Assembly (NCBI RefSeq): GCF_000378945.1
Contig: NZ_KB900539.1
Coordinates: forward strand, 365,241-429,240
DNA length: 64,000 bases
Direction of reading: 5' to 3'
From: Methyloversatilis universalis EHg5
Lineage (GTDB): Bacteria > Pseudomonadota > Gammaproteobacteria > Burkholderiales > Rhodocyclaceae
A program made the position numbers and the translations under genes. The notes beneath the pieces are model-generated. The model was not told the DNA's origin and did not search any database. It saw only the letters and a program-made list of their open reading frames with translations. This document shows, in pieces, positions 1 through 64,000 of this stretch (position 1 is the stretch's first letter; each line of letters starts with the position of its first letter).

Positions 1-311
1 GTGCGCAGCGCTTCGTGGCGGGTGACCAGTGCGTCGAGCGCGGCCTGCAGCGCGGCCGTGTCCAGTGCGCCTTCAAGCTGCCAGCGGCGCACTGCGTGGT
101 GCAGCGTGCCGGTTTCCGGCCACTGTTCCAGCAGCCACATGCGGGTCTGGGTGTAACTGGCCGGGAACAGCTGTGCCTGCCGGCCATCGTCCAGCGTCTG
201 GCCGGGCGTGCGGGCCTGTGCCCAGGGGCCTGCGCGCAGCGTGTCCGGTCGCGCGCGCGCGCGCAGTGCTTCAAGCTGGCGTGGGCTGAGCTGCCCGGAG
301 CGGCCGGTCAT
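1..311 (-). CDS. Nonribosomal peptide synthetase, N-terminal condensation domain (partial, cut by window edge)
   Basis: Reading leftward from an ATG at 309-311, the frame stays open to the window edge (about 103 residues). After a basic lead of some 45 residues comes PASYTQTRMWLLEQ, which matches the start of NRPS condensation domains (consensus LSxAQxRLWFL). HHAVRRWQLEGALDTAAL and ALVTRHEALR follow, the usual first core motifs of that domain. Condensation domains join two carrier-bound acyl or aminoacyl groups. The gene lies 12 bases downstream of the ligase-carrier gene on the same strand, so the two are probably cotranscribed and the upstream carrier may feed this domain. The catalytic HHxxxDG motif lies outside the window, so activity cannot be judged. 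Confidence 0.8.
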   Translation of the reverse strand, partial: MTGRSGQLSPRQLEALRARARPDTLRAGPWAQARTPGQTLDDGRQAQLFPASYTQTRMWLLEQWPETGTLHHAVRRWQLEGALDTAALQAALDALVTRHEALR

Positions 312-323
312 CGGGCTGACTCC

Positions 324-2135
324 TCAGGCTGCGTTGGCGTTGCCGTCCGCGGCGCCGATCAGCGCTTCCAGTTCGGCCACCAGCGCGCCGCCCATCTGTT
401 CGCGCAGCGCCCGCGCCAGTTCGGCGATGGTCGGGTGGCGGAACAGCAGCGTGGTCGGCAGATCGACCGGCAGCAGTTCGGTGACCCGCGCCACCACCCG
501 CACCGCCTTCAGCGAATCGCCGCCGAGTGCGAAGAAGTTGTCGTGGATGCCGGGCGATGCGTTGTCCAGGACCGCTTCCCAGGCCTGGGCCAGCACCCGC
601 TCGACCACGTCGCGCGGCATTTCACGCGGCGAGCGGCGGGCGGACGCGAGGCGCTCGGCCATGCCGATGCGCTGCATCTTGCCGGTCGCACCCTTCGGGA
701 TTTCATCGACCAGCAGCAGTTCGCTCGGCACCTTGAAGTCGGCCAGCAGGGTGAACAGGTGGGCGCGCAGCCCGGCGGCGTCGGTCAGCGCGTGCGGGCG
801 CAGCACCACCGCCGCCGCGACGTCCTCGCCCAGCGTGGCGTGCGGCACCGCAAAGGCGAGCGCCTGCGCGACATCCGGGTGGCCGAGCAGCACTTCGTCG
901 ATTTCGCGCGGCGTGATCTTCTCGCCGCCGCGGTTGATCATTTCCTTGAGCCGGCCGGTGATGAACAGATAGCCGTCGGCGTCGAAATAGCCTTCGTCGC
1001 CGGTGCGGAACCAGTCGCCGCTGAAAGCGCTGCGGTTCGCGTCCGGATTGGCGTGGTAGCCGTGCATCACGTTGGGTCCGCGGATCGCGATCTCGCCTCG
1101 CACGCCGGCATCCAGCTCGGCGCCGGCAGGGTCGAGGATGGTCATGTTCGGCCCGGCTGGGCGGCCGACCGAACCCGGCTTGCGCGGCTGCGGCGGCAGC
1201 GGGTTGCTGGCCATCTGGTGCGCCGCTTCGGTCATGCCATAGGCTTCGACCACCGGGCAGCCGAAGTGCGCTTCGAGCGCGGACAGCGTGGCCGGGGCCA
1301 GCGCGGCGGAAGACGAACGGATGAAGCGCAGCGGCCGGGCCGGCCGGCGTTCGCCGGCGGCGGCCAGCACCGCCTGGTGCATGGTGGGCACCGCGGTGTA
1401 CCAGGTGGCGCCGCAGGCATCCATCCAGTCGAAGAAGGCCGGCAGCTGCAGGCCGGGCGCGCACACGGTACGGCCACCGGCGGCCAGCGGGGCCAGCAGG
1501 CCGGCCACCAGCCCGTGTATGTGGAACAGCGGCATCGCGTTCAGTGCGCAGTCGTCCGCGCCCAGCGCCAGCGATGCGGCCACGTGCTTCATCGATGCGG
1601 CGAGATTGGCTTGACTGAGCGGCACCTGCTTCGGGCGTGAGGTGGTGCCCGAGGTGTGCAGCACCAGCGCGATATCGTCCGGCGATGCGTTGTCGGCGAA
1701 TGCGGCGCTGTCGTCCGCACACAGGCCGGTGTCGACCTCGATCAGCGGCAGGCCGCGCGCCTGCGCCACTTCGCGGGCCAGTGCCGGGCTGTCCGGCGTC
1801 ACCACGATGGCGCGCACCGCCAGATCGTCGATGTAGAAGTCGAATTCGCTGCGCGGGTACTGAGGGTTGAGCGGTGCGCAGGCGGCCGCCGACAGCGTGC
1901 CCAGCACCGCCAGTGCCATGTCCGGCCCGTTCGGCGCGATCACCGCGACCCGGTCCTCGCGCGCAATGCCCAGCGCCCGCAGGCGGGCAGCGACCGCACG
2001 CATGCCGGCGGCCAGGCCTGCGCGCGTGACGGTGCGGCCATCGGCAGCGAGCAGCGCGGCCTGCCGGCCATCGGTGTCGGCATGGGTGCGGAGCAGGGCG
2101 GTAACGGTGAGCGCGGTAGGCGAGGCGAAGGACAT
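324..2135 (-). CDS. AMP-dependent acyl/aryl-acid ligase fused to a C-terminal carrier (PCP/ACP) domain
   Basis: 603 residues from the ATG at 2135, preceded by AAGG five bases upstream; a longer reading to 2225 has no such site and a charged, unconserved head. The ANL adenylation domain fills residues 1-510: ATP loop LHTSGTTSRPK, YGMTEAAHQM, GDWFRTGDEGYF and the hinge/lysine region GRLKEMINRGGEKI. A C-terminal carrier domain follows, with FFALGGDSLKAV carrying the phosphopantetheine serine (about Ser541). The enzyme should activate a carboxylic acid as the adenylate and load it on its own carrier. It is the likely starter module for the NRPS gene immediately downstream. The acid substrate cannot be read from the sequence. 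Confidence 0.88.
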   Translation of the reverse strand: MSFASPTALTVTALLRTHADTDGRQAALLAADGRTVTRAGLAAGMRAVAARLRALGIAREDRVAVIAPNGPDMALAVLGTLSAAACAPLNPQYPRSEFDFYIDDLAVRAIVVTPDSPALAREVAQARGLPLIEVDTGLCADDSAAFADNASPDDIALVLHTSGTTSRPKQVPLSQANLAASMKHVAASLALGADDCALNAMPLFHIHGLVAGLLAPLAAGGRTVCAPGLQLPAFFDWMDACGATWYTAVPTMHQAVLAAAGERRPARPLRFIRSSSAALAPATLSALEAHFGCPVVEAYGMTEAAHQMASNPLPPQPRKPGSVGRPAGPNMTILDPAGAELDAGVRGEIAIRGPNVMHGYHANPDANRSAFSGDWFRTGDEGYFDADGYLFITGRLKEMINRGGEKITPREIDEVLLGHPDVAQALAFAVPHATLGEDVAAAVVLRPHALTDAAGLRAHLFTLLADFKVPSELLLVDEIPKGATGKMQRIGMAERLASARRSPREMPRDVVERVLAQAWEAVLDNASPGIHDNFFALGGDSLKAVRVVARVTELLPVDLPTTLLFRHPTIAELARALREQMGGALVAELEALIGAADGNANAA

Positions 2136-2357
2136 TGCGGCCTTTCTTGTTGTGTCGTGTTTCTGATGTTCGGACTGACGGCGTGCGGCGGCCTCCCCAG
2201 GCACGCCGCTTTCAACCTGCATCATAGGGGGGAGGCCGGTTACACCCTGTTAAATTTGCGGCTGCCAGACGCCATCTCGCCGTCCAGCGTGAGCTATTGC
2301 GCGGATAGTCGCGCCATCAGGTACCCTCGCCGGCCTGTTGTTCCGCTTTTTCCATCC

Positions 2358-4295
2358 ATGAGCGCGCCTGCCCTCGTTCCGAGCCCTGCCCTGCGTGTGC
2401 TGTCCATCGTCCCGCCGATGACGCAGCTGAACACGCCCTACCCGTCCACCGCCTATCTGACCGGCTTCCTGCGTTCGCGCGGCGTCGATGCGGTGCAGGC
2501 GGATCTGGCGCTGGAACTGGTGCTGGATCTGCTGTCGCGCGACGGGCTGGCCACGCTGCGTGACGCCTGCGAGGCGCTGCCGCACAAGAAGCGGCCGCAC
2601 GCGGCGGCCAGTTTCGCGGCGCAGTACCCGCGCTATGCGCAGACCATGGCGGCGACGCTGGCTTTCCTGCAGGGGCGCGACCCGACGCTGGCGCACCGCA
2701 TCGCGTCGCGCGGCTTCCTGCCCGAAGGCCCGCGCTTCGAATCGCTGGAGGTCTATATCGACCCGGAGGGCGGCGATCCGCTGGGCTGGGCCTTCGGTGC
2801 GCTGGGCGTGCAGGACCGCGCGCGCCACTTCGCGACGCTCTATCTGAACGACGTGGCGGACGCGATCCGCGAGGCGCTGGACCCACGGTTCGAATTCGTC
2901 CGCTACGCCGAATCGCTGGCGCAGAGCCAGCCCAGCTTCGATCCGCTGGCGCAGGCGCTGGCGGCAGCGCCGACTGCGGTCGACCGCGCGCTCGACCGTC
3001 TGACCCGCGCCGCTCTGGAACGCCACCGGCCGCAGGTCGTGCTGCTGTCGGTGCCCTTTCCCGGCTCGGTGTACGCCGCCTTCCGCATCGCGCAGACGGT
3101 GAAGGCGGTCAACCCCGCCATCGTGACCGTGCTCGGCGGCGGTTACGCCAACACCGAACTGCGCGAACTGGCCGAGCCGCGGGTGTTCGATTTCTTCGAC
3201 TACGTAACGCTGGACGCCGGCGAGCGGCCGCTGCTCGCGCTGCTCGACCATCTGGCCGGCCGCCGTTCGCGGCAGCGACTGGTGCGCACCTTCCTGCGCG
3301 AGGCGGATGGGGACGAGGGCGCAGGCGCTGTGCGCTACGTGAATTTCGCTGAGCCGGACGTGCCGTTCGAGGAAGTCGGCACGCCGACCTGGGACGGCCT
3401 GCCGCTGGACCGCTACCTGTCGCTGCTGGACATGCTCAACCCGATGCACCGGCTGTGGTCGGACGGGCGCTGGAACAAGCTCACGGTGGCGCACGGCTGC
3501 TACTGGAAGAAGTGCAGCTTCTGCGACGTGAGCCTGGACTACATTTCGCGCTATGACGCGGCCAGCGCCACCGTGCTGGCCGACCGCATCGAAGCCATCG
3601 TCGCCGAAACCGGGCAGACCGGCTTTCACTTCGTCGACGAGGCCGCACCGCCGAAATCGCTGCGCGCGCTGGCGACCGAACTGCGCCGGCGCGACCTCAG
3701 CATTTCATGGTGGGGCAATATCCGCTTCGAAAAGTCCTTCACGCCCGAGCTGTGCGCAGAACTGGCCGACAGCGGCTGCATCGCCATGTCCGGCGGGCTG
3801 GAGGTGGCGAGCGACCGGCTGCTCAAGCTGATGAAGAAGGGCGTGTCGGTGGAGCAGGTGGCGCGGGTGACCCGCGGCTTCGCCGACGCCGGCATCCTGG
3901 TGCACGCCTACCTGATGTACGGCTTCCCGACACAGACCGTGCAGGACACGGTCGACGCGCTGGAATACGTACGCCAGCTGTTCGAGCACGGCTGCATACA
4001 GAGCGGTTTCTTCCACCGCTTCGCCTGTACCGTGCATTCGCCGGTCGGGCTGAATCCGGAGGAATACGGCGTCACGCTGCAGCCGCTGCCGCCGGTCACC
4101 TTCGCGAAGAACGATGTCGGTTTCACCGATCCGACCGGTACCGACCACGACGCGATGGGCGTGGCGCTGAACAAGGCGCTGTACAACTACATGCACGGCA
4201 TCGGCCTGGACGAGGACGTGCGCAGCTGGTTCGGCGGCCGCGTGCCGAAGACGCGCGTGCCGCACCACTTCATCGAGCGCGCGCTGCACGGCTGA
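2358..4295 (+). CDS. B12-binding-type radical SAM protein
   Basis: 645 residues from the ATG at 2358. The N-terminal part (about 20-290) has the layout of a cobalamin-binding radical SAM head: VLSIVPPMTQLNTPYPSTAY, then VVLLSVPFPGSVYAAFRIAQ and VTVLGGGYANTELRE. The radical SAM core follows, with the cluster motif HGCYWKKCSFCDVS. Its spacing is CX4CX2C rather than CX3CX2C, a variant I recall from some B12-SAM groups. Later segments include FHFVDEAAPPKSLRAL, MSGGLEVASDRLLKLMKKG and AYLMYGFPTQT, usual for this core. Such enzymes use cobalamin and SAM for methylations or rearrangements. The gene is transcribed away from the ligase-NRPS pair, 222 bases apart, and may belong to the same natural-product cluster. 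Substrate unknown. Confidence 0.85.
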   Translation: MSAPALVPSPALRVLSIVPPMTQLNTPYPSTAYLTGFLRSRGVDAVQADLALELVLDLLSRDGLATLRDACEALPHKKRPHAAASFAAQYPRYAQTMAATLAFLQGRDPTLAHRIASRGFLPEGPRFESLEVYIDPEGGDPLGWAFGALGVQDRARHFATLYLNDVADAIREALDPRFEFVRYAESLAQSQPSFDPLAQALAAAPTAVDRALDRLTRAALERHRPQVVLLSVPFPGSVYAAFRIAQTVKAVNPAIVTVLGGGYANTELRELAEPRVFDFFDYVTLDAGERPLLALLDHLAGRRSRQRLVRTFLREADGDEGAGAVRYVNFAEPDVPFEEVGTPTWDGLPLDRYLSLLDMLNPMHRLWSDGRWNKLTVAHGCYWKKCSFCDVSLDYISRYDAASATVLADRIEAIVAETGQTGFHFVDEAAPPKSLRALATELRRRDLSISWWGNIRFEKSFTPELCAELADSGCIAMSGGLEVASDRLLKLMKKGVSVEQVARVTRGFADAGILVHAYLMYGFPTQTVQDTVDALEYVRQLFEHGCIQSGFFHRFACTVHSPVGLNPEEYGVTLQPLPPVTFAKNDVGFTDPTGTDHDAMGVALNKALYNYMHGIGLDEDVRSWFGGRVPKTRVPHHFIERALHG

Positions 4296-4308
4296 GCCGT
4301 GCAGCGCG
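4280..4308. terminator. Perfect 13-bp hairpin with the TGA stop codon as its loop
   Basis: The arms 4280-4292 and 4296-4308 are exact reverse complements, and the three-base loop is the stop codon of the radical SAM gene. It lies between two convergent genes (ends at 4295 and 4315) and looks like a shared, bidirectional 3'-end hairpin. No T-run follows on either strand, so factor-independent termination is not certain. Confidence 0.6.
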
Positions 4309-4314
4309 GCCGGG

Positions 4315-5511
4315 TCAGCCGAATACCGGCACCGGCGCGAAGCGCCCCTTCAGCACCTGGTCGGCCGCGCCGAGCTTCAGCCAGCCGTCGATCGCGCTGG
4401 CATAGGCGTGGCGGAAGTCGGTGGTGTGCACCAGATTGCCGCCGGCATCGAGCACGCCGAGATCGGACGGCGTGCCGTAGTGGCCGCCCTTGACCGCCTT
4501 GCCGGCAAAGAACATGACGTTGGCGGTGCCGTGGTCGGTGCCCAGGCTGGTGTTTTCGGCGGCGCGGCGGCCGAATTCCGAAAAGATGAGCAGGCTCACC
4601 CGGTCGGCCTGGCCCAGTCTTTCCATGTCGCGAAGGAAGCCGCTGATCGAATCCGCAGTGTAGGTGAGCAGGCGCTGGTGCAGGTCCGGCTGCTGCACGT
4701 GGGTGTCGAAGGCATTGTTGCGATAGCCGGCGTAGTAGAGCCGCGCCGGCAGGCCGGCGGCGATGCAGGCGGCCACCTTGGGCAGGCCGAGCGGAACGAT
4801 GCCGTAGTCGATCGGCGTCTTGTAGCGCGACCAGGCTTCGCGCACCGCCAGCGACGATTCGCGCGCGCTCACCGCCACCTGTTCGAGGAAGCGGCGCGAA
4901 GGGTTGTCGGTGCTGGCCACCGTCACGTCGTCGAGCAGCGCGCGTTCTTCGTGCAGCGCGCTGCGCATGAAACGCTCCGGGTCGTCGAACACCACCGGCG
5001 TATGCACCCTGCTGCGCACCGCCAGCGACTGCGTGCTGTCGATGTTGAGCACATAGTTGGGCGTGGGCTGGGGCGACATGGTGTCGGCCAGGCGGCCGAC
5101 CCAGCCGTAGTCGTCGCCGCTGTTCGGCGTGGCCGTATGCCAGTAGGCCATGGACGTGAAGTGAGAGAACGACGGATTGTCGTAGCCGCAGCCATGCACG
5201 ATGGCGAGCTGCCCGTCCTTCCACAGCCGCTCGAAGCCGGCCAGGCCCGTGTTGAAGCCGAAGCGCTCGTCCAGCCTGCGCAGTTTGTCCGGCCGGATGC
5301 CGATATTGGGGCGCAGCCGGTAGTAGCGGTCGTCGGCGTAGGGCACGACCGTGTTCAGGCCGTCGTTGCCGCCGGACATTTCGAACACCACCAGGATGCG
5401 GTTGTCCGCTTCGGCCGCAGCCGCGGCGCGGGCGATGGTGCCGAACAGGCCGGGCACGAACAGGCCGGCGGAAGCTTTCAGGATGCGGCGGCGGGTGTGG
5501 TCTGTACTCAT
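4315..5511 (-). CDS. DUF1501 family secreted protein (Tat substrate)
   Basis: 398 residues. The N terminus TRRRILKASAGLFVPGLFG is a twin-arginine signal peptide, so the protein is probably exported folded. The rest fits the DUF1501 family, which has a sulfatase/alkaline-phosphatase-like fold: VVFEMSGGNDGLNTVVPY near the start, HGCGYDNPSFSHFTSMAYWHT in the middle, and SLLIFSEFGRRAAENTSLGTDHGTAN with the acidic and histidine residues typical of metal sites. The DUF1800 gene lies 47 bases upstream on the same strand. DUF1501 and DUF1800 genes commonly occur as a pair; their biochemical role is unknown. Family call firm, function open. Confidence 0.88.
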   Translation of the reverse strand: MSTDHTRRRILKASAGLFVPGLFGTIARAAAAAEADNRILVVFEMSGGNDGLNTVVPYADDRYYRLRPNIGIRPDKLRRLDERFGFNTGLAGFERLWKDGQLAIVHGCGYDNPSFSHFTSMAYWHTATPNSGDDYGWVGRLADTMSPQPTPNYVLNIDSTQSLAVRSRVHTPVVFDDPERFMRSALHEERALLDDVTVASTDNPSRRFLEQVAVSARESSLAVREAWSRYKTPIDYGIVPLGLPKVAACIAAGLPARLYYAGYRNNAFDTHVQQPDLHQRLLTYTADSISGFLRDMERLGQADRVSLLIFSEFGRRAAENTSLGTDHGTANVMFFAGKAVKGGHYGTPSDLGVLDAGGNLVHTTDFRHAYASAIDGWLKLGAADQVLKGRFAPVPVFG

Positions 5512-5558
5512 GGTGCGGACTCCGGTGCGTTCAGGCTGTGTCGGTGCGTGGAGGCGGG

Positions 5559-7394
5559 TCAGCCCAGCTGGTACTCGGGGCGGCTCAGCAGCAGGTGCAG
5601 CAGCACGCGCAGCGGATCTTCGGCGTAGCTGGCGGCGGCTTTCAGGTCGGCGGTGCCCAGTTCCTTCTGCAGGAAGGCGGACAGCTTGCCGCGGGTGGCC
5701 GCGTCCAGCGGCACCGACAGGAAACGTCCTTCCAGATAGCCGACCGCCTGGTCCGGGGTGCGGCAGCCCGCGCCCAGCACCATGCCGGTCAGATCCAGCC
5801 GGGCCACGGTGCGCGGAATCGGCTTCACCCGTTCCACCGCCATCTGCCAGCCGCGGTAGCTGCCGTAGCGGGTGTTGAAATCCTCGTTGCGGTCGCCGTT
5901 CATCGTCGACATGGCCATCATTTCCATGCCGCCGGCACCGCCGCCCGGCTTGGTGGCGGTGGTCAGGTCCTGCCCGCTGCGCACCCGCTCGTGCAGGTCA
6001 CGGATTTCGTAGCCGGCCTGGGCCAGCGGGTAGCGGTCGCCCGGGATGTAGTTGATGTCCGGCAGCACCACGTCCAGCGCGAAGTTGCCGCGTTCCAGCA
6101 GCAGGCCCGGCGTGATCCAGCTGCGGCCCTGGGCCCAGCCGGCCACGGTGGGCGGATGCATCAGGCGCTGACCGAGCGCCGAGGTGGTTTCGTTGAAGTC
6201 GGGCACGCCCGGCACCTCGGCGAGCCCGAGCTTGCGGTAGGTCGACACCAGCAGTTCCACCGGCCCCTTGATACGGGTGGCCACCGATTCCGGCGCGTAG
6301 AAATCGCGCGACAGGAAAATGCTCTCAAGGAAGGGCGCTATCTCGTAATTGGCCGCCTTCAGCCGCCGGCCCAGTTCGGCCGCCAGCGCAGGATCGACGT
6401 CCTCGCGCACGAAGTGGCGGTACAGCTTGCTGGCCAGGAATTCCGGCGTGGCCGGCTGGTCGAGGATGATGTCGATCACCTGCACACCGTCGAAGCGACC
6501 GCGCCGGCCCAGCACCGCCTTGGCGCCGTCGTCGTGGCGGTCGGCGTCGATGTGGAAGGCGGTGCCGCGGAAATTCCAGCCGGTGAAGGCGCGCGCCGCT
6601 TCACGGATGTCCTGTTCGCCGTAATGGCCGACGCCCATGGTGAACAGCTCCATGATTTCACGGGCGAAGTTCTCGTTCGGCGCACCTTTCACATTCACCG
6701 CGGCATCGAGGAAGGCCAGCATGGCCGGGTCCTGCGCGACGCCGATCAGCAGGGTGCGGAAGTTGCCGAGCCCCTGCTTCTGGAACAGGTCGAGCTGGAT
6801 CAGCATCTTGCGGTAGTCGCGCACCTTCTCTTCGTTGGTGGCGAAATGGCCGTGCCAGAACAGGGCCATCCGCTCTTCCAGCGGCCGCGGCGAGGTGAGC
6901 ATGCGGTTGGCCCACCAGTAGGCGACGCGGTCGGTTTCAAGCCGGCTGGCGCGCAGCCAGTAGAAGAACTTGTTCACCACCGGCTGCATGCGGCGATTGC
7001 CGTCCTGCTTGACCTGCACGCCGAGCGCTTCGCCCTGGGCGCGTGCCAGATCGGTGGTGGCCGGCCGGCTGGCCGGGAAGGGATCCAGTCCGTCGTCGAA
7101 TACGCCGGAGTGCTCGAACGGCGGCAGCGTTGTCGCCGGCACGCCTTCGAAGCGCACCAGACGGCGCACTGCCTGCGCCGGGGTCAGTAGGGCCAGGGCA
7201 TCGACCTGTTCCGGCGTGCCACCGAAGCCGGCGCGCTCCAGCAGGTGAGCGGCGCGGGCGCGGTTCCAGTCCGCGGGCGCGATCGGGGCGAGGTCGCCGG
7301 CCCAGGGCGAGGCGGCGGCTGCGTAAGCGCTGCAGGCCATCACCGTGAGTGCGATCAGGCCGGACAGCCGCCGGCGGGAAGCGAAGGAGGACAT
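5559..7394 (-). CDS. DUF1800 family secreted protein
   Basis: 611 residues from the ATG at 7394, which has GGAG nine bases upstream; ATG 7403 is also in frame but overlaps that site. Residues 1-28 form a Sec signal peptide (arginine-rich start, hydrophobic LIALTVMACSAYAAAA). The mature part follows the DUF1800 pattern: RAAHLLERAGFGGTPEQVDAL, MALFWHGHFAT, ENFAREIMELFTMGVGHYGEQDI, REAARAFTGW, KLYRHFV and a C-terminal LLHLLLSRPEYQLG. It is the partner of the DUF1501 gene downstream and should act in the same, still unknown, periplasmic or surface process. Confidence 0.88.
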   Translation of the reverse strand: MSSFASRRRLSGLIALTVMACSAYAAAASPWAGDLAPIAPADWNRARAAHLLERAGFGGTPEQVDALALLTPAQAVRRLVRFEGVPATTLPPFEHSGVFDDGLDPFPASRPATTDLARAQGEALGVQVKQDGNRRMQPVVNKFFYWLRASRLETDRVAYWWANRMLTSPRPLEERMALFWHGHFATNEEKVRDYRKMLIQLDLFQKQGLGNFRTLLIGVAQDPAMLAFLDAAVNVKGAPNENFAREIMELFTMGVGHYGEQDIREAARAFTGWNFRGTAFHIDADRHDDGAKAVLGRRGRFDGVQVIDIILDQPATPEFLASKLYRHFVREDVDPALAAELGRRLKAANYEIAPFLESIFLSRDFYAPESVATRIKGPVELLVSTYRKLGLAEVPGVPDFNETTSALGQRLMHPPTVAGWAQGRSWITPGLLLERGNFALDVVLPDINYIPGDRYPLAQAGYEIRDLHERVRSGQDLTTATKPGGGAGGMEMMAMSTMNGDRNEDFNTRYGSYRGWQMAVERVKPIPRTVARLDLTGMVLGAGCRTPDQAVGYLEGRFLSVPLDAATRGKLSAFLQKELGTADLKAAASYAEDPLRVLLHLLLSRPEYQLG

Positions 7395-7596
7395 CGCGGA
7401 CATCTCCGGAAAGGATGCAGAAATATAGGGCGGGGCGCCGTCCGGCCTCACGTGCAATTTGCCCTGCGCCTCTAGGGATATTCTCGATTCCCGCCAGCGG
7501 GCGGCACCCGCTCCCGTTACCGGCTGGTGCTGGACGGTTTCTGGCGCGCTGGGTATGCTTTTTTCGACGCCCGCCCCGTGTAACCGGAGTTCTGCC

Positions 7597-8295
7597 GTGT
7601 CCACCGCATCCCTGGTCAGCATCCCGCTCAGTTCCCGCCTGCTGCGCACCATGCGCGACGTGGCCATCGACAACGCCCGCCAGCTGCTGCACGAAGCGCC
7701 CCTGCTGCTGCGTCACCACCACCATGCGCGTGCAGCGCTGCTGGCCCGGGTGGCGATCGAGGAGGTCGGGCGCGCGGTGCAGGCCTTCGACGCGCTTGGT
7801 CGCAACGTGACCGACGAAGCGGTGGCGATGCGGGTGAAGCTCAATTTCGAGGACTACCCGAAGCGCATGAATGCAGCGGTTTTTCCCTTGCTGCTGGAAG
7901 AGCCGCAGCGGCGCGACGAGGTGATGGCGCAGATCGACGACCTGATCGAAGCCGGCCAGAATCCGCGTGATCCGGCGCTGTATACCGGCGTCGATTCACT
8001 GACCGGCCGCGTCACCACGCCCAACGGCTCGATCGGCCCGGCGGCCGCTTCGCGCCGGGTCGCACTGGCGAAGGACATTTTCGCGCGTGGCGAAATGCTG
8101 GTGCTGTTCACGCCACCCAAGCTGCGCACCCGCGCCGAAGACCGCGCGTTCGCGCTGCGGCCGGGCGAACTGATCGCCGCCCGTCAGGGTGCGGAGGCGT
8201 GGGAGGTGTATATCGAAAACATCCGCGCCGGCGATGCGCGTTTCGATTCCGCACTGGACGAAATGCGCCGGCGCGCTGCGGACGGCGAGCGCTGA
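7597..8295 (+). CDS. AbiV/HEPN-like protein
   Basis: 232 residues from the GTG at 7597, with GGAG seven bases upstream; in-frame codons further upstream lack a binding site and read as unlike protein. Residues 10-55 (DVAIDNARQLLHEAPLLL followed by a histidine run, then LLARVAIEEVGRAVQAFDAL) resemble the HEPN fold of AbiV abortive-infection proteins, whose hallmark is a helix with LAxxAxEExGKA. The C-terminal half is all-helical or loop and I do not recognise it. AbiV proteins block phage development in Lactococcus, but chromosomal relatives are mostly uncharacterised. There is no toxin-antitoxin partner alongside: the upstream gene is divergent (DUF1800) and the downstream gene is convergent (ruvB). 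Role in defence is inference only. Confidence 0.55.
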   Translation: MSTASLVSIPLSSRLLRTMRDVAIDNARQLLHEAPLLLRHHHHARAALLARVAIEEVGRAVQAFDALGRNVTDEAVAMRVKLNFEDYPKRMNAAVFPLLLEEPQRRDEVMAQIDDLIEAGQNPRDPALYTGVDSLTGRVTTPNGSIGPAAASRRVALAKDIFARGEMLVLFTPPKLRTRAEDRAFALRPGELIAARQGAEAWEVYIENIRAGDARFDSALDEMRRRAADGER

Positions 8296-8305
8296 ACGGC
8301 CGCCG

Positions 8306-9373
<1,068 letters not shown>

Positions 9374-9387
9374 GATGCAGTCCTTCT

Positions 9388-10077
9388 TCAGACGTCCGAC
9401 GGGTTGATCCAGCGCCACTCGCCCGGCGCCAGATCGGCCGGCAGTTCCAGACTGCCGACCGCCACCCGGTGCAGCGCCTCGCAGCGGTTGCCGGCGGCGG
9501 CCACCATGCGTTTGACCTGGTGGTACTTGCCTTCGCCTATCGTGATGGCCAGCCGGTTCGCATCCAGCTGTTCGACCGCGTGCGCGGCCACCGACACGCC
9601 GGGCGCGTCGTTCAGTTCGACGCCGCCGCGCAGCGCGGCGAGCTGGGCGTCGTCCACCGGGTGCTTCGTCGTGGCGACATAGCGCTTCAGCACGCCGTGC
9701 TTGGGCGAAGTGAGCCGGTGGATGAACTGGCCGTCGTCGGTCAGCAGCAGCAGGCCGGTGGTGTCCTCGTCCAGCCGGCCGACGCACTGCACCGCGCGCA
9801 CCACCAGCGGCGAGGGCAGCAGCGCGAATACCGCCGGATGATGCTTGGGCTTCTGCGAACACTCGTAGCCGGTTGGCTTGTGCAGCATCACGTAGGCCTT
9901 CTCGTGATAGCGCCAGGCTTCACCGCTGACCGTGAATTCCAGACCTTCCGGGTCGAGTTCGACGAAGGGATCGTCGACCATTTCGCCGCCGACGGTGACG
10001 CGTTCGAGGCGTACCAGCGCGCGGCATTCGCGACGGGTGCCGAAGCCCTGGCTCTGCAGGATGCGTTCGAGTTGCAT
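9388..10077 (-). CDS. rsuA: 16S rRNA pseudouridine(516) synthase
   Basis: 229 residues from the ATG at 10077. An S4-like RNA-binding domain occupies residues 1-50 ([20 protein letters not shown]). The synthase domain carries [13 protein letters not shown], the catalytic-aspartate motif [17 protein letters not shown], then [11 protein letters not shown] and [19 protein letters not shown]. This arrangement is typical of RsuA/RluB/E/F enzymes; RsuA is the best match because of its size and S4 head, but RluE-like specificity cannot be excluded. The start lies one base after the stop of the upstream metallo-hydrolase gene (TGATATG), so the two are probably translationally coupled. Confidence 0.88.
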
Positions 10078-10078
10078 A

Positions 10079-10720
10079 TCAGTACTTTCCGCCCACATGG
10101 GGGTTGTATTTGCGTTCTTCGCCGAAGGTGGACATCGGGCCGTGGCCGGGGATGAAGCGGATGTCGTCACCGAGCGGGAACAGTTTTTCGCGGATCGAGC
10201 GGATCAGGTCGCCGTGGTTGCCGCGCGGAAAGTCGGTGCGGCCGATCGAACCGGCGAACAGCACGTCGCCGACCTGGGCCAGCCGGCCGGCGCGGTCGAC
10301 GAACACCACGTGGCCCGGCGTGTGGCCCGGGCAGTGCACCACGTCCAGCGTCACATTGCCCACGGTCACCGTGTCGCCGTCGGCCAGCCAGCGGGTCGGC
10401 ACGAAGGGGCGGCAGGGCGGAAAGCCGAACATCTGCGCCTGCACCGGGAAGCCATCTATCCAGAACCGGTCGTCCGGGTGCGGGCCTTCGATCGGCAGAT
10501 CGAATTTTTCCGCCAGATCCTGCGTGGCGCCGGCGTGGTCGAGGTGGCCGTGGGTGACCAGTATCTTTTCCAGCGTGATGCCGTGCTTCTTCACCTCGGC
10601 CAGCACCCGGTCCAGATCGCCGCCTGGGTCCACGACCGCGCCCTTCATCGTTTCGTCGCACCACAGCAGGGTGCAGTTCTGGGCGAAGGCGGTGACCGGA
10701 ATGATGGCGTGCTGGAGCAT
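10079..10720 (-). CDS. Metallo-beta-lactamase-fold hydrolase (glyoxalase II-like, YcbL type)
   Basis: 213 residues. It carries the binuclear zinc motif THGHLDHAGAT, the third-ligand segment HCPGHTPGHVVF, the metal-bridging aspartate in VGDVLFAGSIGRTDFP and a final HGPMSTFGEER histidine. Length and motifs fit the short glyoxalase II-like group (YcbL/GloC), which hydrolyses thioesters such as S-lactoylglutathione. It lacks the long C-terminal extension of classical GloB. It lies directly upstream of rsuA on the same strand and is transcribed away from a glutathione transferase gene, which fits a thiol-linked detoxification role. Confidence 0.85.
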   Translation of the reverse strand: MLQHAIIPVTAFAQNCTLLWCDETMKGAVVDPGGDLDRVLAEVKKHGITLEKILVTHGHLDHAGATQDLAEKFDLPIEGPHPDDRFWIDGFPVQAQMFGFPPCRPFVPTRWLADGDTVTVGNVTLDVVHCPGHTPGHVVFVDRAGRLAQVGDVLFAGSIGRTDFPRGNHGDLIRSIREKLFPLGDDIRFIPGHGPMSTFGEERKYNPHVGGKY

Positions 10721-10860
10721 GGGGTGTTGCCGTTGCGGGAAAGCGACATTGTACGTGGCGCCGGCGTGCGCTCCGACACGCGCATGCCGCTCACGGGCAG
10801 ACAGAACCGCCGCGAGCGGTTAGGGTCGACGCCGGAATTCCGACTTCGAGGTTGCCTGCC

Positions 10861-11565
10861 GTGATCGATCTCCATTTCTGGCCCACCCCCAATGGCTACA
10901 AGGTGTTGATGTTCCTGGAGGAATCCGGGCTCGAACACCGCGTCGTGCCGGTCAACATCGGTGCCGGCGAGCAGTTCAGGCCGGCGTTTCTGGCCATTTC
11001 ACCGAACAACCGGATGCCGGCCATCGTCGATCACGCGCCTGCCGGCGGCGGTGCGCCGCTGTCGGTGTTCGAATCCGGCGCCATCCTGCTCTACCTCGCC
11101 GAAAAGACCGGGCGCTTCATTCCGGCCGATCTGCGCGGCCGGGTGCAGGTGCTGGAATGGCTGTTCTGGCAGGTCGGCGGCCTCGGCCCGATGGCCGGGC
11201 AGAACCACCATTTCGTGCAGTACGCGCCGGAGCCCATCGCCTACGCGATCAAGCGCTACGTCGATGAAACCGGCCGGCTGTACGGCGTGCTGAACAAGCA
11301 CCTGGCCGACCGTGCCTTCATCGCCGGCGACGACTACACGATTGCCGACATGGCCGCCTATCCCTGGGTGGTACCGCACAGGCGCCAGCAGATGGATCTG
11401 GACAACTTCCCGCACCTGAAGCGCTGGTTCGCGGCTATCCATGCCCGTCCGGCCACGGTCCGTGCCTATGAGCGCGGCGGGCTGGTGAGTGACCGGCCGG
11501 TGGTGGACGAGCAGTCGCGCAAGCTGCTGTTCGGCCAGAACGCCGATACGGTGGCGAAGCAATGA
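10861..11565 (+). CDS. Glutathione S-transferase family protein (YfcG/YghU-like)
   Basis: 234 residues from the GTG at 10861, with GAGG nine bases upstream; a TTG at 10852 touches that site and is less likely. The thioredoxin-like N domain reads IDLHFWPTPNGYKVLMFLEE, with SPNNRMPAIVDH (cis-proline) and VFESGAILLYLAEK (glutathione gamma-glutamyl contact). The helical C domain contains GPMAGQNHHFVQYAPE and DYTIADMAAYPWV. These segments match the Nu-class disulfide-bond oxidoreductases YfcG/YghU, which reduce disulfides and peroxides with glutathione. No partner gene is fused or overlapping. Confidence 0.88.
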   Translation: MIDLHFWPTPNGYKVLMFLEESGLEHRVVPVNIGAGEQFRPAFLAISPNNRMPAIVDHAPAGGGAPLSVFESGAILLYLAEKTGRFIPADLRGRVQVLEWLFWQVGGLGPMAGQNHHFVQYAPEPIAYAIKRYVDETGRLYGVLNKHLADRAFIAGDDYTIADMAAYPWVVPHRRQQMDLDNFPHLKRWFAAIHARPATVRAYERGGLVSDRPVVDEQSRKLLFGQNADTVAKQ

Positions 11566-11626
11566 GGCTGTGCTAGGCTGCAAAAGCCGTTTTCAACCTC
11601 GTCAGTGTTCCTTCGGGAGAAAGACA

Positions 11627-11833
11627 ATGAGCACCGAAAAGCTGATCCACGACGCCGCCGACCAGTGCGACTGGGACCCCGACATGGTGGTCAGCGTACT
11701 GGCTGATTTCATCGACGAGTTCTGCGATCCGGACGATTTCAAGGCCTTCCTCGAAGCACGTGTCGCCGAAGAGGCGGATGACGACTACGAGGAAGAAGAC
11801 GAGGAAGAGGGCGGTGACGACGAGGACTACTGA
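11627..11833 (+). CDS. Small very acidic hypothetical protein
   Basis: 68 residues, preceded by GGGAGA about nine bases before the ATG. Residues 1-45 look like a small helical domain (KLIHDAADQCDWDPDMVVSV, then FIDEFCDPDDFKAFLEARVAE). The last 20 or so residues are almost only Asp and Glu, with a few Gly and Tyr. I do not recognise the family. Its own binding site and good codon use support a real gene. It lies between a glutathione transferase gene and convergent ychJ-like gene; the tail could bind metal or a basic partner, but nothing shows which. Confidence 0.65.
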   Translation: MSTEKLIHDAADQCDWDPDMVVSVLADFIDEFCDPDDFKAFLEARVAEEADDDYEEEDEEEGGDDEDY

Positions 11834-11868
11834 GCCGGGATCATCGTGTGCCGGTCAGCGGTGCGCGC

Positions 11869-12258
11869 TCAGCGCGTGAAGTCGCCGTCCAGGTAGTACC
11901 AGCGACCGTTCTCGCGCACGAAGCGGCTGGTTTCATGCAGCCGGTGCGCCCGGCCTGCCATCTTGCTGCGGGCGACGAATTCCACCGTGCCGTGGTCGGC
12001 GTCGCTCAGCGTGTGCGCTTTCACGTCCAGCCCCAGCCATCTGAGGCCGGGTTCCGGCGGCGGCAGATTCTGCGGGCGGGTGTCCGGATGCCAGGTCGCC
12101 AGCAGGTAGTCGCGCCGGTCCAGCACGAAGGCGCTGTAGCGCGAGCGCATCAGCGCCTCCGGTGTCGGCGCCGCCTCGCCGGCGTGGAAGCGGGCGCAGC
12201 AATCATCCGCCGGACGACCGCTGCCGCAGACACAGGCCACCACCGGCGCGGGTTTCAA
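11869..12258 (-). CDS. YchJ-family (UPF0225) protein
   Basis: 129 residues. The short Cys motif CVCGSGRPADDCCARFH at the N terminus is the zinc-binding SEC-C-like head of YchJ proteins. It is followed by the YchJ domain (PEALMRSRYSAFVLDRRDYLLATWHPDTRP) and the C-terminal VEFVARSK and LHETSRFVRENGRWYYLDGD. The family has an NTF2-like fold and unknown role. The first codon is TTG at 12258, overlapping the upstream stop as TTGA; an in-frame GTG a few codons later (VVACVCGSG) is an alternative start. It is cotranscribed with the lipoprotein gene upstream. Confidence 0.82.
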   Translation of the reverse strand: MKPAPVVACVCGSGRPADDCCARFHAGEAAPTPEALMRSRYSAFVLDRRDYLLATWHPDTRPQNLPPPEPGLRWLGLDVKAHTLSDADHGTVEFVARSKMAGRAHRLHETSRFVRENGRWYYLDGDFTR

Positions 12259-12695
12259 TACTTGCTTACCCGGGTATTGCCGCTGGCGCCGACCAGTTTC
12301 ACCCGGTCGCCCGGATTGAATTTCTCGTCACCTTCCTGCACCACCGCGATCACGTTGCCGTTGTCGAGCCGTATCGTGATTTCAAGGCCGGAACGGCGGG
12401 TGGCGCCTTCTTCGATCAGCGCGCCGGCCACGCCGCCGACCACTGCGCCGGCGATGGCGCCAGCGGTGGAGCCGCGTCCGCCAGCAAGGCCGCCGATGGC
12501 GGCGCCCGATGCAGTGCCCACATGGGATTTGGTGCCCTCGATGGTGACCGGGCGCACGCTTTCCACCGTGCCCATGCGCACCGACATTTCGCGGCGTGCC
12601 TGGTCACGCGAATAGGTGTCGCCGGACAGGCTGGACTGGCAGCCGGCCAGCGCAATGCCGGCCAGCATCAGCGCGGGAAGCGCCAAGCGGTTCAT
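12255..12695 (-). CDS. Glycine-zipper outer-membrane lipoprotein (SlyB/Pcp-like)
   Basis: 146 residues with AAGGAG eight bases before the ATG. Lipobox LAGC at residues 16-19 follows a hydrophobic signal, so lipid attachment at Cys19 is expected. The centre holds a glycine-zipper region (GTASGAAIGGLAGGRGSTAG followed by AIAGAVVGGVAGALIEEGAT), then a small beta domain (LEITIRLDNGNVIAVVQEGD, GDRVKLVG). This matches the SlyB/PcpL outer-membrane lipoprotein family linked to envelope stress and membrane integrity. The overlapping downstream gene is the YchJ-like gene; no functional link is evident. Confidence 0.85.
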   Translation of the reverse strand: MNRLALPALMLAGIALAGCQSSLSGDTYSRDQARREMSVRMGTVESVRPVTIEGTKSHVGTASGAAIGGLAGGRGSTAGAIAGAVVGGVAGALIEEGATRRSGLEITIRLDNGNVIAVVQEGDEKFNPGDRVKLVGASGNTRVSKY

Positions 12696-12809
12696 GTCAT
12701 GTTCTCCTTGTGTTCTTCACTCGTTGCCGGCCTGCGGCCGGTCAACCGTTCATTTAACGCGTGCGCTGCGCGGCCGTCCTGCCGCAATCGTGAGCAGTTG
12801 TTTCGCTGC

Positions 12810-13748
12810 TCAGAAATCCAGTGCGCTGCCGAAGGCGGCACGGTAGCGGCGTTCGATCTCGGTGCGGGTCGGTGCGTGGTTCTGGCCGCCGCGGCAGGCG
12901 ATCTTGATTGCACCCATGACCGAAGCCAGGCGGGCCGCATTCACGATGCCGGCGCCGCGCGACAGGCCGTACAGCAGGCCGCCGCGGTAGGCGTCGCCAC
13001 AGCCGGTCGGGTCAACCAGTGCGTCCGCCGGAACGCAGGCCACCTCGGTCACCGTGCCGTCGTGATAGACGCGCGAACCTTCGGCACCACGGGTGACGAT
13101 GAGCGCCTCGACCCTTTCCGCGACCTGCGCTTCGCTGAGGCCGGTGCGGTCGCACAGCATGCGCGCCTCGTAGTCATTGACCGTGCACCAGGTCGCCAGT
13201 TCGAGGAAGTGCAGCAGATCCTTGCCGTCAAACATCGGCATGCCCTGGCCCGGATCGAAAATGAAGGGCGTGCCGGCGTCGGCGAACTGCTGGGCGTGGG
13301 TGAGCATGCCGTCGCGGCCGTCCGGCGCCACGATGCCCAGTTTCACGCCCTGTGCGTCGCCGACCCGGTTCTCGTGCGAAAAGCTCATCGCGCCCGGGTG
13401 GAAGGCGGTGATCTGGTTGTCGTCCAGATCGGTGGTGATGAAGCACTGCGCGGTGAAGGCGTCATCGATGCGGCGCACGTGGGTGACCGGAATGCCCAGC
13501 GCGGCGAAACGTTCGAAGTAGGGGGCGGCGTCCTGACCCACGGTGGCCATCATCAGCGGCTCGCCGCCCAGCAGCTTCAGGTTGTAGGCGATGTTGCCGG
13601 CACAGCCGCCGAACTCGCGCCGCATGTCCGGTACCAGGAAGGACACGTTCAGAATGTGGATCTGGTCCGGCAGGATGTGATGCTTGAAGCGGTCCGGAAA
13701 GACCATGATGTTGTCGTAAGCGATCGAGCCGCAGATGAGGACGGACAT
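12810..13748 (-). CDS. PfkB-family carbohydrate/nucleoside kinase
   Basis: 312 residues. It begins SVLICGSIAYDNIMVFPDRF and has the first PfkB signature region around FGGCAGNIAYNLKLLGG. The second signature, DPTGCGDAYRGGLLYGLSRG, holds the catalytic Asp and the anion hole. NDYEARML and IVTRGAEGS are also typical ribokinase-fold segments. Close relatives in betaproteobacteria are often called adenosine kinase or sugar kinase; which substrate applies cannot be decided. It stands alone, divergent from nothing closely spaced, about 60 bases from the stop of the glycosyltransferase gene on the same strand. Confidence 0.88.
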   Translation of the reverse strand: MSVLICGSIAYDNIMVFPDRFKHHILPDQIHILNVSFLVPDMRREFGGCAGNIAYNLKLLGGEPLMMATVGQDAAPYFERFAALGIPVTHVRRIDDAFTAQCFITTDLDDNQITAFHPGAMSFSHENRVGDAQGVKLGIVAPDGRDGMLTHAQQFADAGTPFIFDPGQGMPMFDGKDLLHFLELATWCTVNDYEARMLCDRTGLSEAQVAERVEALIVTRGAEGSRVYHDGTVTEVACVPADALVDPTGCGDAYRGGLLYGLSRGAGIVNAARLASVMGAIKIACRGGQNHAPTRTEIERRYRAAFGSALDF

Positions 13749-13812
13749 GAAGGGCGGGCCTGTCGGGGAAAACCGCGAGTATACGACCCCGGCCAGCGGC
13801 CGGTACGCGGTG

Positions 13813-15048
13813 TCAGAGGCCGTCGCCGCGCGCCAGTCGCAGGTCTTCGGCGCTGCGCACCGCGTTGCGCAGCCGGCCGGCGAAGCGCTCGGCCACGCTG
13901 GCCCAGTCCAGCCCTTCGACGCTGGCGCGGGCGCCGGTCGTCATCCGCGCGCGCAGCGCGTCGTCAGTGCCGGCACGCAGCACCTGGGCGATGAAGGCGG
14001 CTTCGTCGCCGGGCGGCGCCAGCAGGCCGTTATGGCCGGCGTCCACCAGTTCGGCGGCGGCTGCCTGCGCGTAGCTGACCACCGGCAGGCCGCTGGCCAG
14101 TGCTTCGGTCAGCACGTTGCCGAAGGTTTCGGTCAGGCTGCCGAACAGGAAGAGGTCGGCGCTGGCGTAGTGCATGGCCAGATCTTCGCCGCTGCGCATG
14201 CCGGCGAACAGGTGGTGCGGATACTGGCGCGCCAGCGATTCGCGCGCCGGGCCGTCGCCCACCCACAGCATGCGCGCGTCCGGCCGCTGCACGCGCAGCG
14301 TTTCGAAGGCGCGCGCCACCAGATCGAGGTTCTTTTCCGGCGCCAGCCGGCTCACGAATGCGACCACCAGATCCTGCGGGCCGACGCCCCAGGCGGCCCG
14401 CAGCGCCTGATTGCGGCGAGCCGGTGAGTACAGCGTGGTATCGACGCCGCGCGACACCACTTCGAGATTGCGGTAGCCGCAGTCGGCCAGCTGTGCCTGC
14501 AGCGCGCGGGTGGGCACGAAGGTGGCGTGACCGAGATTGTGGAAGCGGCGCAGATAGGCGGCGATCGGCCGCTTCAGCCAGCGCATGCCGTAATGCGCGC
14601 TGTAGGCGTCGAAATTGGTACGGAAGTCGCTGGTGACCGGCAGCTTGAGCTTGCGCGCGGCGGCCATCGCCGACCAGCCGAGCGGGCCTTCGGTGACCAG
14701 ATGAACCAGATCAGGCCGTTCCAGCGTCCACAGTTTTGCCAGCTTCTGCTTGGCCGGCAGGCCGACCCGCAGGCTGCCGTACTTGGGAATGGGTACGCCG
14801 CGCGCCAGCACTTCGCGCAGCGGGCCGTCGCGCTGGGGCGCATCGGCGGCGTGCTGCTTCGGGCGGATGAGCTGCACCCGGTGACCGCGCGCCAGCAGGC
14901 CGTCCACCATGCGCTTGAGGCTCATCGCGACGCCGTTGATTTCCGGCGGCCAGGTTTCGGTCACCACCGCGATGCGCAGCGCCTCGTCGGCGCCATGCAG
15001 GCGTTCGACCGTGAAGGCGATGTCGGGACTGAACTCGGAGCGGCGCAT
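13813..15048 (-). CDS. GT4-type glycosyltransferase (GDP-mannose-dependent alpha-mannosyltransferase-like)
   Basis: 411 residues from the ATG at 15048; a longer reading to 15528 runs through the divergent thioredoxin-like gene. No strong ribosome site is visible. The GT-B fold is clear: RIAVVTETWPPEINGVAMSL with the glycine loop, DLVHLVTEGPLGWSAMAAAR, SDFRTNFDAYSAHYG, the acceptor helix VPTRALQ, then VVAFVSRLAPEKNLDLVARA and the nucleotide-sugar motif SLTETFGNVLTEALASGLPVV. This pattern matches mannosyltransferases of the phosphatidyl-mannoside/sulfolipid group and betaproteobacterial relatives. It probably builds a membrane glycolipid or surface glycan. Confidence 0.87.
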   Translation of the reverse strand: MRRSEFSPDIAFTVERLHGADEALRIAVVTETWPPEINGVAMSLKRMVDGLLARGHRVQLIRPKQHAADAPQRDGPLREVLARGVPIPKYGSLRVGLPAKQKLAKLWTLERPDLVHLVTEGPLGWSAMAAARKLKLPVTSDFRTNFDAYSAHYGMRWLKRPIAAYLRRFHNLGHATFVPTRALQAQLADCGYRNLEVVSRGVDTTLYSPARRNQALRAAWGVGPQDLVVAFVSRLAPEKNLDLVARAFETLRVQRPDARMLWVGDGPARESLARQYPHHLFAGMRSGEDLAMHYASADLFLFGSLTETFGNVLTEALASGLPVVSYAQAAAAELVDAGHNGLLAPPGDEAAFIAQVLRAGTDDALRARMTTGARASVEGLDWASVAERFAGRLRNAVRSAEDLRLARGDGL

Positions 15049-15166
15049 GCCGGCAGTGTCCGGTGCGGTCAAGGCAGACACGTGACGGGTGCGTGACGCT
15101 GTCGTGACAGCGTGGTGCGGGGGGCGGCCGGCAGGTAGACTGATGGTTTCAGCCGCCCGTCCGCCC

Positions 15167-15646
15167 ATGTTCCTGCTGCGCTCCCTGTTCGCTGCCGCCG
15201 TGCTGCTGTCTGCCTTGCCGGCAGTGGCGGAAGAGTTGCGCGTGCAGGCGCCGCAGACCTTGTCCGGCGACGCTGCCGCCGGCTTCGCGCCGCTGCTGGC
15301 ACCGCATGCCGGCAAGCCGCTGCTGATCAATTTCTGGGCGTCCTGGTGCGAGCCCTGCCGCGAAGAGATCCCGGCGCTGGCGGCGCTGCAGGCGCGCGGC
15401 GTCCGGGTGCTCACGGTGGCGGTGGCCGACCGCGAGGCGGACGCGCAGCGTTTTCTCGGCGGTGCTGGCCCCGGTCTGCCGCTGGCGTTTGACCGTGACC
15501 AGAAGCTGAGCCGCGCGCTCGGGGTCACGCTGCTGCCCTACAGCCTGGTGCTGGATGCCCGGCACCGCGTGGTGGCGCGGGTCGAGGGCGCGTTGGACTG
15601 GAGCGATGCATCGGTCATCGCCACGCTGAACAGGCTCATGCAGTAA
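15167..15646 (+). CDS. TlpA-like periplasmic thioredoxin-fold protein
   Basis: 159 residues from the ATG at 15167, which opens a signal peptide (FLLRSLFAAAVLLSALPAVA, residues 2-21); a longer in-frame start at 15089 would bury it. The redox site WASWCEPCREE is of the TlpA/ResA type with a CEPC motif, and the cis-proline loop is LLPYSLVL. Such proteins reduce disulfides in the periplasm, for example apocytochrome c cysteines, though the target here is not shown. It is 28 bases upstream of the exported transglutaminase, probably as an operon. Confidence 0.88.
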   Translation: MFLLRSLFAAAVLLSALPAVAEELRVQAPQTLSGDAAAGFAPLLAPHAGKPLLINFWASWCEPCREEIPALAALQARGVRVLTVAVADREADAQRFLGGAGPGLPLAFDRDQKLSRALGVTLLPYSLVLDARHRVVARVEGALDWSDASVIATLNRLMQ

Positions 15647-15674
15647 ACAACAGATATACGAAGGAAGGATGTAC

Positions 15675-16763
15675 ATGGATCGTCGTCGTTTCATGCAGCT
15701 CTCTGCGCTGGCCGGTCTGTCGGCATCGCTGCCGCAGCTCGCCCGTGCTGCTTTCGCACCGTCGCCGGCGCACGGCTGGCGCACTTTCGAGGTGGTGACC
15801 CGGATCGAACCGGTGGCCACCGACACCGACGTGACAGTGTGGATTCCGCTGCCTTCGGTCGAGCAGCCGGACTGGATACGGGTGCTGGGCAACGAGTGGA
15901 GCGGCAATGCGGCGCGCGCCGGCATCGCGGTCGATCCGGTCTATGGCAGCCGCATGCTGGTGGCGCAGTGGCTCAAGGGCCAGGGTGTGCCTGAACTCGA
16001 GGTGGTGAGCCGTGTGAGCACCCGCGATCGGGCGCTCGATCTGTCGTCGCCGGGCAAGGTGGCCGATCTGGACGAAGCGACCCGTCAGCTCTACACCCGC
16101 GCTACCGAACTGCTGCCGACCGACGGCATCGTGCGCGACACCGCGCTCGACGCCACCCGCGGCGCGAAAACCGACATGGAGCGCGCCCGCGCGCTGTACG
16201 ACTGGGTGTGCGACCGCACCGAGCGCAATCCCAAGACCCGCGGCTGCGGTCTGGGTGACATCCGCAGCATGCTGGTCAGCGGCAATCTGTCGGGCAAGTG
16301 TGCTGACCTCAACGCGCTGTTCGTCGGCATGGCGCGCTCGGTCGGGCTGCCGGCGCGCGATGTCTATGGCATCCGCGTCGCTGATTCGCGTTTCGGCTAC
16401 AAGAGCCTGGGCAAGAGCGGTGACATATCGAAGGCGCAGCACTGTCGCGCCGAGGTGTGGCTCAGCGGTTTTGGCTGGGTGCCGGTGGATCCGGCCGATG
16501 TGCGCAAGGTGGTGCTGGAAGAGAAGCCCGGCCTGACGCTGAAGGATGACGTCGTCGTCGCGGCGCGCGAAAAGCTGTTCGGCGCCTGGGAAATGAACTG
16601 GCTGGCCTACAACTTCGGCCATGACGTCGCGCTGCCCGGCTCGGCCGGCCCGACACTGCCTTTCCTGATGTACCCGCAGGGCGAAACCGCCGGCGGCCGC
16701 TTCGACAGCCTGGACCCGGGCGCTTTCAGCTACAGCATCAAGTCGCGCGAAATCACCGCCTGA
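15675..16763 (+). CDS. Exported transglutaminase-like (papain-fold) protein
   Basis: 362 residues from the ATG at 15675, six bases after AAGG; ATG 15669 is in frame but very close to that site. RRRFMQLSALAGLSASLPQLARA is a twin-arginine signal peptide. The transglutaminase core has the triad: Cys209 in SGKCADLNALF, His256 in AQHCRAEVWL and Asp272 in PVDPADV. The family includes peptidases and amidases as well as cross-linking enzymes; a periplasmic proteolytic or peptide-modifying role is likely but not shown. It follows the TlpA-like gene in the same direction. Confidence 0.87.
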   Translation: MDRRRFMQLSALAGLSASLPQLARAAFAPSPAHGWRTFEVVTRIEPVATDTDVTVWIPLPSVEQPDWIRVLGNEWSGNAARAGIAVDPVYGSRMLVAQWLKGQGVPELEVVSRVSTRDRALDLSSPGKVADLDEATRQLYTRATELLPTDGIVRDTALDATRGAKTDMERARALYDWVCDRTERNPKTRGCGLGDIRSMLVSGNLSGKCADLNALFVGMARSVGLPARDVYGIRVADSRFGYKSLGKSGDISKAQHCRAEVWLSGFGWVPVDPADVRKVVLEEKPGLTLKDDVVVAAREKLFGAWEMNWLAYNFGHDVALPGSAGPTLPFLMYPQGETAGGRFDSLDPGAFSYSIKSREITA

Positions 16764-16773
16764 GCTTCGGGCG

Positions 16774-16819
16774 GCAGGATTCAGGACGGCCCGGCGTGGG
16801 CCTGCTGCCTGAATCCTGC
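16774..16819. terminator. Long hairpin between convergent genes
   Basis: The 12-base arms 16774-16785 and 16808-16819 are exact reverse complements, with an inner 5-bp stem (GGCCC/GGGCC) in the 22-base spacer. A second, weaker hairpin follows at 16824-16850 and is followed by TTATT. Together they fill the 87-base gap between the transglutaminase and the minus-strand regulator and probably end both transcripts. Confidence 0.6.
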
Positions 16820-16850
16820 AGCACCGTCGGCGGCTTCCGTCGCCTGACGG

Positions 16851-17456
16851 TTATTCGTGCCCGCCTTCCGGGTAGACCGTGACCGACAGGAAGCGGATCG
16901 GCACCTCAACCAGCTTTTCCGGCCCGTGCGGCACATTGCCGTCGAAGGTGAGCGCGTCGCCCGGGCGCAGCTCATACACCGTCTTGCCGTGGCGGTATTC
17001 GATGCAGCCTTCCAGCATGTAGATGAACTCGGTGCCCGGATGTTCGAACACCGGATAGGGCGGCTGGTCCTGATCGATCGTGATCAGGAAAGGCTCGAAG
17101 CGCTTGGTCGGCCCCTGGTGATAGGACAGCAGGTTATAGATATGGCCGGCGCGCGAGCCGCGGCGGGCCACTTCCATGCTTTCGCCGGCCTTGATCAGCT
17201 GCGCGCCTTCGCCGTCGGTCTGGTAGTTCTTGAACAGTGCCGACAGCGACACGCCGAGCGCCCGCGCGATGCGCGACAGCGCGTCCAGGCTGGTCGCGGT
17301 CTGGCCGTTCTCGATCCGCGACAGCATGCCGCGGCTGATTTCCGCGCGCTCCGAAATGTCTGCGATCGTCAGCCCGTGGGCCCGGCGCAGTTCCCGGATG
17401 GTATTGCCAAGGTAGCGCTCCAGCTCCCCTTCCAGCGCGGCTTCTTGTATGGACAT
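16851..17456 (-). CDS. XRE-family transcriptional regulator with C-terminal cupin domain
   Basis: 201 residues from the ATG at 17456, which has GGAG five bases upstream; an in-frame ATG at 17492 would add 12 residues without a comparable site. Residues 15-70 form a lambda-repressor-type helix-turn-helix (LTIADISERAEISRGMLSRI, then ENGQTATSLDALSRIARALG). Residues 110-195 form a small-molecule-sensing cupin (FEHPGTEFIYMLEGCIEY and LRPGDALTFDGNVPHGP). The SutR/PuuR-like architecture is used to control amine and amino-acid catabolism. It is divergent from the N-methylglutamate pathway operon, across an AT-rich gap with a palindrome, and is therefore the probable local regulator; the ligand (methylamine, glutamylmethylamide or N-methylglutamate) is unknown. 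Confidence 0.9.
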   Translation of the reverse strand: MSIQEAALEGELERYLGNTIRELRRAHGLTIADISERAEISRGMLSRIENGQTATSLDALSRIARALGVSLSALFKNYQTDGEGAQLIKAGESMEVARRGSRAGHIYNLLSYHQGPTKRFEPFLITIDQDQPPYPVFEHPGTEFIYMLEGCIEYRHGKTVYELRPGDALTFDGNVPHGPEKLVEVPIRFLSVTVYPEGGHE

Positions 17457-17539
17457 CGCGTCTCCGCTTTCAGCGTCAGATTGGGTCGTCATTGGCCCAT
17501 GCCTAACTTTATTTTACGCATGAGGTTTCATAAAAAGAA

Positions 17540-17573
17540 TTTAAGTTGACTTGGCTTAAAAAAGGTTCATGAT
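17540..17573 (+). promoter_or_regulatory. Candidate promoter and operator of the N-methylglutamate operon
   Basis: The 198-base gap between the regulator and mgdA is sharply AT-rich compared with its surroundings. A -35-like TTGACT (17546-17551) is followed 16 bases later by the -10-like CATGAT (17568-17573). The -35 box sits inside a perfect inverted repeat, TTTAAG (17540-17545) and CTTAAA (17555-17560) with a 9-base spacer. A second small inverted repeat, ATGA-GGTT-TCAT, lies at 17520-17531. This layout suggests that the divergent XRE-cupin protein binds over the promoter. The boxes are weak matches and are assigned by eye. Confidence 0.45.
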
Positions 17574-17654
17574 TAGAAAAAAAGTTGCTTCTCTTGAAAC
17601 ACGCTGCACCGCAGCAGAAGTGACACCCTTTCAGTCTGGACTACAGGAAAGCAC

Positions 17655-18896
17655 ATGCCCTGGCGCCTATTGCGATTCGGTCTGTCGAAGTCCCATCCGG
17701 AACCCCGGATGTTCACGGCTCACGACAAGCTCAAGCCCTCCTACGACGTAGTGATCATTGGTGGTGGGGGCCATGGCCTGGCCAGCGCCTACTACCTCGC
17801 CCGTGATCATGGCATCACCAACGTGGCGGTGCTCGAGAAGGGTTACATCGGTGGCGGCAATACCGGCCGCAACACCACCATCATCCGCTCGAACTACCTC
17901 ACGCCGGAAGGCGTGAAGTTCTACGACAAGTCGGTGCAGCTGTACCAGGACTTGTCCACAGAGTTCGATCTGAACCTCTTCTACTCCACCCGCGGCCACT
18001 TCACGCTGGCCCACACCGACTCCGCGATGCGCACCATGCGCTGGCGTGCAGAGGTGAACAAGCACTACGGCATCGCGTCCGAAGTGGTGGGCCCGGAAGA
18101 AGTGAAGCGCCAGACGCCGCAGATCGATCTGTCCTGTGGTGGCCACGCCCCGATCCAGGGTGCGCTGTACCACGCACCGGGCGCGGTGGCCCGTCACGAC
18201 GCGGTGGCCTGGGGCTACGGCCGTGGCGCCGACATGCGTGGCGCTGAAATCCACCAGCAGACTGCGGTGACCGGCATCGAGGTCAAGGGCGGCAAGGTGG
18301 TCGGTGTACACACCACCAAGGGTTTCATCTCGACCAACAAGGTCATCTGTGCGGTCGCCGGCTTCACGCCGCGCATCACCGACATGGTGGGCTTCAAGAC
18401 GCCGATCTTCGTGCATCCGCTGCAGGCCATGGTGAGCGAGCCGATGAAGCCCTGGCTCGACACCATCCTGGTGTCCGGCAGCCTGCATATATATGTAAGC
18501 CAGAGCGCCCGCGGCGAACTGGTGATGGGCGCCTCGCTCGATCCGTACGAAGTGCAATCGACGCGTTCGACGCTGGACTTCCCGGAAGGCCTCGCCGCTC
18601 ACCTGCTCGACATGTTCCCCTTCCTGTCGCACTCCAAGGTGGTGCGTCAGTGGGCCGGCATGGCTGATATGACGCCGGACTTCGCACCCATCATGGGCAT
18701 GACGCCGGTCGAAGGCTTCTACCTCGATTCCGGCTGGGGTACCTGGGGCTTCAAGGCGACGCCGGTCTGCGGCAAGACCATGGCCTGGACCGCCGTCAAT
18801 GACAAGCCGCACGAGCTGATCACCGGCTTCTCGCTCGACCGCTTCCGCAACTACTCGCTGACCGGCGAGAAGGGTGCGGCGAGCGTGGGCCACTGA
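17655..18896 (+). CDS. mgdA: N-methylglutamate dehydrogenase subunit A (sarcosine oxidase beta-like)
   Basis: 413 residues from the ATG at 17655, with AGGA six bases upstream; the lead LLRFGLSKSHPEP resembles the head of sarcosine oxidase beta subunits, supporting this start over ATG 17709. The FAD-binding DAO fold is clear: YDVVIIGGGGHGLASAYYLA, EKGYIGGGNTGRNTTIIRSN and, near the end, GMTPVEGFYLDSGWGTWGFK. ARHDAVAWG around residue 180 is the segment that in sarcosine oxidase beta carries the histidine bound to FMN. In the methylamine pathway MgdABCD oxidises N-methylglutamate to glutamate and passes the methyl carbon to formaldehyde or methylene-tetrahydrofolate. First gene of an eight-gene operon. 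Confidence 0.93.
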   Translation: MPWRLLRFGLSKSHPEPRMFTAHDKLKPSYDVVIIGGGGHGLASAYYLARDHGITNVAVLEKGYIGGGNTGRNTTIIRSNYLTPEGVKFYDKSVQLYQDLSTEFDLNLFYSTRGHFTLAHTDSAMRTMRWRAEVNKHYGIASEVVGPEEVKRQTPQIDLSCGGHAPIQGALYHAPGAVARHDAVAWGYGRGADMRGAEIHQQTAVTGIEVKGGKVVGVHTTKGFISTNKVICAVAGFTPRITDMVGFKTPIFVHPLQAMVSEPMKPWLDTILVSGSLHIYVSQSARGELVMGASLDPYEVQSTRSTLDFPEGLAAHLLDMFPFLSHSKVVRQWAGMADMTPDFAPIMGMTPVEGFYLDSGWGTWGFKATPVCGKTMAWTAVNDKPHELITGFSLDRFRNYSLTGEKGAASVGH

Positions 18897-18924
18897 GCGC
18901 GGAACAGAGAGCGGAGACGACGAC

Positions 18925-19182
18925 ATGAAACTGATGACCTGTCCGATCAACGGCACGCGGCCGATTTCGGAATTCGCCTACTGGGGCGAAATCCGTCCGG
19001 CGCCCGATGCCGATACCTGCAGCGACGACCAGTGGGCGGAATACGTGTTCCACCGCAACGGCGCGCCCGGCGTGAAGAAGGAATGGTGGTGCCACACGCC
19101 GTCGAATACCTGGTTCATCGCTGAACGCGATACCGAAAAGGACAAGGTGCTGCGCACCTTTCTGCATGGAGATGACAAGTGA
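18925..19182 (+). CDS. mgdB: N-methylglutamate dehydrogenase subunit B (sarcosine oxidase delta-like)
   Basis: 85 residues, with GGAG eight bases before the ATG. It aligns with the small delta subunit of heterotetrameric sarcosine oxidase: TCPINGTRPISEFAYWGE, DQWAEYVFHRNGAPGVKKEWW and HTPSNTWFIAERDT. In the characterised oxidase this subunit binds zinc through three Cys and one His. Here Cys6 and His57 remain, but the second Cys is Asn9 and the last Cys position reads Asn61, so the classical zinc site looks incomplete; Cys56 beside the His could compensate. The stop overlaps the GTG start of mgdC by four bases. Confidence 0.9.
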   Translation: MKLMTCPINGTRPISEFAYWGEIRPAPDADTCSDDQWAEYVFHRNGAPGVKKEWWCHTPSNTWFIAERDTEKDKVLRTFLHGDDK

Positions 19183-22079
19183 AGCGCCTGCCCGCAATGC
19201 CCGACGAGTGGCTGGATCGCAGCCGCACCGTCCGCTTCCGTTTTGAAGGCCGCACCTTCGAAGGCCTGTCCGGCGACAGCATCGCCAGCGCGCTGTGGGC
19301 CGCCGGCCAGCGCAGCCAGGGCCGCAGCTTCAAGTACCACCGCGTGCGCGGCATTCTTTCGGCCGCCAACCATGACGTGAACGTCATGCTGCAGGACGGT
19401 CCGAAGCTGAACACCCGCGGTGACGTGGTGGCGGTGCGTGAAGGCATGGACCTGACCGCGGTGAACACTTTCGGTGGCCTGGCCAACGACAAGGCGCGTC
19501 ACCTGAACAAGCTGTCGCGCTTCCTGCCGGTCGGCTTCTATTACAAGGCCTTCCACAACAAGCGTCTGTTCCCGCTGTGGGAAAAGATGTTCCGCCGCAT
19601 CACCGGTCTGGGCGTGGTCGATTTCTCGACGCCGCACATCCGCACCCAGAAGCGCTACGACTTCTGTGACGTGCTGGTGATCGGTGCCGGTCCTTCCGGT
19701 CTGGCCGCCGCGCTGTCGGCCGCCGAAGCAGGCGCTTCGGTGGTGGTCTGTGACGAGAACGCCCGCGCCGGTGGCAGCGGTCTGTTCCAGCTGGGCGCCG
19801 ACGCGGCACGTCGTCAGCACACCGCCTCGCTGCTGCAGCAGGTGAAGTCCAACCCGCGCATCCGTCTGCTGGAAGGCACTTACGCCGGCGCCTACTACGC
19901 CGACCGCTGGGTGCCGCTGATCGACGAGAACCGCATGACGAAGATGCGCGCCAAGTCGGTCATTCTGGCCAGTGGTGCCTACGAGCAGCCGTCCGTTTTC
20001 CGTAACAACGACCTGCCGGGCATCATGAACGGCTCGGCCATGCAGCGCCTGATCTACCGCTACGCGGTCAAGCCCTGCAGCACCGCGGTCGTGCTGGCCG
20101 CCAACGCCGACGGCTACCGCGTCGCGCTCGATCTGCTGGCCGCCGGCGCCGCCGTGGCTGCGGTGCTGGACATGCGCGCCAGCGTGCCGGCTTCGCCGCT
20201 GGCCGATGCACTGCGCGCCAAGGGCGTGGAAATCCTCGGTGGTCACGCGGTGTATGAAGCGCACGCCGATGGCAAGGGCGAACTGGCTGGCGTCACTGCC
20301 TGTCGCATCGACGGTGCCGGCCGTGTGGTGTCCGGTTCGCAGCGTCGCATCAGCTGCGACGGCGTTGCGATGAGCACCGGCTGGTCGCCGGCCGCCAACC
20401 TGCTGTATCAGGCAGGCACCCGCATGCGCTTCGACGATCTGCTGCAGCAGTTCGTGCCGGAACAGCTGCCGGAAGGCGTGTTCGCCTGCGGCAAGGTGAA
20501 TGGCGTGTTCCGCCTCGAATCGCGCATCACCGACGGTCAGCGCGCAGGTCTCGCTGCCGCCGCGAATGCCGGTTTCGAAGTCAGTGCCAGCATCACCGTG
20601 CCGGCCGAAACCGAATCACCGTCGCATGCCTGGCCGGTGGTTGCTCATCCGGACGGCAAGAACTTCGTCGATTTCGACGAGGATCTGCAGGTGAAGGATT
20701 TCGAGAACGCAGTGCAGGAAGGCTACGACAACATCGAGCTGCTGAAGCGCTTCTCGACCGTCGGCATGGGCCCCAGCCAGGGCAAGCACTCGAACATGAC
20801 CGCGCTGCGCATCCTGGCGCGCCTGACCGGCAAGTCGCCGCAGCAGGTGGGCACCACGACCGCGCGTCCGTTCTTCCACCCGGTGCCGCTGTCGCATCTG
20901 GCCGGCCGCGGTTTCAGCCCGCAGCGCCACTCGCCGCTGCACGGCCGCCACGCCGCTGCCGGTGCGGTGTTCATGCAGGCCGGCGCGTGGGAACGTCCGG
21001 AGTACTACGCAGTGCCGGGCAAGTCGCGCATCGACTGCATCCGCGAAGAGGCGCGCCGTGTGCGCACCGCGGTTGCGCTGATCGACGTCGGCACGCTGGG
21101 CAAGCTGGAAATCCGTGGCCCGCAGGCCGCCGAGTTCCTGAACCGCGTCTATACCGGCCGCTACGACAACATGAAGGTGGGTGCCACGCGCTACGCCGTC
21201 ATGTGTGACGACTCGGGCGTGCTGAGCGACGAAGGCGTGGTGGCGCGCATCGCCGAAGACGTCTTCTACTTCACCACGACCAGTTCGGGTGCGGCCACGG
21301 TGTATCGCGAGCTGTCGCGCCTGAACATCGAGTGGAAGCTGGACTGCGGCCTGATCAACCTGACCGGTTCGTACTCGGCGATGAACCTGGCCGGTCCGGC
21401 GTCGCGCAAGGTGCTGGCCCAGCTGACCGACATGGATCTGTCGTCCGCCGCCTTCCCCTACCTCGCGGTGCGCACCGGCACGGTGGCCGGCATTCCGGCC
21501 CGCATGATGCGCGTCGGCTTCGTCGGCGAATGGGGCTACGAAATCCACATCCCGGCCGAGTACGGCGCCACGCTGTGGGACGCGCTGATGAAGGCGGGTG
21601 AGTCGTCGGGCATCGGCCCGTTCGGTGTCGAGGCCCAGCGTCTGCTGCGTCTGGAAAAGGGCCACCTGATCGTGAGCCAGGACACCGACGGTCTGACCAA
21701 CCCGTTCGAAGTCGGCATGGACTGGGCGGTCAAGCTGGACAAGCCCTTCTTCACCGGCAAGCGCTCGCTGCAGATCGTTCGCAAGATGCCGCTCAAGCGC
21801 AAGCTGGTCGGCTTCCGCCTGGGCGAGAACCACAGCGGCGAAGTGCCGAAGGAATGTCACCTGATCATCCAGGACGGTGACATCGCCGGCCGCGTTACCA
21901 GCATCTCCTGGAGCCCGCATGTCGGTCGCTTCATCGGCCTGGCCTTCGTGCTGCCGTCGATGTCCGAATCCGGCACCGCCTTCCAGATCCGTCTGACCGA
22001 CGGAAGCATGGTGAACGCCGAGGTCTGCGACACGCCCTTCTTCGACCCGAAAGACGAACGCCAGAAGGAAATCGAATGA
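19179..22079 (+). CDS. mgdC: N-methylglutamate dehydrogenase subunit C (sarcosine oxidase alpha-like)
   Basis: 966 residues. Translation starts at GTG 19179 (GGAG seven bases upstream), overlapping the mgdB stop as GTGA. Domain order matches sarcosine oxidase alpha: a ferredoxin-like N-terminal domain without cluster cysteines (DRSRTVRFRFEGRTFEGLSG), a pyridine nucleotide/FAD Rossmann domain (VLVIGAGPSGLAAALSAAEAG near residue 167), and from about residue 600 an aminomethyltransferase (GcvT-like) tetrahydrofolate-binding domain (GPASRKVLAQLTDMDLSS, FVGEWGYEIHIPAEYG, LRLEKGHLIVSQDTDGLTNP). The last domain is where the oxidised methyl group would be transferred to tetrahydrofolate. Confidence 0.94.
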   Translation: MKRLPAMPDEWLDRSRTVRFRFEGRTFEGLSGDSIASALWAAGQRSQGRSFKYHRVRGILSAANHDVNVMLQDGPKLNTRGDVVAVREGMDLTAVNTFGGLANDKARHLNKLSRFLPVGFYYKAFHNKRLFPLWEKMFRRITGLGVVDFSTPHIRTQKRYDFCDVLVIGAGPSGLAAALSAAEAGASVVVCDENARAGGSGLFQLGADAARRQHTASLLQQVKSNPRIRLLEGTYAGAYYADRWVPLIDENRMTKMRAKSVILASGAYEQPSVFRNNDLPGIMNGSAMQRLIYRYAVKPCSTAVVLAANADGYRVALDLLAAGAAVAAVLDMRASVPASPLADALRAKGVEILGGHAVYEAHADGKGELAGVTACRIDGAGRVVSGSQRRISCDGVAMSTGWSPAANLLYQAGTRMRFDDLLQQFVPEQLPEGVFACGKVNGVFRLESRITDGQRAGLAAAANAGFEVSASITVPAETESPSHAWPVVAHPDGKNFVDFDEDLQVKDFENAVQEGYDNIELLKRFSTVGMGPSQGKHSNMTALRILARLTGKSPQQVGTTTARPFFHPVPLSHLAGRGFSPQRHSPLHGRHAAAGAVFMQAGAWERPEYYAVPGKSRIDCIREEARRVRTAVALIDVGTLGKLEIRGPQAAEFLNRVYTGRYDNMKVGATRYAVMCDDSGVLSDEGVVARIAEDVFYFTTTSSGAATVYRELSRLNIEWKLDCGLINLTGSYSAMNLAGPASRKVLAQLTDMDLSSAAFPYLAVRTGTVAGIPARMMRVGFVGEWGYEIHIPAEYGATLWDALMKAGESSGIGPFGVEAQRLLRLEKGHLIVSQDTDGLTNPFEVGMDWAVKLDKPFFTGKRSLQIVRKMPLKRKLVGFRLGENHSGEVPKECHLIIQDGDIAGRVTSISWSPHVGRFIGLAFVLPSMSESGTAFQIRLTDGSMVNAEVCDTPFFDPKDERQKEIE

Positions 22080-22750
22080 ACGCCCCCTTCGCCCCCAATC
22101 GCATCAGCCCTCTGTTCGACGAACAGGCGCCGCACGCGGCGAAGTGGACCCAGGTCGAGACCATGCAGACCGTGGCCTCCTTCGGTTCGGCCGATGCAGC
22201 CCGTCTGCCGCTGGCCGGCATCGGCGACCTCAGCTTCCGCCGCCGTGCCGGCGTCAAGGGTCCGGGCGCTGCCGCCTGGCTTAACGCCCTGGGCATCGTT
22301 ACACCGGAACGCATGAACAGCTGGCTGCGCATGGACGACGGCACCCTGGTGCTGCGTCTGGGCAACACCGAGTACCTGGTCGAGGACGCGCCGGGTGGCA
22401 GCCATGCCGCGCAGATGAACGCCGCTGCGCCGGCACACGGCGTGTATCCGGTGCCGCGTTATGACGCCGCGCTGGTTGTCGCCGGCCGCAATGCACTTGA
22501 ACTGACCCGCCAGACCTGTGCCTTCGATTTCACCACCCTGTCGCCTGCGGCGCAGGGGCTGGCGATGACTTCGATGGTTGGCGTCGGCGTCACCGCGGTC
22601 GCGATGGAAAGCGGCGGCGAAACGTACTACCGGCTGTGGTGCGACGGCACCTATGGCGGTTATCTGTGGGCCACGCTGGTGGAGGTGGCTTCGGATCTCG
22701 GAGGAGGTGCGGTCGGCCTGGAATCGCTTGGCCGGCTCGCACAGCAATAA
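22076..22750 (+). CDS. mgdD: N-methylglutamate dehydrogenase subunit D (sarcosine oxidase gamma-like)
   Basis: 224 residues, starting at an ATG that overlaps the mgdC stop as ATGA. The sequence has the GcvT-related fold of the gamma subunit: LAGIGDLSFRRRAGVKGPGA, LNALGIVTPERMNSW, LGNTEYLVEDAPG, CAFDFTTLSPAAQGLAMTSM, and a C-terminal YRLWCDGTYGGYLWATLVEV. It is expected to complete the heterotetramer and help position the folate-binding domain of MgdC. A 70-base gap separates it from gmaS. Confidence 0.9.
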   Translation: MNAPFAPNRISPLFDEQAPHAAKWTQVETMQTVASFGSADAARLPLAGIGDLSFRRRAGVKGPGAAAWLNALGIVTPERMNSWLRMDDGTLVLRLGNTEYLVEDAPGGSHAAQMNAAAPAHGVYPVPRYDAALVVAGRNALELTRQTCAFDFTTLSPAAQGLAMTSMVGVGVTAVAMESGGETYYRLWCDGTYGGYLWATLVEVASDLGGGAVGLESLGRLAQQ

Positions 22751-22820
22751 CAAACAGCGCGCCGTTTGACGACGGCGCAATTCAGTCAGATACGAGCCGT
22801 TTGGACAGGGAGGGAATGTG

Positions 22821-24149
22821 ATGTCACCCAGCGAAGCACAGCAGTTCCTGAAGGAAAACCAGGTCAAGTACATCCTGGCGCAGTTCGTCGATATCCACGG
22901 TTCGGCCAAGACCAAGTCGGTCCCGGCCGAGCATTACAAGACCGTGGTGACCGCTGGCGCCGGCTTTGCCGGTTTCGCGATCTGGGGCATGGGCATGACC
23001 CCCAACGTCGACGCCGATTACATGGCCGTGGGCGACGCCTCGACGCTGTCGCTGGTGCCCTGGCAGCCGGGCTATGCCCGCATCGCCTGTGACGGCCACA
23101 CGCACGGCAAGCCGCACGAGTACGACACCCGCGTCGTGCTGAAGAAGCAGCTGGAGCAGATCACCGCCCGCGGCTGGACCTTCTTCACCGGCATGGAGCC
23201 CGAGTTCTCGCTGCTGCGCAAGGTCGAAGGCAAGCTGCTGCCGGCCGATCCGGGCGACACGCTGTCCAAGCCCTGCTACGACTACAAGGGCCTGTCGCGC
23301 GCCCGCGTCTTCCTGGAACGCCTGTCCGAGTCGCTGCGCTCGGTCGGCATCGACGTCTATCAGATCGACCACGAAGACGCGAACGGCCAGTTCGAGATCA
23401 ACTACACCTTCACCGACGCGCTGACCTCCTGCGACCACTACACCTTCTTCAAGATGGGTGCCGCCGAGATCGCCGCCGAACTGGGTCTGATCTGCTCGTT
23501 CATGCCCAAGCCCTTCTCGAACCGCCCGGGCAACGGCCTGCACATGCACATGAGCATCGGCGACGGCAAGCGCAACCTGTTCGAGGACAAGTCGGACAAG
23601 CACGGCCTTGACCTGTCGAAGCTGGCTTACCACTGGGCGGCCGGTCTGCTCAAGCACGCACCGGCCCTGGCCGCGCTGTGCTGCCCGACCGTGAATTCCT
23701 ACAAGCGTCTGGTGGTTGGCCGTTCGCTGACCGGCGCCACCTGGGCACCGGCCTACATCTGCTACGGCGGCAACAACCGCAGCGGCATGATCCGCAGCCC
23801 GGGCGGTCGCCTGGAACTGCGCCTGCCGGACGCTTCCTGCAATGCTTACCTCGCAACGGCCGCGGTCATCGCCGCCGGCATGGACGGGGTGATCAACGAG
23901 CTCGATCCGGGCACGCCGCAAAACGACAACCTGTACGAGTACAGCCAATCGCAGCTTGATGCCGCCGGTATCAAGGTGCTGCCGCAGAACCTGCATGAGG
24001 CGCTGCTGGCGCTCGAAAAGGACGAAGTGATCCGCGCTGCACTGGGTCCCGTCGTCGACGAGTTCCTGCGTCTCAAGCACATGGAGTGGGTCGAGTACAT
24101 GCGTCACGTCTCGGACTGGGAAGTGAACAGCTACCTCGAATTCTTCTGA
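22821..24149 (+). CDS. gmaS: Gamma-glutamylmethylamide synthetase
   Basis: 442 residues from the ATG at 22821, six bases after GGAGGG; a GTG directly before it is in frame but closer to that site. It is a glutamine-synthetase-fold enzyme: [29 protein letters not shown] (metal-binding glutamates), [10 protein letters not shown] (ATP/metal histidine), [11 protein letters not shown] and the substrate-binding [18 protein letters not shown]. GmaS condenses glutamate with methylamine using ATP. The assignment over ordinary glutamine synthetase rests on its place between mgdABCD and mgsABC, a combination specific to the N-methylglutamate pathway. It is the entry reaction of that pathway. Confidence 0.94.
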
Positions 24150-24169
24150 TCAATCGCCGGAGAACGGAT

Positions 24170-25078
24170 ATGTGTGGAATCGTTGGACTGCTGGTCAAGA
24201 CACCGGCATTGAAGGAGCGCCTGGGCGAACTGATGGTGCCCATGCTGATCGGCATGACCGAGCGCGGTCCGGACTCGGCGGGTCTCGCCGTGTTCGGCGA
24301 CTCGCTGGCCGAGAACTCGCGCAAGCTGAGCCTGTACTCGGGTCTCACCGATGACGGTGCGGATTTCAACTGGCACGGCCTGACGCACGCGCTGAAGGAA
24401 CACCTCGATGTCGACGCGCACATCGACGTGAAGCACAACCACGCCGTGCTGTCGTTCGCCGTGTCGCCGGAGCTGGTCAAGCGCTGGCTGCGCGAGAACC
24501 ACCCGAAGCTGCACATCCTGAGCACCGGTCGCACCATCGACCTGTACAAGGACATCGGCACCCCGGCCCAGGTGGCCGACCGCTACGACTTCAAGTCGAT
24601 GAAGGGTTCGCACCTGGTGGGTCACACCCGCATGGCGACCGAATCGGCGGTGACGCCGGATCGCGCACACCCCTTCACCGCCGGCGAAGACTTCTGCCTG
24701 GTGCACAACGGTTCGCTGTCGAACCCGAACTCGATCCGCCGCAAGCTGACGCCGGCCGGCATCCACTTCGAAACCGACAACGACACCGAAGCCGCCTGCC
24801 GCTTCCTCGAATGGCGCCTGCGTGAAGGCGACGACCTGGAAGTCGCGCTGCAGAAGGGCTTCGACGAACTGGACGGTTTCTTCACCTTCCTGATGGGTAC
24901 GCCGGACAAGCTCGCGTTGATCCGCGACCCCTTCGCCTGCAAGCCCGCAGTCGTGGCCGAAACCGACGACTACGTCGCGATCGCGTCGGAATTCCGTTCG
25001 CTGGCCCACCTGCCTGGCGTCAAGCACGCCAACGTGTTCGAACCCGCGCCCGAGGAGATGTACGTATGGAACGCATGA
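24170..25078 (+). CDS. mgsA: N-methylglutamate synthase subunit A (class II glutamine amidotransferase)
   Basis: 302 residues from the ATG at 24170, with CCGGAG ten bases upstream. The second residue is the catalytic Cys of an N-terminal nucleophile amidotransferase (MCGIVGLLVK). HTRMATESAVTPDRAHPF, the glutamine-binding FCLVHNGSLSNPNSIRRKL and FETDNDTEAACRFLEW are typical of the GltB/PurF class II domain. Here the substrate would be gamma-glutamylmethylamide, cleaved to release methylamine, which is channelled to 2-oxoglutarate. The 3' end overlaps mgsB by 13 bases. Confidence 0.92.
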   Translation: MCGIVGLLVKTPALKERLGELMVPMLIGMTERGPDSAGLAVFGDSLAENSRKLSLYSGLTDDGADFNWHGLTHALKEHLDVDAHIDVKHNHAVLSFAVSPELVKRWLRENHPKLHILSTGRTIDLYKDIGTPAQVADRYDFKSMKGSHLVGHTRMATESAVTPDRAHPFTAGEDFCLVHNGSLSNPNSIRRKLTPAGIHFETDNDTEAACRFLEWRLREGDDLEVALQKGFDELDGFFTFLMGTPDKLALIRDPFACKPAVVAETDDYVAIASEFRSLAHLPGVKHANVFEPAPEEMYVWNA

Positions 25079-25755
25079 CCTTCGATCTCGCCAGCTCGTC
25101 GCTGACCGAGATGAACACCTTCCTGCACAAGGGTCTTGAGGAAGGCGATAAGCGCCACATTTCGGTGCTGAACCCGGACGGCGCGCACAACATCGCCGTC
25201 GGTCTGAACCACCCGGTCACCGTGGAGATCCATGGTCACGCCGGCTACTACGCAGGCGGCATGAACAAGCACGCCCGCGTCGTGATCCACGGCAGCGCCG
25301 GTACCGGTGTCGCCGAGAACATGATGAGCGGTTCGGTGCACGTGAAGGGCTTCGCCTCCAACGGCGCCGGCGCGACCGCCCACGGCGGCCTGCTGGTGAT
25401 CGACGGTGACGCCGGCCTGCGCTGCGGCATCTCGCTCAAGGGCGGCGACATCGTCGTCGGCGGCAGCGTCGGCAGCTTCTCCGGCTTCATGGCCCAGGCC
25501 GGCCACATGGTCATCTGTGGCGACGCCGGCGACGCGCTCGGCGATTCGCTGTACGAAGCGGTCATCTACCTGCGCGGCAACGTGAAGTCGCTCGGTGCCG
25601 ATGCCCAGTTCGAGGACATGACCGACGCCGACTACGCGACGCTGGCCGAACTGCTGTCCAAGGCCGGCATGGACCACGATCCGAAGTCGTTCAAGCGCAT
25701 TGCCTCGGCTCGTACGCTCTATCACTGGAACGCGGACGCGAACCAGGAGTACTGA
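25066..25755 (+). CDS. mgsB: N-methylglutamate synthase subunit B (GXGXG domain)
   Basis: 229 residues, starting inside the last codons of mgsA. The protein is a right-handed beta-helix of GXGXG repeats like the C-terminal domain of glutamate synthase: GHAGYYAGGMNKHARVVIHG, GTGVAENMMSGSVHVKG, HGGLLVIDGDAGLRCGISLK, GGDIVVGGSVGSFSGFMAQA and GHMVICGDAGDALGDSLYEA. In glutamate synthase this domain holds the other two together and frames the ammonia tunnel. As a separate subunit it should do the same for methylamine transfer between MgsA and MgsC. Confidence 0.92.
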   Translation: MERMTFDLASSSLTEMNTFLHKGLEEGDKRHISVLNPDGAHNIAVGLNHPVTVEIHGHAGYYAGGMNKHARVVIHGSAGTGVAENMMSGSVHVKGFASNGAGATAHGGLLVIDGDAGLRCGISLKGGDIVVGGSVGSFSGFMAQAGHMVICGDAGDALGDSLYEAVIYLRGNVKSLGADAQFEDMTDADYATLAELLSKAGMDHDPKSFKRIASARTLYHWNADANQEY

Positions 25756-25771
25756 CATCTCCTGTGGGCAA

Positions 25772-25803
25772 GCGGGACGGTGCGGAACGATCCGCCCTCC
25801 CGC
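25772..25803 (+). other. Intercistronic hairpin between mgsB and mgsC
   Basis: GCGGGA (25772-25777) pairs with TCCCGC (25798-25803), and inside it TGCGGA (25781-25786) faces TCCGC (25791-25795) around a four-base loop. No T-run follows, and mgsC starts 32 bases downstream, so the hairpin is more likely a processing or mRNA-stability element that sets subunit ratios than a terminator. Confidence 0.4.
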
Positions 25804-25834
25804 GTAGCAGACACCGAATACAAAGGACTCACAA

Positions 25835-27199
25835 ATGGACATCAAACCCGTTTCGTTCAAGCGCGTCTCCCGGGAGGAGTCCGCGAGCTTCGACCGCTCG
25901 ACCATCGACTACATCCAGAACGCCGCTGCGCACGGCCTGTACGAAATCCGCGGCATGGGCGCCAAGCGCAAGCTGCCGCACTTCGACGACCTGCTGTTCC
26001 TGGCCGGCTCGCTGTCGCGCTACCCGCTGGAAGGCTATCGCGAAAAGTGCGTGACCAAGACCATCCTGGGCACCCGCTTCGCCAAGAAGCCGATCGAGCT
26101 GGACATCCCGATCACCATCGCCGGCATGAGCTTCGGCGCGCTGTCGGCCAACGTGAAGGAGTCGCTGGGCCGCGCCGCCACCGCGATGGGCACCACGACG
26201 ACGACCGGTGACGGCGGCATGACGCCGGAAGAGCGCAACTCGTCGAAGACGCTGGTGTACCAGTGCCTGCCGTCGCGTTACGGCTTCAACCCGGACGACG
26301 TGCGTCGCGCCGATGCGATCGAAGTCGTGATCGGTCAGGGCGCCAAGCCGGGCGGCGGCGGCATGCTGCTGGGCCAGAAGGTGAACCCGCGCGTGGCCAA
26401 GATGCGCACCCTGCCGCAAGGCGTGGATCAGCGCTCGGCCTGCCGTCACCCCGACTGGACCGGTCCGGACGATCTGGCGATCAAGATCCAGGAACTGCGC
26501 GAGCTGACCGACTGGGAAAAGCCGATCTACGTGAAGGTGGGCGCAACCCGTACCTTCAACGACGTCAAGCTGGCCGTTCATGCCGGTGCTGACGTGGTGG
26601 TGGTCGATGGCATGCAGGGCGGCACCGCAGCCACCCAGACCTGCTACATCGAACACATCGGCATCCCGACGCTGGCTGCAGTCCGCCAGGCAGTCGATGC
26701 GCTGGAAGACCTGAACATGAAGGGCCAGGTCCAGCTGATCGTGTCCGGCGGCATCCGTAGCGGCGCCGACGTCGCCAAGGCGCTGGCCATGGGTGCTGAT
26801 GCAGTCGCGATCGGTCAGGGCATCCTGTTCGCACTCGGCTGTAACTCGGAAACCTACATCCAGGACGGCAAGCACATTTCGGCCATCGAAGGTTACGACG
26901 CCCTCGGTACTCAGCCCGGCTTCTGCCACCACTGCCACACCGGCAAGTGCCCGGTCGGCGTGACCACGCAGGATTCGGTGCTCGAACAGCGTCTGCAGCC
27001 GGACGTCGGTGCCCGTCGCGTCAAGAACTACCTGAAGACGCTGAACATGGAACTCACCACGATCGCCCGTGCCTGCGGCAAGCAGAACGTGCATCACCTG
27101 GAGCGCGAAGACCTGGTCGCCCTCACGCTGGAAGCCGCCGCCATGGCGCGCATCCCGCTGGCGGGCACCAGCTGGATCCCGGGCCACAACGGCTACTGA
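25835..27199 (+). CDS. mgsC: N-methylglutamate synthase subunit C (FMN-dependent glutamate synthase domain)
   Basis: 454 residues. It matches the FMN/iron-sulfur synthase domain of glutamate synthase in its short, archaeal-like form: ITIAGMSFGALSANVKESLG, TGDGGMTPEERNSSK, IGQGAKPGGGGMLLGQKV, YVKVGATRTFNDVKLAVHAG, VVVDGMQGGTAATQT, LIVSGGIRSGADVAKALAMG. Near the C terminus CHHCHTGKCPVG holds the cysteines for the iron-sulfur cluster. It should combine methylamine with 2-oxoglutarate and reduce the imine to N-methylglutamate. Last gene of the pathway operon; the SMR gene starts 28 bases later. Confidence 0.93.
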   Translation: MDIKPVSFKRVSREESASFDRSTIDYIQNAAAHGLYEIRGMGAKRKLPHFDDLLFLAGSLSRYPLEGYREKCVTKTILGTRFAKKPIELDIPITIAGMSFGALSANVKESLGRAATAMGTTTTTGDGGMTPEERNSSKTLVYQCLPSRYGFNPDDVRRADAIEVVIGQGAKPGGGGMLLGQKVNPRVAKMRTLPQGVDQRSACRHPDWTGPDDLAIKIQELRELTDWEKPIYVKVGATRTFNDVKLAVHAGADVVVVDGMQGGTAATQTCYIEHIGIPTLAAVRQAVDALEDLNMKGQVQLIVSGGIRSGADVAKALAMGADAVAIGQGILFALGCNSETYIQDGKHISAIEGYDALGTQPGFCHHCHTGKCPVGVTTQDSVLEQRLQPDVGARRVKNYLKTLNMELTTIARACGKQNVHHLEREDLVALTLEAAAMARIPLAGTSWIPGHNGY

Positions 27200-27227
27200 T
27201 CCACAGCGTGATGCCGGGGCAGCGGAC

Positions 27228-27557
27228 ATGAGTGGCTGGCTGCTCCTGCTGGGCGCCATCGTCGCGGAAGTGATCGCGACGAGCGCGCTCAAGCAGGTGG
27301 AGGGCTTCTCGCGTCCGCTGCCTCTGGCATTGACCACTGTCGGTTACGTCGTGGCGTTCTGGCTCATGTCGCTGTCGCTCAGAACCATTCCCATCGGCAT
27401 CGCCTACGCGGTGTGGTCGGGCGTGGGCATTGTCGCGATATCAACAATCGGCCTGATCGCTTTCGGCCAGAAGCTCGATGCGGCCGCACTCGCGGGCATC
27501 GCACTTATCGTGAGCGGGGTCGCCGTGATCCAGCTCTTTTCGCGTTCCACCGTCTGA
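27228..27557 (+). CDS. Small multidrug resistance (SMR) family transporter
   Basis: 109 residues with four predicted membrane helices. The family glutamate lies in helix 1 (LLGAIVAEVIATSALKQVEG), followed by FWLMSLSLRTIPIGIAYAVW with the conserved Trp/Gly, GVGIVAISTIGLIAFGQKLD and a final helix LAGIALIVSGVAVIQLFS. This is the EmrE/SugE layout: dual-topology dimers that exchange protons for organic cations or guanidinium. Its place directly behind the methylamine genes suggests export or import of small amines or alkylammonium ions, but the substrate is inference. Start at ATG 27228. Confidence 0.88.
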   Translation: MSGWLLLLGAIVAEVIATSALKQVEGFSRPLPLALTTVGYVVAFWLMSLSLRTIPIGIAYAVWSGVGIVAISTIGLIAFGQKLDAAALAGIALIVSGVAVIQLFSRSTV

Positions 27558-27679
27558 CCCACCGTCACCTCATTCGAAAGGAGTCCTTCCGCCGCTCATC
27601 ACCCGCCCTGCATCACTACATCCCTGCTGCTGACGATTTCATCCCATCAAAAAATGCACCCATAAAGGAGGAGAGCAAG

Positions 27680-28030
27680 ATGGATCAAAGCAAAAGCAAG
27701 AAGCCGCTCGACCCATTGCTCGAAAAGCGCATTGCGCGCATGTTCGGCCGCGATCGTGCCATGTCACTCGGCATGCTGATCGGTTTGTGGTTCGCCCTGG
27801 GCTATGTGTACTTCGCCGTTCCCCACGGCTTTCTCGGTTCGCCTGTCGGCCTGGTGCTGACAGTGGCCGGTGCACTCGTCCTGGTCTTCAACTCGGCGTC
27901 GGTGATCGCCATGCTTCGTCATTACGACGAGGACCGCGACCACATCTACGGCATCGACATCTATCACCTCGACCAGCATCGCGCACGCGCCCGCAAGGCC
28001 GCACTGCGCCCGGCTCACGTCGACGTCTGA
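27680..28030 (+). CDS. Unknown small membrane protein 1 of the permease operon
   Basis: 116 residues after a strong GGAGGAGAG site. A basic head (DQSKSKKPLDPLLEKRIARM) precedes two predicted membrane helices, about residues 29-50 (LGMLIGLWFALGYVYFAVPH) and 56-80 (LVLTVAGALVLVFNSASVIA), then a charged tail rich in His, Arg and Asp (RHYDEDRDHIYGIDIYHLDQ). I recognise no family. It is the first of three small membrane proteins packed within 10-12 bases of one another and followed by an APC permease. Cotranscription, and possibly assembly, with that transporter is likely. Confidence 0.75.
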   Translation: MDQSKSKKPLDPLLEKRIARMFGRDRAMSLGMLIGLWFALGYVYFAVPHGFLGSPVGLVLTVAGALVLVFNSASVIAMLRHYDEDRDHIYGIDIYHLDQHRARARKAALRPAHVDV

Positions 28031-28041
28031 GGAGTACGCAC

Positions 28042-28443
28042 ATGTCCCGCAACGTCTACAAACCGCCGGTACAGAAGGGCTTCGGCCAGTTCATCGATGC
28101 CATGGTGGTGCTCGCGCTCGTGTATCTGAGCCTGCTTGCGCCGCTGCTGCTGGGCGGCACCGCCGCCGAGTCCGCGGCGACCGAGCACAAGGCGGCGCCC
28201 ACCTGGGAAGAGCTCAAGCAGAACGACGTGATGAAGGCCCAGTGGGAAAAGCTGGGTCACACGCCGGAAACTGCCGAGCCCATCGTGACCAAGAAGTTCA
28301 GCTACGAGGTGGAGCCGCTGTCGCTGGGCATCACCATCGCGGTGATCGTCGGCTACTTCATCTTCATGCTGAAGATGTCGGACCGCGAGTACCGCGAAGT
28401 GATCAACGAACGCTTCGGCCCGAAGGCCGGCAAGGGGGATTGA
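28042..28443 (+). CDS. Unknown small membrane protein 2 of the permease operon
   Basis: 133 residues; GGAG lies eight bases before the ATG, only just beyond the previous stop. Two predicted helices, about 19-42 (IDAMVVLALVYLSLLAPLLL) and 93-112 (LGITIAVIVGYFIFMLKM), are separated by some 50 hydrophilic residues (PTWEELKQNDVMKAQWEKLG and PETAEPIVTKK) that would lie on the same side. The C terminus is charged (SDREYREVINERFGPKAGKG). No family recognised. It sits between two other small membrane genes in the permease operon. Confidence 0.75.
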   Translation: MSRNVYKPPVQKGFGQFIDAMVVLALVYLSLLAPLLLGGTAAESAATEHKAAPTWEELKQNDVMKAQWEKLGHTPETAEPIVTKKFSYEVEPLSLGITIAVIVGYFIFMLKMSDREYREVINERFGPKAGKGD

Positions 28444-28446
28444 GTC

Positions 28447-28587
28447 ATGGATATGTGGTCCGCACTGGAATACGGCGCCTGGGGCCTGTCGGTCGTGCTG
28501 ATCGGCTGGATGCTGGTCGACGCGCGCTTCGTCAGCACCACCTATGGCGAGGATTTCCTGCTCAGTTCGCGCGAAGGCGACGAGTGA
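28447..28587 (+). CDS. 46-residue single-helix membrane protein
   Basis: The ATG at 28447 is three bases after the previous stop and follows AAGGGGGA at a usable distance. One helix is predicted at about residues 8-25 (EYGAWGLSVVLIGWMLVD), followed by a polar tail (STTYGEDFLLSSREGDE). Proteins of this size often serve as accessory subunits of transporters or oxidases. Clean spacing within an operon and a well-placed start support translation. Function unknown; association with the permease 48 bases downstream is inference. Confidence 0.62.
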   Translation: MDMWSALEYGAWGLSVVLIGWMLVDARFVSTTYGEDFLLSSREGDE

Positions 28588-28634
28588 CCGCTTGATCTGG
28601 GCGTGCCGGCAGGCACGCGACAGGGGAGAGAATG

Positions 28635-30026
28635 ATGGGAACTGCAGCAAGCGCAGGACAGCAGGAAAAGATTTCCCTGCTGAAGGTGCTCGGACCGGTG
28701 CACGTATGGGCACTGGGCGTGGGCATCGTGCTGGTGGGCGAGTACATGGGCTGGAACTTCTCGGTGGCGAAGGGCGGGGCCTACGGCTCGCTGATCGCCT
28801 GCTGGGTGATCGGTCTGCTCTACACCTGTGTGGCCATGATCGACTCCGAGGTGACCTCAACGGTTGCCGCGGCCGGCGGTCAGTACACGCAGGCCAAGCA
28901 CATCATCGGGCCCTTGATGGCCTTCAACGTGGGCCTTTACCTGGTGATGGCCTACACCATGCTGGAGGCGGCCGACGCGCTGGTGGTCGGTGACCTGCTG
29001 AAAGCGGTGGCCCAGCAGTACGGGGCCGAACTCGATCCGCGGCCTTTCGTGGTGCTCACCATCGCCTTCCTGGCGTGGATGAACTACCGCGGCGTGTTCA
29101 TGACGCTGACCGTGAACTTCGTCATCACCGCCTTCGCCTTCATCGCCATCCTGGTGCTGTTCTTCCACGCCACCGGGCTGACGGACGGCCACAGCGTGCT
29201 GCTGCATCGCGAACTGCTGGTCGACCTGCCCTACGGCTGGATTGGCGTGCTCGCTTCGCTGCAGTTCGGCATGTGGTACTACCTCGGCATCGAAGGCACC
29301 TGCCAGGCTGCCGAAGAAGTGCGTTCGGCCGGCCGCTCGATTCCGATGGGCACCATGGGCGGCATGATGACGCTGCTGATCGCCGCGTCGCTCACCTGGT
29401 ACATCTGTACCGGCATCATTCCGTGGGAATACCTCGGCCAGGCCACCACGCCGCTCTATGACGCCGCACGGCTGATGGGCAGTGTGGAACTGGAAGTGAT
29501 GCTGTTCATCGGCACCATGTTCGCGGCCATCGCATCGGCCAACGGCTGCATCAACGACGCGTCGCGTGCCTGGTTCTCGATGTCGCGTGACCGTTACATG
29601 CCGCACTGGTTCGGTGCCGTGCATCCGCGTTACCGCACGCCTTACCGCTCCATTCTGTTCCTGATCCCGATCGCGGTGTCCTTCGCCTTCACCGGGCTGC
29701 TGGACCAGGTGATCACCTTCTCCATCCTGTCGGGTCTGCTGGGCTACACCTTCATGTCCTTCAACATCGTTCGCTTCCGCCGGCTGTGGCCGCTGGGTTC
29801 GATCGAGCGGGGCTATGTGCATCCCTACCACCCGATCCCCTGCATCGTGCTCGGCGTGCTGTGCGCGGCCACCTACTTCGCCACCTATCTGGGCTACGGC
29901 ACCTCGCTGCTGTCCATCATGGCCTTCTACATCCTGGTGTCGATCTGGTTTGTCGTGCGTCGCTATCCCTTCGTCAAGCGGGGCGAGCAATTCACGATGC
30001 CGTGGCCGCGTCCGAAGGGCTACTGA
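28635..30026 (+). CDS. APC-family amino acid/amine permease
   Basis: 463 residues from ATG 28635 (GGGGAG six bases upstream; the adjacent ATG 28632 is also in frame). About 12 hydrophobic segments are visible, beginning VHVWALGVGIVLVGEYMGWN, the glycine-rich helix-1 pattern of APC transporters. AGGQYTQAKHIIGPLMAF, GMWYYLGIEGTCQAAEEVRS and FAAIASANGCINDASRAWFS are also family segments, resembling ethanolamine permeases (EutP type). It probably imports a small amine or an amino acid for the catabolic genes on either side. Downstream genes follow by 1 base and by overlap. Confidence 0.87.
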   Translation: MGTAASAGQQEKISLLKVLGPVHVWALGVGIVLVGEYMGWNFSVAKGGAYGSLIACWVIGLLYTCVAMIDSEVTSTVAAAGGQYTQAKHIIGPLMAFNVGLYLVMAYTMLEAADALVVGDLLKAVAQQYGAELDPRPFVVLTIAFLAWMNYRGVFMTLTVNFVITAFAFIAILVLFFHATGLTDGHSVLLHRELLVDLPYGWIGVLASLQFGMWYYLGIEGTCQAAEEVRSAGRSIPMGTMGGMMTLLIAASLTWYICTGIIPWEYLGQATTPLYDAARLMGSVELEVMLFIGTMFAAIASANGCINDASRAWFSMSRDRYMPHWFGAVHPRYRTPYRSILFLIPIAVSFAFTGLLDQVITFSILSGLLGYTFMSFNIVRFRRLWPLGSIERGYVHPYHPIPCIVLGVLCAATYFATYLGYGTSLLSIMAFYILVSIWFVVRRYPFVKRGEQFTMPWPRPKGY

Positions 30027-30027
30027 G

Positions 30028-30705
30028 ATGGAAGCCGGGCTGATCGCTGCGCTGGCCGTCGGGGGCAGTGCGCTGGCTCTGTGGCACCGGCGGGTGCAGC
30101 GCGGCTTCGCGGCCGAGCGGGCCGCGGTGTTCGATGACTGTCGCGCGCTGTTCGACGAGACGGTGACCGAGGACTGCGGCGTCGACTACCCGCGACTGAG
30201 CGGGCGCTACCAGGGCGCCAGCTTCGAGCTGCAGCCGCTGCTGGACCACATCGGCTACCGCAAGGTGCCGTCGCTGTGGCTGTCGCTCACGCTGCGCACG
30301 CCGCTGCCGCTGGCCGGCACCTTCGATGTGCTGATGCGGCCCCAGAACATCGAGTTCTGGTCCGCCTCGGCACAGCTGGAGGAGCGCATCGATCTGCCCG
30401 CAGACTGGCCGGTCCACCACATCGCCAAGGTGAGCCCGGCCGGCTGGCGGCCGCCGCTGGAGCGGCTGCGCGACGGTCTGGGCGCACTGGCCGAAGATCC
30501 GCCGTTCAAGGAGCTTCTGGTCAGCCCGCGCGGCGTGCGGCTGGTGTACCGGCTGAGCGGCGTGCAGCGGGCGCACTACCTGGTATTGCGCTCGCTGCTG
30601 CCGGAAAACACCCGCATCGCGCCCGACATGCTCGTGCCGCTGCTGGATGCGGCGCTGAATGTCGCATCCGCCCTGAAGGTCACCTCACTGGAGAAAGCGG
30701 CATGA
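30028..30705 (+). CDS. Unknown protein with N-terminal anchor
   Basis: 225 residues, starting one base after the permease stop. Residues 1-22 could be a membrane anchor (EAGLIAALAVGGSALALWHRR). The rest looks like a soluble mixed alpha/beta domain: FDETVTEDCGVDYPRLSGRY, PSLWLSLTLRTPLPLAG, PFKELLVSPRGVRLVYRLSG and a C-terminal helical stretch. I do not recognise a family. Its end overlaps the next gene as ATGA, so both belong to the permease operon. Confidence 0.72.
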   Translation: MEAGLIAALAVGGSALALWHRRVQRGFAAERAAVFDDCRALFDETVTEDCGVDYPRLSGRYQGASFELQPLLDHIGYRKVPSLWLSLTLRTPLPLAGTFDVLMRPQNIEFWSASAQLEERIDLPADWPVHHIAKVSPAGWRPPLERLRDGLGALAEDPPFKELLVSPRGVRLVYRLSGVQRAHYLVLRSLLPENTRIAPDMLVPLLDAALNVASALKVTSLEKAA

Positions 30706-31001
30706 GCACCACCGTCGCACACGGCGAAAGCCGCCCGCCTCACCCGCTGTTCGTGCTGCTTGCCGCCGCACTGCTGCCCGGCATGGGCCAGGTGCTCAAC
30801 GGCATGCTGACGCGTGCGTGGGTCATGCTTTTCTTTGCGCTCAGCCTGGGCGTCATCACCTGGCATCTCACCACACCGGAGCACTCCTTCGTCGGCCGTC
30901 ATGCCGGCGGGTTCTTCGTCTATGCGGTGATGGTGATGGACGCCTATGTCTGGGCACGCTACCGGCACACTCTGGCCCGAGTCCGCGCGGGTCAGCGCTA
31001 G
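30702..31001 (+). CDS. Small integral membrane protein
   Basis: 99 residues, starting in the stop of the preceding gene (ATGA). Three predicted helices: LFVLLAAALLPGMGQVLNGM, AWVMLFFALSLGVITWHL and GGFFVYAVMVMDAYVWARY. The first helix, with PGxGQxLNG, resembles small TM2/DUF5683-like membrane proteins whose role is unknown. It is the last gene before a strong terminator and thus closes the permease operon. Confidence 0.72.
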   Translation: MSTTVAHGESRPPHPLFVLLAAALLPGMGQVLNGMLTRAWVMLFFALSLGVITWHLTTPEHSFVGRHAGGFFVYAVMVMDAYVWARYRHTLARVRAGQR

Positions 31002-31045
31002 GGGTCGTGGACCCCGGGGGGCGGCGCACACCGTCCTCACCTTGG

Positions 31046-31095
31046 CCGGTACATGCGGGACAGCTCCTCCTGCACCGCATGTACCGGGTCTTTTT
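31046..31095 (+). terminator. Rho-independent terminator of the permease operon
   Basis: Two exact 13-base arms (31046-31058 and 31075-31087) enclose a 16-base loop and are followed by GTC and five Ts. It lies 45 bases after the last gene of the permease operon and upstream of torF copy 1, which must therefore have its own promoter. Confidence 0.85.
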
Positions 31096-31179
31096 CAGCG
31101 TGCCGGCGCTGAACGTACTTGCAGTCGCGGGCAGGCGAGGCCTGTCCGCTCACAACGCCATTCAAAAGGAACTGCTGCC

Positions 31180-31974
31180 ATGAAACAGAACAACACCCTG
31201 ATCCGCTCCGTCCTGCTGTCGCTGGGCGCGCTGTCCCTGTCGGTTCCGTTCGCTGCCCAGGCCGAAGAAGCGGCCGCGCCGGCGTACACCATCACGTCAA
31301 ACATCGGCGTGTTCTCGCAGTACATCTTCCGCGGCATTTCGTACACGCAGGAAAACCCGGCGGTGCAGGGTGGCTTCGATTTCGCGCACGAGAGCGGCGC
31401 CTATCTGGGCATCTGGGGCACCAATGTGAGCGATCTGGCGCTGTCGAACGCGACCGGTGAGATCGACGTGTATGGCGGCTTCGCGAAGACCTACGGCGAC
31501 TGGACGTTCGACGTGGGCTTCCTGCAGTTCATCTTCCCGGGCGGCAAGTATGATCCGTCGGGTGAGAGCCTGAACACGCTGGAACTGAACGCGGCGGTGA
31601 CCTGGAAGTTCATCCAGCTGAAGTACTCGCATTCGGTGACCGACTACTTCGGTTTCAACGACAAGACCTTCGGTCTGGGTCGTGGCGACTCGGATGGTTC
31701 GCACTACCTCGAGGCGAACGCGAACTACGAGTTCCTGCCGACGTGGCAGCTGAACCTGCACGTGGGTCACCAGAAGGTGAAGAACTACGAGGAGTACAAC
31801 TTCACCGACTGGAAGGTGGGCGTGACGAAGAGCTTCGATGGTGGCTGGCAGGCAGCGGTGGCCTATATCGACACCAATGCCGACAAGAACTTCTACACCA
31901 TCTGCGACAACGGCATCCGCTGCAAGGACACCGGCGACAGCAAGTGGCTCGCCTACATCAAGCGCACTTTCTGA
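31180..31974 (+). CDS. TorF-family putative porin, copy 1
   Basis: 264 residues. A signal peptide ends near SVPFAAQA (about residue 28). The mature part matches the TorF/Gcw_chp outer-membrane family: TITSNIGVFSQYIFRGISYT, a long row of alternating beta-strand segments (WTFDVGFLQFIFPGGKYDPS) and a C-terminal aromatic residue (IKRTF) as in beta-barrel proteins. It likely forms a channel for small solutes. A near-identical copy lies at 43961-44755, at the end of the QHNDH operon, which points to a role in amine uptake across the outer membrane. Copy 1 has terminators on both sides and is probably monocistronic. Confidence 0.87.
   Translation: MKQNNTLIRSVLLSLGALSLSVPFAAQAEEAAAPAYTITSNIGVFSQYIFRGISYTQENPAVQGGFDFAHESGAYLGIWGTNVSDLALSNATGEIDVYGGFAKTYGDWTFDVGFLQFIFPGGKYDPSGESLNTLELNAAVTWKFIQLKYSHSVTDYFGFNDKTFGLGRGDSDGSHYLEANANYEFLPTWQLNLHVGHQKVKNYEEYNFTDWKVGVTKSFDGGWQAAVAYIDTNADKNFYTICDNGIRCKDTGDSKWLAYIKRTF
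31372..31472 (+). repeat. 101-bp stretch identical to 44141-44241 (torF direct repeat, left copy)
   Basis: Within torF copy 1 this run matches copy 2 base for base. The match continues on both sides with only scattered third-position changes, from about 31270 to 31556. Same orientation as the right copy, so a direct repeat spaced by about 12.8 kb. Confidence 0.9.
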
Positions 31975-32032
31975 TCGCCCGACCCTGCTGAGGTCCTCGC
32001 GGACGTCGTGCCCCTGCACACGGCGTCCACTC

Positions 32033-32075
32033 CGGCCGGCCGTGCCGACTCCTCCGGAGCGGCCGGCCGCTTTTT
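32033..32075 (+). terminator. Rho-independent terminator of torF copy 1
   Basis: CGGCCGGCCG at 32033-32042 and again at 32060-32069 (self-complementary arms) flank a 17-base spacer that contains a smaller CTCCGGAG palindrome. C and five Ts follow (32070-32075). The last T is also the first base of the stop codon of the convergent regulator gene. Confidence 0.85.
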
Positions 32076-33121
32076 CATTCAGGCATGCCCGGGAAGGGCC
32101 AGTCGCTGTGTCCGGATGACCAGGGCTGGCTGCGCACCTGGGGCGGGCGCTTCAGCGTCGACGACGGCGATTCGCCGAACAGCGCCTTGTAGTAGGACGA
32201 AAACATGCCCATGTGCCAGAAGCCCCACTTGCAGGCGGCGCTGCTCACGGTCATGTCCGGCCCGCCATGCAACAGGTCCTTGCGCACGCCGTGCAGCCGC
32301 ACGTAGCGAAGGAAGGTGACCGGGCTGATGCCCAGCACGTTCATGAAGGCGTGGTGCAGGCCGCGCCGGCTCATTTTCAGATGGGTGCTCAGGTCGCTGA
32401 CCGACGGCGGCTGATCGCGCCGGTTCAGGATGTAGTTGCGCGCGCGTTCCACGATGGCGCGGTGGATGGCGTGGCCGCCGCGGCTGCGCTCCGGGTGTTC
32501 CGAGATCGACAGCAGCGCGGTCAGCGAGGCGTTGATGATGGATTCCGACACTGCCTGCCGTGAGGCCGCGTGCAGCAGCACGTCCGGCGTCGACTGCACG
32601 CAGCACATGACCTCGTGCAGTACCTGGCGGTAGCGCATCGCCGCCGCTGACGGCAGCGTCTGCATCTGGGCGCGGGCGATCAGCGTGGACACTTCGTGGC
32701 CCAGCACCGCCTGCGCATAGCCGTCCAGCGAGTCGGCGTCGATCACCGACACGAAAATGTCGGATACCTGCGGCGTGCGGAAATGCAGCTCCTCGCCCGG
32801 TGACAGCGTGAGCAGGCTGTCGCGCCCGACTTCGTGCGCCTGCCAGTAGCCGCCGCGATGCACGTTCACCGGCACGCCGAAGGTGTAGGACGAGGGGCGC
32901 GGATGGCTTTTCTCGTCGATCACCTGGTCCATCGATTCGCGGAACAGCTGCACCGCGCCGGACGACATTTCGACGATGCGGCCGCGGAATTCACCGCTGG
33001 TCAGCTGCAGGTATTCCTGCGACCAGTGCGGCAGGCTTTCCGCGTGCTGACACGGATCTTCGGTCACCACGCAGCACAGCTGGGCCGGTGGGGGCGCCTT
33101 GCGGGCAGGTTCTACAGTCAC
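32075..33121 (-). CDS. qhpR: AraC-family transcriptional regulator of the QHNDH operon (QhpR-like)
   Basis: 348 residues from the GTG at 33121, which has GGAG five bases upstream; the longer in-frame lead to 33322 reads as low-complexity, Arg-rich shadow. The N-terminal part (about 60-210) is an effector-sensing domain like that of EutR-type activators (SYTFGVPVNVHRGGYWQAHE, SLLTLSPGEELHFRTPQ). The C-terminal 100 residues are the two-helix-turn-helix AraC domain: PPSVSDLSTHLKMSRRGLHH, NVLGISPVTFLRYVRLHGVR and SSAACKWGFWHMGMFSSYYK. It is divergent from the QHNDH genes. In Paracoccus an AraC-type QhpR switches on the cluster in response to primary amines; the same is inferred here. Confidence 0.85.
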   Translation of the reverse strand: MTVEPARKAPPPAQLCCVVTEDPCQHAESLPHWSQEYLQLTSGEFRGRIVEMSSGAVQLFRESMDQVIDEKSHPRPSSYTFGVPVNVHRGGYWQAHEVGRDSLLTLSPGEELHFRTPQVSDIFVSVIDADSLDGYAQAVLGHEVSTLIARAQMQTLPSAAAMRYRQVLHEVMCCVQSTPDVLLHAASRQAVSESIINASLTALLSISEHPERSRGGHAIHRAIVERARNYILNRRDQPPSVSDLSTHLKMSRRGLHHAFMNVLGISPVTFLRYVRLHGVRKDLLHGGPDMTVSSAACKWGFWHMGMFSSYYKALFGESPSSTLKRPPQVRSQPWSSGHSDWPFPGMPE

Positions 33122-33523
33122 GTTCACTCCCTTCGCCGCTCGTGGCCGGCGTGCTTGGCCGGACGGTCCGGCGATCGCGACGCTCGTGGGATGGCGGCGT
33201 TCATTGCTAGCGAAGCACCTGCGCGGCTCCTGACCGCCCGTTTCAACGGGTCGGTGTGCCGTCGCGGCGACCTGGCTACTCCTCTTGAAATCGATGGTAG
33301 GCCTCCCCCCGGGGTGCGGCAATACACCCGTTTGCTGCGCTCCGACGAACAGGCCGAATCTTGATAGTGCGCGAGGGAACCCTGGCCGGTTCCCGATAAC
33401 GCCCCCGCCGGACCGCCTCCTATAGTCCCTGGCACGGTCAGCGCGCTCCTCCGCAACCGTGATTCACCGGCGCCGTGCCGTGTGCGCGGCGCCCCTTCTC
33501 GAACATCCAGGAAGAGGTAAGCA
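33122..33523. promoter_or_regulatory. Divergent regulatory region between qhpR and qhpA
   Basis: 402 bases without a credible gene. It holds two perfect inverted repeats that could be operators: GCCGGAC-G-GTCCGGC (33158-33172), close to the regulator start, and GGGAACC-CTGGCC-GGTTCCC (33375-33394), about 130 bases before qhpA. A GGCGCC pair lies in the leader of qhpA. A good ribosome site (GGAAGAGG) precedes the qhpA ATG. No convincing -35/-10 pair or complete sigma-54 box was found by eye. Confidence 0.5.
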
Positions 33524-35137
33524 ATGCGAAGAACAGACAAGAACCGGGCCCTGCCGCGCGCATTCGCGTTCGCGGCCGGGCTGGCCGCACAGCTCGCGGT
33601 GGCCGGGGCCTATGCCGCGGCGCCGGCGGCCGAAGCGCTGGTCAATACCAAGTGCGCGTCCTGTCACACCGCCAAGGGCGAAGGCAAATGGGACCGCATC
33701 AGCGAAGGCCGCCGCACGCCCGAAGGCTGGGACATGACGGTGGCCCGAATGGGCTTTGCCCACGGCGTCAAGATGAGCCGGGAAGAGCGCGCCACCATCG
33801 TGAAGTACCTGTCCGACGCCTACGGCCTGTCGCCGGACGAGTCGGCGGCCCACCGCTACATCGTGGACCGCACGCCCAGCGTGGTCGAGCACCCGGAGAA
33901 CAAGCTGATCGGCGACACCTGCGCGCGCTGCCATTCCTACGGCCGCATCGCGGTGCAGCGGCGCACCGAAGCGGACTGGCGCAAGCTGGTGCACTTCCAC
34001 GTCGGCCAGTTCCCGGCGATCGAAATCCAGGCCAGCGGCCGCGATCGCAACTGGTTCGAAATCGCCAATGGCGACGCGTCGGTCGAACTGGGCAAGGTGT
34101 ACGGCTTCGAATCCGACAGCTGGACCAAGTGGAAAGCGCAGAAGCCGGCGGATGCCAGCGGCAGCTGGCGCCTGGTGGGCAACAAGCCGGGCAGCGGCGC
34201 CTACGAAGGCACGGCCACGGTGCAGCGCACCGGCGATGACGCCTATGCGGTCACCATGGTGCTGCGCTTCGAGAACGGCAGCAGCGAAACGCTGAAGGGG
34301 TCGGCCATTGTCTACACCGGCCATGAATGGCGCGCCACGCTGAAGAGCGGCGAGCGCACGATCAACCAGATCATGACGCTGGCAGACGGCGGCCGCAGCC
34401 TGTCCGGCCGCTGGTTCGAAGAAGGCTATGACGCGATCGGCGGCACGCTGCGCGCAGTGCGCGCCGACGGTGCGAAGCCCGCGGTGCTGTCGGTGCAGCC
34501 GGCGGCGCTCAAAGCCGGCAGCCGCACCCGCCTGGTCATCAATGGCGTCGGGCTGGACGGTGACGTGAGCCTGGGCGGCGGCGTGAAAGTGCTGTCGGTG
34601 GCTGAGCGCAGCGCGGACCGCGTGGTGGTCGAGGTCGAATCGGCGAAGGACGCCGTGAGCGGCCCGCGCGAAGTGAAGGTGGGCAACGCGCGCAGCGGCG
34701 ACGCGCTCAAGGTCTTCCAGCGCATCGACTACGTGAAGATCACGCCGGACCACCCGATGGCGCGGGTCGGTGGCAATGGCGGCTCGATGAACAAGGTGCC
34801 GGCCCAGCTGGAAGCGCTGGCCTACACCGTGGGCGCCGACGGCAAGAAGGGTACGGCCGACGATGTGGCGCTGGGCGCCATGCCGGCCGCGTGGTCCTTC
34901 GACAACCTGAACAAGGTGGCGGCCGAAATGAAGGACGCCAAGTTCGCCGGTCGCATCGACCAGAACGGTCTGTTCATGACCAATGACGCCGGCCCCAATC
35001 CGGAGCGCAAGTACCGGACCAATAACGCGGGCGAGCTGAAGGTGACCGCGGCGGTCAAGGACGGCACGCGCACGGTCAAGGCCACCGCGCCGCTGATCGT
35101 CACCGTGCAGCGTTTCAACGATCCCCCGATCCGCTGA
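33524..35137 (+). CDS. qhpA: Quinohemoprotein amine dehydrogenase alpha subunit (dihaem cytochrome c)
   Basis: 537 residues. A signal peptide covers about residues 1-33. Two haem c sites follow in the N-terminal domain: Cys44-Cys47-His48 (CASCH) and Cys133-Cys136-His137 (CARCH). The remaining 400 residues form beta-rich domains (GAYEGTATVQRTGDDAYAVT; VLSVQPAALKAGSRTRLVIN, an Ig-like repeat) as in the known alpha subunit. The enzyme oxidises primary amines to aldehyde and ammonia in the periplasm; the alpha subunit receives electrons from the quinone cofactor in gamma and hands them to a soluble acceptor. First gene of an operon that runs to torF copy 2. Confidence 0.93.
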   Translation: MRRTDKNRALPRAFAFAAGLAAQLAVAGAYAAAPAAEALVNTKCASCHTAKGEGKWDRISEGRRTPEGWDMTVARMGFAHGVKMSREERATIVKYLSDAYGLSPDESAAHRYIVDRTPSVVEHPENKLIGDTCARCHSYGRIAVQRRTEADWRKLVHFHVGQFPAIEIQASGRDRNWFEIANGDASVELGKVYGFESDSWTKWKAQKPADASGSWRLVGNKPGSGAYEGTATVQRTGDDAYAVTMVLRFENGSSETLKGSAIVYTGHEWRATLKSGERTINQIMTLADGGRSLSGRWFEEGYDAIGGTLRAVRADGAKPAVLSVQPAALKAGSRTRLVINGVGLDGDVSLGGGVKVLSVAERSADRVVVEVESAKDAVSGPREVKVGNARSGDALKVFQRIDYVKITPDHPMARVGGNGGSMNKVPAQLEALAYTVGADGKKGTADDVALGAMPAAWSFDNLNKVAAEMKDAKFAGRIDQNGLFMTNDAGPNPERKYRTNNAGELKVTAAVKDGTRTVKATAPLIVTVQRFNDPPIR

Positions 35138-35164
35138 ACGCGGGCCGTCACCGGAACAGCCATC

Positions 35165-36607
35165 ATGTCCGACGCCAATCTGCTCTACGTAGACAGCCAC
35201 GCCTTCCACGATGTCGAAGTGAAGGGGCGGCGCGTGCTGCTGCACGTGCCCAGCACCGGCATTTTCGACCTCGACGGCGTGACCACCGAGGTGCTCGACT
35301 TCGTGCGGCCGAAGGCGACCGTCAGTTTCGAGGAGCTGCAGCAGCGCTTCTCGGGGCAAGGGTCGCCCACGCTGATCGCCGACGCGATCGAGGATCTGAA
35401 GTCGCTGGGCGTGCTGCGCGGCGATCCCGCGCAGCCCGATCACGGCCCCGGCATCAGCGTGACCGAATTCCCGCTCAGCACCCTGGTGCTGAACGTGAAT
35501 ACCGGCTGCAACCTGAGCTGCACCTACTGCTACAAGGAAGACCTGACCACCCCGTCCAAGGGCGAGAAGCTCGACTTCGACAAGGCGAAGAAGGGCATCG
35601 AGCTGCTGCTGAAGGAAGGGGCCAAGCGCGACCGCATCAACGTGGTTTTCTTCGGCGGCGAGCCGCTGTCGAACATGCGGCTGATCAAGGCGGTCACCGC
35701 CTACGCCGAGGAGCGCTGCCGCGAAGAGGGCAAGCAGGTCGACTTCTCGCTCACCACCAACGCCACGCTGCTCACCGAAGAGATCGCCGACTGGTTCAAC
35801 GAACATTCCTTCGGCATCTCGATCAGCATGGACGGTCCGCAGGCGGTGCACGACCTGCGCCGCAAGACCATAGGCGGCAAGGGCACCTACGAGGTGGTGG
35901 CGAAGAAGGCGCGCATGCTGCTGTCACGCTACACCGCGCGCTCGGTCGGGGCGCGGGTGACGCTGACGGCGGGCTATTCCGACGTGGCGGCCATCCACCA
36001 TCACCTGAAGGACGAACTGGGCTTCGCCGAAGTGGGTTTCGCGCCGGTCACCAGCAATCCGGTCACCACCTTCAACCTGGTCGGTGACGAACTGCGCGCG
36101 GTGTTCGAGGCGATGAAGACGCTGGGCCGCGAGTACGTGGCGGCGGCGGTCGAGGGCCGAAACATCGGCTTCTCGAACATGCACCAGCTGCTGTCCGACC
36201 TGTACGAGGGCCGCCGCAAGGCGTTGCCCTGCGGTGCCGGCATCGGGCTGCTGGCGGTCGATCACAAGGGCGAACTCAATCTCTGCCACCGCTTCACCGG
36301 CTCCGAGCTGCCGACCTTCGGCAACGTCGACACCGGTATTGCCAAGGCGGAGCTGGGTGCCTTCCTTGAAAACGCGCTCGACCGCTCGGAGCGCGGCTGC
36401 TCGACCTGCCGCATCCGCAACCTGTGTTCGGGCGGCTGCTACCACGAGTCCTACGCCAACTTCAGCGACCCGTATTCGCCGGTCTATCACTACTGCGAAC
36501 TGCTCAGGGAGTGGGTCGATTTCGGCATCGAGGCCTACCTCGAAATCCTCGAAAAGAACCCGGCCTTCCTTCACCAGCACGTCGCGAACAGGAGCTCTGA
36601 ACTATGA
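35165..36607 (+). CDS. qhpD: Radical SAM/SPASM maturase of the amine dehydrogenase gamma subunit
   Basis: 480 residues. The radical SAM cluster motif is Cys115-X3-Cys119-X2-Cys122 ([15 protein letters not shown]), followed by [14 protein letters not shown] and [15 protein letters not shown]-terminal SPASM domain carries auxiliary-cluster cysteines ([19 protein letters not shown] and a last Cys in HYCEL). An N-terminal 100-residue lead resembles a peptide-recognition wing ([20 protein letters not shown]). QhpD makes the Cys-to-Asp/Glu thioether cross-links in the gamma subunit inside the cytoplasm. Its stop overlaps the start of that substrate gene as ATGA, which fits cotranslational pairing. 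Confidence 0.95.
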
Positions 36608-36924
36608 ACCGCTTGAAACCGCTGAACCGCAAGGCCCACCAGATCGAAGCCGCCCCGAACGACGAGGCGGTGGAAAAGGTGGTGTCGATGACCGCCGCCG
36701 TCGCCGGCTGCGCCACCACCTTCGACCCGGGCTGGGAGCTCGATCCTTTCCTCGGCGTGGCCGGCCTGTGCCAGCCGATGGAAGCCGATCTCTACGGCTG
36801 TGCCGACCCCTGCTGGTGGCCGGCCCAGGTGCCGGACACGCTGCACAACTACCAGGACTGGAACACCGGCAAGGACGACGCGGCGCGCGACTGGAAGGCG
36901 CTGCAGAGCGTGTTCCCGAAATAA
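36604..36924 (+). CDS. qhpC: Quinohemoprotein amine dehydrogenase gamma subunit (CTQ precursor)
   Basis: 106 residues. With a leader of 29 residues, every modified position known for the Paracoccus subunit is present in register: Cys36-Glu45, Cys56-Asp62 and Cys70-Asp78 for the three thioether links, and Cys66-Trp72 for the cysteine tryptophylquinone. The motif region reads [19 protein letters not shown]. The leader ([20 protein letters not shown]) has no Sec or Tat features, in line with export by a dedicated ABC transporter and removal by QhpE. The peptide is processed by QhpD (links) and QhpG (tryptophan hydroxylation). Starts inside the qhpD stop. Confidence 0.96.
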
Positions 36925-36955
36925 GCCCGCGTACAGACAAGAGGAATTCCTGACC

Positions 36956-38065
36956 ATGAAGATGAAGACCACGGCGGCCGCACTGGCCGCCAGCCTCGGC
37001 GTCGCGCTGCTCGGCGCCCTTCCGGCCACCGCGTTTGCGGCCAAGGACTATCTGGTGACCGCCGCCCGCCCCAACCTCGTGTTCGTGATGGACGCGAAGG
37101 AGCGCAAGGTGGTGAAGACCCACACCATCCCCAACACTTCGCTCGGCAACAGCCCGCTCACGCTGGTGCATTCGCGTGACGGCAAGATGGCCTACGTCAT
37201 CCACAACCGCTGGGAAACCGTGTCCGGCATCGACCTGGACAGCGGCAAGGAAGTGTTCCGCGCCGAACTGTCCGGCGGCGACATCCGCGGCAAGTCGCCT
37301 TTCCCGATGGACCTCAGCCCGGACGGCAAGGAACTGGCGGTCTATGTGAACCCGACCCAGCTGCTGCCGGGCGAGTACAAGGTGATGGACCCCTACATCG
37401 CCATCTACCGCACCGACGCCGGTACCGACGCCGAGCCGGTGCGCAGGCTCAAGGTGCCGCGCCGGGTGTCCACGCTGGCCTGGTCGCCCAAGGGCGACAC
37501 GCTGTACGCCTTCAGCTGGGACATGCTCAAGCTCGATCCGCAGACCGGCGCGGTCAAGGGTCAGCACCCGTGGCGCAGCTGGAAGAACGGCGACCAGGGC
37601 GAGCCGGACACGCTGGCGGTGTGGCCGCAGTGGGAACAGACCAATGTGTTCGCCACGCCCTACTACGTGACGCACGCCAACAAGAAACCGGGCGATCCGG
37701 CAGCACTGCGCGCCGGCATCTGGTCGCTCGATCTCGAAACCGACAAGGTGCATTTCAAGGAATTCGAAAATGCCGGCGTCGTGCTGTTCTCCACCGTGGT
37801 GAATCCGGTGCGCCGCGACGAAACCTATACCGTCTATACCCAGCTCACCAAGGTGAACACGAAGACCGGCAAGATGGACCGGGTCGATCTCGATCACACC
37901 TACTACAACGTGAATGTGTCGAGCGACGGCAAGGAGCTGTACATCGGCGGCACCCAGGGCGACATCGCGGTGTATGACAGCGCCACGCTGAAGCGCCTCG
38001 GCAATATCCGCACGCCGGGCGGTGGCGATCAGGTGCTCACCTCGCTGCGCATCTTCCAGCGCTGA
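36956..38065 (+). CDS. qhpB: Quinohemoprotein amine dehydrogenase beta subunit
   Basis: 369 residues from the ATG at 36956. A Sec signal peptide ends near ALPATAFA (about residue 28). The mature chain is a seven-bladed beta-propeller like that of methylamine dehydrogenase heavy chain: DYLVTAARPNLVFVMDAKER, FPMDLSPDGKELAVYVNPTQ, VSTLAWSPKGDTLYAFSWDM and NVNVSSDGKELYIGGTQGDI. It shapes the active site over the gamma subunit and binds the amine. Thirty-one bases separate it from qhpC and three from the ABC exporter gene. Confidence 0.94.
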   Translation: MKMKTTAAALAASLGVALLGALPATAFAAKDYLVTAARPNLVFVMDAKERKVVKTHTIPNTSLGNSPLTLVHSRDGKMAYVIHNRWETVSGIDLDSGKEVFRAELSGGDIRGKSPFPMDLSPDGKELAVYVNPTQLLPGEYKVMDPYIAIYRTDAGTDAEPVRRLKVPRRVSTLAWSPKGDTLYAFSWDMLKLDPQTGAVKGQHPWRSWKNGDQGEPDTLAVWPQWEQTNVFATPYYVTHANKKPGDPAALRAGIWSLDLETDKVHFKEFENAGVVLFSTVVNPVRRDETYTVYTQLTKVNTKTGKMDRVDLDHTYYNVNVSSDGKELYIGGTQGDIAVYDSATLKRLGNIRTPGGGDQVLTSLRIFQR

Positions 38066-38068
38066 GCG

Positions 38069-39796
38069 ATGAAAGCCGACGCACTGCCTGTCGCACCGCA
38101 GTCGCCGGCCGCTGCAGCCGCCGCACCGGCGGCGCAGCGGCTGTCCGACCTGTACCGCTGGGCTGCCGGCTTCGTCCGGCCGGAACGCGCGGCGCTGGGT
38201 CGGGTGCTGCTGCTGTCGCTGCTGGCGGTGCTGGCCGGCCTGGCCCAGCCGCTGCTGACCCGCACGCTGATCGACGACGGCATCCTCGCGAGTGACGCGG
38301 GCACCGTGCTGGCGACCGGCGGCTGGATGGTGGCGCTGGCGCTGGCCGCGCTGGCCATCGGCTTCACCTGCCGGCGCATCCACGTGGGTGCGTCGGCCCG
38401 CATTCTTCATGGCATGCGCGAAGCGCTGTTCGCGCATGTGCTCCGGCTGCCGCCGGCGTATTTCGCCCGCACCCGCCAGGGCGACCTGCTGGCCCGCCTC
38501 GAAGGCGACCTGGGCGAAGTGCAGCGCTTCGCGGTCGATGCGCTGCTGTCGGCCATCAATTCGCTGCTGACGCTGGTCGGCACCGTGCTGCTGCTGGCGC
38601 TGCTCAGTCCGAAGCTGGCCCTGCTGCTGGCACTGCTGATGGCGGTCAATGCCGCGGTGCTGTCCTGGGTGCGGCCGCGCATCGAGGCGCTGTCGCGCCA
38701 GTCGCGCGACGCTGGCGTCGAGGTGTCCAGCTTTCTGGTCGAGAAAGTGGGCGCGGTGCGCTGCATACAGACCCATGTCGCCGAGGCGCGCGAACTGTCG
38801 CGGCTGGGCGGCCTGCACGCCACGGTGCGCGAACGCCTGCTGGCCGCCCAGCTGTGGGGCTATCTGGGCGGCGCCTTTCCGAACCTGCTGCTGTCGCTGG
38901 CGGTGATCGGAATTTTCGTCGTCGGCAGCCTGTCCATGCTGGCCGGCGACCCGCTCACGCTGGGCACCCTGGTCGCTTTCTCCACCTGCGTGCAGCGCGC
39001 CAGTGCGCCGCTGCATGCGCTGATGGGCCTCTACCTTCAGTGGCAGCGGGTGAAGGTGGCGCTGGGCCGGGTGGACGAACTGCGCGCGGTACCGCAGCCG
39101 CCCGAGGTGGCGGGCGAACTGCCGGACGGCGCGCTGATGGCGGGTGATCTGGTCGTGCGCGATCTGGCCTGTACCCACGCCGGGGCGCCGCGCGCCGCCT
39201 TCAGCGGACTGAACCTCACGATACCGGCCGGTGCGCGGGTGTGGCTGCGCGGCCCGTCGGGCAGCGGCAAGTCCACCTTCATCGATCTGCTGCAGCGGCT
39301 GATTGAGCCGAGCGCCGGCTGGGTGTCGCTGGGCTGCGTCGACCTGCGCGGCATCGACCGCGCGGCATTACGCCGGCATCTGGTGGTGGTGTCGCAGGAG
39401 GCGGTGCTGTTCACCGGCACGCTGGCCGACAACATCCGCTACGGCCGCCCGGACGCCAGTGAGGCCGACGTTGCCGCGGTGGCGCGTGCCGCCGGCGTCG
39501 ACGACTTCGCCGCCCGTCTGCCGGACGGGCTGGCGACCCGGGTCGGGCCGCGCGGTGCCTCGCTGTCCGGTGGCGAACGCCAGCGGGTGGCGCTGGCGCG
39601 CGCGCTGTTGATGACGCCGGCGGTGCTGGTGATCGACGAAGGCACTTCGTCGCTGGACGGCGCGCTCGAAGCGCGCGCGCTGGCCGCGGTCGACGCGCTG
39701 CTGCCGCGTGCCACCCGCATCGTGGTGAGCCATCGCGCGCTCGACCCGGCGCAGTTCGACCAGGTGATCGACTTCCCGCCGGGAGCGCCGGCATGA
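38069..39796 (+). CDS. qhpF: ABC exporter for the gamma subunit
   Basis: 575 residues: a six-helix ABC type I membrane domain (about 45-330, with FARTRQGDLLARLEGDLGEV at the coupling region) followed by an ATPase domain with Walker A GPSGSGKST, Q-loop VVSQEAVLFTGTLADN, signature LSGGERQRVALARALL, Walker B VLVIDEGTSSLDG and switch His in VSHRALD. All catalytic residues are present. In the characterised system this half-transporter homodimer moves the cross-linked QhpC across the inner membrane. It overlaps the protease gene by four bases. Confidence 0.92.
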   Translation: MKADALPVAPQSPAAAAAAPAAQRLSDLYRWAAGFVRPERAALGRVLLLSLLAVLAGLAQPLLTRTLIDDGILASDAGTVLATGGWMVALALAALAIGFTCRRIHVGASARILHGMREALFAHVLRLPPAYFARTRQGDLLARLEGDLGEVQRFAVDALLSAINSLLTLVGTVLLLALLSPKLALLLALLMAVNAAVLSWVRPRIEALSRQSRDAGVEVSSFLVEKVGAVRCIQTHVAEARELSRLGGLHATVRERLLAAQLWGYLGGAFPNLLLSLAVIGIFVVGSLSMLAGDPLTLGTLVAFSTCVQRASAPLHALMGLYLQWQRVKVALGRVDELRAVPQPPEVAGELPDGALMAGDLVVRDLACTHAGAPRAAFSGLNLTIPAGARVWLRGPSGSGKSTFIDLLQRLIEPSAGWVSLGCVDLRGIDRAALRRHLVVVSQEAVLFTGTLADNIRYGRPDASEADVAAVARAAGVDDFAARLPDGLATRVGPRGASLSGGERQRVALARALLMTPAVLVIDEGTSSLDGALEARALAAVDALLPRATRIVVSHRALDPAQFDQVIDFPPGAPA

Positions 39797-40437
39797 CGGT
39801 GAAGGTGGGGTTGATAGACGGCCCGGTCGGCGCCGGGCTGGCGCACGCGGTGCTCGCCTGTTCCGATCCGCAGGCGCTGCAGAGTGAGGAGGGCGGTCAT
39901 GGCCGGCAGGTGGCCGGCGCGCTGCTCGAACACTGCCCGTCCGCCGGTCTGCTGCTGGCTCCGGTGTTCGACCGCACCCGCGAAGCCGAGGTCGGGCGCG
40001 TGGTCGAGGCGCTGTACTGGCTGGCGGCGCAGGGCGCGCAGTTGATCAATCTGAGTTTCGGCATGGCGGCACCCAGCCGCCGGCTGGCATCGGCCTGCGC
40101 CGAGGTGGCGGCGCAGGGCGTGGTGCTGGTGGCGTCCGCCCCGGCGCGCGGTGCGCCGGTGTACCCGGCTGCTCTCGCCGACTGCATTGCGGTGACCGGT
40201 GACGCGCGCTGCGCGCCGGGCGAAGTGTCCTGGCTGTCGACCGCCGCGGCCGATTTCGGCACCCACCCGCTGATCCGCCCGGGGCGCCCGGATCTGGGCG
40301 GCGGCGCCAGCATCGCCACCGCCCGCATGAGCGGGCTGCTGGCCGCACTGCTGGCCGAAGGCCATGCGCCGCACACGCTGCGCGCGCGGCTGCAGTCCAT
40401 GGCGCTGCACATCGGACCGGAGCGCCGTCATGCCTGA
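39793..40437 (+). CDS. qhpE: Subtilisin-like protease processing the gamma subunit leader
   Basis: 214 residues, starting in the qhpF stop (ATGA). The triad is visible: Asp9 (VGLIDGP), His36 (GGHGRQVAGAL) and Ser173 (GGASIATARMSG). It is a compact subtilase with no signal peptide or prodomain, so it works in the cytoplasm. QhpE cuts off the QhpC leader after cross-linking. One point is odd: the segment that usually carries the oxyanion-hole Asn (AAGN) reads VASAPARGAPVYPA, without Asn, so the hole is probably built differently. The last codons overlap the CcmF-like gene by eight bases. Confidence 0.88.
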   Translation: MTVKVGLIDGPVGAGLAHAVLACSDPQALQSEEGGHGRQVAGALLEHCPSAGLLLAPVFDRTREAEVGRVVEALYWLAAQGAQLINLSFGMAAPSRRLASACAEVAAQGVVLVASAPARGAPVYPAALADCIAVTGDARCAPGEVSWLSTAAADFGTHPLIRPGRPDLGGGASIATARMSGLLAALLAEGHAPHTLRARLQSMALHIGPERRHA

Positions 40438-42589
40438 GCGCTTCGCGCTGATCGTGGCCGCACTGACGGCGCTGCTGCTGTACGCGCTGCCCGGTGCCGG
40501 CGATGCGCTGCTCGCGCTGGCCGCCGCGGCGGCACTGCATGCCGGCCTGCGTGCGCCGCGCCGTGCACAGGCGCTGGCCCTGTCCGCCGGCCTGCTGTGG
40601 GGCGCGCTGTGTGCGCTGGCGCTGCTGCTGCTGACCGACCGCACCGGTGTGCGCTACGTCTGGATCTACAGCTACAGCGGCAGCGCGTTGCCGGCGCATC
40701 TGAAACTGGCCAATCTGTGGGGCGGCGACGAAGGCACGCTGCTGCTGCTCGCCGCCTTCTGCGTCACGCTGGCGGCGCGCGGTGCCGCCGCCCGCACCGC
40801 GCGCCTTGATGCGGCCTCACTGCTGCCGGCCGCCTATGTGCTCATCGTGCTGTGGCTGCGGCCGTTCGCGGCCACGCCGGCGGCGTGGCTGGCGCAGTCC
40901 GCGTCGCAGGGCATGAATGCGCATCTGATGAAGGTGTGGATGCTGCTGCACGCACCGCTCATCCTGGCCGCCTACGCGTGGACGCTGTCGCTGGCCGCGC
41001 CGGCCCTGCAGGCGCTGGCCGGTGCCGCCCCGCGCTGGCCGGCCGGCGCGCTGCCGCACGCCCGCCGGGCCTGGGCGCTGCTTACCGCCGGCATCGGCTT
41101 CGGCATGGTGTGGGCGTTCGAGGACGCGATGTACGGCCAGGTCTGGCACTGGGACCCGGTGCAGACCGCGGTGTTCGCGGTGTGGTGCCTGCTCGGCGCT
41201 CATCTGCACGGGGTCGGCGGCTGGCGCGCCGGCCGCGCCATGTGGCGCTGGGTGCCCGCGACGGCGCTGGCCGCCGCGGCGATGACCGCGCTGGCCATGG
41301 GGGTGACCCGCAACGACCTGCTGGCCAGTTCGCACCGCTACGTCGGTGCCGATACCTGGCCGGCGCATCTGTCCATCGCCGCACTGCTGCTGATTGCCGG
41401 CGTCGCGATGGCGTGGCGTGGCCGGCGCGTGGCGGCCCACGTCGCCCATCGCACCAGCGTCGCGACCTGGGCGCTGCGCGCCACCCAGGTCGGGTTCGCG
41501 CTGATCGGCCTGTGGGCCGCCGGGCACATCGCCTGGGCCTGCTTCGCGCAGTGGCAGGGCACGCCGCGGCCGGACGACCTGCGCCCCTTCTTCGAAACGC
41601 TGCGCAGCTGGGCGCGCGGCAGCGAACTGCCGCTGCTGCGCACCGCCTTCGCGCAGTGGGATGTCGATGGCTATGCGCTGGCGCGCCACCTGCTGTGGCC
41701 GATGATGCTCATCGGCCTGGTCGGCGGCTGGTTCTTCCTGCGCCGGCTGTCGGCCCGCATGGCTGCGGCGTCGCTGCTCATCGTGCTGCTGGCCTGCGCC
41801 GCGGTGCTGCTGCAGGGCGGCCTGCTGGCGGAGCGCTATGCCGGAGGCGGCGTGCTGTCGCAGCAGATCGTGGCGCTGCTGCCGCGGGTCGACGCCGCAC
41901 TGCTGGCCGGTGGCTATCTGGCGCTGGCCTGTGCCGCGTGGAGCGTGCATGCCGCCTGGCATGCGCGGCGCTCCGCCGGCTATGCGCTGCCGCTGGGCCT
42001 GCTGCACGTGGGCGCGGTGATCGCGCTGTGGGGCGGGCTGGTGGCGACCGCGCTGAATGGCTATTCGCAGCATCTGGTCGGGCTGGGCGCCGACTGGCAG
42101 GCCGCTCCGGGTGGCTATGCCTTCCGCGTGACCGGGCTGGCGGTGGACCGTGCGCCGGATGGCGGGCGCGGTCCGGCCGACAGCGCCTTCCGTGCGGTGG
42201 CCGAGGTCGAGCTCGATACGCCGGCGCACGGCGTGCTGCGCGGCCAGACCCTGTACCGCGACGGCCGCAGCGCCATCGCCGGCTATGCCGGGCCGGTGCG
42301 CCAGATCTGCGAAATCCTGGATTACCGCTATGCCCGCTACGCCGACCGGCCGGGCTATGTGCTGCATCCCTTCATAGACCGCAGCTGGTCGCGCGACCTG
42401 CAGCTGTGGGTATCGACCTCGGCCGCGGTGGCCGCGCTCGAAGGCGGGCCGCAGACCGCGCAGGCGGTGGTGGTGCTGCGCGTGCTGCCCTTCGCTTCGC
42501 TGCTGTGGCTGGGGCTCACGCTGGCGACGGTCGGCGCATTGTGGCTGGCGCTGCGTGCGCCGGCCGGAAGCAGGGAGGTGACTGCATGA
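40430..42589 (+). CDS. CcmF-like cytochrome c haem lyase paralogue inside the QHNDH operon
   Basis: 719 residues with some 14-16 hydrophobic segments. Several marks of the haem lyase subunit CcmF can be followed: LWGGDEGTLLLL (residues 96-107) for the WGGHEGS segment, His174 in LLHAPL for the HPP histidine, WHWDPVQT (239-246) for the tryptophan-rich WWD core, His260 eighteen residues further, His302 in ASSHRYVGAD and His526 in LLHVGA. So all four histidines thought to bind or approach haem in CcmF seem kept, while the WWD core is shortened. It overlaps qhpE by eight bases and qhpG by four, so it is a true operon member. A dedicated role in haem attachment to the dihaem alpha subunit is inferred; I do not recall it among the usual qhp genes. 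Confidence 0.82.
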   Translation: MPERFALIVAALTALLLYALPGAGDALLALAAAAALHAGLRAPRRAQALALSAGLLWGALCALALLLLTDRTGVRYVWIYSYSGSALPAHLKLANLWGGDEGTLLLLAAFCVTLAARGAAARTARLDAASLLPAAYVLIVLWLRPFAATPAAWLAQSASQGMNAHLMKVWMLLHAPLILAAYAWTLSLAAPALQALAGAAPRWPAGALPHARRAWALLTAGIGFGMVWAFEDAMYGQVWHWDPVQTAVFAVWCLLGAHLHGVGGWRAGRAMWRWVPATALAAAAMTALAMGVTRNDLLASSHRYVGADTWPAHLSIAALLLIAGVAMAWRGRRVAAHVAHRTSVATWALRATQVGFALIGLWAAGHIAWACFAQWQGTPRPDDLRPFFETLRSWARGSELPLLRTAFAQWDVDGYALARHLLWPMMLIGLVGGWFFLRRLSARMAAASLLIVLLACAAVLLQGGLLAERYAGGGVLSQQIVALLPRVDAALLAGGYLALACAAWSVHAAWHARRSAGYALPLGLLHVGAVIALWGGLVATALNGYSQHLVGLGADWQAAPGGYAFRVTGLAVDRAPDGGRGPADSAFRAVAEVELDTPAHGVLRGQTLYRDGRSAIAGYAGPVRQICEILDYRYARYADRPGYVLHPFIDRSWSRDLQLWVSTSAAVAALEGGPQTAQAVVVLRVLPFASLLWLGLTLATVGALWLALRAPAGSREVTA

Positions 42590-43923
42590 ACGACATGACC
42601 GTGCTCGGACTGGGGCCGGCGGCCTGCCTGCTGGCGCTGGCACTGGCGCGCCACGGCATGCGTCCGCGGTTGCTGGGTAGCCGGCGCAGCCGGCCGGCGG
42701 TGGAAGGCGTGTCGCAGCGGGTGGTGGAGGCGCTGCGCCAGTCCGGCTGCAGCCACGCGCTGGATCTGCTCGGGCCGCGCTGGCAGCGGGTGTCCTGCTG
42801 GAACGCGCAGGAAGTGGAGATGAATGGCGAGTTCGTGGTCGAGCGCAGCGCATTCGACCAGGCGCTGCTGCGCGACGTGAAGGCCGCCGGCATCGAGGTG
42901 AAGGAAGGTCTGGTGCGCAGCGTGGACCCGCTGCCGGAGCCGGGGCGGGCGGTCGTGTTCGAGCACGCGAACGGCCGCCGGCAGACCCTGCGCGCGGCGC
43001 TGCTGGCCGACTGTCGCGGCCATACCGCGCCCAAGACCGCGGCCGACCGCCTGGCCGGCCACACGCTGGTGTCACTCGGCCGCAGTTTCGACGGCGCGCG
43101 CGCACAGTCGCGCACCACCTTCATCGAATCCTTCGAAGCCGGCTGGGCCTGGGGCGGCGTGGATCCGGCCGGCCGCGCCCATGTACAGGTGGTGGTGCTG
43201 CCGGAACTGCTGGTCGCGCACGACGGTGACCTCGATGCCGCGCACGCCGCCTGCATGCTGATGCTCAGCCGGCTGCCGAGCCGCTTCGGCCGTGCGCTGC
43301 AGCCGACCGGGCCGGCACGGGCGCGCGGCATACAGCCGGCGCTGCGCGGCGTGATCGCGGAAGCCGACTGGCTGCGCATCGGCGACGCCGCCTATACCTG
43401 CGACCCGCTGTCCGGCCACGGCATGTTCGAGGCGGCGTCGGCCGCCATCGCCGCGGTGCCGGTGATCAACACGCTGCTGCAGCGACCACAGTCGTCGGCA
43501 CTGGCACTGCGCTATCTCGACGAGCGTGCCGAATCGGTGTTCCGCTCGCGCATCGAGGCGGCGCACCAGCACTACGCGACCGAAACCCACTGGCGGGACG
43601 AGGCCTTCTGGGCGCGCATGACCCGTGCGCCTTCGCTGGCGCCGCTGCAGGCGGCGCGGCCGGGGCGCGCCTCCTTCGCATCGCGGCCGGTGGTCGAGGA
43701 CGGCTACATCGTTGAACGCCGCGTGGTGGTGAGCGGCGAACACCCGCGTGGCGTGCGTTTCATCGACGGCATCGATCTCGGCCGGCTGGACGAACTGCTG
43801 CATGCCGGCGCGCCGGCCGCACCCGCCGACATCGGCCAGCACCTGCAGGCGCCGCCGGAGGCGGTGGCGCGCGCGCTGCACTGGCTGCAGGCGCAGTCCC
43901 TTCTTACCCATGCCGGGCACTGA
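42586..43923 (+). CDS. qhpG: FAD-dependent monooxygenase for CTQ formation
   Basis: 445 residues, with GGGAGG before the ATG that overlaps the preceding stop (ATGA). The Rossmann FAD site is MTVLGLGPAACLLALALARHG; the second FAD motif GDAAYTCDPLSGHGMFEAAS is typical of flavin monooxygenases of the hydroxylase class. LLADCRGHTAPK and the C-terminal 110 residues (REVVVSGEH-like segment and LDELLHAGAPAAPADIG) complete the QhpG pattern. The Paracoccus enzyme hydroxylates the QhpC tryptophan twice to start quinone formation, acting on the cross-linked precursor in the cytoplasm. Followed after 37 bases by torF copy 2. Confidence 0.9.
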   Translation: MNDMTVLGLGPAACLLALALARHGMRPRLLGSRRSRPAVEGVSQRVVEALRQSGCSHALDLLGPRWQRVSCWNAQEVEMNGEFVVERSAFDQALLRDVKAAGIEVKEGLVRSVDPLPEPGRAVVFEHANGRRQTLRAALLADCRGHTAPKTAADRLAGHTLVSLGRSFDGARAQSRTTFIESFEAGWAWGGVDPAGRAHVQVVVLPELLVAHDGDLDAAHAACMLMLSRLPSRFGRALQPTGPARARGIQPALRGVIAEADWLRIGDAAYTCDPLSGHGMFEAASAAIAAVPVINTLLQRPQSSALALRYLDERAESVFRSRIEAAHQHYATETHWRDEAFWARMTRAPSLAPLQAARPGRASFASRPVVEDGYIVERRVVVSGEHPRGVRFIDGIDLGRLDELLHAGAPAAPADIGQHLQAPPEAVARALHWLQAQSLLTHAGH

Positions 43924-43960
43924 TCCGGCGATTTCACCACCGCAAGAGGAGAGTTGAACA

Positions 43961-44755
43961 ATGACAAGAAACCGACTGAACGTCCTGCTGTGCGCGCTGC
44001 TGGCCGGCGCACTGCCGCTGTCGGCCCAGGCTGAAGAAGCGGCTGCGCCGGCGTACACGATCACGTCGAACATCGGCGTGTTCTCGCAGTACATTTTCCG
44101 CGGCATTTCGTACACGCAGGAAAACCCGGCGGTGCAGGGCGGCTTCGATTTCGCGCACGAGAGCGGCGCCTATCTGGGCATCTGGGGCACCAATGTGAGC
44201 GATCTGGCGCTGTCGAACGCGACCGGTGAGATCGACGTGTACGGTGGCTATGCCAAGACCTACGGCGACTGGACCTTCGACGTGGGCTTCCTGCAGTTCA
44301 TCTTTCCGGGCGGCAAGTACGACCTGACGGGCGGTGGCACCGAAACGCTGAACACGCTGGAACTGAATGCGGCGGTGAGCTGGAAGTTCGTGCAGCTGAA
44401 GTACTCGTACGCGGTGACCGACTACTTCGGTTTCAGCACGAAGTCGTTCGGCGCGGATTCGGACGGATCGGACTACATCGAGCTGAACGCGAACTACGAG
44501 TTCATGCCGAGCTGGGTGGTGAACGCGCACGTGGGTCACCAGAAGGTGAAGAACTACAGCGACTACGACTTCACCGACTGGAAGCTGGGCGTGACGAAGA
44601 ACTTCGAAGGCGGCTGGCAGGCGTCGGTGGCCTACATCGACACGAATGCGGACAAGACGCTGTACACGATCTGTGACAACGCCGGTGGTGTGCAGACGCG
44701 CTGCAAGGACACCGGCGACAGCAAGTGGCTGGCCTACATCAAGCGCACCTTCTGA
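43961..44755 (+). CDS. TorF-family putative porin, copy 2
   Basis: 264 residues, with GGAG nine bases before the ATG. It differs from copy 1 mainly in the signal peptide (RNRLNVLLCALLAGALPLSA) and in a few loops, for example LTGGGTETLNTL against DPSGESLNTL, and the insert AGGVQTR near the C terminus. The conserved barrel start TITSNIGVFSQYIFRGISYT and the C-terminal IKRTF are identical. No terminator separates it from qhpG, so it is probably read with the QHNDH genes and serves as their outer-membrane channel. Confidence 0.87.
   Translation: MTRNRLNVLLCALLAGALPLSAQAEEAAAPAYTITSNIGVFSQYIFRGISYTQENPAVQGGFDFAHESGAYLGIWGTNVSDLALSNATGEIDVYGGYAKTYGDWTFDVGFLQFIFPGGKYDLTGGGTETLNTLELNAAVSWKFVQLKYSYAVTDYFGFSTKSFGADSDGSDYIELNANYEFMPSWVVNAHVGHQKVKNYSDYDFTDWKLGVTKNFEGGWQASVAYIDTNADKTLYTICDNAGGVQTRCKDTGDSKWLAYIKRTF
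44141..44241 (+). repeat. 101-bp stretch identical to 31372-31472 (torF direct repeat, right copy)
   Basis: Exact match to the run in torF copy 1, in the same orientation, inside a longer near-identical stretch (about 44039-44325). The synonymous positions are also unchanged, which points to recent duplication or gene conversion rather than selection on protein alone. Confidence 0.9.
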
Positions 44756-44796
44756 TCGATCTGCATCCTCGTGGGCGCTCCGCAGCGGCGCCCTTG

Positions 44797-44828
44797 CGCG
44801 GTGGGGCCTGTGCTCCGCCGCGTTTTTT
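44797..44828 (+). terminator. Rho-independent terminator of the QHNDH-torF operon
   Basis: An 11-pair stem (44797-44807 with 44812-44822, including two G-T pairs) with the loop CTGT is followed directly by six Ts. It lies 42 bases after torF copy 2 and just before the end of the convergent response-regulator gene. Confidence 0.87.
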
Positions 44829-44843
44829 CGCTGGCTGGCCCGG

Positions 44844-45491
44844 TCAGCCCTGCAGCGCCTGCCTGAACTGAGGGTTCTGCAGCGCCCACACCGCCGCTTC
44901 GAGCCGGCTTTTCATGTTCAGCTTGCGCAGCAGGTGCTTGATATGCACCTTCACCGTGGCATCGGAAATGCCCAGTTCGCGCGCGATTTCCTTGTTGCTG
45001 CGGCCGTCGGCCAGCAGGCCCAGAATCTCCCGTTCGCGCTCGGTCAGGTCGCTGTGCGAGGCGGCCGGCGGCGCATTCAGCGCATGCGCCAGCAGGCCGG
45101 CGACGCTGGCGTCGAGCACCACATTGCCGCCGACCGATTGCTTGATGCGGGCGCACAGTTCTTCCGGCTCCATGTCCTTCAGCAGATAGCCGTCGGCACC
45201 GGCCTTCATCGCGTCCAGCACGTCGCGTTCGTCGTCTGACACGGTGAGCATGACGCAGCGCCCGCGCACGCCGGCCGCCTTCAGCTGGCGCAGCGTTTCG
45301 ATGCCGTTCATCGCCTTCATGTTCAGGTCGATCAGGATGAGGTCGGGATCGACCTCGGCGGCCAGCGCAATGCCGCTGGCGCCGTCGCTGACTTCGCCGG
45401 CCAGTTCCAGTTCCTCGTCGGCGCGCACCAGTTGTGCCACGCCCTTGCGGAACAGCGGATGGTCGTCGATCAGCAGGATGCGGATGCTCAT
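44844..45491 (-). CDS. NarL/FixJ-family response regulator
   Basis: 215 residues. Receiver domain with acidic pocket [12 protein letters not shown], phospho-acceptor Asp55 ([13 protein letters not shown]), and [12 protein letters not shown]. The C-terminal LuxR-type helix-turn-helix reads [20 protein letters not shown] followed by [20 protein letters not shown]. It is coupled to the sensor kinase upstream by a four-base overlap (ATGA). The pair lies convergent to the QHNDH operon end, so it may sense conditions relevant to amine or respiratory metabolism, but target genes are unknown. Confidence 0.92.
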
Positions 45492-47089
45492 GTCGTGCCT
45501 TCTGTCATCAGTTCGGCGGGCAGCTTCTGCGGTGCGAAGGTGAGCTGCACCCGGGTGCCGCCGCCCGGCCGGTGCACCACCGACACGTCGCCGCCCAGCG
45601 AGTGGGCGCGTTCGCGCATGATGCTCAGCCCGTAATGGTTGCTTTCGGTATAGGGGTTGGTGAGGCCGCGACCGTCGTCATCGACCACCACGGTGAGCAG
45701 ATGCTCGGGGCCGTAGTGCATGCTCACCCACACATGATAGGCGCGCGCATGCCGCACCGTGTTCGACAGCGCTTCGCGGATCACCTGCATCACGTGGAAT
45801 TCCTCGTTCACCTCGAGGTGACAGCGGCCGAGGTCGTGCACGAAGCTGATGTCCAGACCGCTGCGCTGGCCGAAGTCGTCCACCGCGTCCTGCACCGTAG
45901 AGAGCAGGCCGCCCGGACCCATGCGCACGCGGAAGGCGGCGATCAGTTCGCGCACCTCGCGGTAGGCGGCGGACAGGCCTTCGCGCAGTTCGCGCGCCGC
46001 CTGCGCCACGTCGGTCGGATGCTTCTCGCGGTCCAGCCCGCGCTGCAGCCGCGCCACCTGGATTTTCATGTAGGCCAGCGACTGCGCCAGCGAGTCGTGC
46101 AGTTCGCCGGCGATGGCGCTGCGTTCTTCCATCAGCGCGACCCGGCGTTCCTCCTGGCTGCGGCTGACGCTGGAAATCGCCAGTGCGGCGAGGTGGGCGA
46201 AGCTTTCCGCCAGATTCACCTGCGGGTCGTCCACCCGCGCGTTTTCCGGGAATTCGATCACCAGCGTACCGACCGACACGTCGCCGCGGCACACCGGCAC
46301 CACCAGCGAATGCGCAGCGCAGTCGCCGGAGGGCGGCACCACCCGCGCGCTCACTTCGCGCGCATTCTGTTCGACGCCCAGCTGGCGCAGCACCGCCGGC
46401 TCGCCCCGGGTGTGCAGCAGCGCGACGGTGCCCAGCGCCTTGTGCGCGGCAGGGTTCAGCGCCAGCCCTGCGGTGCGCGCGCCGAGCGATGTTTCCAGCA
46501 GTGACAGGCCGTTGCGCAGGCTGAATTCGGACACCACGCCATCGGTGAACATGCGCGCCACCTGGTGCAGGGTCTGCAGCGCCTGGCTCTTGCGCCGGAG
46601 CTGTTCGCCGCTGGTCTGCTGACGCCAGCGGCCCTCGGCTTCGAAGCCGGCCTGGCGCGCGCTCAGTTCGGCCAGGCTGTCGATCAGCCGGCTGATCTCA
46701 TCGCGGCCGCGCACGCGTGCGCTGTCCGACATCAGCGACAGCGCGGATTCAGTGCGCCGCACCAGCACGTCGTGCGCGCGCTTCATGATGAGCAGTGCGC
46801 CGGCCAGGATGAGTGCGCTGCACAGCACCTGCAGCAGCAGCATGACCGCCACCCGCTCCAGCAGCGACTTCTCGACGCTGCGGAAGGCGTCGCACACCAC
46901 CGCGCCGCTGTAGCTGCCCTCTGCGCACAGGTCAGCCAGCCGCCCGAACACCTGCTGGAACAGCTGCTCGATTTCGACGCTGCCCCATATGCTGAGCAGG
47001 GCGGCCACCATGCAGCCCGCCAGAGTCGCCACCAATCCGGTATACAGAGGGAAGCGCCCGCTCGGGCCGAAGAAGGATCGGATCAACAT
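45488..47089 (-). CDS. NarX-type sensor histidine kinase
   Basis: 533 residues. Two membrane helices (about 15-36 and 80-102) enclose a short 40-residue periplasmic loop with two Cys ([18 protein letters not shown]), too short for a classical nitrate sensor. A HAMP linker and a GAF-like region (about 170-310) follow. HisKA_3 has the phospho-His331 in [20 protein letters not shown]; the ATPase part has [22 protein letters not shown] and [18 protein letters not shown]. The start codon overlaps the start codon of the divergent PAS gene (CATG at 47087-47090). Signal unknown; the Cys pair could make it redox sensitive. Confidence 0.9.
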
Positions 47090-49016
47090 GACTCTGTACG
47101 TTTTTTCAGCGTGGATGCTGGCACTGCTGTTCTCGGTGGTGGTCGGCTCCTGGCACGGTACGACGACCTCTTACGTGCTGCCGGTCGCGGTGCTGGTCAC
47201 CGGGCTGTCCATGCTGTGGCTGGCCCGCAAGCTGCCCTGGTACGTGGGCTCGCCGCATAGGCCTGAAGCCACTGCGCAGCAGGAGCAGTGGGCGGGTCAA
47301 CTGTGCCACAACATTTCATCGCCTTCGGTCACGATACAGGGGCAGGAGATCACTTTCGCCAATCAGGCCTTTCTCGCGCTGCTGCATTACGGCGGTCGCG
47401 GCGACCAGGTGGTTGGCCTGCCGTTCACCAATCTGCTGCATCCGGTCGACCACCCGCGCTTCGCGACGCTGATGGCAATCGCCGGCACCGATGACGCGAC
47501 CGATGCCGAAGGCGTGCTGCGTCTGGTGCGCGCCGATGGCGGTCCGGTCAAGCTGCACGCCAGCATTTCGCCGCTGTCGCTGGTACCCGGCAGCCGGCTT
47601 ATCCAGTTCAGCGCCGACGCGGCGGCAGCGCCTGCGCGCGACGGGGTCGAGAATTCGATGTCGGTGGTGCTCGACCAGCTCGATCTGGTGCTGTTCAAGA
47701 CCGACGCCGAAGGGCGCGTCGCCTATGTGAATCGCGCATGGGAACGGCTGACCGGCCGCAGCATGCCGGACAGCCGGGGTCGCATGCTGTCGGCCGCGGT
47801 GCACCCGGAGGACAGGGATTCGGTCGACAAGGCCATGCTGTCGGTGGCCGGCGGCCAGACCGATCACCTGAGCATGGAAGTGCGCATGGTGAATACCGGC
47901 GGCAATGTGTTCTGGATCATGCTGCGCGCGCAGACCTGCACGTTGCCGGACGGCGATCTGGTGGGTGTGGTCGGCACCCTGAGCGAAGTGACCCGCCGCC
48001 GCCGCGGCGAGGAGCTGGGGTCGAGCCGGCGCTATCTGAACACCCTGCTCGCCAACGTGCCGGGCATGGTCTACCGCGGTCGCAACGATCCGGAGTGGAC
48101 GATGGAATTCGTCAGCGACGGCAGCGTGGACCTGATCGGCTACGAGCCGTGGGAACTGGTGGAAAACCACCGCGTGTCCTTCGGCAGCCTGGTGCATCCG
48201 GAAGACCGCGAATTCCTGTGGGCGCAGGTGCAGGCCAGTCTGGCCCAGCACAAGCCCTATCAGATTTCGTACCGGGTGGCCGACGTGAGCGGCAACTACC
48301 TGTGGGTGTGGGAGCAGGGGCGGGGCGTGTTCTCGTCGCAGGGTGAGCTGCTGGGGATAGAAGGTTTCATCACCGACGTGAGCGAGCGCCGTGGTGCCGA
48401 GGAAAAGGCACGCCGCCGCATGTGGTTCGAGGCGCGTACCGGCATGACCAGCCGCGCCATCTTCGATTCGCTGCTGGCCTGGACGCTGCATCAGTCGCAG
48501 GTGAACGACTTCCCGTTCGCGCTGCTGTGGGTGGATGTGAGCGGGCTGGCCGACCGGCTGTCGCCGCCCCAGACCGGTGTCGAACAGATACAGGCGACCG
48601 GTGTGGCCGGCCCGGGCGCACAGGTGCAGGCCGGCAGCGAGGCAACCGAACAGGCGCTGGCCCGGGTGGCGCGCCGCTTCCGTCCGGTCAATGGCCCGGG
48701 CGCGGCGGTCACCTATATGGACAACTACCAGTTCGCGGTGCTGCTGACCGACTTCCGTGCCGGCGAAACCGCGCGCGCGCTGGCCGGTTCGACCGAAGTG
48801 ATCACCGCGGTGTCGCAGCTGGCGAGCCGGCTGGTGCAGGAACTGTCGGCACCGCTGAACATCGGCGCCGACGAAGTACCGGTGCCGGTGTCGGTCGGCA
48901 TCGCGATCGCCGACGCCCGCTACATCGGCGCCGAATCGATGTTCGCCGCCGCCCGCCGGGCCGCCACCCAGGCGGCCGAGCTGGGGCCGGGACACTGCGA
49001 GTTCGCCGACGAGTAA
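47088..49016 (+). CDS. PAS-domain signalling protein with degenerate GGDEF domain
   Basis: 642 residues from the ATG at 47088. Two N-terminal helices (about 2-45) are followed by three PAS-type segments: around 70-175 (VTIQGQEITFANQAFLALLH), 190-310 (LVLFKTDAEGRVAYVNRAWE) and 320-445 (MVYRGRNDPEWTMEFVSDGS, then a PAC-like GIEGFITDVSERR). The C-terminal 190 residues have the outline of a GGDEF domain, but the signature position reads YMDNYQFAVLL, so no diguanylate cyclase activity is expected; SVGIAIADARYIGAESMF keeps the fold. It probably works as a sensor or c-di-GMP/GTP-binding adaptor. Divergent from the sensor kinase with overlapping starts. Confidence 0.85.
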   Translation: MTLYVFSAWMLALLFSVVVGSWHGTTTSYVLPVAVLVTGLSMLWLARKLPWYVGSPHRPEATAQQEQWAGQLCHNISSPSVTIQGQEITFANQAFLALLHYGGRGDQVVGLPFTNLLHPVDHPRFATLMAIAGTDDATDAEGVLRLVRADGGPVKLHASISPLSLVPGSRLIQFSADAAAAPARDGVENSMSVVLDQLDLVLFKTDAEGRVAYVNRAWERLTGRSMPDSRGRMLSAAVHPEDRDSVDKAMLSVAGGQTDHLSMEVRMVNTGGNVFWIMLRAQTCTLPDGDLVGVVGTLSEVTRRRRGEELGSSRRYLNTLLANVPGMVYRGRNDPEWTMEFVSDGSVDLIGYEPWELVENHRVSFGSLVHPEDREFLWAQVQASLAQHKPYQISYRVADVSGNYLWVWEQGRGVFSSQGELLGIEGFITDVSERRGAEEKARRRMWFEARTGMTSRAIFDSLLAWTLHQSQVNDFPFALLWVDVSGLADRLSPPQTGVEQIQATGVAGPGAQVQAGSEATEQALARVARRFRPVNGPGAAVTYMDNYQFAVLLTDFRAGETARALAGSTEVITAVSQLASRLVQELSAPLNIGADEVPVPVSVGIAIADARYIGAESMFAAARRAATQAAELGPGHCEFADE

Positions 49017-49052
49017 GGCGTCACCGGTTGCGCCGGCAGGCGGTGCGACCGC

Positions 49053-49964
49053 TCAGGGTTCGATCGCGATGCCGCGCAGCGGCTTGCCGTCGGCCACCCG
49101 GCCAATGCGGCTGGCGCGGCCGGTGTTCAGATCGATCTCGTACAGCTGCACCGTCGCATCGCCGCCGGTGGTGAGTGTGGCCAGCGCCGCGTTGTTCAGG
49201 TCGGCGATGTCGAAGTGGGCGTCGGTGACCGTGCCGACGCCCAGCGTGCCGACCGTGAACAGCCGGCCCAGATTGGGTGATACCACCGGCTGCACGCCCT
49301 CTACCGAGCCCTGGCGCACCAGGCTGCCGGTGGCGGCGTCGATCGCGTAATTGGTGGTGATCTTTTCGTTGTCCTTGTTGTAGGTGTAGCCGGCCGCCAC
49401 GATCTGCGGGGCCACGGCTGCGTGCGCGTCGCCGTCGGCGTACTGCAGCCGGCCGTCAGGCTGAAGTCCGGCCTGGTCGGCGGAACCATCGACCAGTTCG
49501 CCGCTGTCCGGGTGGGCGCGCAGGTTCTGTCCGGTGTCGGACACGATGCGGATGCGATCAGCCGCCGGATTGAAATCGAAGCCGAAACGCCGGCCTTCGA
49601 GCTTGAGCGCGAACGGCTTGCTGCCGACCGGCGTCAGCGCGCCGGTGGTCACATCGACGCGGAACACGCGGCCGCTGCTGCCCAGTGCATACAGATCGCC
49701 CTTGGCCACCCGGTAATCGATGCCGAGCACCGTTTCGCCGGACGCCAGTCCGGACAGTTTCACGTCCGACAGCAGGCGACCGGGCTGGCCGGCGTTGAAG
49801 CTGACCAGCCTGTGGTCCTGGGTAACGGCGCGCACCAGCTCCTTGCGCTGAGTGCCTTGCGGTTCGGCAGGGTGATGTGCGCAGGCGGCCAGCCCGGCGG
49901 AGAGGGCAAGGGCGGCAAGGGCTGAAGGGCGGACGCGGGCGTCCGGTTGTGCGATTCGGGGCAT
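49053..49964 (-). CDS. DUF4394 family lipoprotein
   Basis: 303 residues from the ATG at 49964, with GGAG seven bases upstream. Lipobox LAAC follows the hydrophobic ALAALALSAG, so it is likely a lipoprotein. The repeats VLGIDYRVAKGDLYALGSSG, RRFGFDFNPAADRIRIVSDT, GAAYTYNKDNEKIT-like and VSPNLGRLFTVGTLGVG match DUF4394, a beta-propeller-like family of unknown function. It is divergent from the cupredoxin gene. Confidence 0.85.
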   Translation of the reverse strand: MPRIAQPDARVRPSALAALALSAGLAACAHHPAEPQGTQRKELVRAVTQDHRLVSFNAGQPGRLLSDVKLSGLASGETVLGIDYRVAKGDLYALGSSGRVFRVDVTTGALTPVGSKPFALKLEGRRFGFDFNPAADRIRIVSDTGQNLRAHPDSGELVDGSADQAGLQPDGRLQYADGDAHAAVAPQIVAAGYTYNKDNEKITTNYAIDAATGSLVRQGSVEGVQPVVSPNLGRLFTVGTLGVGTVTDAHFDIADLNNAALATLTTGGDATVQLYEIDLNTGRASRIGRVADGKPLRGIAIEP

Positions 49965-50065
49965 TGCGGGTCTCCGTTCGATGGGTGGCCAGACACCGGT
50001 CCGGCCAGCAAGACTGTTCCGGATGTGAAAACGGCTCCCGGACACGGGGCTTGAGTCTCTTTTGT

Positions 50066-50080
50066 CGGGAGTCTCTCCCG
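50066..50080. promoter_or_regulatory. Inverted repeat CGGGAG-TCT-CTCCCG in a divergent gap
   Basis: Perfect six-base arms with a three-base spacer, in the 190-base gap between the DUF4394 gene and the cupredoxin gene. It could be an operator or a short leader hairpin of the cupredoxin transcript; no promoter boxes are clear. Confidence 0.3.
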
Positions 50081-50154
50081 CGCCGTCGATCGGACACGCT
50101 CAAGAATGAATGCGTTTCGCCCGTAATTCCGATTTCCTGCCTGAAATGTAAAGA

Positions 50155-50778
50155 ATGACTGTGTCTCTTGTTGCGTTCCGCCGCCGTCTGATCGTCGGCG
50201 TCCTCTCCGTGGTCGGCGCCTGCGCCGCTGCGGCGACGCAGGCCGCCAACGTCGCCTACCGTGCGCTTGATCCGTCCGGCCGCGCGCTGGACAGTGTGGT
50301 GATCGCACTGCTGCCTGCATCGCGCGCAAATCTGCCGACGCCGCGACCGGCCCGTATCGAACAGGTCCGCAAGAGCTTCATGCCCCAGGTGTCGGCCGTG
50401 CAGGTCGGCACCGCGATCGAGTTCCCGAACAACGACACGGTCCGCCACCACGTCTATTCCTTTTCGCCGGCCAAGGTGTTCGAACTGAAGCTGTACAGCG
50501 GCCGGCCGGAAAAGCCGGTGGTGTTTGACAAGCCCGGTCTGGTGGTGCTGGGCTGCAATATCCACGACCAGATGGTGGCTTACGTGTCGGTGGTCGATAC
50601 GCCTTGGTTCGCGGTGACCGGCAGCGACGGCAGCGCGCAGATCCGCGACGTGCCGTTCGGCGATTATCAGGTCCAGGTCTGGCACCCGCGCCGTCTTGGC
50701 CAGCCCGATCTGCCGCTGCGCCCGCTGAGGGTGGCTGGCGACCTGAGCGAAACGCTGGCCGTGGAACTGAAGCCCTGA
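50155..50778 (+). CDS. Periplasmic cupredoxin-domain protein (methylamine utilization protein-like)
   Basis: 207 residues with a signal peptide (RRRLIVGVLSVVGACAAAAT, cut near TQA). The single cupredoxin domain has type 1 copper ligands: His in NDTVRHHVYSFSP, then Cys, His and Met in LGCNIHDQMVAYV. The end reads FGDYQVQVWHPRRLG. Relatives are widely named methylamine utilization protein, although a direct role there is not shown. Four bases separate it from the GGDEF-EAL gene. It could be an electron carrier or a copper-dependent sensor partner. Confidence 0.82.
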   Translation: MTVSLVAFRRRLIVGVLSVVGACAAAATQAANVAYRALDPSGRALDSVVIALLPASRANLPTPRPARIEQVRKSFMPQVSAVQVGTAIEFPNNDTVRHHVYSFSPAKVFELKLYSGRPEKPVVFDKPGLVVLGCNIHDQMVAYVSVVDTPWFAVTGSDGSAQIRDVPFGDYQVQVWHPRRLGQPDLPLRPLRVAGDLSETLAVELKP

Positions 50779-50782
50779 AGTC

Positions 50783-53200
50783 ATGATGCGCGTCGGCCTG
50801 AAGTGGAAGATCGCTGCGTGGTGCGCCGCGCTGCTGCTGGTCACCCAGGCCGGCGGCCTGCTGCTGTTCGGTGAAATCGGACGCAGCAGTGCGCTGGATG
50901 ACGTCCGCGAGGAGCTGCAGACCGGCCACCGGGTATTCGATCGCATGCTGCGCGAACGCACGGGCCAGCTCACACAGGCGGCGCGCGTGCTGTCCGCCGA
51001 CTACGGCTTTCGCGAGGCGCTGCTCAGCGGTGACCGCGACACCATCACGTCGGCGCTGGCCAATCACGGCGGACGCATCAGTGCCGATCTGATGCTGCTG
51101 CTGGCGCTGGACGAATCGGTCATCGCCAGTTCGCCCTTCGATCCCGGCGGCACGCCGGATCGCCTCCACCAGCTGATCGAACAGGCGCGTCGCAGCAGTA
51201 CCCAGAGCGGCGGCGGTTTCGCCGTGGTGTCCGGCAGCCTTTACCAGGTGGTGGTGGTGCCGGTCATGGCGCCGCTGCCCGTCGCCTGGGTGGTGATGGG
51301 CTTCGGTGTGGACCAGCGGCTGATGAATGAACTGAAGGGCGTGACCGGCCTTGAAGTGAGCTTCGTGCGCCTTGGCGTCGAACAGCAGGGCTGGAAACTG
51401 GTGTCGAGCACGCTGGCCGAACCGGTGCAGAGCGAACTGCTGCAACGGCTGCCCGGATCGTCGATCCGGGTCGAGCCGGTCACGCTGTCGCTGGTCGACC
51501 GCGACTATGTAAGCAGGCTGCACGCGATCGATGCCGGCGGCCAGGAACAGGTGGGCGCAGTGCTGCAGCTGGCGCTGGATCGCGCCCTGGCACCCTGGCA
51601 GCGGCTGTACCGGGAGTGGGCCGGGCTGTCGCTGCTGGGCATGGTGATTGCACTGCTGGCCAGCGCCTTCATGGGCCGCTCTATCGCCTCACCGGTGGTC
51701 CGGCTGGCCGAATTCGCCCGCCGCGTCGAATCCGGCGAGTACGGCGAGCCGCCGGCGGTGGCACGCGGCGACGAGATCGGCCAGCTGGCCGACGCCTTCG
51801 TCCACATGACCGGCACCATCGCCTCGCGCGAGGCGCGCATTACCGAACTGGCCTATTACGACGCGCTGACCGGCCTGCCGAACCGTGCCTATTTCGCCGA
51901 GCGGCTGGACGAATACATCCGCGAAGCCGGTGAGCGCTCCGCCAGCGTGGCGGTGGTCAGCTTCGATCTCGACCGCTTCAAGATGGTGAACGACACGCTG
52001 GGCCACGACTTCGGTGATCTGCTGCTGAAAGAAGTGGCACGCCGCCTGCGCGAAGCTCTGCGCAATGTGCGTGACCAGGTCGCCCGGCTGGGCGGTGACG
52101 AATTCGCGGTCATGCTGCCGGAGGCCGACGTCCGTCAGGCGCTCGGCGTGGCGTTCCGCATTGCCGAGGCGATCAACCAGCCGATGAATCTGGATGGTCA
52201 GATGGTGGACGTGAGCGCCAGCATGGGCGTGTCGGCCTGCCCGGAGCAGGGCGGCAGCGCACGCGACCTGATGCGCCATGCCGACATCGCGATGTATCTG
52301 GCCAAGCGCCACAATTCGGTGGCTGAAATCTACGATCCGCGCCACCAGGACCAGAACGTCGAACGGCTGTCGCTGCTGTCCGAACTGCGCAATGCGGTCG
52401 AGCGCGACGAGCTGGTGCTGTACTTCCAGCCCAAGGTGGCCACGCAGCCTGACCACGTGCACCACGTCGAGGCGCTGGTGCGCTGGATACACCCGACCCG
52501 CGGATTCATACCGCCGTTCGAATTCATCCCCTTCGCCGAACAGACCGGCTACATCAAGGCGATCACGCTGTGGGTGATGAATGCCGCCGTCCGGCAGTGT
52601 GGGCAGTGGCTGGCCAACGGGCTGGAGGTGAACGTGTCGCTCAACATTTCGGCGCGCGACCTGCTGAATCCTGACCTGCCGGCGGTGTTCGCCGACATGC
52701 TGCGGCAGCATGCCTGTCCGGCCCGGCTGATTACGCTGGAAATCACCGAAAGTGCGGTGCTGGACGACCCGCTGCGTGCGCTCGCCAATCTGCAGGCGCT
52801 GCGCGAGACCGGCTGTGCAATGTCCATCGACGACTACGGTACCGGCTACTCATCGCTGTCCTACCTGCGCCAGATGCCGGTCAGCGAAATGAAGATAGAC
52901 CGCAGCTTCGTAATGCACCTGCTGGACAACCCGAACGACGAAATCATCGTCCGTTCGACCATAGAACTGGCCCACAACATGGGCCTCAAGGTGACCGCCG
53001 AAGGCGTGGAAAGCGAAGAGGTGCTGGAACGCCTGCGCGCGCTCGGCTGCGATCTGGCGCAGGGTTACCTGATCAGCAAGCCGATACCGGCTGACGCGCT
53101 GGAGCGCTGGTTCCGTGACTCGCGCTGGGCGCAGCCTCCGCTGCCGACCGCGGCGGCGGTTCGAGCGGCGCCGGAAACAACGCTGGCCACTGCCGATTGA
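50783..53200 (+). CDS. Membrane GGDEF-EAL protein (c-di-GMP turnover)
   Basis: 805 residues. Two helices (about 9-31 and 275-297) enclose a periplasmic sensor region of some 240 residues of CACHE type; HAMP follows (SIASPVVRLAEFARRVESGE). The GGDEF motif is intact at residues 437-441 (RLGGDEFAVML) while the inhibitory RxxD site upstream has Asn in place of Arg. The EAL domain is intact: EALVRW from residue 563, NISARDLL, EITESAV, DDYGTGYSSLSYLR, KIDRSFV and TAEGVES. All metal and catalytic residues of a phosphodiesterase are present. Net direction of activity cannot be judged. Cotranscribed with the cupredoxin gene. Confidence 0.9.
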   Translation: MMRVGLKWKIAAWCAALLLVTQAGGLLLFGEIGRSSALDDVREELQTGHRVFDRMLRERTGQLTQAARVLSADYGFREALLSGDRDTITSALANHGGRISADLMLLLALDESVIASSPFDPGGTPDRLHQLIEQARRSSTQSGGGFAVVSGSLYQVVVVPVMAPLPVAWVVMGFGVDQRLMNELKGVTGLEVSFVRLGVEQQGWKLVSSTLAEPVQSELLQRLPGSSIRVEPVTLSLVDRDYVSRLHAIDAGGQEQVGAVLQLALDRALAPWQRLYREWAGLSLLGMVIALLASAFMGRSIASPVVRLAEFARRVESGEYGEPPAVARGDEIGQLADAFVHMTGTIASREARITELAYYDALTGLPNRAYFAERLDEYIREAGERSASVAVVSFDLDRFKMVNDTLGHDFGDLLLKEVARRLREALRNVRDQVARLGGDEFAVMLPEADVRQALGVAFRIAEAINQPMNLDGQMVDVSASMGVSACPEQGGSARDLMRHADIAMYLAKRHNSVAEIYDPRHQDQNVERLSLLSELRNAVERDELVLYFQPKVATQPDHVHHVEALVRWIHPTRGFIPPFEFIPFAEQTGYIKAITLWVMNAAVRQCGQWLANGLEVNVSLNISARDLLNPDLPAVFADMLRQHACPARLITLEITESAVLDDPLRALANLQALRETGCAMSIDDYGTGYSSLSYLRQMPVSEMKIDRSFVMHLLDNPNDEIIVRSTIELAHNMGLKVTAEGVESEEVLERLRALGCDLAQGYLISKPIPADALERWFRDSRWAQPPLPTAAAVRAAPETTLATAD

Positions 53201-53275
53201 GCACGATGCGGACAGGTCTGCTGGCCCGGATGCTGCTTCGGGTTACAGTATCGAGACACTGACGGAGTACTTTCC

Positions 53276-54115
53276 ATGATCAAGCGCCAGGGCCCCCTGG
53301 AAATCATCACCCGCCGACCGGCCGGGCGTGCGCAAGCCGTGCCGCTGCTGTTCGTGCATGGCGCCTACACCGCGGCCTGGTGCTGGGACGAACATTTCCT
53401 GCCTTTCTTCGCGGAAGCCGGCTACGAAGCCTCTGCAGTGTCGCTGTCCGGCCACGGCGGCAGTCCCGGGCGCGAGTACCTCGACCTGATCAGCCTGGAC
53501 GACTACGTCCGGGACGTGCTTGAGGTGATGGACGGATTCGATACGCCTCCGGTACTGATCGGACACTCGATGGGCGGCATGGTGGTACAGAAGTGTCTCG
53601 AGATGAGACAGGTGCCCGCGGCCGTCCTGATGGCATCGGTGCCGCCGCAGGGTCTGTGGGCCTCGGCGGTCGGCCTGGTCATGCGCAAGCCGGATCTGAT
53701 GTCCGAACTGAACACGCTGCTGGCCGGCGGCGGCACCTCGCTCGATGCGCTGCGCGACGCGCTGTTCGCACAGCCGGTGTCGATGGAGCGCTTACAGCAG
53801 ATGGCAGCCCGGGTGCAGCCGGAATCGGCACGGGTGATCTGGGACATGACCCTGTTCAACCTGCCCCAGCCGGCGCGCATGCACCGGCCGCCGATGCTGC
53901 TGCTGGGCGCCGAATGCGACCCCATCATTCCGCCGGCCCTGACCGAAATGACCTCGCGTGCGCTGGGCGTGCAGCCGCACGTGTTTCCGGGCATGGGGCA
54001 CGGCATGATGCTCGAAGCCGACTGGCGCAAGGTGGGCCAGCGCATGCTCGACTGGCTCGACGATACGCTGGCCGATTCGGCTGCCGACGAACCGGGCTGT
54101 CAGGCCGGCAACTAG
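53276..54115 (+). CDS. Alpha/beta hydrolase
   Basis: 279 residues. The alpha/beta hydrolase fold shows the oxyanion segment LLFVHGAYTAAWCWDEHFLP, nucleophile Ser98 in LIGHSMGGMVVQK, the acid Asp in LLGAECDPIIPPALTE and the final His in PGMGHGMMLEADW. This is the common lysophospholipase/esterase-like group; substrate unknown. Its TAG stop shares the palindrome CTAG (54112-54115) with the stop of the convergent cytochrome gene. Confidence 0.87.
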   Translation: MIKRQGPLEIITRRPAGRAQAVPLLFVHGAYTAAWCWDEHFLPFFAEAGYEASAVSLSGHGGSPGREYLDLISLDDYVRDVLEVMDGFDTPPVLIGHSMGGMVVQKCLEMRQVPAAVLMASVPPQGLWASAVGLVMRKPDLMSELNTLLAGGGTSLDALRDALFAQPVSMERLQQMAARVQPESARVIWDMTLFNLPQPARMHRPPMLLLGAECDPIIPPALTEMTSRALGVQPHVFPGMGHGMMLEADWRKVGQRMLDWLDDTLADSAADEPGCQAGN

Positions 54116-54816
54116 CGCGCGCGGGTGGCCGGCGCCGCGTGCGCCGCCAGATAGGCCAGGATGTCCGGCACTTCGAGCTGAGGCTCACCGGGCAGTGGCT
54201 GCGAGCCGCTTACCCGGTTCATCCACGCCATATTGCGTTCCATCCGGCGCACGACGCGCTGCCATTCGCCGGCGGTGCGGCTGGCCGGTTCGGGCAGCAC
54301 GTGGCACTGCGCGCAGGCGTCGCGGAAACTGCGACCGCGCGTGTCCAGGTCCGGATAGCGGGCAACATCGATGGGCTTCTGTGCATTACGTCGCAGATAG
54401 CCGATCAGCATGTGTAGTTCTTCCTCGTCTGGCGCCGCCAGACCTCCCATCATCTGTTTCATCTGGGCGCCACGGTTTCCGTGTCCGCGCATGCGCACCA
54501 CCATGCGGTCGACGATCTTCGGCCACTTGTCCGGGTGATGCATGGCCGGATTCGGCAAGTGGTGGCACTGCACGCAGTAGCGCGCCAGCAGCGCGGCGCC
54601 GCTGGAGCCGGCTTCAGGCAGCGTGGCGGCATCGACCGACGGCGGCAGGATGCGGACCATCCAGCCGGCCTGCGGCGAGCCTTCCCAGCGGGCGCGCGCG
54701 GCATCGATCAGGGCCTGGTTTTCCGCCGGCCCGGCGGCTGCGAGCTGCGCAGTGCAGAGCAGCATGAGTGGCAGCAGATGTGGCAGCAAAAGTGCGGTTG
54801 CACGGCGACCGGACAT
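54112..54816 (-). CDS. Dihaem cytochrome c
   Basis: 234 residues. A signal peptide ends near QLAAAG (about residue 29). There are two haem c motifs: Cys81-Cys84-His85 (CVQCHH) and Cys168-Cys171-His172 (CAQCH), with many Met residues as possible sixth ligands (MKQMMGGL and the IVDRMVVRMRG stretch). Each half has the pattern DKWPKIVDRM / EWQRVVRRMERNM, so the protein seems to be a tandem duplication of one cytochrome domain. It is a periplasmic electron carrier; no linked oxidase or dehydrogenase gene adjoins it. Confidence 0.88.
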   Translation of the reverse strand: MSGRRATALLLPHLLPLMLLCTAQLAAAGPAENQALIDAARARWEGSPQAGWMVRILPPSVDAATLPEAGSSGAALLARYCVQCHHLPNPAMHHPDKWPKIVDRMVVRMRGHGNRGAQMKQMMGGLAAPDEEELHMLIGYLRRNAQKPIDVARYPDLDTRGRSFRDACAQCHVLPEPASRTAGEWQRVVRRMERNMAWMNRVSGSQPLPGEPQLEVPDILAYLAAHAAPATRAR

Positions 54817-55007
54817 GAATATGCGGGGAGGAGGTCAGACTTCTCCAGATTAGTCCAGCGAGAACGGCCGGCAAGGTCGCGGATGGACGGGCGCACCGCC
54901 CATCTCAGGAATCGGTGCAGCGGTGGATCGGCCGTCCGGATGATTAAAGGCCGGAACGTTGTTGGCCGATAGCCGCCTTATCAGCAGTCGGGTACGGGAA
55001 GACGAAG

Positions 55008-55202
55008 ATGGATCTGTTCGATTTCATGAGCGGCAAGTCGATCGGCCGCAGCCAGGATTACGGCGACGAAGTGCTGAACGCGGGCTGGCTGCCGCACCTG
55101 GATGCGGCAGCGGGTGGCCGCCGTGCCCAGGCGGTGCGCCCGCGCAGTGCAGTGGCCGACCCGGACGCCTTCCTGCGCGACATCTACCGCGCCCAGGAAT
55201 GA
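55008..55202 (+). CDS. Small hypothetical protein
   Basis: 64 residues, with GGGAAGACGAAG just before the ATG. Sequence: an N-terminal MDLFDFMSGKSIGRSQDYGD, a middle rich in Ala/Arg, and DPDAFLRDIYRAQE at the end. No family recognised and no membrane segment. The next 257 bases, up to the pseudokinase gene, hold no gene that I can support. Confidence 0.5.
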   Translation: MDLFDFMSGKSIGRSQDYGDEVLNAGWLPHLDAAAGGRRAQAVRPRSAVADPDAFLRDIYRAQE

Positions 55203-55459
55203 TCTGAGGGTGCCGCCAGGCGCCCTCGCGTCACGGCCTCTGGCCCGCTACTGTCCGTCTCGCCGCATGGGCGCTGGCGATGTGCCTGCATCGCCCCGGC
55301 GCACTGCCCTGAATCCGCTTCACCCGCCTTCTTTGCGCTGGCGCGAGCGCCTGCGCCATCCAACCCGGGTAATATGCTGCGCATGCAGCGCCTTGCCCGA
55401 TTCCCCACGCATTCCCGCCTGACCCAAGCCGGCCCGTCCCTGTCCGCGGAGATCCGCGC

Positions 55460-57316
55460 ATGAACGACGTGCGCCGCCTCGGACGCTATGTGCTGGGCCG
55501 GGAAATCGGTCGCGGCGAACGCGGTGCGGTATTCGAAGCCACCGAACCGGGCGCGGGTCGCACGCTGGCGCTCAAGCTGTTCCGCATCGACATCGTGGCC
55601 GACCCCGACGCCTATGTCCGCGCGCTCGGCCGCAGCGTGCTGGCCACTTCGGGTCTGCGCCATCCGGGGGTGGTCAGGGCGATCGAGCAGGGGGTCGCCG
55701 CCGACGGCCAGCCCTGGGTGGTCAGCGAGCGGCCGGACGCGCGCTCGCTGCGCCAGCTGCTGGACGTACTGCCGCGCATGTCCTTCGAATGGGTGCGCAG
55801 TATCGGCCTGCAGGTGGCGGAGGCGCTGGCCTGTGCCCATGCCGCCGGCGTGGTGCATGGCGGGCTGAAGGCGTCCAACATCCTGATCGACGGCGAGGGC
55901 CGGGTTTCGGTGACCGACTTCGGCCTGCCGGTGCCGTCGCCGGATGCGTTGCCGGCGATGCCGCAGTACCTGTCGCCGGAACAGGTGCAGGGCCTGCCGC
56001 CGGATGCGCGGTCCGACGTGTTCTCGCTCGGCGCGCTGATGTTCGAAATGCTGGCTGGCCGGCCGCCTTTCGGTTCGCCGCTGACCGGTTCGCTCGGCAC
56101 CGTGCTGGAGAACATTGCTCACGCGCCGACGCCGACACCCAGCGCGCTCGATCCGGAAGTGCCTTCCGATCTCGACATCGTGGTGATGAAGGCGCTCGCC
56201 AAGTCGCCGGTGGACCGCTATGCCGATGCCGCCGCACTGGCGGTCGCACTGCGCGGTGCGGTGGTCGACGCACCCGCACAGCTCCCGCAGGAGGACGTGC
56301 GCAGCGAGCCGTTGCCGCGCGCCGAGGAGGCGCCGCCCCCCTATCGGCGGGGCCGCTCTGACAAGCCGGCTGCACCGGTTGACGACGTGCTGGCCGAACT
56401 GGCGGCCGACATCGATGCCTTCGCTGCCCGTGGCGCGCCGGATGCATCGATCGGCCAGCCGTCGCCACTCCGCGCGCCGCTCCGCAGTGGCCGCGAATCC
56501 GCGACCGAGCCGGTGGCCTTTCCGACCCTGACCGATGCGCCGGCACCGCGTCCGCTCGACGCGGCGCCCCGGGCACCGGCTGCGCGCCAGCCGCCGCAGG
56601 TGGTGGCCAGCTCCGTGCCGGCTGCTCCGGCGGCGGCCTCCTCGCTGCTGGCCGATCTGGCTGGCGAGGCGCAGCGCATCCGTGCGCACGCGATGCAGAT
56701 GCAGCGCGGCGAACAGGCTGCGCGCACCGGCGCGGAACAGGCGTTGTCGCGGCGCCTGCTGCTGGTGCGCGACTACTTCACCCAGCTGTCGTCGCAGCTC
56801 AACGTGATCCGGCCGCAGGTGGCGCGCGACTACGCGCTGCTCGGGCTGGGCGTGCTGCGCGGCCTGTCCTGGCAGGCGTCCGATGTGAATGCGCGTCAGC
56901 GCGGCGCCGAGGCGCCGGACCAGATCGCCCGCGTGGCGCTGTCATGGCAGCTGCGCGGGCAATCGGTGCTGCGCTGCGAGCGCGATGCGCTGTCGGCCGA
57001 TGCGCTGCGGGTGGCGCTGAAGGAGCACGGCCTGCGCTTCGAGGAACAGCCCTCGCGCGACGACTACGGCCGGCTGCGCGCGCAGGTGTTCGAAGTGGCG
57101 CCGGAAGTGCGTGGTCGCGCCGAACTGGTGGCCGATTACGCGACGCTGACGCTGCGGCTCACGCTGCAGAATGTCGAACGTTTCGGCGTCGTCGATTACA
57201 CGCCGCCGGCAGACGACGCCGGCAACGAATGGCTGGACGAACTGGTGCGCCTGCTGCTCGGCCAGCCCAGCCGCTTCCCGACGCTGGCACGGCTCATCGT
57301 GCCGTCCGCCGGCTGA
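55460..57316 (+). CDS. Ser/Thr protein kinase-like protein, predicted pseudokinase
   Basis: 618 residues, with GGAG eight bases before the ATG. Residues 8-275 have the protein-kinase fold: glycine loop GREIGRGERGAVFEA, Lys39 in LALKLF, and DFG at 153-155. The catalytic loop, however, reads HGGLKASN (133-140) where active kinases have HRDLKPxN, so the catalytic Asp is lost; the alpha-C Glu is also not evident (GRSVLATSGLRHP). Then comes a Pro/Ala-rich linker (280-400) and a C-terminal domain of about 200 residues (LLLVRDYFTQLSSQLNVIRP, FGVVDYTPPADDAGNEWLDE) that I do not recognise. Probably a scaffold or regulatory pseudokinase. It precedes the AAA gene in the same direction. Confidence 0.85.
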   Translation: MNDVRRLGRYVLGREIGRGERGAVFEATEPGAGRTLALKLFRIDIVADPDAYVRALGRSVLATSGLRHPGVVRAIEQGVAADGQPWVVSERPDARSLRQLLDVLPRMSFEWVRSIGLQVAEALACAHAAGVVHGGLKASNILIDGEGRVSVTDFGLPVPSPDALPAMPQYLSPEQVQGLPPDARSDVFSLGALMFEMLAGRPPFGSPLTGSLGTVLENIAHAPTPTPSALDPEVPSDLDIVVMKALAKSPVDRYADAAALAVALRGAVVDAPAQLPQEDVRSEPLPRAEEAPPPYRRGRSDKPAAPVDDVLAELAADIDAFAARGAPDASIGQPSPLRAPLRSGRESATEPVAFPTLTDAPAPRPLDAAPRAPAARQPPQVVASSVPAAPAAASSLLADLAGEAQRIRAHAMQMQRGEQAARTGAEQALSRRLLLVRDYFTQLSSQLNVIRPQVARDYALLGLGVLRGLSWQASDVNARQRGAEAPDQIARVALSWQLRGQSVLRCERDALSADALRVALKEHGLRFEEQPSRDDYGRLRAQVFEVAPEVRGRAELVADYATLTLRLTLQNVERFGVVDYTPPADDAGNEWLDELVRLLLGQPSRFPTLARLIVPSAG

Positions 57317-57444
57317 TTTCTGCCGCCCGCCGCCCGATCACTTGATCGGGCGCGAATGATGCTTCATCTTTTACGGGTGCGCGCCGCTCCAGAAACAGGT
57401 GCGGCGCGCCGTGGATGCAGTCATCAGGTTTCGGGAGACCAGCC

Positions 57445-58410
57445 ATGCAGCAGGCGGACATTCGGATTCCTCTGGCGGAATGCCGCGAGATCTACGACGT
57501 CGGTGACGTCGACCGCGCGATGGAGGCGGGCAGCCCCTCGCGCAACGAAGCGCTGACCGCCTTCTACGCCAAGATGAAGTCGCTGGGCGGCACCCGCTAC
57601 GTGGTCAAGCCCTCGTCCTTCGAGGGGCTGCGGCCGCTGTATGCGCGCTGCCCCAATTTCGCCCCGGTGCTGGACGATCTGAAGCGTTCGCTCGCCCTTG
57701 CGGTGGCCGGCAACGAGCCGGTCAGCTTCACGCCCATCCTGCTGCTGGGCGAGCCGGGCATCGGCAAGACCCACTTCGCCCGTCAGCTCGCCAACGTGCT
57801 GGGGACCGGCTTCGAATTCGTGTCCATGTCTTCGCTCACCGCCGGCTGGATCCTGTCCGGTGCTTCGTCGCAGTGGTCGCACGCCAAGCCGGGCAAGGTG
57901 GCGCAGGCCCTGGTGTGCGGCGACTATGCCAATCCGCTGATGGTGCTGGACGAGGTGGACAAGGCCGGCGGCGACGCGCGCTACGACCCGATGGGCGCAC
58001 TGTACGGCCTGCTGGAACAGGACACCGCGCGCCAGTTCCGCGACGAATTCGTCGAGGTCGACATCGACGCCAGCCACATCATGTGGGTGTCCACCGCCAA
58101 CGATGAGCGCGCCATTCCGGAGCCCATCCTGAGCCGGATGAATGTCTATACGGTGCCGCGGCCGGACCGCGAGCAGGCCGGCTCCATCGCCCGCACGCTG
58201 TACGAGGAACTGGTGGCGGCGCACGACTGGGGCTTCGAACCGGAACCAGCGGACGAGGTGCTGGAGCGGCTGGCCGAGGTGCCGCCGCGCGACATGCGCA
58301 AGGTGCTGCTGGCCGCCTTCGGCAACGCCAAGCTGGCGCAGCGCGACCATCTGTTGCCGGCCGATCTCGATGCCGGGCGGGCCAGCCGGCCGAAGAAGAT
58401 CGGCTTCTGA
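57445..58410 (+). CDS. Lon-like AAA+ ATPase without protease domain
   Basis: 321 residues from the ATG at 57445 (GGAG seven bases upstream). Walker A is GEPGIGKTHFARQLA (102-116), Walker B MVLDEVDKAGGD (166-177), sensor 1 IMWVSTANDE, and the arginine-finger region EPILSRMNVYTVPRP. The order resembles the ATPase part of Lon, but no Ser-Lys protease domain follows. An N-terminal stretch of 90 residues is unrecognised. Such proteins remodel or unfold partners; the upstream pseudokinase is the obvious candidate partner by position, 129 bases away. Confidence 0.85.
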   Translation: MQQADIRIPLAECREIYDVGDVDRAMEAGSPSRNEALTAFYAKMKSLGGTRYVVKPSSFEGLRPLYARCPNFAPVLDDLKRSLALAVAGNEPVSFTPILLLGEPGIGKTHFARQLANVLGTGFEFVSMSSLTAGWILSGASSQWSHAKPGKVAQALVCGDYANPLMVLDEVDKAGGDARYDPMGALYGLLEQDTARQFRDEFVEVDIDASHIMWVSTANDERAIPEPILSRMNVYTVPRPDREQAGSIARTLYEELVAAHDWGFEPEPADEVLERLAEVPPRDMRKVLLAAFGNAKLAQRDHLLPADLDAGRASRPKKIGF

Positions 58411-58426
58411 GCGCGCCGCCCGCGCG

Positions 58427-59569
58427 CTACAGCGTGTGGCTGCGGTCGCCGCGTGCGAAGCCGAGCAGCGGCAGGTCGTCCAGCCCGCGGGTGGTGCAGA
58501 TCACCTTGAACAGTTCGCCCATTTCGGCCGGCGAGGTGAGCCGGTTCAGCGCGCTGTTCTCGCGTGCCCGCGTCAGCGCATCGGCGTTGCGGTCTAGCAG
58601 GTCGAGCACACCGCAGTTCAGCAGGAAATAGGCCTGCGAGGTATAGCCGGCCAGCGACATGCCGGCGTCGAAGGCGGACTGGGCCACCGCGGTGAAATCG
58701 ACATGGGCGGTCAGGTCGTTCAGGCCGGGCATCCACAGCGGGTCGGTGTGGGCGTGGTGGCGGTAGTGGCACATCAGGGTGCCGGTGCGCCGGTCCGGGT
58801 GGTAGTACTCGGCCTGCGGAAAACCGTAGTCGATCAGCAGCAGTGCACCGCGACCGATGCGGCGGGCCCATTCGGCCACCCAGGCGCGGGCGGCGAAATT
58901 GATTTCGCTGTCATAGCCGTCGCTGAAACCGAGCGCCCGTGCCTCGTTGGCCAGATCGGTCGGTGCCGGTCGCCACACGATTTCGAGCGCGCCGTCGGCC
59001 GTGGCGCCGACGCCGGCCTGTTCGATGCCGTCGGCGCCCGCGCGCAAGCGCTCGACCGGCATGGCGTCCAGCACTTCGTTGCCGATCACGACGCCGTCAA
59101 ACTGTTCCGGCAGGCTGTCCAGCCAGACCACACGGTCGGCCAGATGCGGCCGTTCGGCGGCGATCAGCGCCTGCTGCCGTGCGCGCAGATCGGCCGACAG
59201 TTCGAGGATGGCGTAGCGCTCGGGCAGCGCGCCCAGCCGCTCCAGTTCGGCCAGCAGATCGGCTGCCAGACGACCGCTGCCGGCGCCCGCCTCGATCAGG
59301 CTGGGCGCGCTGCGCGCCATCAGTTCCGCCAGCTGGCGGGCCAGGCTGCGCCCGAACAGCGGCGACAGTTCCGGGGCGGTGACGAAATCGCCGCCGCTGC
59401 CGAACTTTTGCAGTGCACCGCTGTAATAGCCCAGACCGGGGGCGTACAGCGCCTGCTCCATGTAGCGGCTGAACGGCATCCAGCCTTCGCCAGCGAGCTC
59501 ATCGAGTATGCGCGCGCGCAGGCGGGCGCTGTGGGCGAGGGCATCTGCATCGGGCTGGGGCAGGGACAT
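58427..59569 (-). CDS. MidA/NDUFAF7-family SAM-dependent methyltransferase
   Basis: 380 residues from the ATG at 59569; the in-frame lead to 59620 reads into the divergent reductase promoter. Family marks are FSRYMEQALYAPGLGYYSGA, SGGDFVTAPELSPLFGRSLA, the SAM loop IEAGAGSGRLAADLLAELE, NEVLDAMPVERL, ALLLIDYGFPQAEYYHPDRR and TLMCHYRHHAHTDPL. The mitochondrial member methylates an Arg of complex I NDUFS2; bacterial targets are not firmly known. It is divergent from the pteridine-reductase-like gene with about 100 bases between starts. Confidence 0.88.
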   Translation of the reverse strand: MSLPQPDADALAHSARLRARILDELAGEGWMPFSRYMEQALYAPGLGYYSGALQKFGSGGDFVTAPELSPLFGRSLARQLAELMARSAPSLIEAGAGSGRLAADLLAELERLGALPERYAILELSADLRARQQALIAAERPHLADRVVWLDSLPEQFDGVVIGNEVLDAMPVERLRAGADGIEQAGVGATADGALEIVWRPAPTDLANEARALGFSDGYDSEINFAARAWVAEWARRIGRGALLLIDYGFPQAEYYHPDRRTGTLMCHYRHHAHTDPLWMPGLNDLTAHVDFTAVAQSAFDAGMSLAGYTSQAYFLLNCGVLDLLDRNADALTRARENSALNRLTSPAEMGELFKVICTTRGLDDLPLLGFARGDRSHTL

Positions 59570-59667
59570 GGTGCGGTAATCGTGGCAAACAGCGGGCGCG
59601 GGTCCGCGATAATGCGGCATTGAGACACGGCGGACAAACCGTCGGGCAGAACAACGGTGAGGGAAAG

Positions 59668-60414
59668 ATGGCGATTGAACACGGTAGGGTGGCCCTGATC
59701 ACCGGCGCTGCACGGCGGCTGGGCGCGCAGATCGCGCGCACGCTGCACGACGGCGGCTGGCGGGTGGCTATCCATTACCGGCAGTCGGCGGAGGAAGCGC
59801 TGCTGCTGCTGGATGAACTCAATGCGCGGCGCGGCAAGAGTGCGTGCTGCCTGTCGGCCGACCTGCTGGACACCGCCCGGCTGCCGGAACTGGTGGACAA
59901 GACCGTCGCCAAGTTCGGCCGGCTGGATGCGCTGATCAATAATGCGTCGTCCTTCTACCCGACCCCGGTCGGCAGCATTACGCTGCGTGACTGGGACGAT
60001 CTCACCGGCAGCAATTTCCGCGCGCCGCTGTTCCTGTCGCAGGCGGCCGCACCGGCGCTGCGCGACAGCGGCGGCTGCATCGTGAACATTGCCGACATCC
60101 ACGCCGACCGGCCGCTGCCCGGCTATGCGCTGTACAGCGCGTCGAAGGGTGCGCTGGCCACGCTCACCCGGGCACTGGCGATCGAGCTGGCGCCGCAGGT
60201 GCGGGTGAATGGCGTGGCACCCGGGCCGATACAGTGGCCGGAAAACGACCTGTTCGATGCCGCCGAGCGCGAGCGCATCGTGCAGCAGACGCTGCTGCGG
60301 CGCGAAGGCCATCCACAGGACATTGCGCGTACGGTACGCTTCCTGGTCGACGATGCGCCCTACATCACCGGCCAGATCATCGCGGTAGATGGCGGGCGCA
60401 GCGTGCATTTGTGA
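59668..60414 (+). CDS. Short-chain dehydrogenase, pteridine reductase-like
   Basis: 248 residues, with GAGG five bases before the ATG. The nucleotide-binding motif is TGAARRLGAQIARTLHDGG, where the Arg pair is typical of NADPH-dependent pteridine reductases (PTR1/FolM). NNASSFYPTPVG follows, then IVNIADIHADRPLPGYALYS with the catalytic Asp/Tyr and YSASKGAL (Tyr and Lys), and TGQIIAVDGGRSVHL at the end. It should reduce dihydropteridines or dihydrofolate and so could support tetrahydrofolate supply for C1 metabolism, although an assignment to folate rather than another pterin is uncertain. Confidence 0.83.
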   Translation: MAIEHGRVALITGAARRLGAQIARTLHDGGWRVAIHYRQSAEEALLLLDELNARRGKSACCLSADLLDTARLPELVDKTVAKFGRLDALINNASSFYPTPVGSITLRDWDDLTGSNFRAPLFLSQAAAPALRDSGGCIVNIADIHADRPLPGYALYSASKGALATLTRALAIELAPQVRVNGVAPGPIQWPENDLFDAAERERIVQQTLLRREGHPQDIARTVRFLVDDAPYITGQIIAVDGGRSVHL

Positions 60415-60515
60415 CGCATCCGTAGAACCTTTGTCGTATTGCCGCAGTGAAGGCGTGCGTGTAGCGTCGCCTTAGTTTGTAAAATGGCGCAAAGTTCCCG
60501 CCCATCCGGCCAGTC

Positions 60516-61406
60516 ATGACATCCCAACATCCCTCGCTGTGCGTGCTGTTCGCAGACGTCTCCGGCAGCACCCGGCTTTACGAAAAGCTGGGTGACGCCG
60601 AGGCGCTGCGTGCGGTCGAACGTTGCCTGAACCGCATGAGCCGCGTGGTCGACGGGCATGGTGGCCGGGTGATCAAGACCATAGGCGACGAGGTGATGAC
60701 CACCTTCCCGAACGCCGACGCCGGCATACAGGCCGCCTGCGAAATGCAGCACCGGGTGACCGATCTGCCGCCGGTGTCCGGCGTGAAGCTGGCGATCCGC
60801 GTGGGTTTTCACTACGGCCCGGCGATCGAGGAAAACGGCGATGTGTTCGGCGATACCGTGAACATGGCGTCCCGCATGGCCGGTCTGGCCAAGGCAGGTC
60901 AGATCATGACCAGCGCCGAAACCCTGTCAGCGGTCACTCTGAGTCTGGCGCCGCAGGTACGCGAAATCGACGCATTGACGGTGAAGGGCAAGACCGACGA
61001 CGTGAGGGTGTGCGAGGTGCTGTGGCAGGAAGGCGCCGATCTGACGATGAAGGCGACCAGCATCGTCGCCAGCTACAACGTCGCCCGGCTGATGGTGCGC
61101 TACCGCGACACCGAACTGACCGTGGACAACGCCCACGGCCCGCTCACGCTCGGCCGTGACATGAGCAACGAAGTGGTGATCAAGGACCAGCGCGCCTCGC
61201 GCAATCACGCGCGTATCGAGCGCCGGCGTGACAAGTTCGTGCTGATTGACCAGAGCACCAATGGCACCTTCCTGCGCATCGAAGGCGAGAACGAGGTGGT
61301 GCTCAAGCGCGAGGAAATCATCCTGCGCGGCCAGGGCACCATAGGTTTCGGCCACAGCGCGCTGGAACAGGGCATAGACCTGATGAGTTTCGAGGTACTG
61401 GAGTAA
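60516..61406 (+). CDS. Class III nucleotide cyclase with C-terminal FHA domain
   Basis: 296 residues. The cyclase homology domain (8-170) has metal ligands Asp14 (FADVSGSTRLYEKLG) and Asp58 (KTIGDEVMTTFP), the substrate lysine Lys54, and the transition-state residues in FGDTVNMASRMAG (Asn116, Arg120). It is therefore probably active, more likely on ATP. The FHA domain (190-296) shows GRDMSNEVVI, SRNHARI and DQSTNGTFL, the phosphothreonine-binding set. This puts cyclic-nucleotide synthesis under control of Ser/Thr phosphorylation. The convergent gene is an active-looking kinase, an obvious candidate partner. Confidence 0.9.
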   Translation: MTSQHPSLCVLFADVSGSTRLYEKLGDAEALRAVERCLNRMSRVVDGHGGRVIKTIGDEVMTTFPNADAGIQAACEMQHRVTDLPPVSGVKLAIRVGFHYGPAIEENGDVFGDTVNMASRMAGLAKAGQIMTSAETLSAVTLSLAPQVREIDALTVKGKTDDVRVCEVLWQEGADLTMKATSIVASYNVARLMVRYRDTELTVDNAHGPLTLGRDMSNEVVIKDQRASRNHARIERRRDKFVLIDQSTNGTFLRIEGENEVVLKREEIILRGQGTIGFGHSALEQGIDLMSFEVLE

Positions 61407-61415
61407 TCGCCTCCG

Positions 61416-61439
61416 CCGTGCCGGCGCCTGCCGGCACGG
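61416..61439. terminator. Perfect 10-bp hairpin between convergent cyclase and kinase genes
   Basis: Arms 61416-61425 and 61430-61439 are exact reverse complements with the loop GCCT. There is no T-run on either side. It fills the 36-base gap between two convergent stops and likely ends both transcripts. Confidence 0.6.
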
Positions 61440-61442
61440 ACT

Positions 61443-63869
61443 TCACATGCTGAGCTTCTTCAGCGTATCCGGATTGCTCACCACCGCCTGACGACGCGAC
61501 GGCGCGGCTTCCATCAGTGCAGCCGGCGGCAGCGTCTGCAGCCGGGCCAGCATGTCCGGCGTGGCGCAACCAGCGTCGAAAGCCAGCGTGACTGCGTCCT
61601 GGCTGCTTGCCGCCACGCTCAGGCAGTTGCGCCCCAGCTTGCGCGACAGCGGCATCAGGATGCCGGCCTGTACGTTCTGCCCGGTATCCGCCAGACCGCC
61701 GGACATGTCCACCACGAAGGCGGCGCTGTCGCGGCCCAGCGTCTTCACCTCGGCGCCGAGCACCGAGCGCATCGACGCGATTTCGCGCAGCAGCGATCCG
61801 GCCACTTCCTCGCCCGGCAGGCCGGTCAGCTGCAGCGCCACCCGGCGCGCGGTGAAGTGGAAGTGGCTGAGGAAGAAGTCGCGGCTGAACTGTTCGCCCA
61901 CCCGCTTGCCGATGTCGGCCAGCGCCTTCTCTTCCGACGCCCAGCTCGTGCCTTCCGGCACCGCGGTGTTCAGATACACCTCCTCGCCGGTCTTGCGGTC
62001 GGTGCAGCGCACCGTCCATGAGGTCAGCACCACTTTCTCGATCACCAGGCCGGAAGCCGGCAGCCGCGCGCTCAGGCGCTTGAAGCGCACTTCGCTGTCC
62101 ACGGTGAAGTCCGCGTTCTGGGCAGCATTGGCTTCGTCGTTCCAGGTGCGGAAGCCGAAGCCCTGGATGTGCTGCTTCAAGGTGTTTTCGGCCAGCGCCG
62201 AGCGCTGCGCCGGTGCGTTGGGGTCGCCCTCGGCCCAGCGTGAGGCCACCGCCACCGCGATCTTCGGATCGCCGTTGTTGCGGATGAAATCCACCCGTTC
62301 GTCCTGCGACATCTGGTTCAGCGACTTCTGCACCTGGCGCACCTTGACCGCGGCCCGCACCTGGCCAGCCATCAGGCCGTCCTTGCCCAGCTGGGGTGGA
62401 CCTTCTTCGAGCACCGCCTGGATGAAGTCGCCGCTGCGGTCGAGCAGTCTGGCCTGCAGCACGTCGTAATGCGCATTTACCGATTTCGGGTCGACGAACA
62501 GCGCGACCGCCTTTTCGAGAATCTGCCGGCGCGCGTCTTCGCGCAGCGCCTGGGTCACGGCGGCCGGATTGTCGGCCAGCTTCGGATCGCTCGGGTCGGC
62601 CAGGCCTATGGCGCTGATTACCGCCACGCCCGGGTCGAGCGGCGGCGCGGGCGTGACGGCCACCGGTGCCGCGGCGGCTGGCTCTGCCGCGACCGGGGCG
62701 GTGGCCGCGGGGGCTGCTGCCTCCGGCGTCGGCCGGGTCAGCAGCCAGCCGCCCGCGGCGACCGCGACCAGTGCAGCCGTCACGGCGACCGCGATCGGGG
62801 CGCGGGACGATGCCGGGCGGGACTGCGGGGCCGGCGCGGGAGGCGGTGTATCCGTGCGCGTCGCAGGTGCTGACGTGGCGGGGGCAACGGGTGTTTCGCT
62901 GACCGTGGTGGGGCGTACTGGCTGTTGCAGCGTCGCATCGGCCGGAGCGGCGGGTGGTGCGCTGGCCATCGTCGCATTGGCGAGCGTGGCGTCCGACAGC
63001 GTGGCGTCGCCCAGATTGACCGTGGTGGAGTCGTCGTCCGCCTGCGCACCTGACAGCGCAGCGTCGAGCGCGCGCCGGAAGTCGGCTGCGTTCTGGAAGC
63101 GGTCTTCCGGCCGCTTGGCCATCGCCCGTTTCACCACTGCGTCGAGGCGGGCCGGCACATGTACGTTCAGCACCGAAGGCCAGGGCGGATCTTCCTTCAG
63201 CACCTTGTGCATGATGGTGGTGAGCGCGCCGGTGAACGGCTTTTCGCCGGTCAGCAGCTGGTACAGCACCACGCCAGCGGAAAACAGGTCGCTGCGGCCA
63301 TCCACGGTCTGGCCCATGAACTGTTCGGGCGACATGTAGGACGGCGTACCCATGACCGTGCCGGCCTGGGTCAGATTGGACGATTCGATGCGGGCCACGC
63401 CAAAATCGGCCACCTTCACCGTGCCGTCGGCCAGCAGGATGATGTTGGCCGGCTTAATGTCGCGGTGCACGACGCCGTTGCGGTGGGCGTGTTCCAGCGC
63501 GTCCAGCAGCTGGCCCATGATGCGGCCCACCAGCGGCAGCGCGATGCGCTCGTCCGAATCGAAGGCGTCCTTCAGTTCGCGGCCGTGCACGAATTCCATC
63601 GCGATGAAGGCGGTGCCGTCCGCTTCTTCACCATACTCATAGATGGCCACCACGTTCGGGTGGTTGAGCCGGCCGGCCGCCTGCGCCTCGCGCTTGAAGC
63701 GCGCGATCACCTCGTCCGCCTCGCTGCGCTCGATCTGTTCGCGTTTCAGCGTCTTGATCGCCACCCGGCGGTCGATGACCGGATCGCGGCCTTCGTAGAC
63801 GATGCCCATCGCACCCTGGCCCAGTTCGCGCAGGATGTTGTACTTGCCCAGTTTGGCGGGGATGCTCAC
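61443..63869 (-). CDS. Transmembrane Ser/Thr protein kinase (PknB-like)
   Basis: 808 residues from the GTG at 63869, with GGAG seven bases upstream; the ATG at 63902 lacks such a site. All kinase residues are present: GQGAMGIVYEGRD, Lys39 (VAIKTL), Glu61, HRDIKPAN (135-142), DFG 155-157, and GTPSYMSPEQF. Residues 280-320 contain four similar threonine motifs (DATL, DATL, NATM, DATL), possible phosphorylation and FHA-docking sites. A Pro/Ala linker leads to one membrane helix (about 358-376). The 430 residues outside are unrecognised (LRRGLARDIL-type helices, and MSGGLADTGQNVQAGILMPL). It is convergent to the FHA-cyclase gene. Confidence 0.92.
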   Translation of the reverse strand: MSIPAKLGKYNILRELGQGAMGIVYEGRDPVIDRRVAIKTLKREQIERSEADEVIARFKREAQAAGRLNHPNVVAIYEYGEEADGTAFIAMEFVHGRELKDAFDSDERIALPLVGRIMGQLLDALEHAHRNGVVHRDIKPANIILLADGTVKVADFGVARIESSNLTQAGTVMGTPSYMSPEQFMGQTVDGRSDLFSAGVVLYQLLTGEKPFTGALTTIMHKVLKEDPPWPSVLNVHVPARLDAVVKRAMAKRPEDRFQNAADFRRALDAALSGAQADDDSTTVNLGDATLSDATLANATMASAPPAAPADATLQQPVRPTTVSETPVAPATSAPATRTDTPPPAPAPQSRPASSRAPIAVAVTAALVAVAAGGWLLTRPTPEAAAPAATAPVAAEPAAAAPVAVTPAPPLDPGVAVISAIGLADPSDPKLADNPAAVTQALREDARRQILEKAVALFVDPKSVNAHYDVLQARLLDRSGDFIQAVLEEGPPQLGKDGLMAGQVRAAVKVRQVQKSLNQMSQDERVDFIRNNGDPKIAVAVASRWAEGDPNAPAQRSALAENTLKQHIQGFGFRTWNDEANAAQNADFTVDSEVRFKRLSARLPASGLVIEKVVLTSWTVRCTDRKTGEEVYLNTAVPEGTSWASEEKALADIGKRVGEQFSRDFFLSHFHFTARRVALQLTGLPGEEVAGSLLREIASMRSVLGAEVKTLGRDSAAFVVDMSGGLADTGQNVQAGILMPLSRKLGRNCLSVAASSQDAVTLAFDAGCATPDMLARLQTLPPAALMEAAPSRRQAVVSNPDTLKKLSM

Positions 63870-63965
63870 TCGGCTGCTCCGTCGGGATGCAGGCGGATGC
63901 ATCCGCCTGCGGGACCGGCTGTATCGCGGATCGCCCTGCCCGCAGCGCGGGCAGGGCAGGGCCGC

Positions 63966-64000
63966 TTACTTGTACTTCGAATCGATTTCCCAGACCGACT
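63966..64000 (-). CDS. C-terminal end of an unidentified gene (partial)
   Basis: On the minus strand the frame ending in TAA at 63966-63968 encodes SVWEIDSKYK before the window edge. The 96-base gap to the kinase start and the like orientation suggest an upstream neighbour of the kinase operon. Too little is present to name it. Confidence 0.45.
   Translation of the reverse strand, partial: SVWEIDSKYK

Follow-up and report, generated by a model that had tools for sequence, protein, structure and literature searches.

The region examined here lies within a 64,000-nucleotide stretch of DNA (the window) and contains a cluster of genes for quinohemoprotein amine dehydrogenase (QHNDH), with all coordinates below on the forward strand. 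It comprises qhpA for the dihaem alpha subunit (33524..35137; TIGR03908, 724.5 bits), which carries the motifs CASCH and CARCH; qhpD for the radical SAM maturase (35165..36607; TIGR03906, 802.3 bits); qhpC for the gamma subunit precursor (36604..36924; 106 aa, four Cys), recognised by place, length, cysteines and cluster conservation only; qhpB for the beta subunit (36956..38065; TIGR03907, 489.9 bits), whose start was chosen by inspection, at the Met that precedes the signal peptide; qhpF for an ABC exporter (38069..39796; PF00664 and PF00005); qhpE for a subtilisin-like protease (39793..40437; NF049966, 216.9 bits); and qhpG for a flavin monooxygenase (42586..43923; NF049967, 415.7 bits). 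The scores of QhpA, QhpD, QhpB, QhpE and QhpG are all above their respective NCBIfam cut-offs. Between qhpE and qhpG lies a further gene, here called X (40430..42589), and the gene order at the locus is qhpADCBFE-X-G. Translation of X gives 719 aa and a single stop, at the end of the frame. Its start overlaps the end of qhpE (40437) by 8 bp and its end overlaps the start of qhpG (42586) by 4 bp (ATGA), and the original prediction had given the frame and both overlaps in the same way. P0009 is a wrong-strand reading and not a gene.

The qhpABCDEFGR operon of Paracoccus denitrificans and Pseudomonas putida resembles the window in having A, D, C, B, F, E and G in this order, but the set as printed in the available part of the source (PMC7876137) contains no haem lyase, unlike the window cluster; this agrees with the earlier statement that X stands outside the known qhp set. 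Our literature search found no description of X. A qhpA deletion strain has been described for Methyloversatilis universalis FAM5 (PMC5023235).

X scored 45.8 bits against PF01578, the haem-handling superfamily, above the gathering score of 29.9. Its score against TIGR00353 (CcmF/NrfE) was 57.6 bits, far below the curated cut-off of 569, and those against the NrfE models were 53.2 and 50.8 bits, below the cut-offs of 394 and 927.3, which places X outside these narrower families. The structure model of X (pLDDT 87.6, pTM 0.92) shows the CcmF fold, and its sole PDB match at E < 0.001 was CcmF 6zmq (E 1.7e-13, TM 0.58/0.69). X has 58 relatives, and in the tree the X proteins form one clade that lies on long branches outside CcmF plus NrfE and is no nearer to NrfE than to CcmF, and X is 27% identical to the CcmF of its own genome over residues 28-324. 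X is not CcmF proper, since it belongs to a separate clade and sits in a qhp rather than a ccm cluster, and the term CcmF paralogue used for it in the original prediction is right in the broad sense only. With CcsA and CcmC, X shares the WxWD haem-handling loop and PF01578, but it differs from them in having full CcmF length with the transmembrane and C-terminal parts.

We then compared X with CcmF in an alignment of 55 X proteins, from which three truncated or broken sequences (L055, L061 and L063) and one locus without a clean ORF (L051) had been dropped. First, the histidines at 174, 260, 302 and 526 align with E. coli CcmF His173, His261, His303 and His491, as had been suggested, and each is kept in 55/55 proteins. 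His174 (40949..40951) and His302 (41333..41335) correspond to the periplasmic haem ligands P-His1 and P-His2, and His260 (41207..41209) and His526 (42005..42007) to the ligands of the transmembrane haem b. Second, Trp215 (41072..41074; 55/55) corresponds to E. coli CcmF Trp216, for which a role as electron relay is proposed in the available part of PMC10663686. Third, the WWD segment, Trp228-Trp252 (41111..41185), runs in step with E. coli 229-253 and has no gap (YGQVWHWDPVQT in X and WGGWWFWDPVEN in CcmF), so that, contrary to the original prediction, the WWD core is not shortened and differs in its letters alone. Within this segment, Trp228, Ala229, Asp242 and Trp252 match CcmF Trp229, Ala230, Asp243 and Trp253, whose roles are treated in the available parts of PMC10746174 and PMC10663686, and they are kept in 55, 54, 55 and 55 of the 55 proteins. 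Eight of the nine CcmF working positions checked are therefore invariant and the ninth is present in 54/55, compared with 49 invariant columns among all 719; the enrichment has a p value of 2e-9 if every position is treated as equivalent, an assumption that does not hold for Trp and His. X thus shares with CcmF of E. coli (b2196) and T. thermophilus (6zmq) the fold, the two transmembrane and two periplasmic haem-ligand histidines, the gapless WWD loop with its working residues, the Trp relay and a domain that lies between the final pair of long helices, the elements of a CcmF-type mechanism, and the earlier description of a CcmF-type haem-handling protein is well founded.

X also differs from CcmF in several respects. 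It has WHWDPVQT in place of WFWDPVEN, and the His of WGGHEGS is replaced by an acidic residue, which is the Asp of the original prediction in 46/55 proteins and Glu in 9/55. The reported change of HPP to HAP applies to 37/55 proteins, while 18/55 retain Pro. In addition, His165, His240 and Cys627 are invariant in the X family and absent from the aligned CcmF rows. His240 (55/55) falls within the WWD segment. No cysteine besides Cys627 (42308..42310; 55/55) is invariant in the family. By the alignment and the model's secondary structure, Cys627 falls in the domain that separates the final pair of long helices; it belongs to the motif CExxDY, with E in 54/55, and its counterpart is missing in the aligned NrfE rows as well. 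The cluster in the window has no ccm neighbours.

The occurrence of X was closely tied to that of qhp genes, as the overlaps with qhpE and qhpG imply for the window itself. In a set of 199 family-level genomes, X was found in 11, all of them among the 29 with QhpD (Fisher p 9e-11), and a search at E 1e-60 found X in 0/170 genomes without qhpD. Among the 58 X loci, 45 carry qhpD on the same locus, and in 10 of the remaining 13 genomes qhpD lies elsewhere, so that 55/58 X-bearing assemblies contain it; the other three assemblies (1.5, 1.8 and 3.9 Mb) gave no qhpD match. Four alphaproteobacterial X loci have no adjoining qhp gene, and their assemblies are among the 55 with qhpD. The distance from X to qhpD was at most about 6.5 kb in 13/13 genomes and within 4 kb for 22/22 X genes of one genus. 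The survey of qhp operons that had been proposed as a check on X therefore points to tight linkage. A class-level search for QhpA (2/369 genomes over the cut-off) and an order-level search for QhpD (1/200 genomes) gave too few genomes to be used alone, and a plasmid search returned only remote CcsA matches in three haloarchaeal records.

On the other side, X is missing from 23/36 qhp-bearing genomes. In one genome (G804) it has been cleanly lost with conserved flanks and with qhpADCB kept, which argues against a strict need for X in active QHNDH, and at least nine changes, by loss or transfer, are required to explain its presence on the QhpD tree. When we compared pairwise distances, with L048 and near-identical rows left out (22 of 43 loci kept), the Spearman correlation of X with QhpD was 0.38, a value reached in 8/2000 permutations, and those with QhpA and QhpB were 0.39 and 0.23. 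Since the correlation between X and QhpD is moderate compared with the 0.53 between QhpD and QhpA, X may have moved between qhp clusters at times.

Here, we need to consider whether X stands in for a missing haem attachment system. A separate ccm cluster is present in the genome. It comprises ccmA, ccmB, ccmC, ccmE, ccmF, ccmG, an H-like gene and ccmI, and the normal CcmF encoded there scored 766.5 bits (TIGR00353). The original prediction had named X being the sole CcmF of the genome as evidence against itself, and this is not the case. A second, CcmF-level match was present in 13/13 and 21/21 X genomes of two genome sets, which rules out replacement of an absent System I and indicates that X is an addition. 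A CcmF-level match was also found in 21/23 qhp genomes lacking X, the exceptions being G742 and G1048.

With respect to the substrate, identical QhpA rows were merged and partial rows (3 with X, 1 without) were then dropped. Two ordinary CXXCH motifs were present in 50/51 full-length QhpA rows with X, the remaining row beginning at a contig end, and in 27/27 rows without X. Because these motifs are ordinary whether or not X is present, no odd haem motif of QhpA requires a special lyase, in contrast to NrfE. In the 70 X loci, mechanical calls of ORFs of at least 90 aa gave just 8 other ORFs with CXXCH, in 8 loci, and we do not favour another cytochrome of the cluster as the substrate. The cytoplasmic iron-sulphur enzyme QhpD has a CXXCH motif in 14/85 loci. 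Since X is linked to qhp and no exported CXXCH protein except QhpA recurs widely among X loci, QhpA is likely to be the substrate of X.

Because the working parts of CcmF are kept in X, we suggest that X probably helps to complete the haem subunit of QHNDH, and we consider it rather probable that X is a dedicated, accessory holocytochrome c synthase of System I type that attaches both c haems of QhpA. The activity, substrate, haem source and partners of X are all inferred, and a Pfam/NCBIfam scan of ten window genes recognised no CcmH- or NrfFG-like partner, which speaks against this reading. X would be made together with the dehydrogenase, and by homology an electron would reach a second haem from the transmembrane haem b, held by His260 and His526, by way of Trp215 and Trp252. 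This second haem would lie on the periplasmic face, held by the WWD loop with His174 and His302, and would be joined to the CXXCH cysteines of QhpA in their reduced state, with haem presumably supplied by the general CcmABCDE of the cell. Many qhp clusters lack X, so X would be accessory rather than essential; in such clusters the general CcmF presumably attaches the haem of QhpA. The likely gain from X would be that an enzyme induced to abundance could be matured faster or in larger amounts, or that haem attachment would be coupled to assembly.

CcmF-family lyases have been viewed as general, and the dedicated NrfE, which handles the CXXCK haem of NrfA, has been explained by that odd motif. 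X resembles NrfE in being a CcmF-family lyase within the operon of one target cytochrome, for which NrfE is a precedent (PMC12285233, in its available part), but the putative substrate of X has ordinary CXXCH motifs, and X is flanked in the window by qhpE and qhpG and not by nrfFG. That a distinct lineage goes with a single enzyme whose motifs are ordinary raises the question why some organisms need X.

A stronger version, which we regard as doubtful, would make X a self-contained, QhpA-specific lyase that couples haem attachment to the arrival of the crosslinked gamma subunit. Cys627, which may be periplasmic by analogy with CcmF, would replace the thiol partner CcmH or NrfF, and His165 and His240 would hold the haem until assembly is right. 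To our knowledge, no haem lyase has been known before that serves one particular cytochrome whose CXXCH motifs are ordinary, and X would be the first if this version were true.

It is unlikely that X instead acts in cofactor maturation, oxidising or helping to close the dihydroxy-tryptophan/cysteine of the gamma subunit to CTQ and passing electrons to the quinone pool or the QhpA haems without attaching haem. The final oxidation to CTQ is periplasmic and has no assigned enzyme, the QhpA haems having been suggested for it in the available part of PMC7876137, and the family-specific His165, His240 and Cys627 would suit such a role. However, the haem-positioning Trp228, Ala229, Asp242, His174 and His302 are kept and would be superfluous in a mere electron conduit, qhp clusters without X are common, and the gene list printed in that part of PMC7876137 has no such gene. 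Quite improbable is a broader use of X as an extra haem lyase, induced with the operon, that boosts QhpA and its electron acceptors alike. The standard QhpA motifs and intact CcmF working residues would fit this, but such a booster should also occur in genomes without qhpD, and X is a single clade far from CcmF. We give very little credence to X as a membrane electron carrier between working QHNDH and the quinone pool via haem b. The invariant transmembrane ligands and Trp relay would fit this, but X also keeps the WWD loop and the haem site on the periplasmic side, and numerous qhp clusters lack X. Finally, it is hardly credible that X is a hitch-hiker or a duplicate in decay that plays no part in QHNDH, as its patchy presence and clean loss might suggest, given the long open frames, the working residues that do not vary across the 55 aligned members and the co-occurrence with qhpD even where the neighbours of X are not qhp genes.

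As a dedicated QhpA haem lyase, X would bring a further candidate step into the maturation of QHNDH. Some qhp clusters have X while close relatives of them lack it, which offers a natural comparison. Having diverged from CcmF but retained its working residues, X can also serve as a filter for the requirements of the core chemistry.

Two further observations concern the cluster surroundings. Directly 3' of qhpG lies a gene for a TorF-like putative porin (43961..44755; PF09694, 251.5 bits), a family found in 14/70 X-bearing loci and 0/28 X-less loci, near-copies still being among these loci. A UbiU/UbiV-like pair is often present in qhp clusters without qhpG.

The gene for X, the 719-residue CcmF-like protein, is an uninterrupted 719-codon frame at 40430-42589 (+) of the window, inside the qhp cluster for the quinohemoprotein amine dehydrogenase. 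It is preceded by qhpA (33524-35137), qhpD (35165-36607), qhpC (36604-36924), qhpB (about 36956-38065), qhpF (38069-39796) and qhpE (39793-40437) and is followed by qhpG (42586-43923); these coordinates confirm the predicted overlaps of 8 bp with qhpE and 4 bp with qhpG. X passes the PF01578 model and scores far below the CcmF and NrfE models. Directly 3' of qhpG lies a gene for a TorF-like putative porin (43961-44755, +), whose family is found at 14 of 70 X-bearing loci versus none of 28 loci without X, and which could form a channel for amines in the outer membrane.

The predicted structure of X (AlphaFold2, 32-row alignment) had a pLDDT of 87.6 and a pTM of 0.92. When we searched the PDB with this model using Foldseek, 183 matches were obtained at E up to 10, and the single match at E < 0.001 was CcmF (6zmq; TM 0.58/0.69, 18% identity). 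In a quick tree, 21 X proteins were separated from 19 CcmF and NrfE proteins by a fully supported branch, where the support is SH-aLRT only, the branches are long and some rows have an odd composition. This separation indicates that X is a deep lineage of its own rather than a recent CcmF duplicate. We class X as CcmF-like on the basis of mechanism, and neither as CcmF nor as NrfE.

The source genome (4.09 Mb, two contigs, with the window at C1:365241-429240) has Methyloversatilis as its closest relatives in the QhpD comparison. X is not its only CcmF, the possibility against which the original prediction was to be judged, since a ccm cluster with its own CcmF is present. The search covered CcmA, B, C, E, F, G, an H-like protein and I; apart from the H-like one, all scored above the model cut-offs (CcmG being of the DsbE family). 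The CcmH-like gene of the same cluster matched the NrfF model below its cut-off, and all these genes lie on one strand. X shares 27% identity with this CcmF across residues 28-324. A further PF01578 protein outside the ccm cluster, at L003:1102-2109 (+), is presumably CcsA/YpjD-like and has no bearing on the present finding.

We then aligned 55 X proteins, near-copies included (the window and 54 of 58 loci), to NrfE and to two CcmF proteins, that of E. coli and that of the source genome. The four predicted haem-ligand histidines of CcmF type were invariant across the 55 X proteins. The E. coli histidine numbers were taken from the alignment, and we match them to the names TM-His and P-His. These names are used in text portions of PMC10746174 and PMC10663686, the former describing P-haem positioning in CcmF by W229, A230 and D243 and the latter proposing W216/W253 as a relay. 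The X equivalents of W229, A230, D243, W216 and W253 were kept in 55, 54, 55, 55 and 55 of the 55 proteins, respectively. Additional invariant residues of X are H165, W170, M226, H240, Q245, T246, S301, W410 and C627-x3-D631-Y632. C627, the sole invariant cysteine, is in the domain that separates the model's two final long helices; confidence is lower there (blocks of 62-79 around residues 611-650), and by analogy with CcmF this domain would be periplasmic.

When we surveyed qhp operons for X, as the original prediction had proposed, X was restricted to QhpD genomes: in the family sample of 199 genomes, the only one in which absence outside qhp genomes was tested, QhpD occurred in 29 and X in 11 (E 1e-60), all 11 among the 29 (Fisher p 9e-11). 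Within one genus of 25 genomes, QhpD was found in 24 and X in 21, all with QhpD. Among 36 genomes with QhpD or QhpA, 34 gave at least one match to the X query (none in G742 and G1048), and X was present in 13. Since X scored 830-971 bits and every other match at most 146 bits, there was no grey zone in calling X. Every X genome of the last two sets (21 and 13) also contained a CcmF-level match.

A scan of genome contigs confirmed 58 X relatives from 73 pattern-matching stretches, in Methyloversatilis, Thauera, Azoarcus, Pseudomonas, Emcibacter, Rhodospirillales and others. In 70 X loci, near-copies included, qhpE directly precedes X in 25, and X is followed by qhpA in 23 and by qhpG in 15. qhpD shares the locus in 45 of the 58 relatives; several of the other 13 loci are short contigs, so that qhp genes may lie beyond the contig end, and in two (L042, L043) other qhp genes adjoin X. 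QhpD is encoded elsewhere in the genome for ten of the 13, and was not found in the remaining three assemblies (1.5, 1.8 and 3.9 Mb). Four of the ten (L052, L053, L056, L062) show visible X neighbours that are not qhp, with at least 2.6 kb upstream covered, which suggests that the association is a functional tie beyond mere neighbourhood. Some genomes have two qhp clusters, with one X per cluster in Thauera Sel9 and G1135; L013 and L037 are two loci on a single Thauera contig.

An unusual haem motif in QhpA, the dihaem alpha subunit, does not explain X, because two ordinary CXXCH motifs were present in 50 of 51 full-length QhpA rows with X (the exception starts at a contig end) and in 27 of 27 without X, with overlapping spacings of 88-95 and 87-93. 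Among exported CXXCH proteins, QhpA alone is widely common to X loci. X is scattered across the QhpD tree, requiring at least nine changes. The clearest case is G804, which belongs to the genus of G886: the stretch from the upstream neighbour to qhpA (L169) matches both X flanks of its relative L138 at 79% and 92% identity, X is missing between them and qhpADCB is retained. G804 has lost X cleanly, a natural deletion useful as a control. The X-minus rows L152 and L153 are short contigs of G728, whose genome-wide search also gave no X; assembly loss is possible there. The simplest account, which we consider moderately likely, is that X acts on QhpA as a dedicated, accessory haem lyase; its selectivity, its partners and any link to formation of the quinone cofactor CTQ are inferred. 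Our search of the open literature found no description of an X-type haem lyase tied to amine dehydrogenase, and subscription papers were mostly outside it, so this is no proof of novelty. A text portion of PMC5023235 gives the cluster as qhpRADCBFE and lists a plasmid with 'qhpX' flanks, qhpX not being defined in that portion.

A separate gene pair lies in or beside the qhp clusters at 26 of 98 loci, near-copies included, with both members in 25 (L147:12270-14163; L140:4363-6496 (-); L159:13281-15264; L017:6850-8813; and 22 more). One member is a PF01136 (U32) protein, of which three scanned examples reached 84-94 bits against the UbiU model's cut-off of 440; the second is cysteine-rich, gave no family match in two members scanned, and resembles UbiV. 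PMC6747719 places UbiU and UbiV in a ubiquinone pathway that works without O2. Where oxygen is scarce, the pair may therefore stand in for QhpG, as an oxygen-independent hydroxylase making the CTQ precursor instead of the O2-dependent flavoprotein. No report linking U32 proteins to tryptophylquinone was found in the open literature. Among 85 qhpD loci, the U32 gene occurs in 24; the stretch lacks qhpG in 21 of these and includes it in three (L013, L144 and L141, the last cut by the stretch end); qhpG stands alone in 29, and 32 have neither. QhpG above the cut-off is missing in 15 of 36 genomes, and the pair was in the fetched cluster of 10 of these 15 versus 5 of the 21 with QhpG (p 0.017, which ignores kinship); against replacement, no pair was seen in the stretch fetched for the other five of the 15. 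In G659, with two qhp clusters (L141, L147), X and qhpG occur in one only and the U32 pair lies near both.
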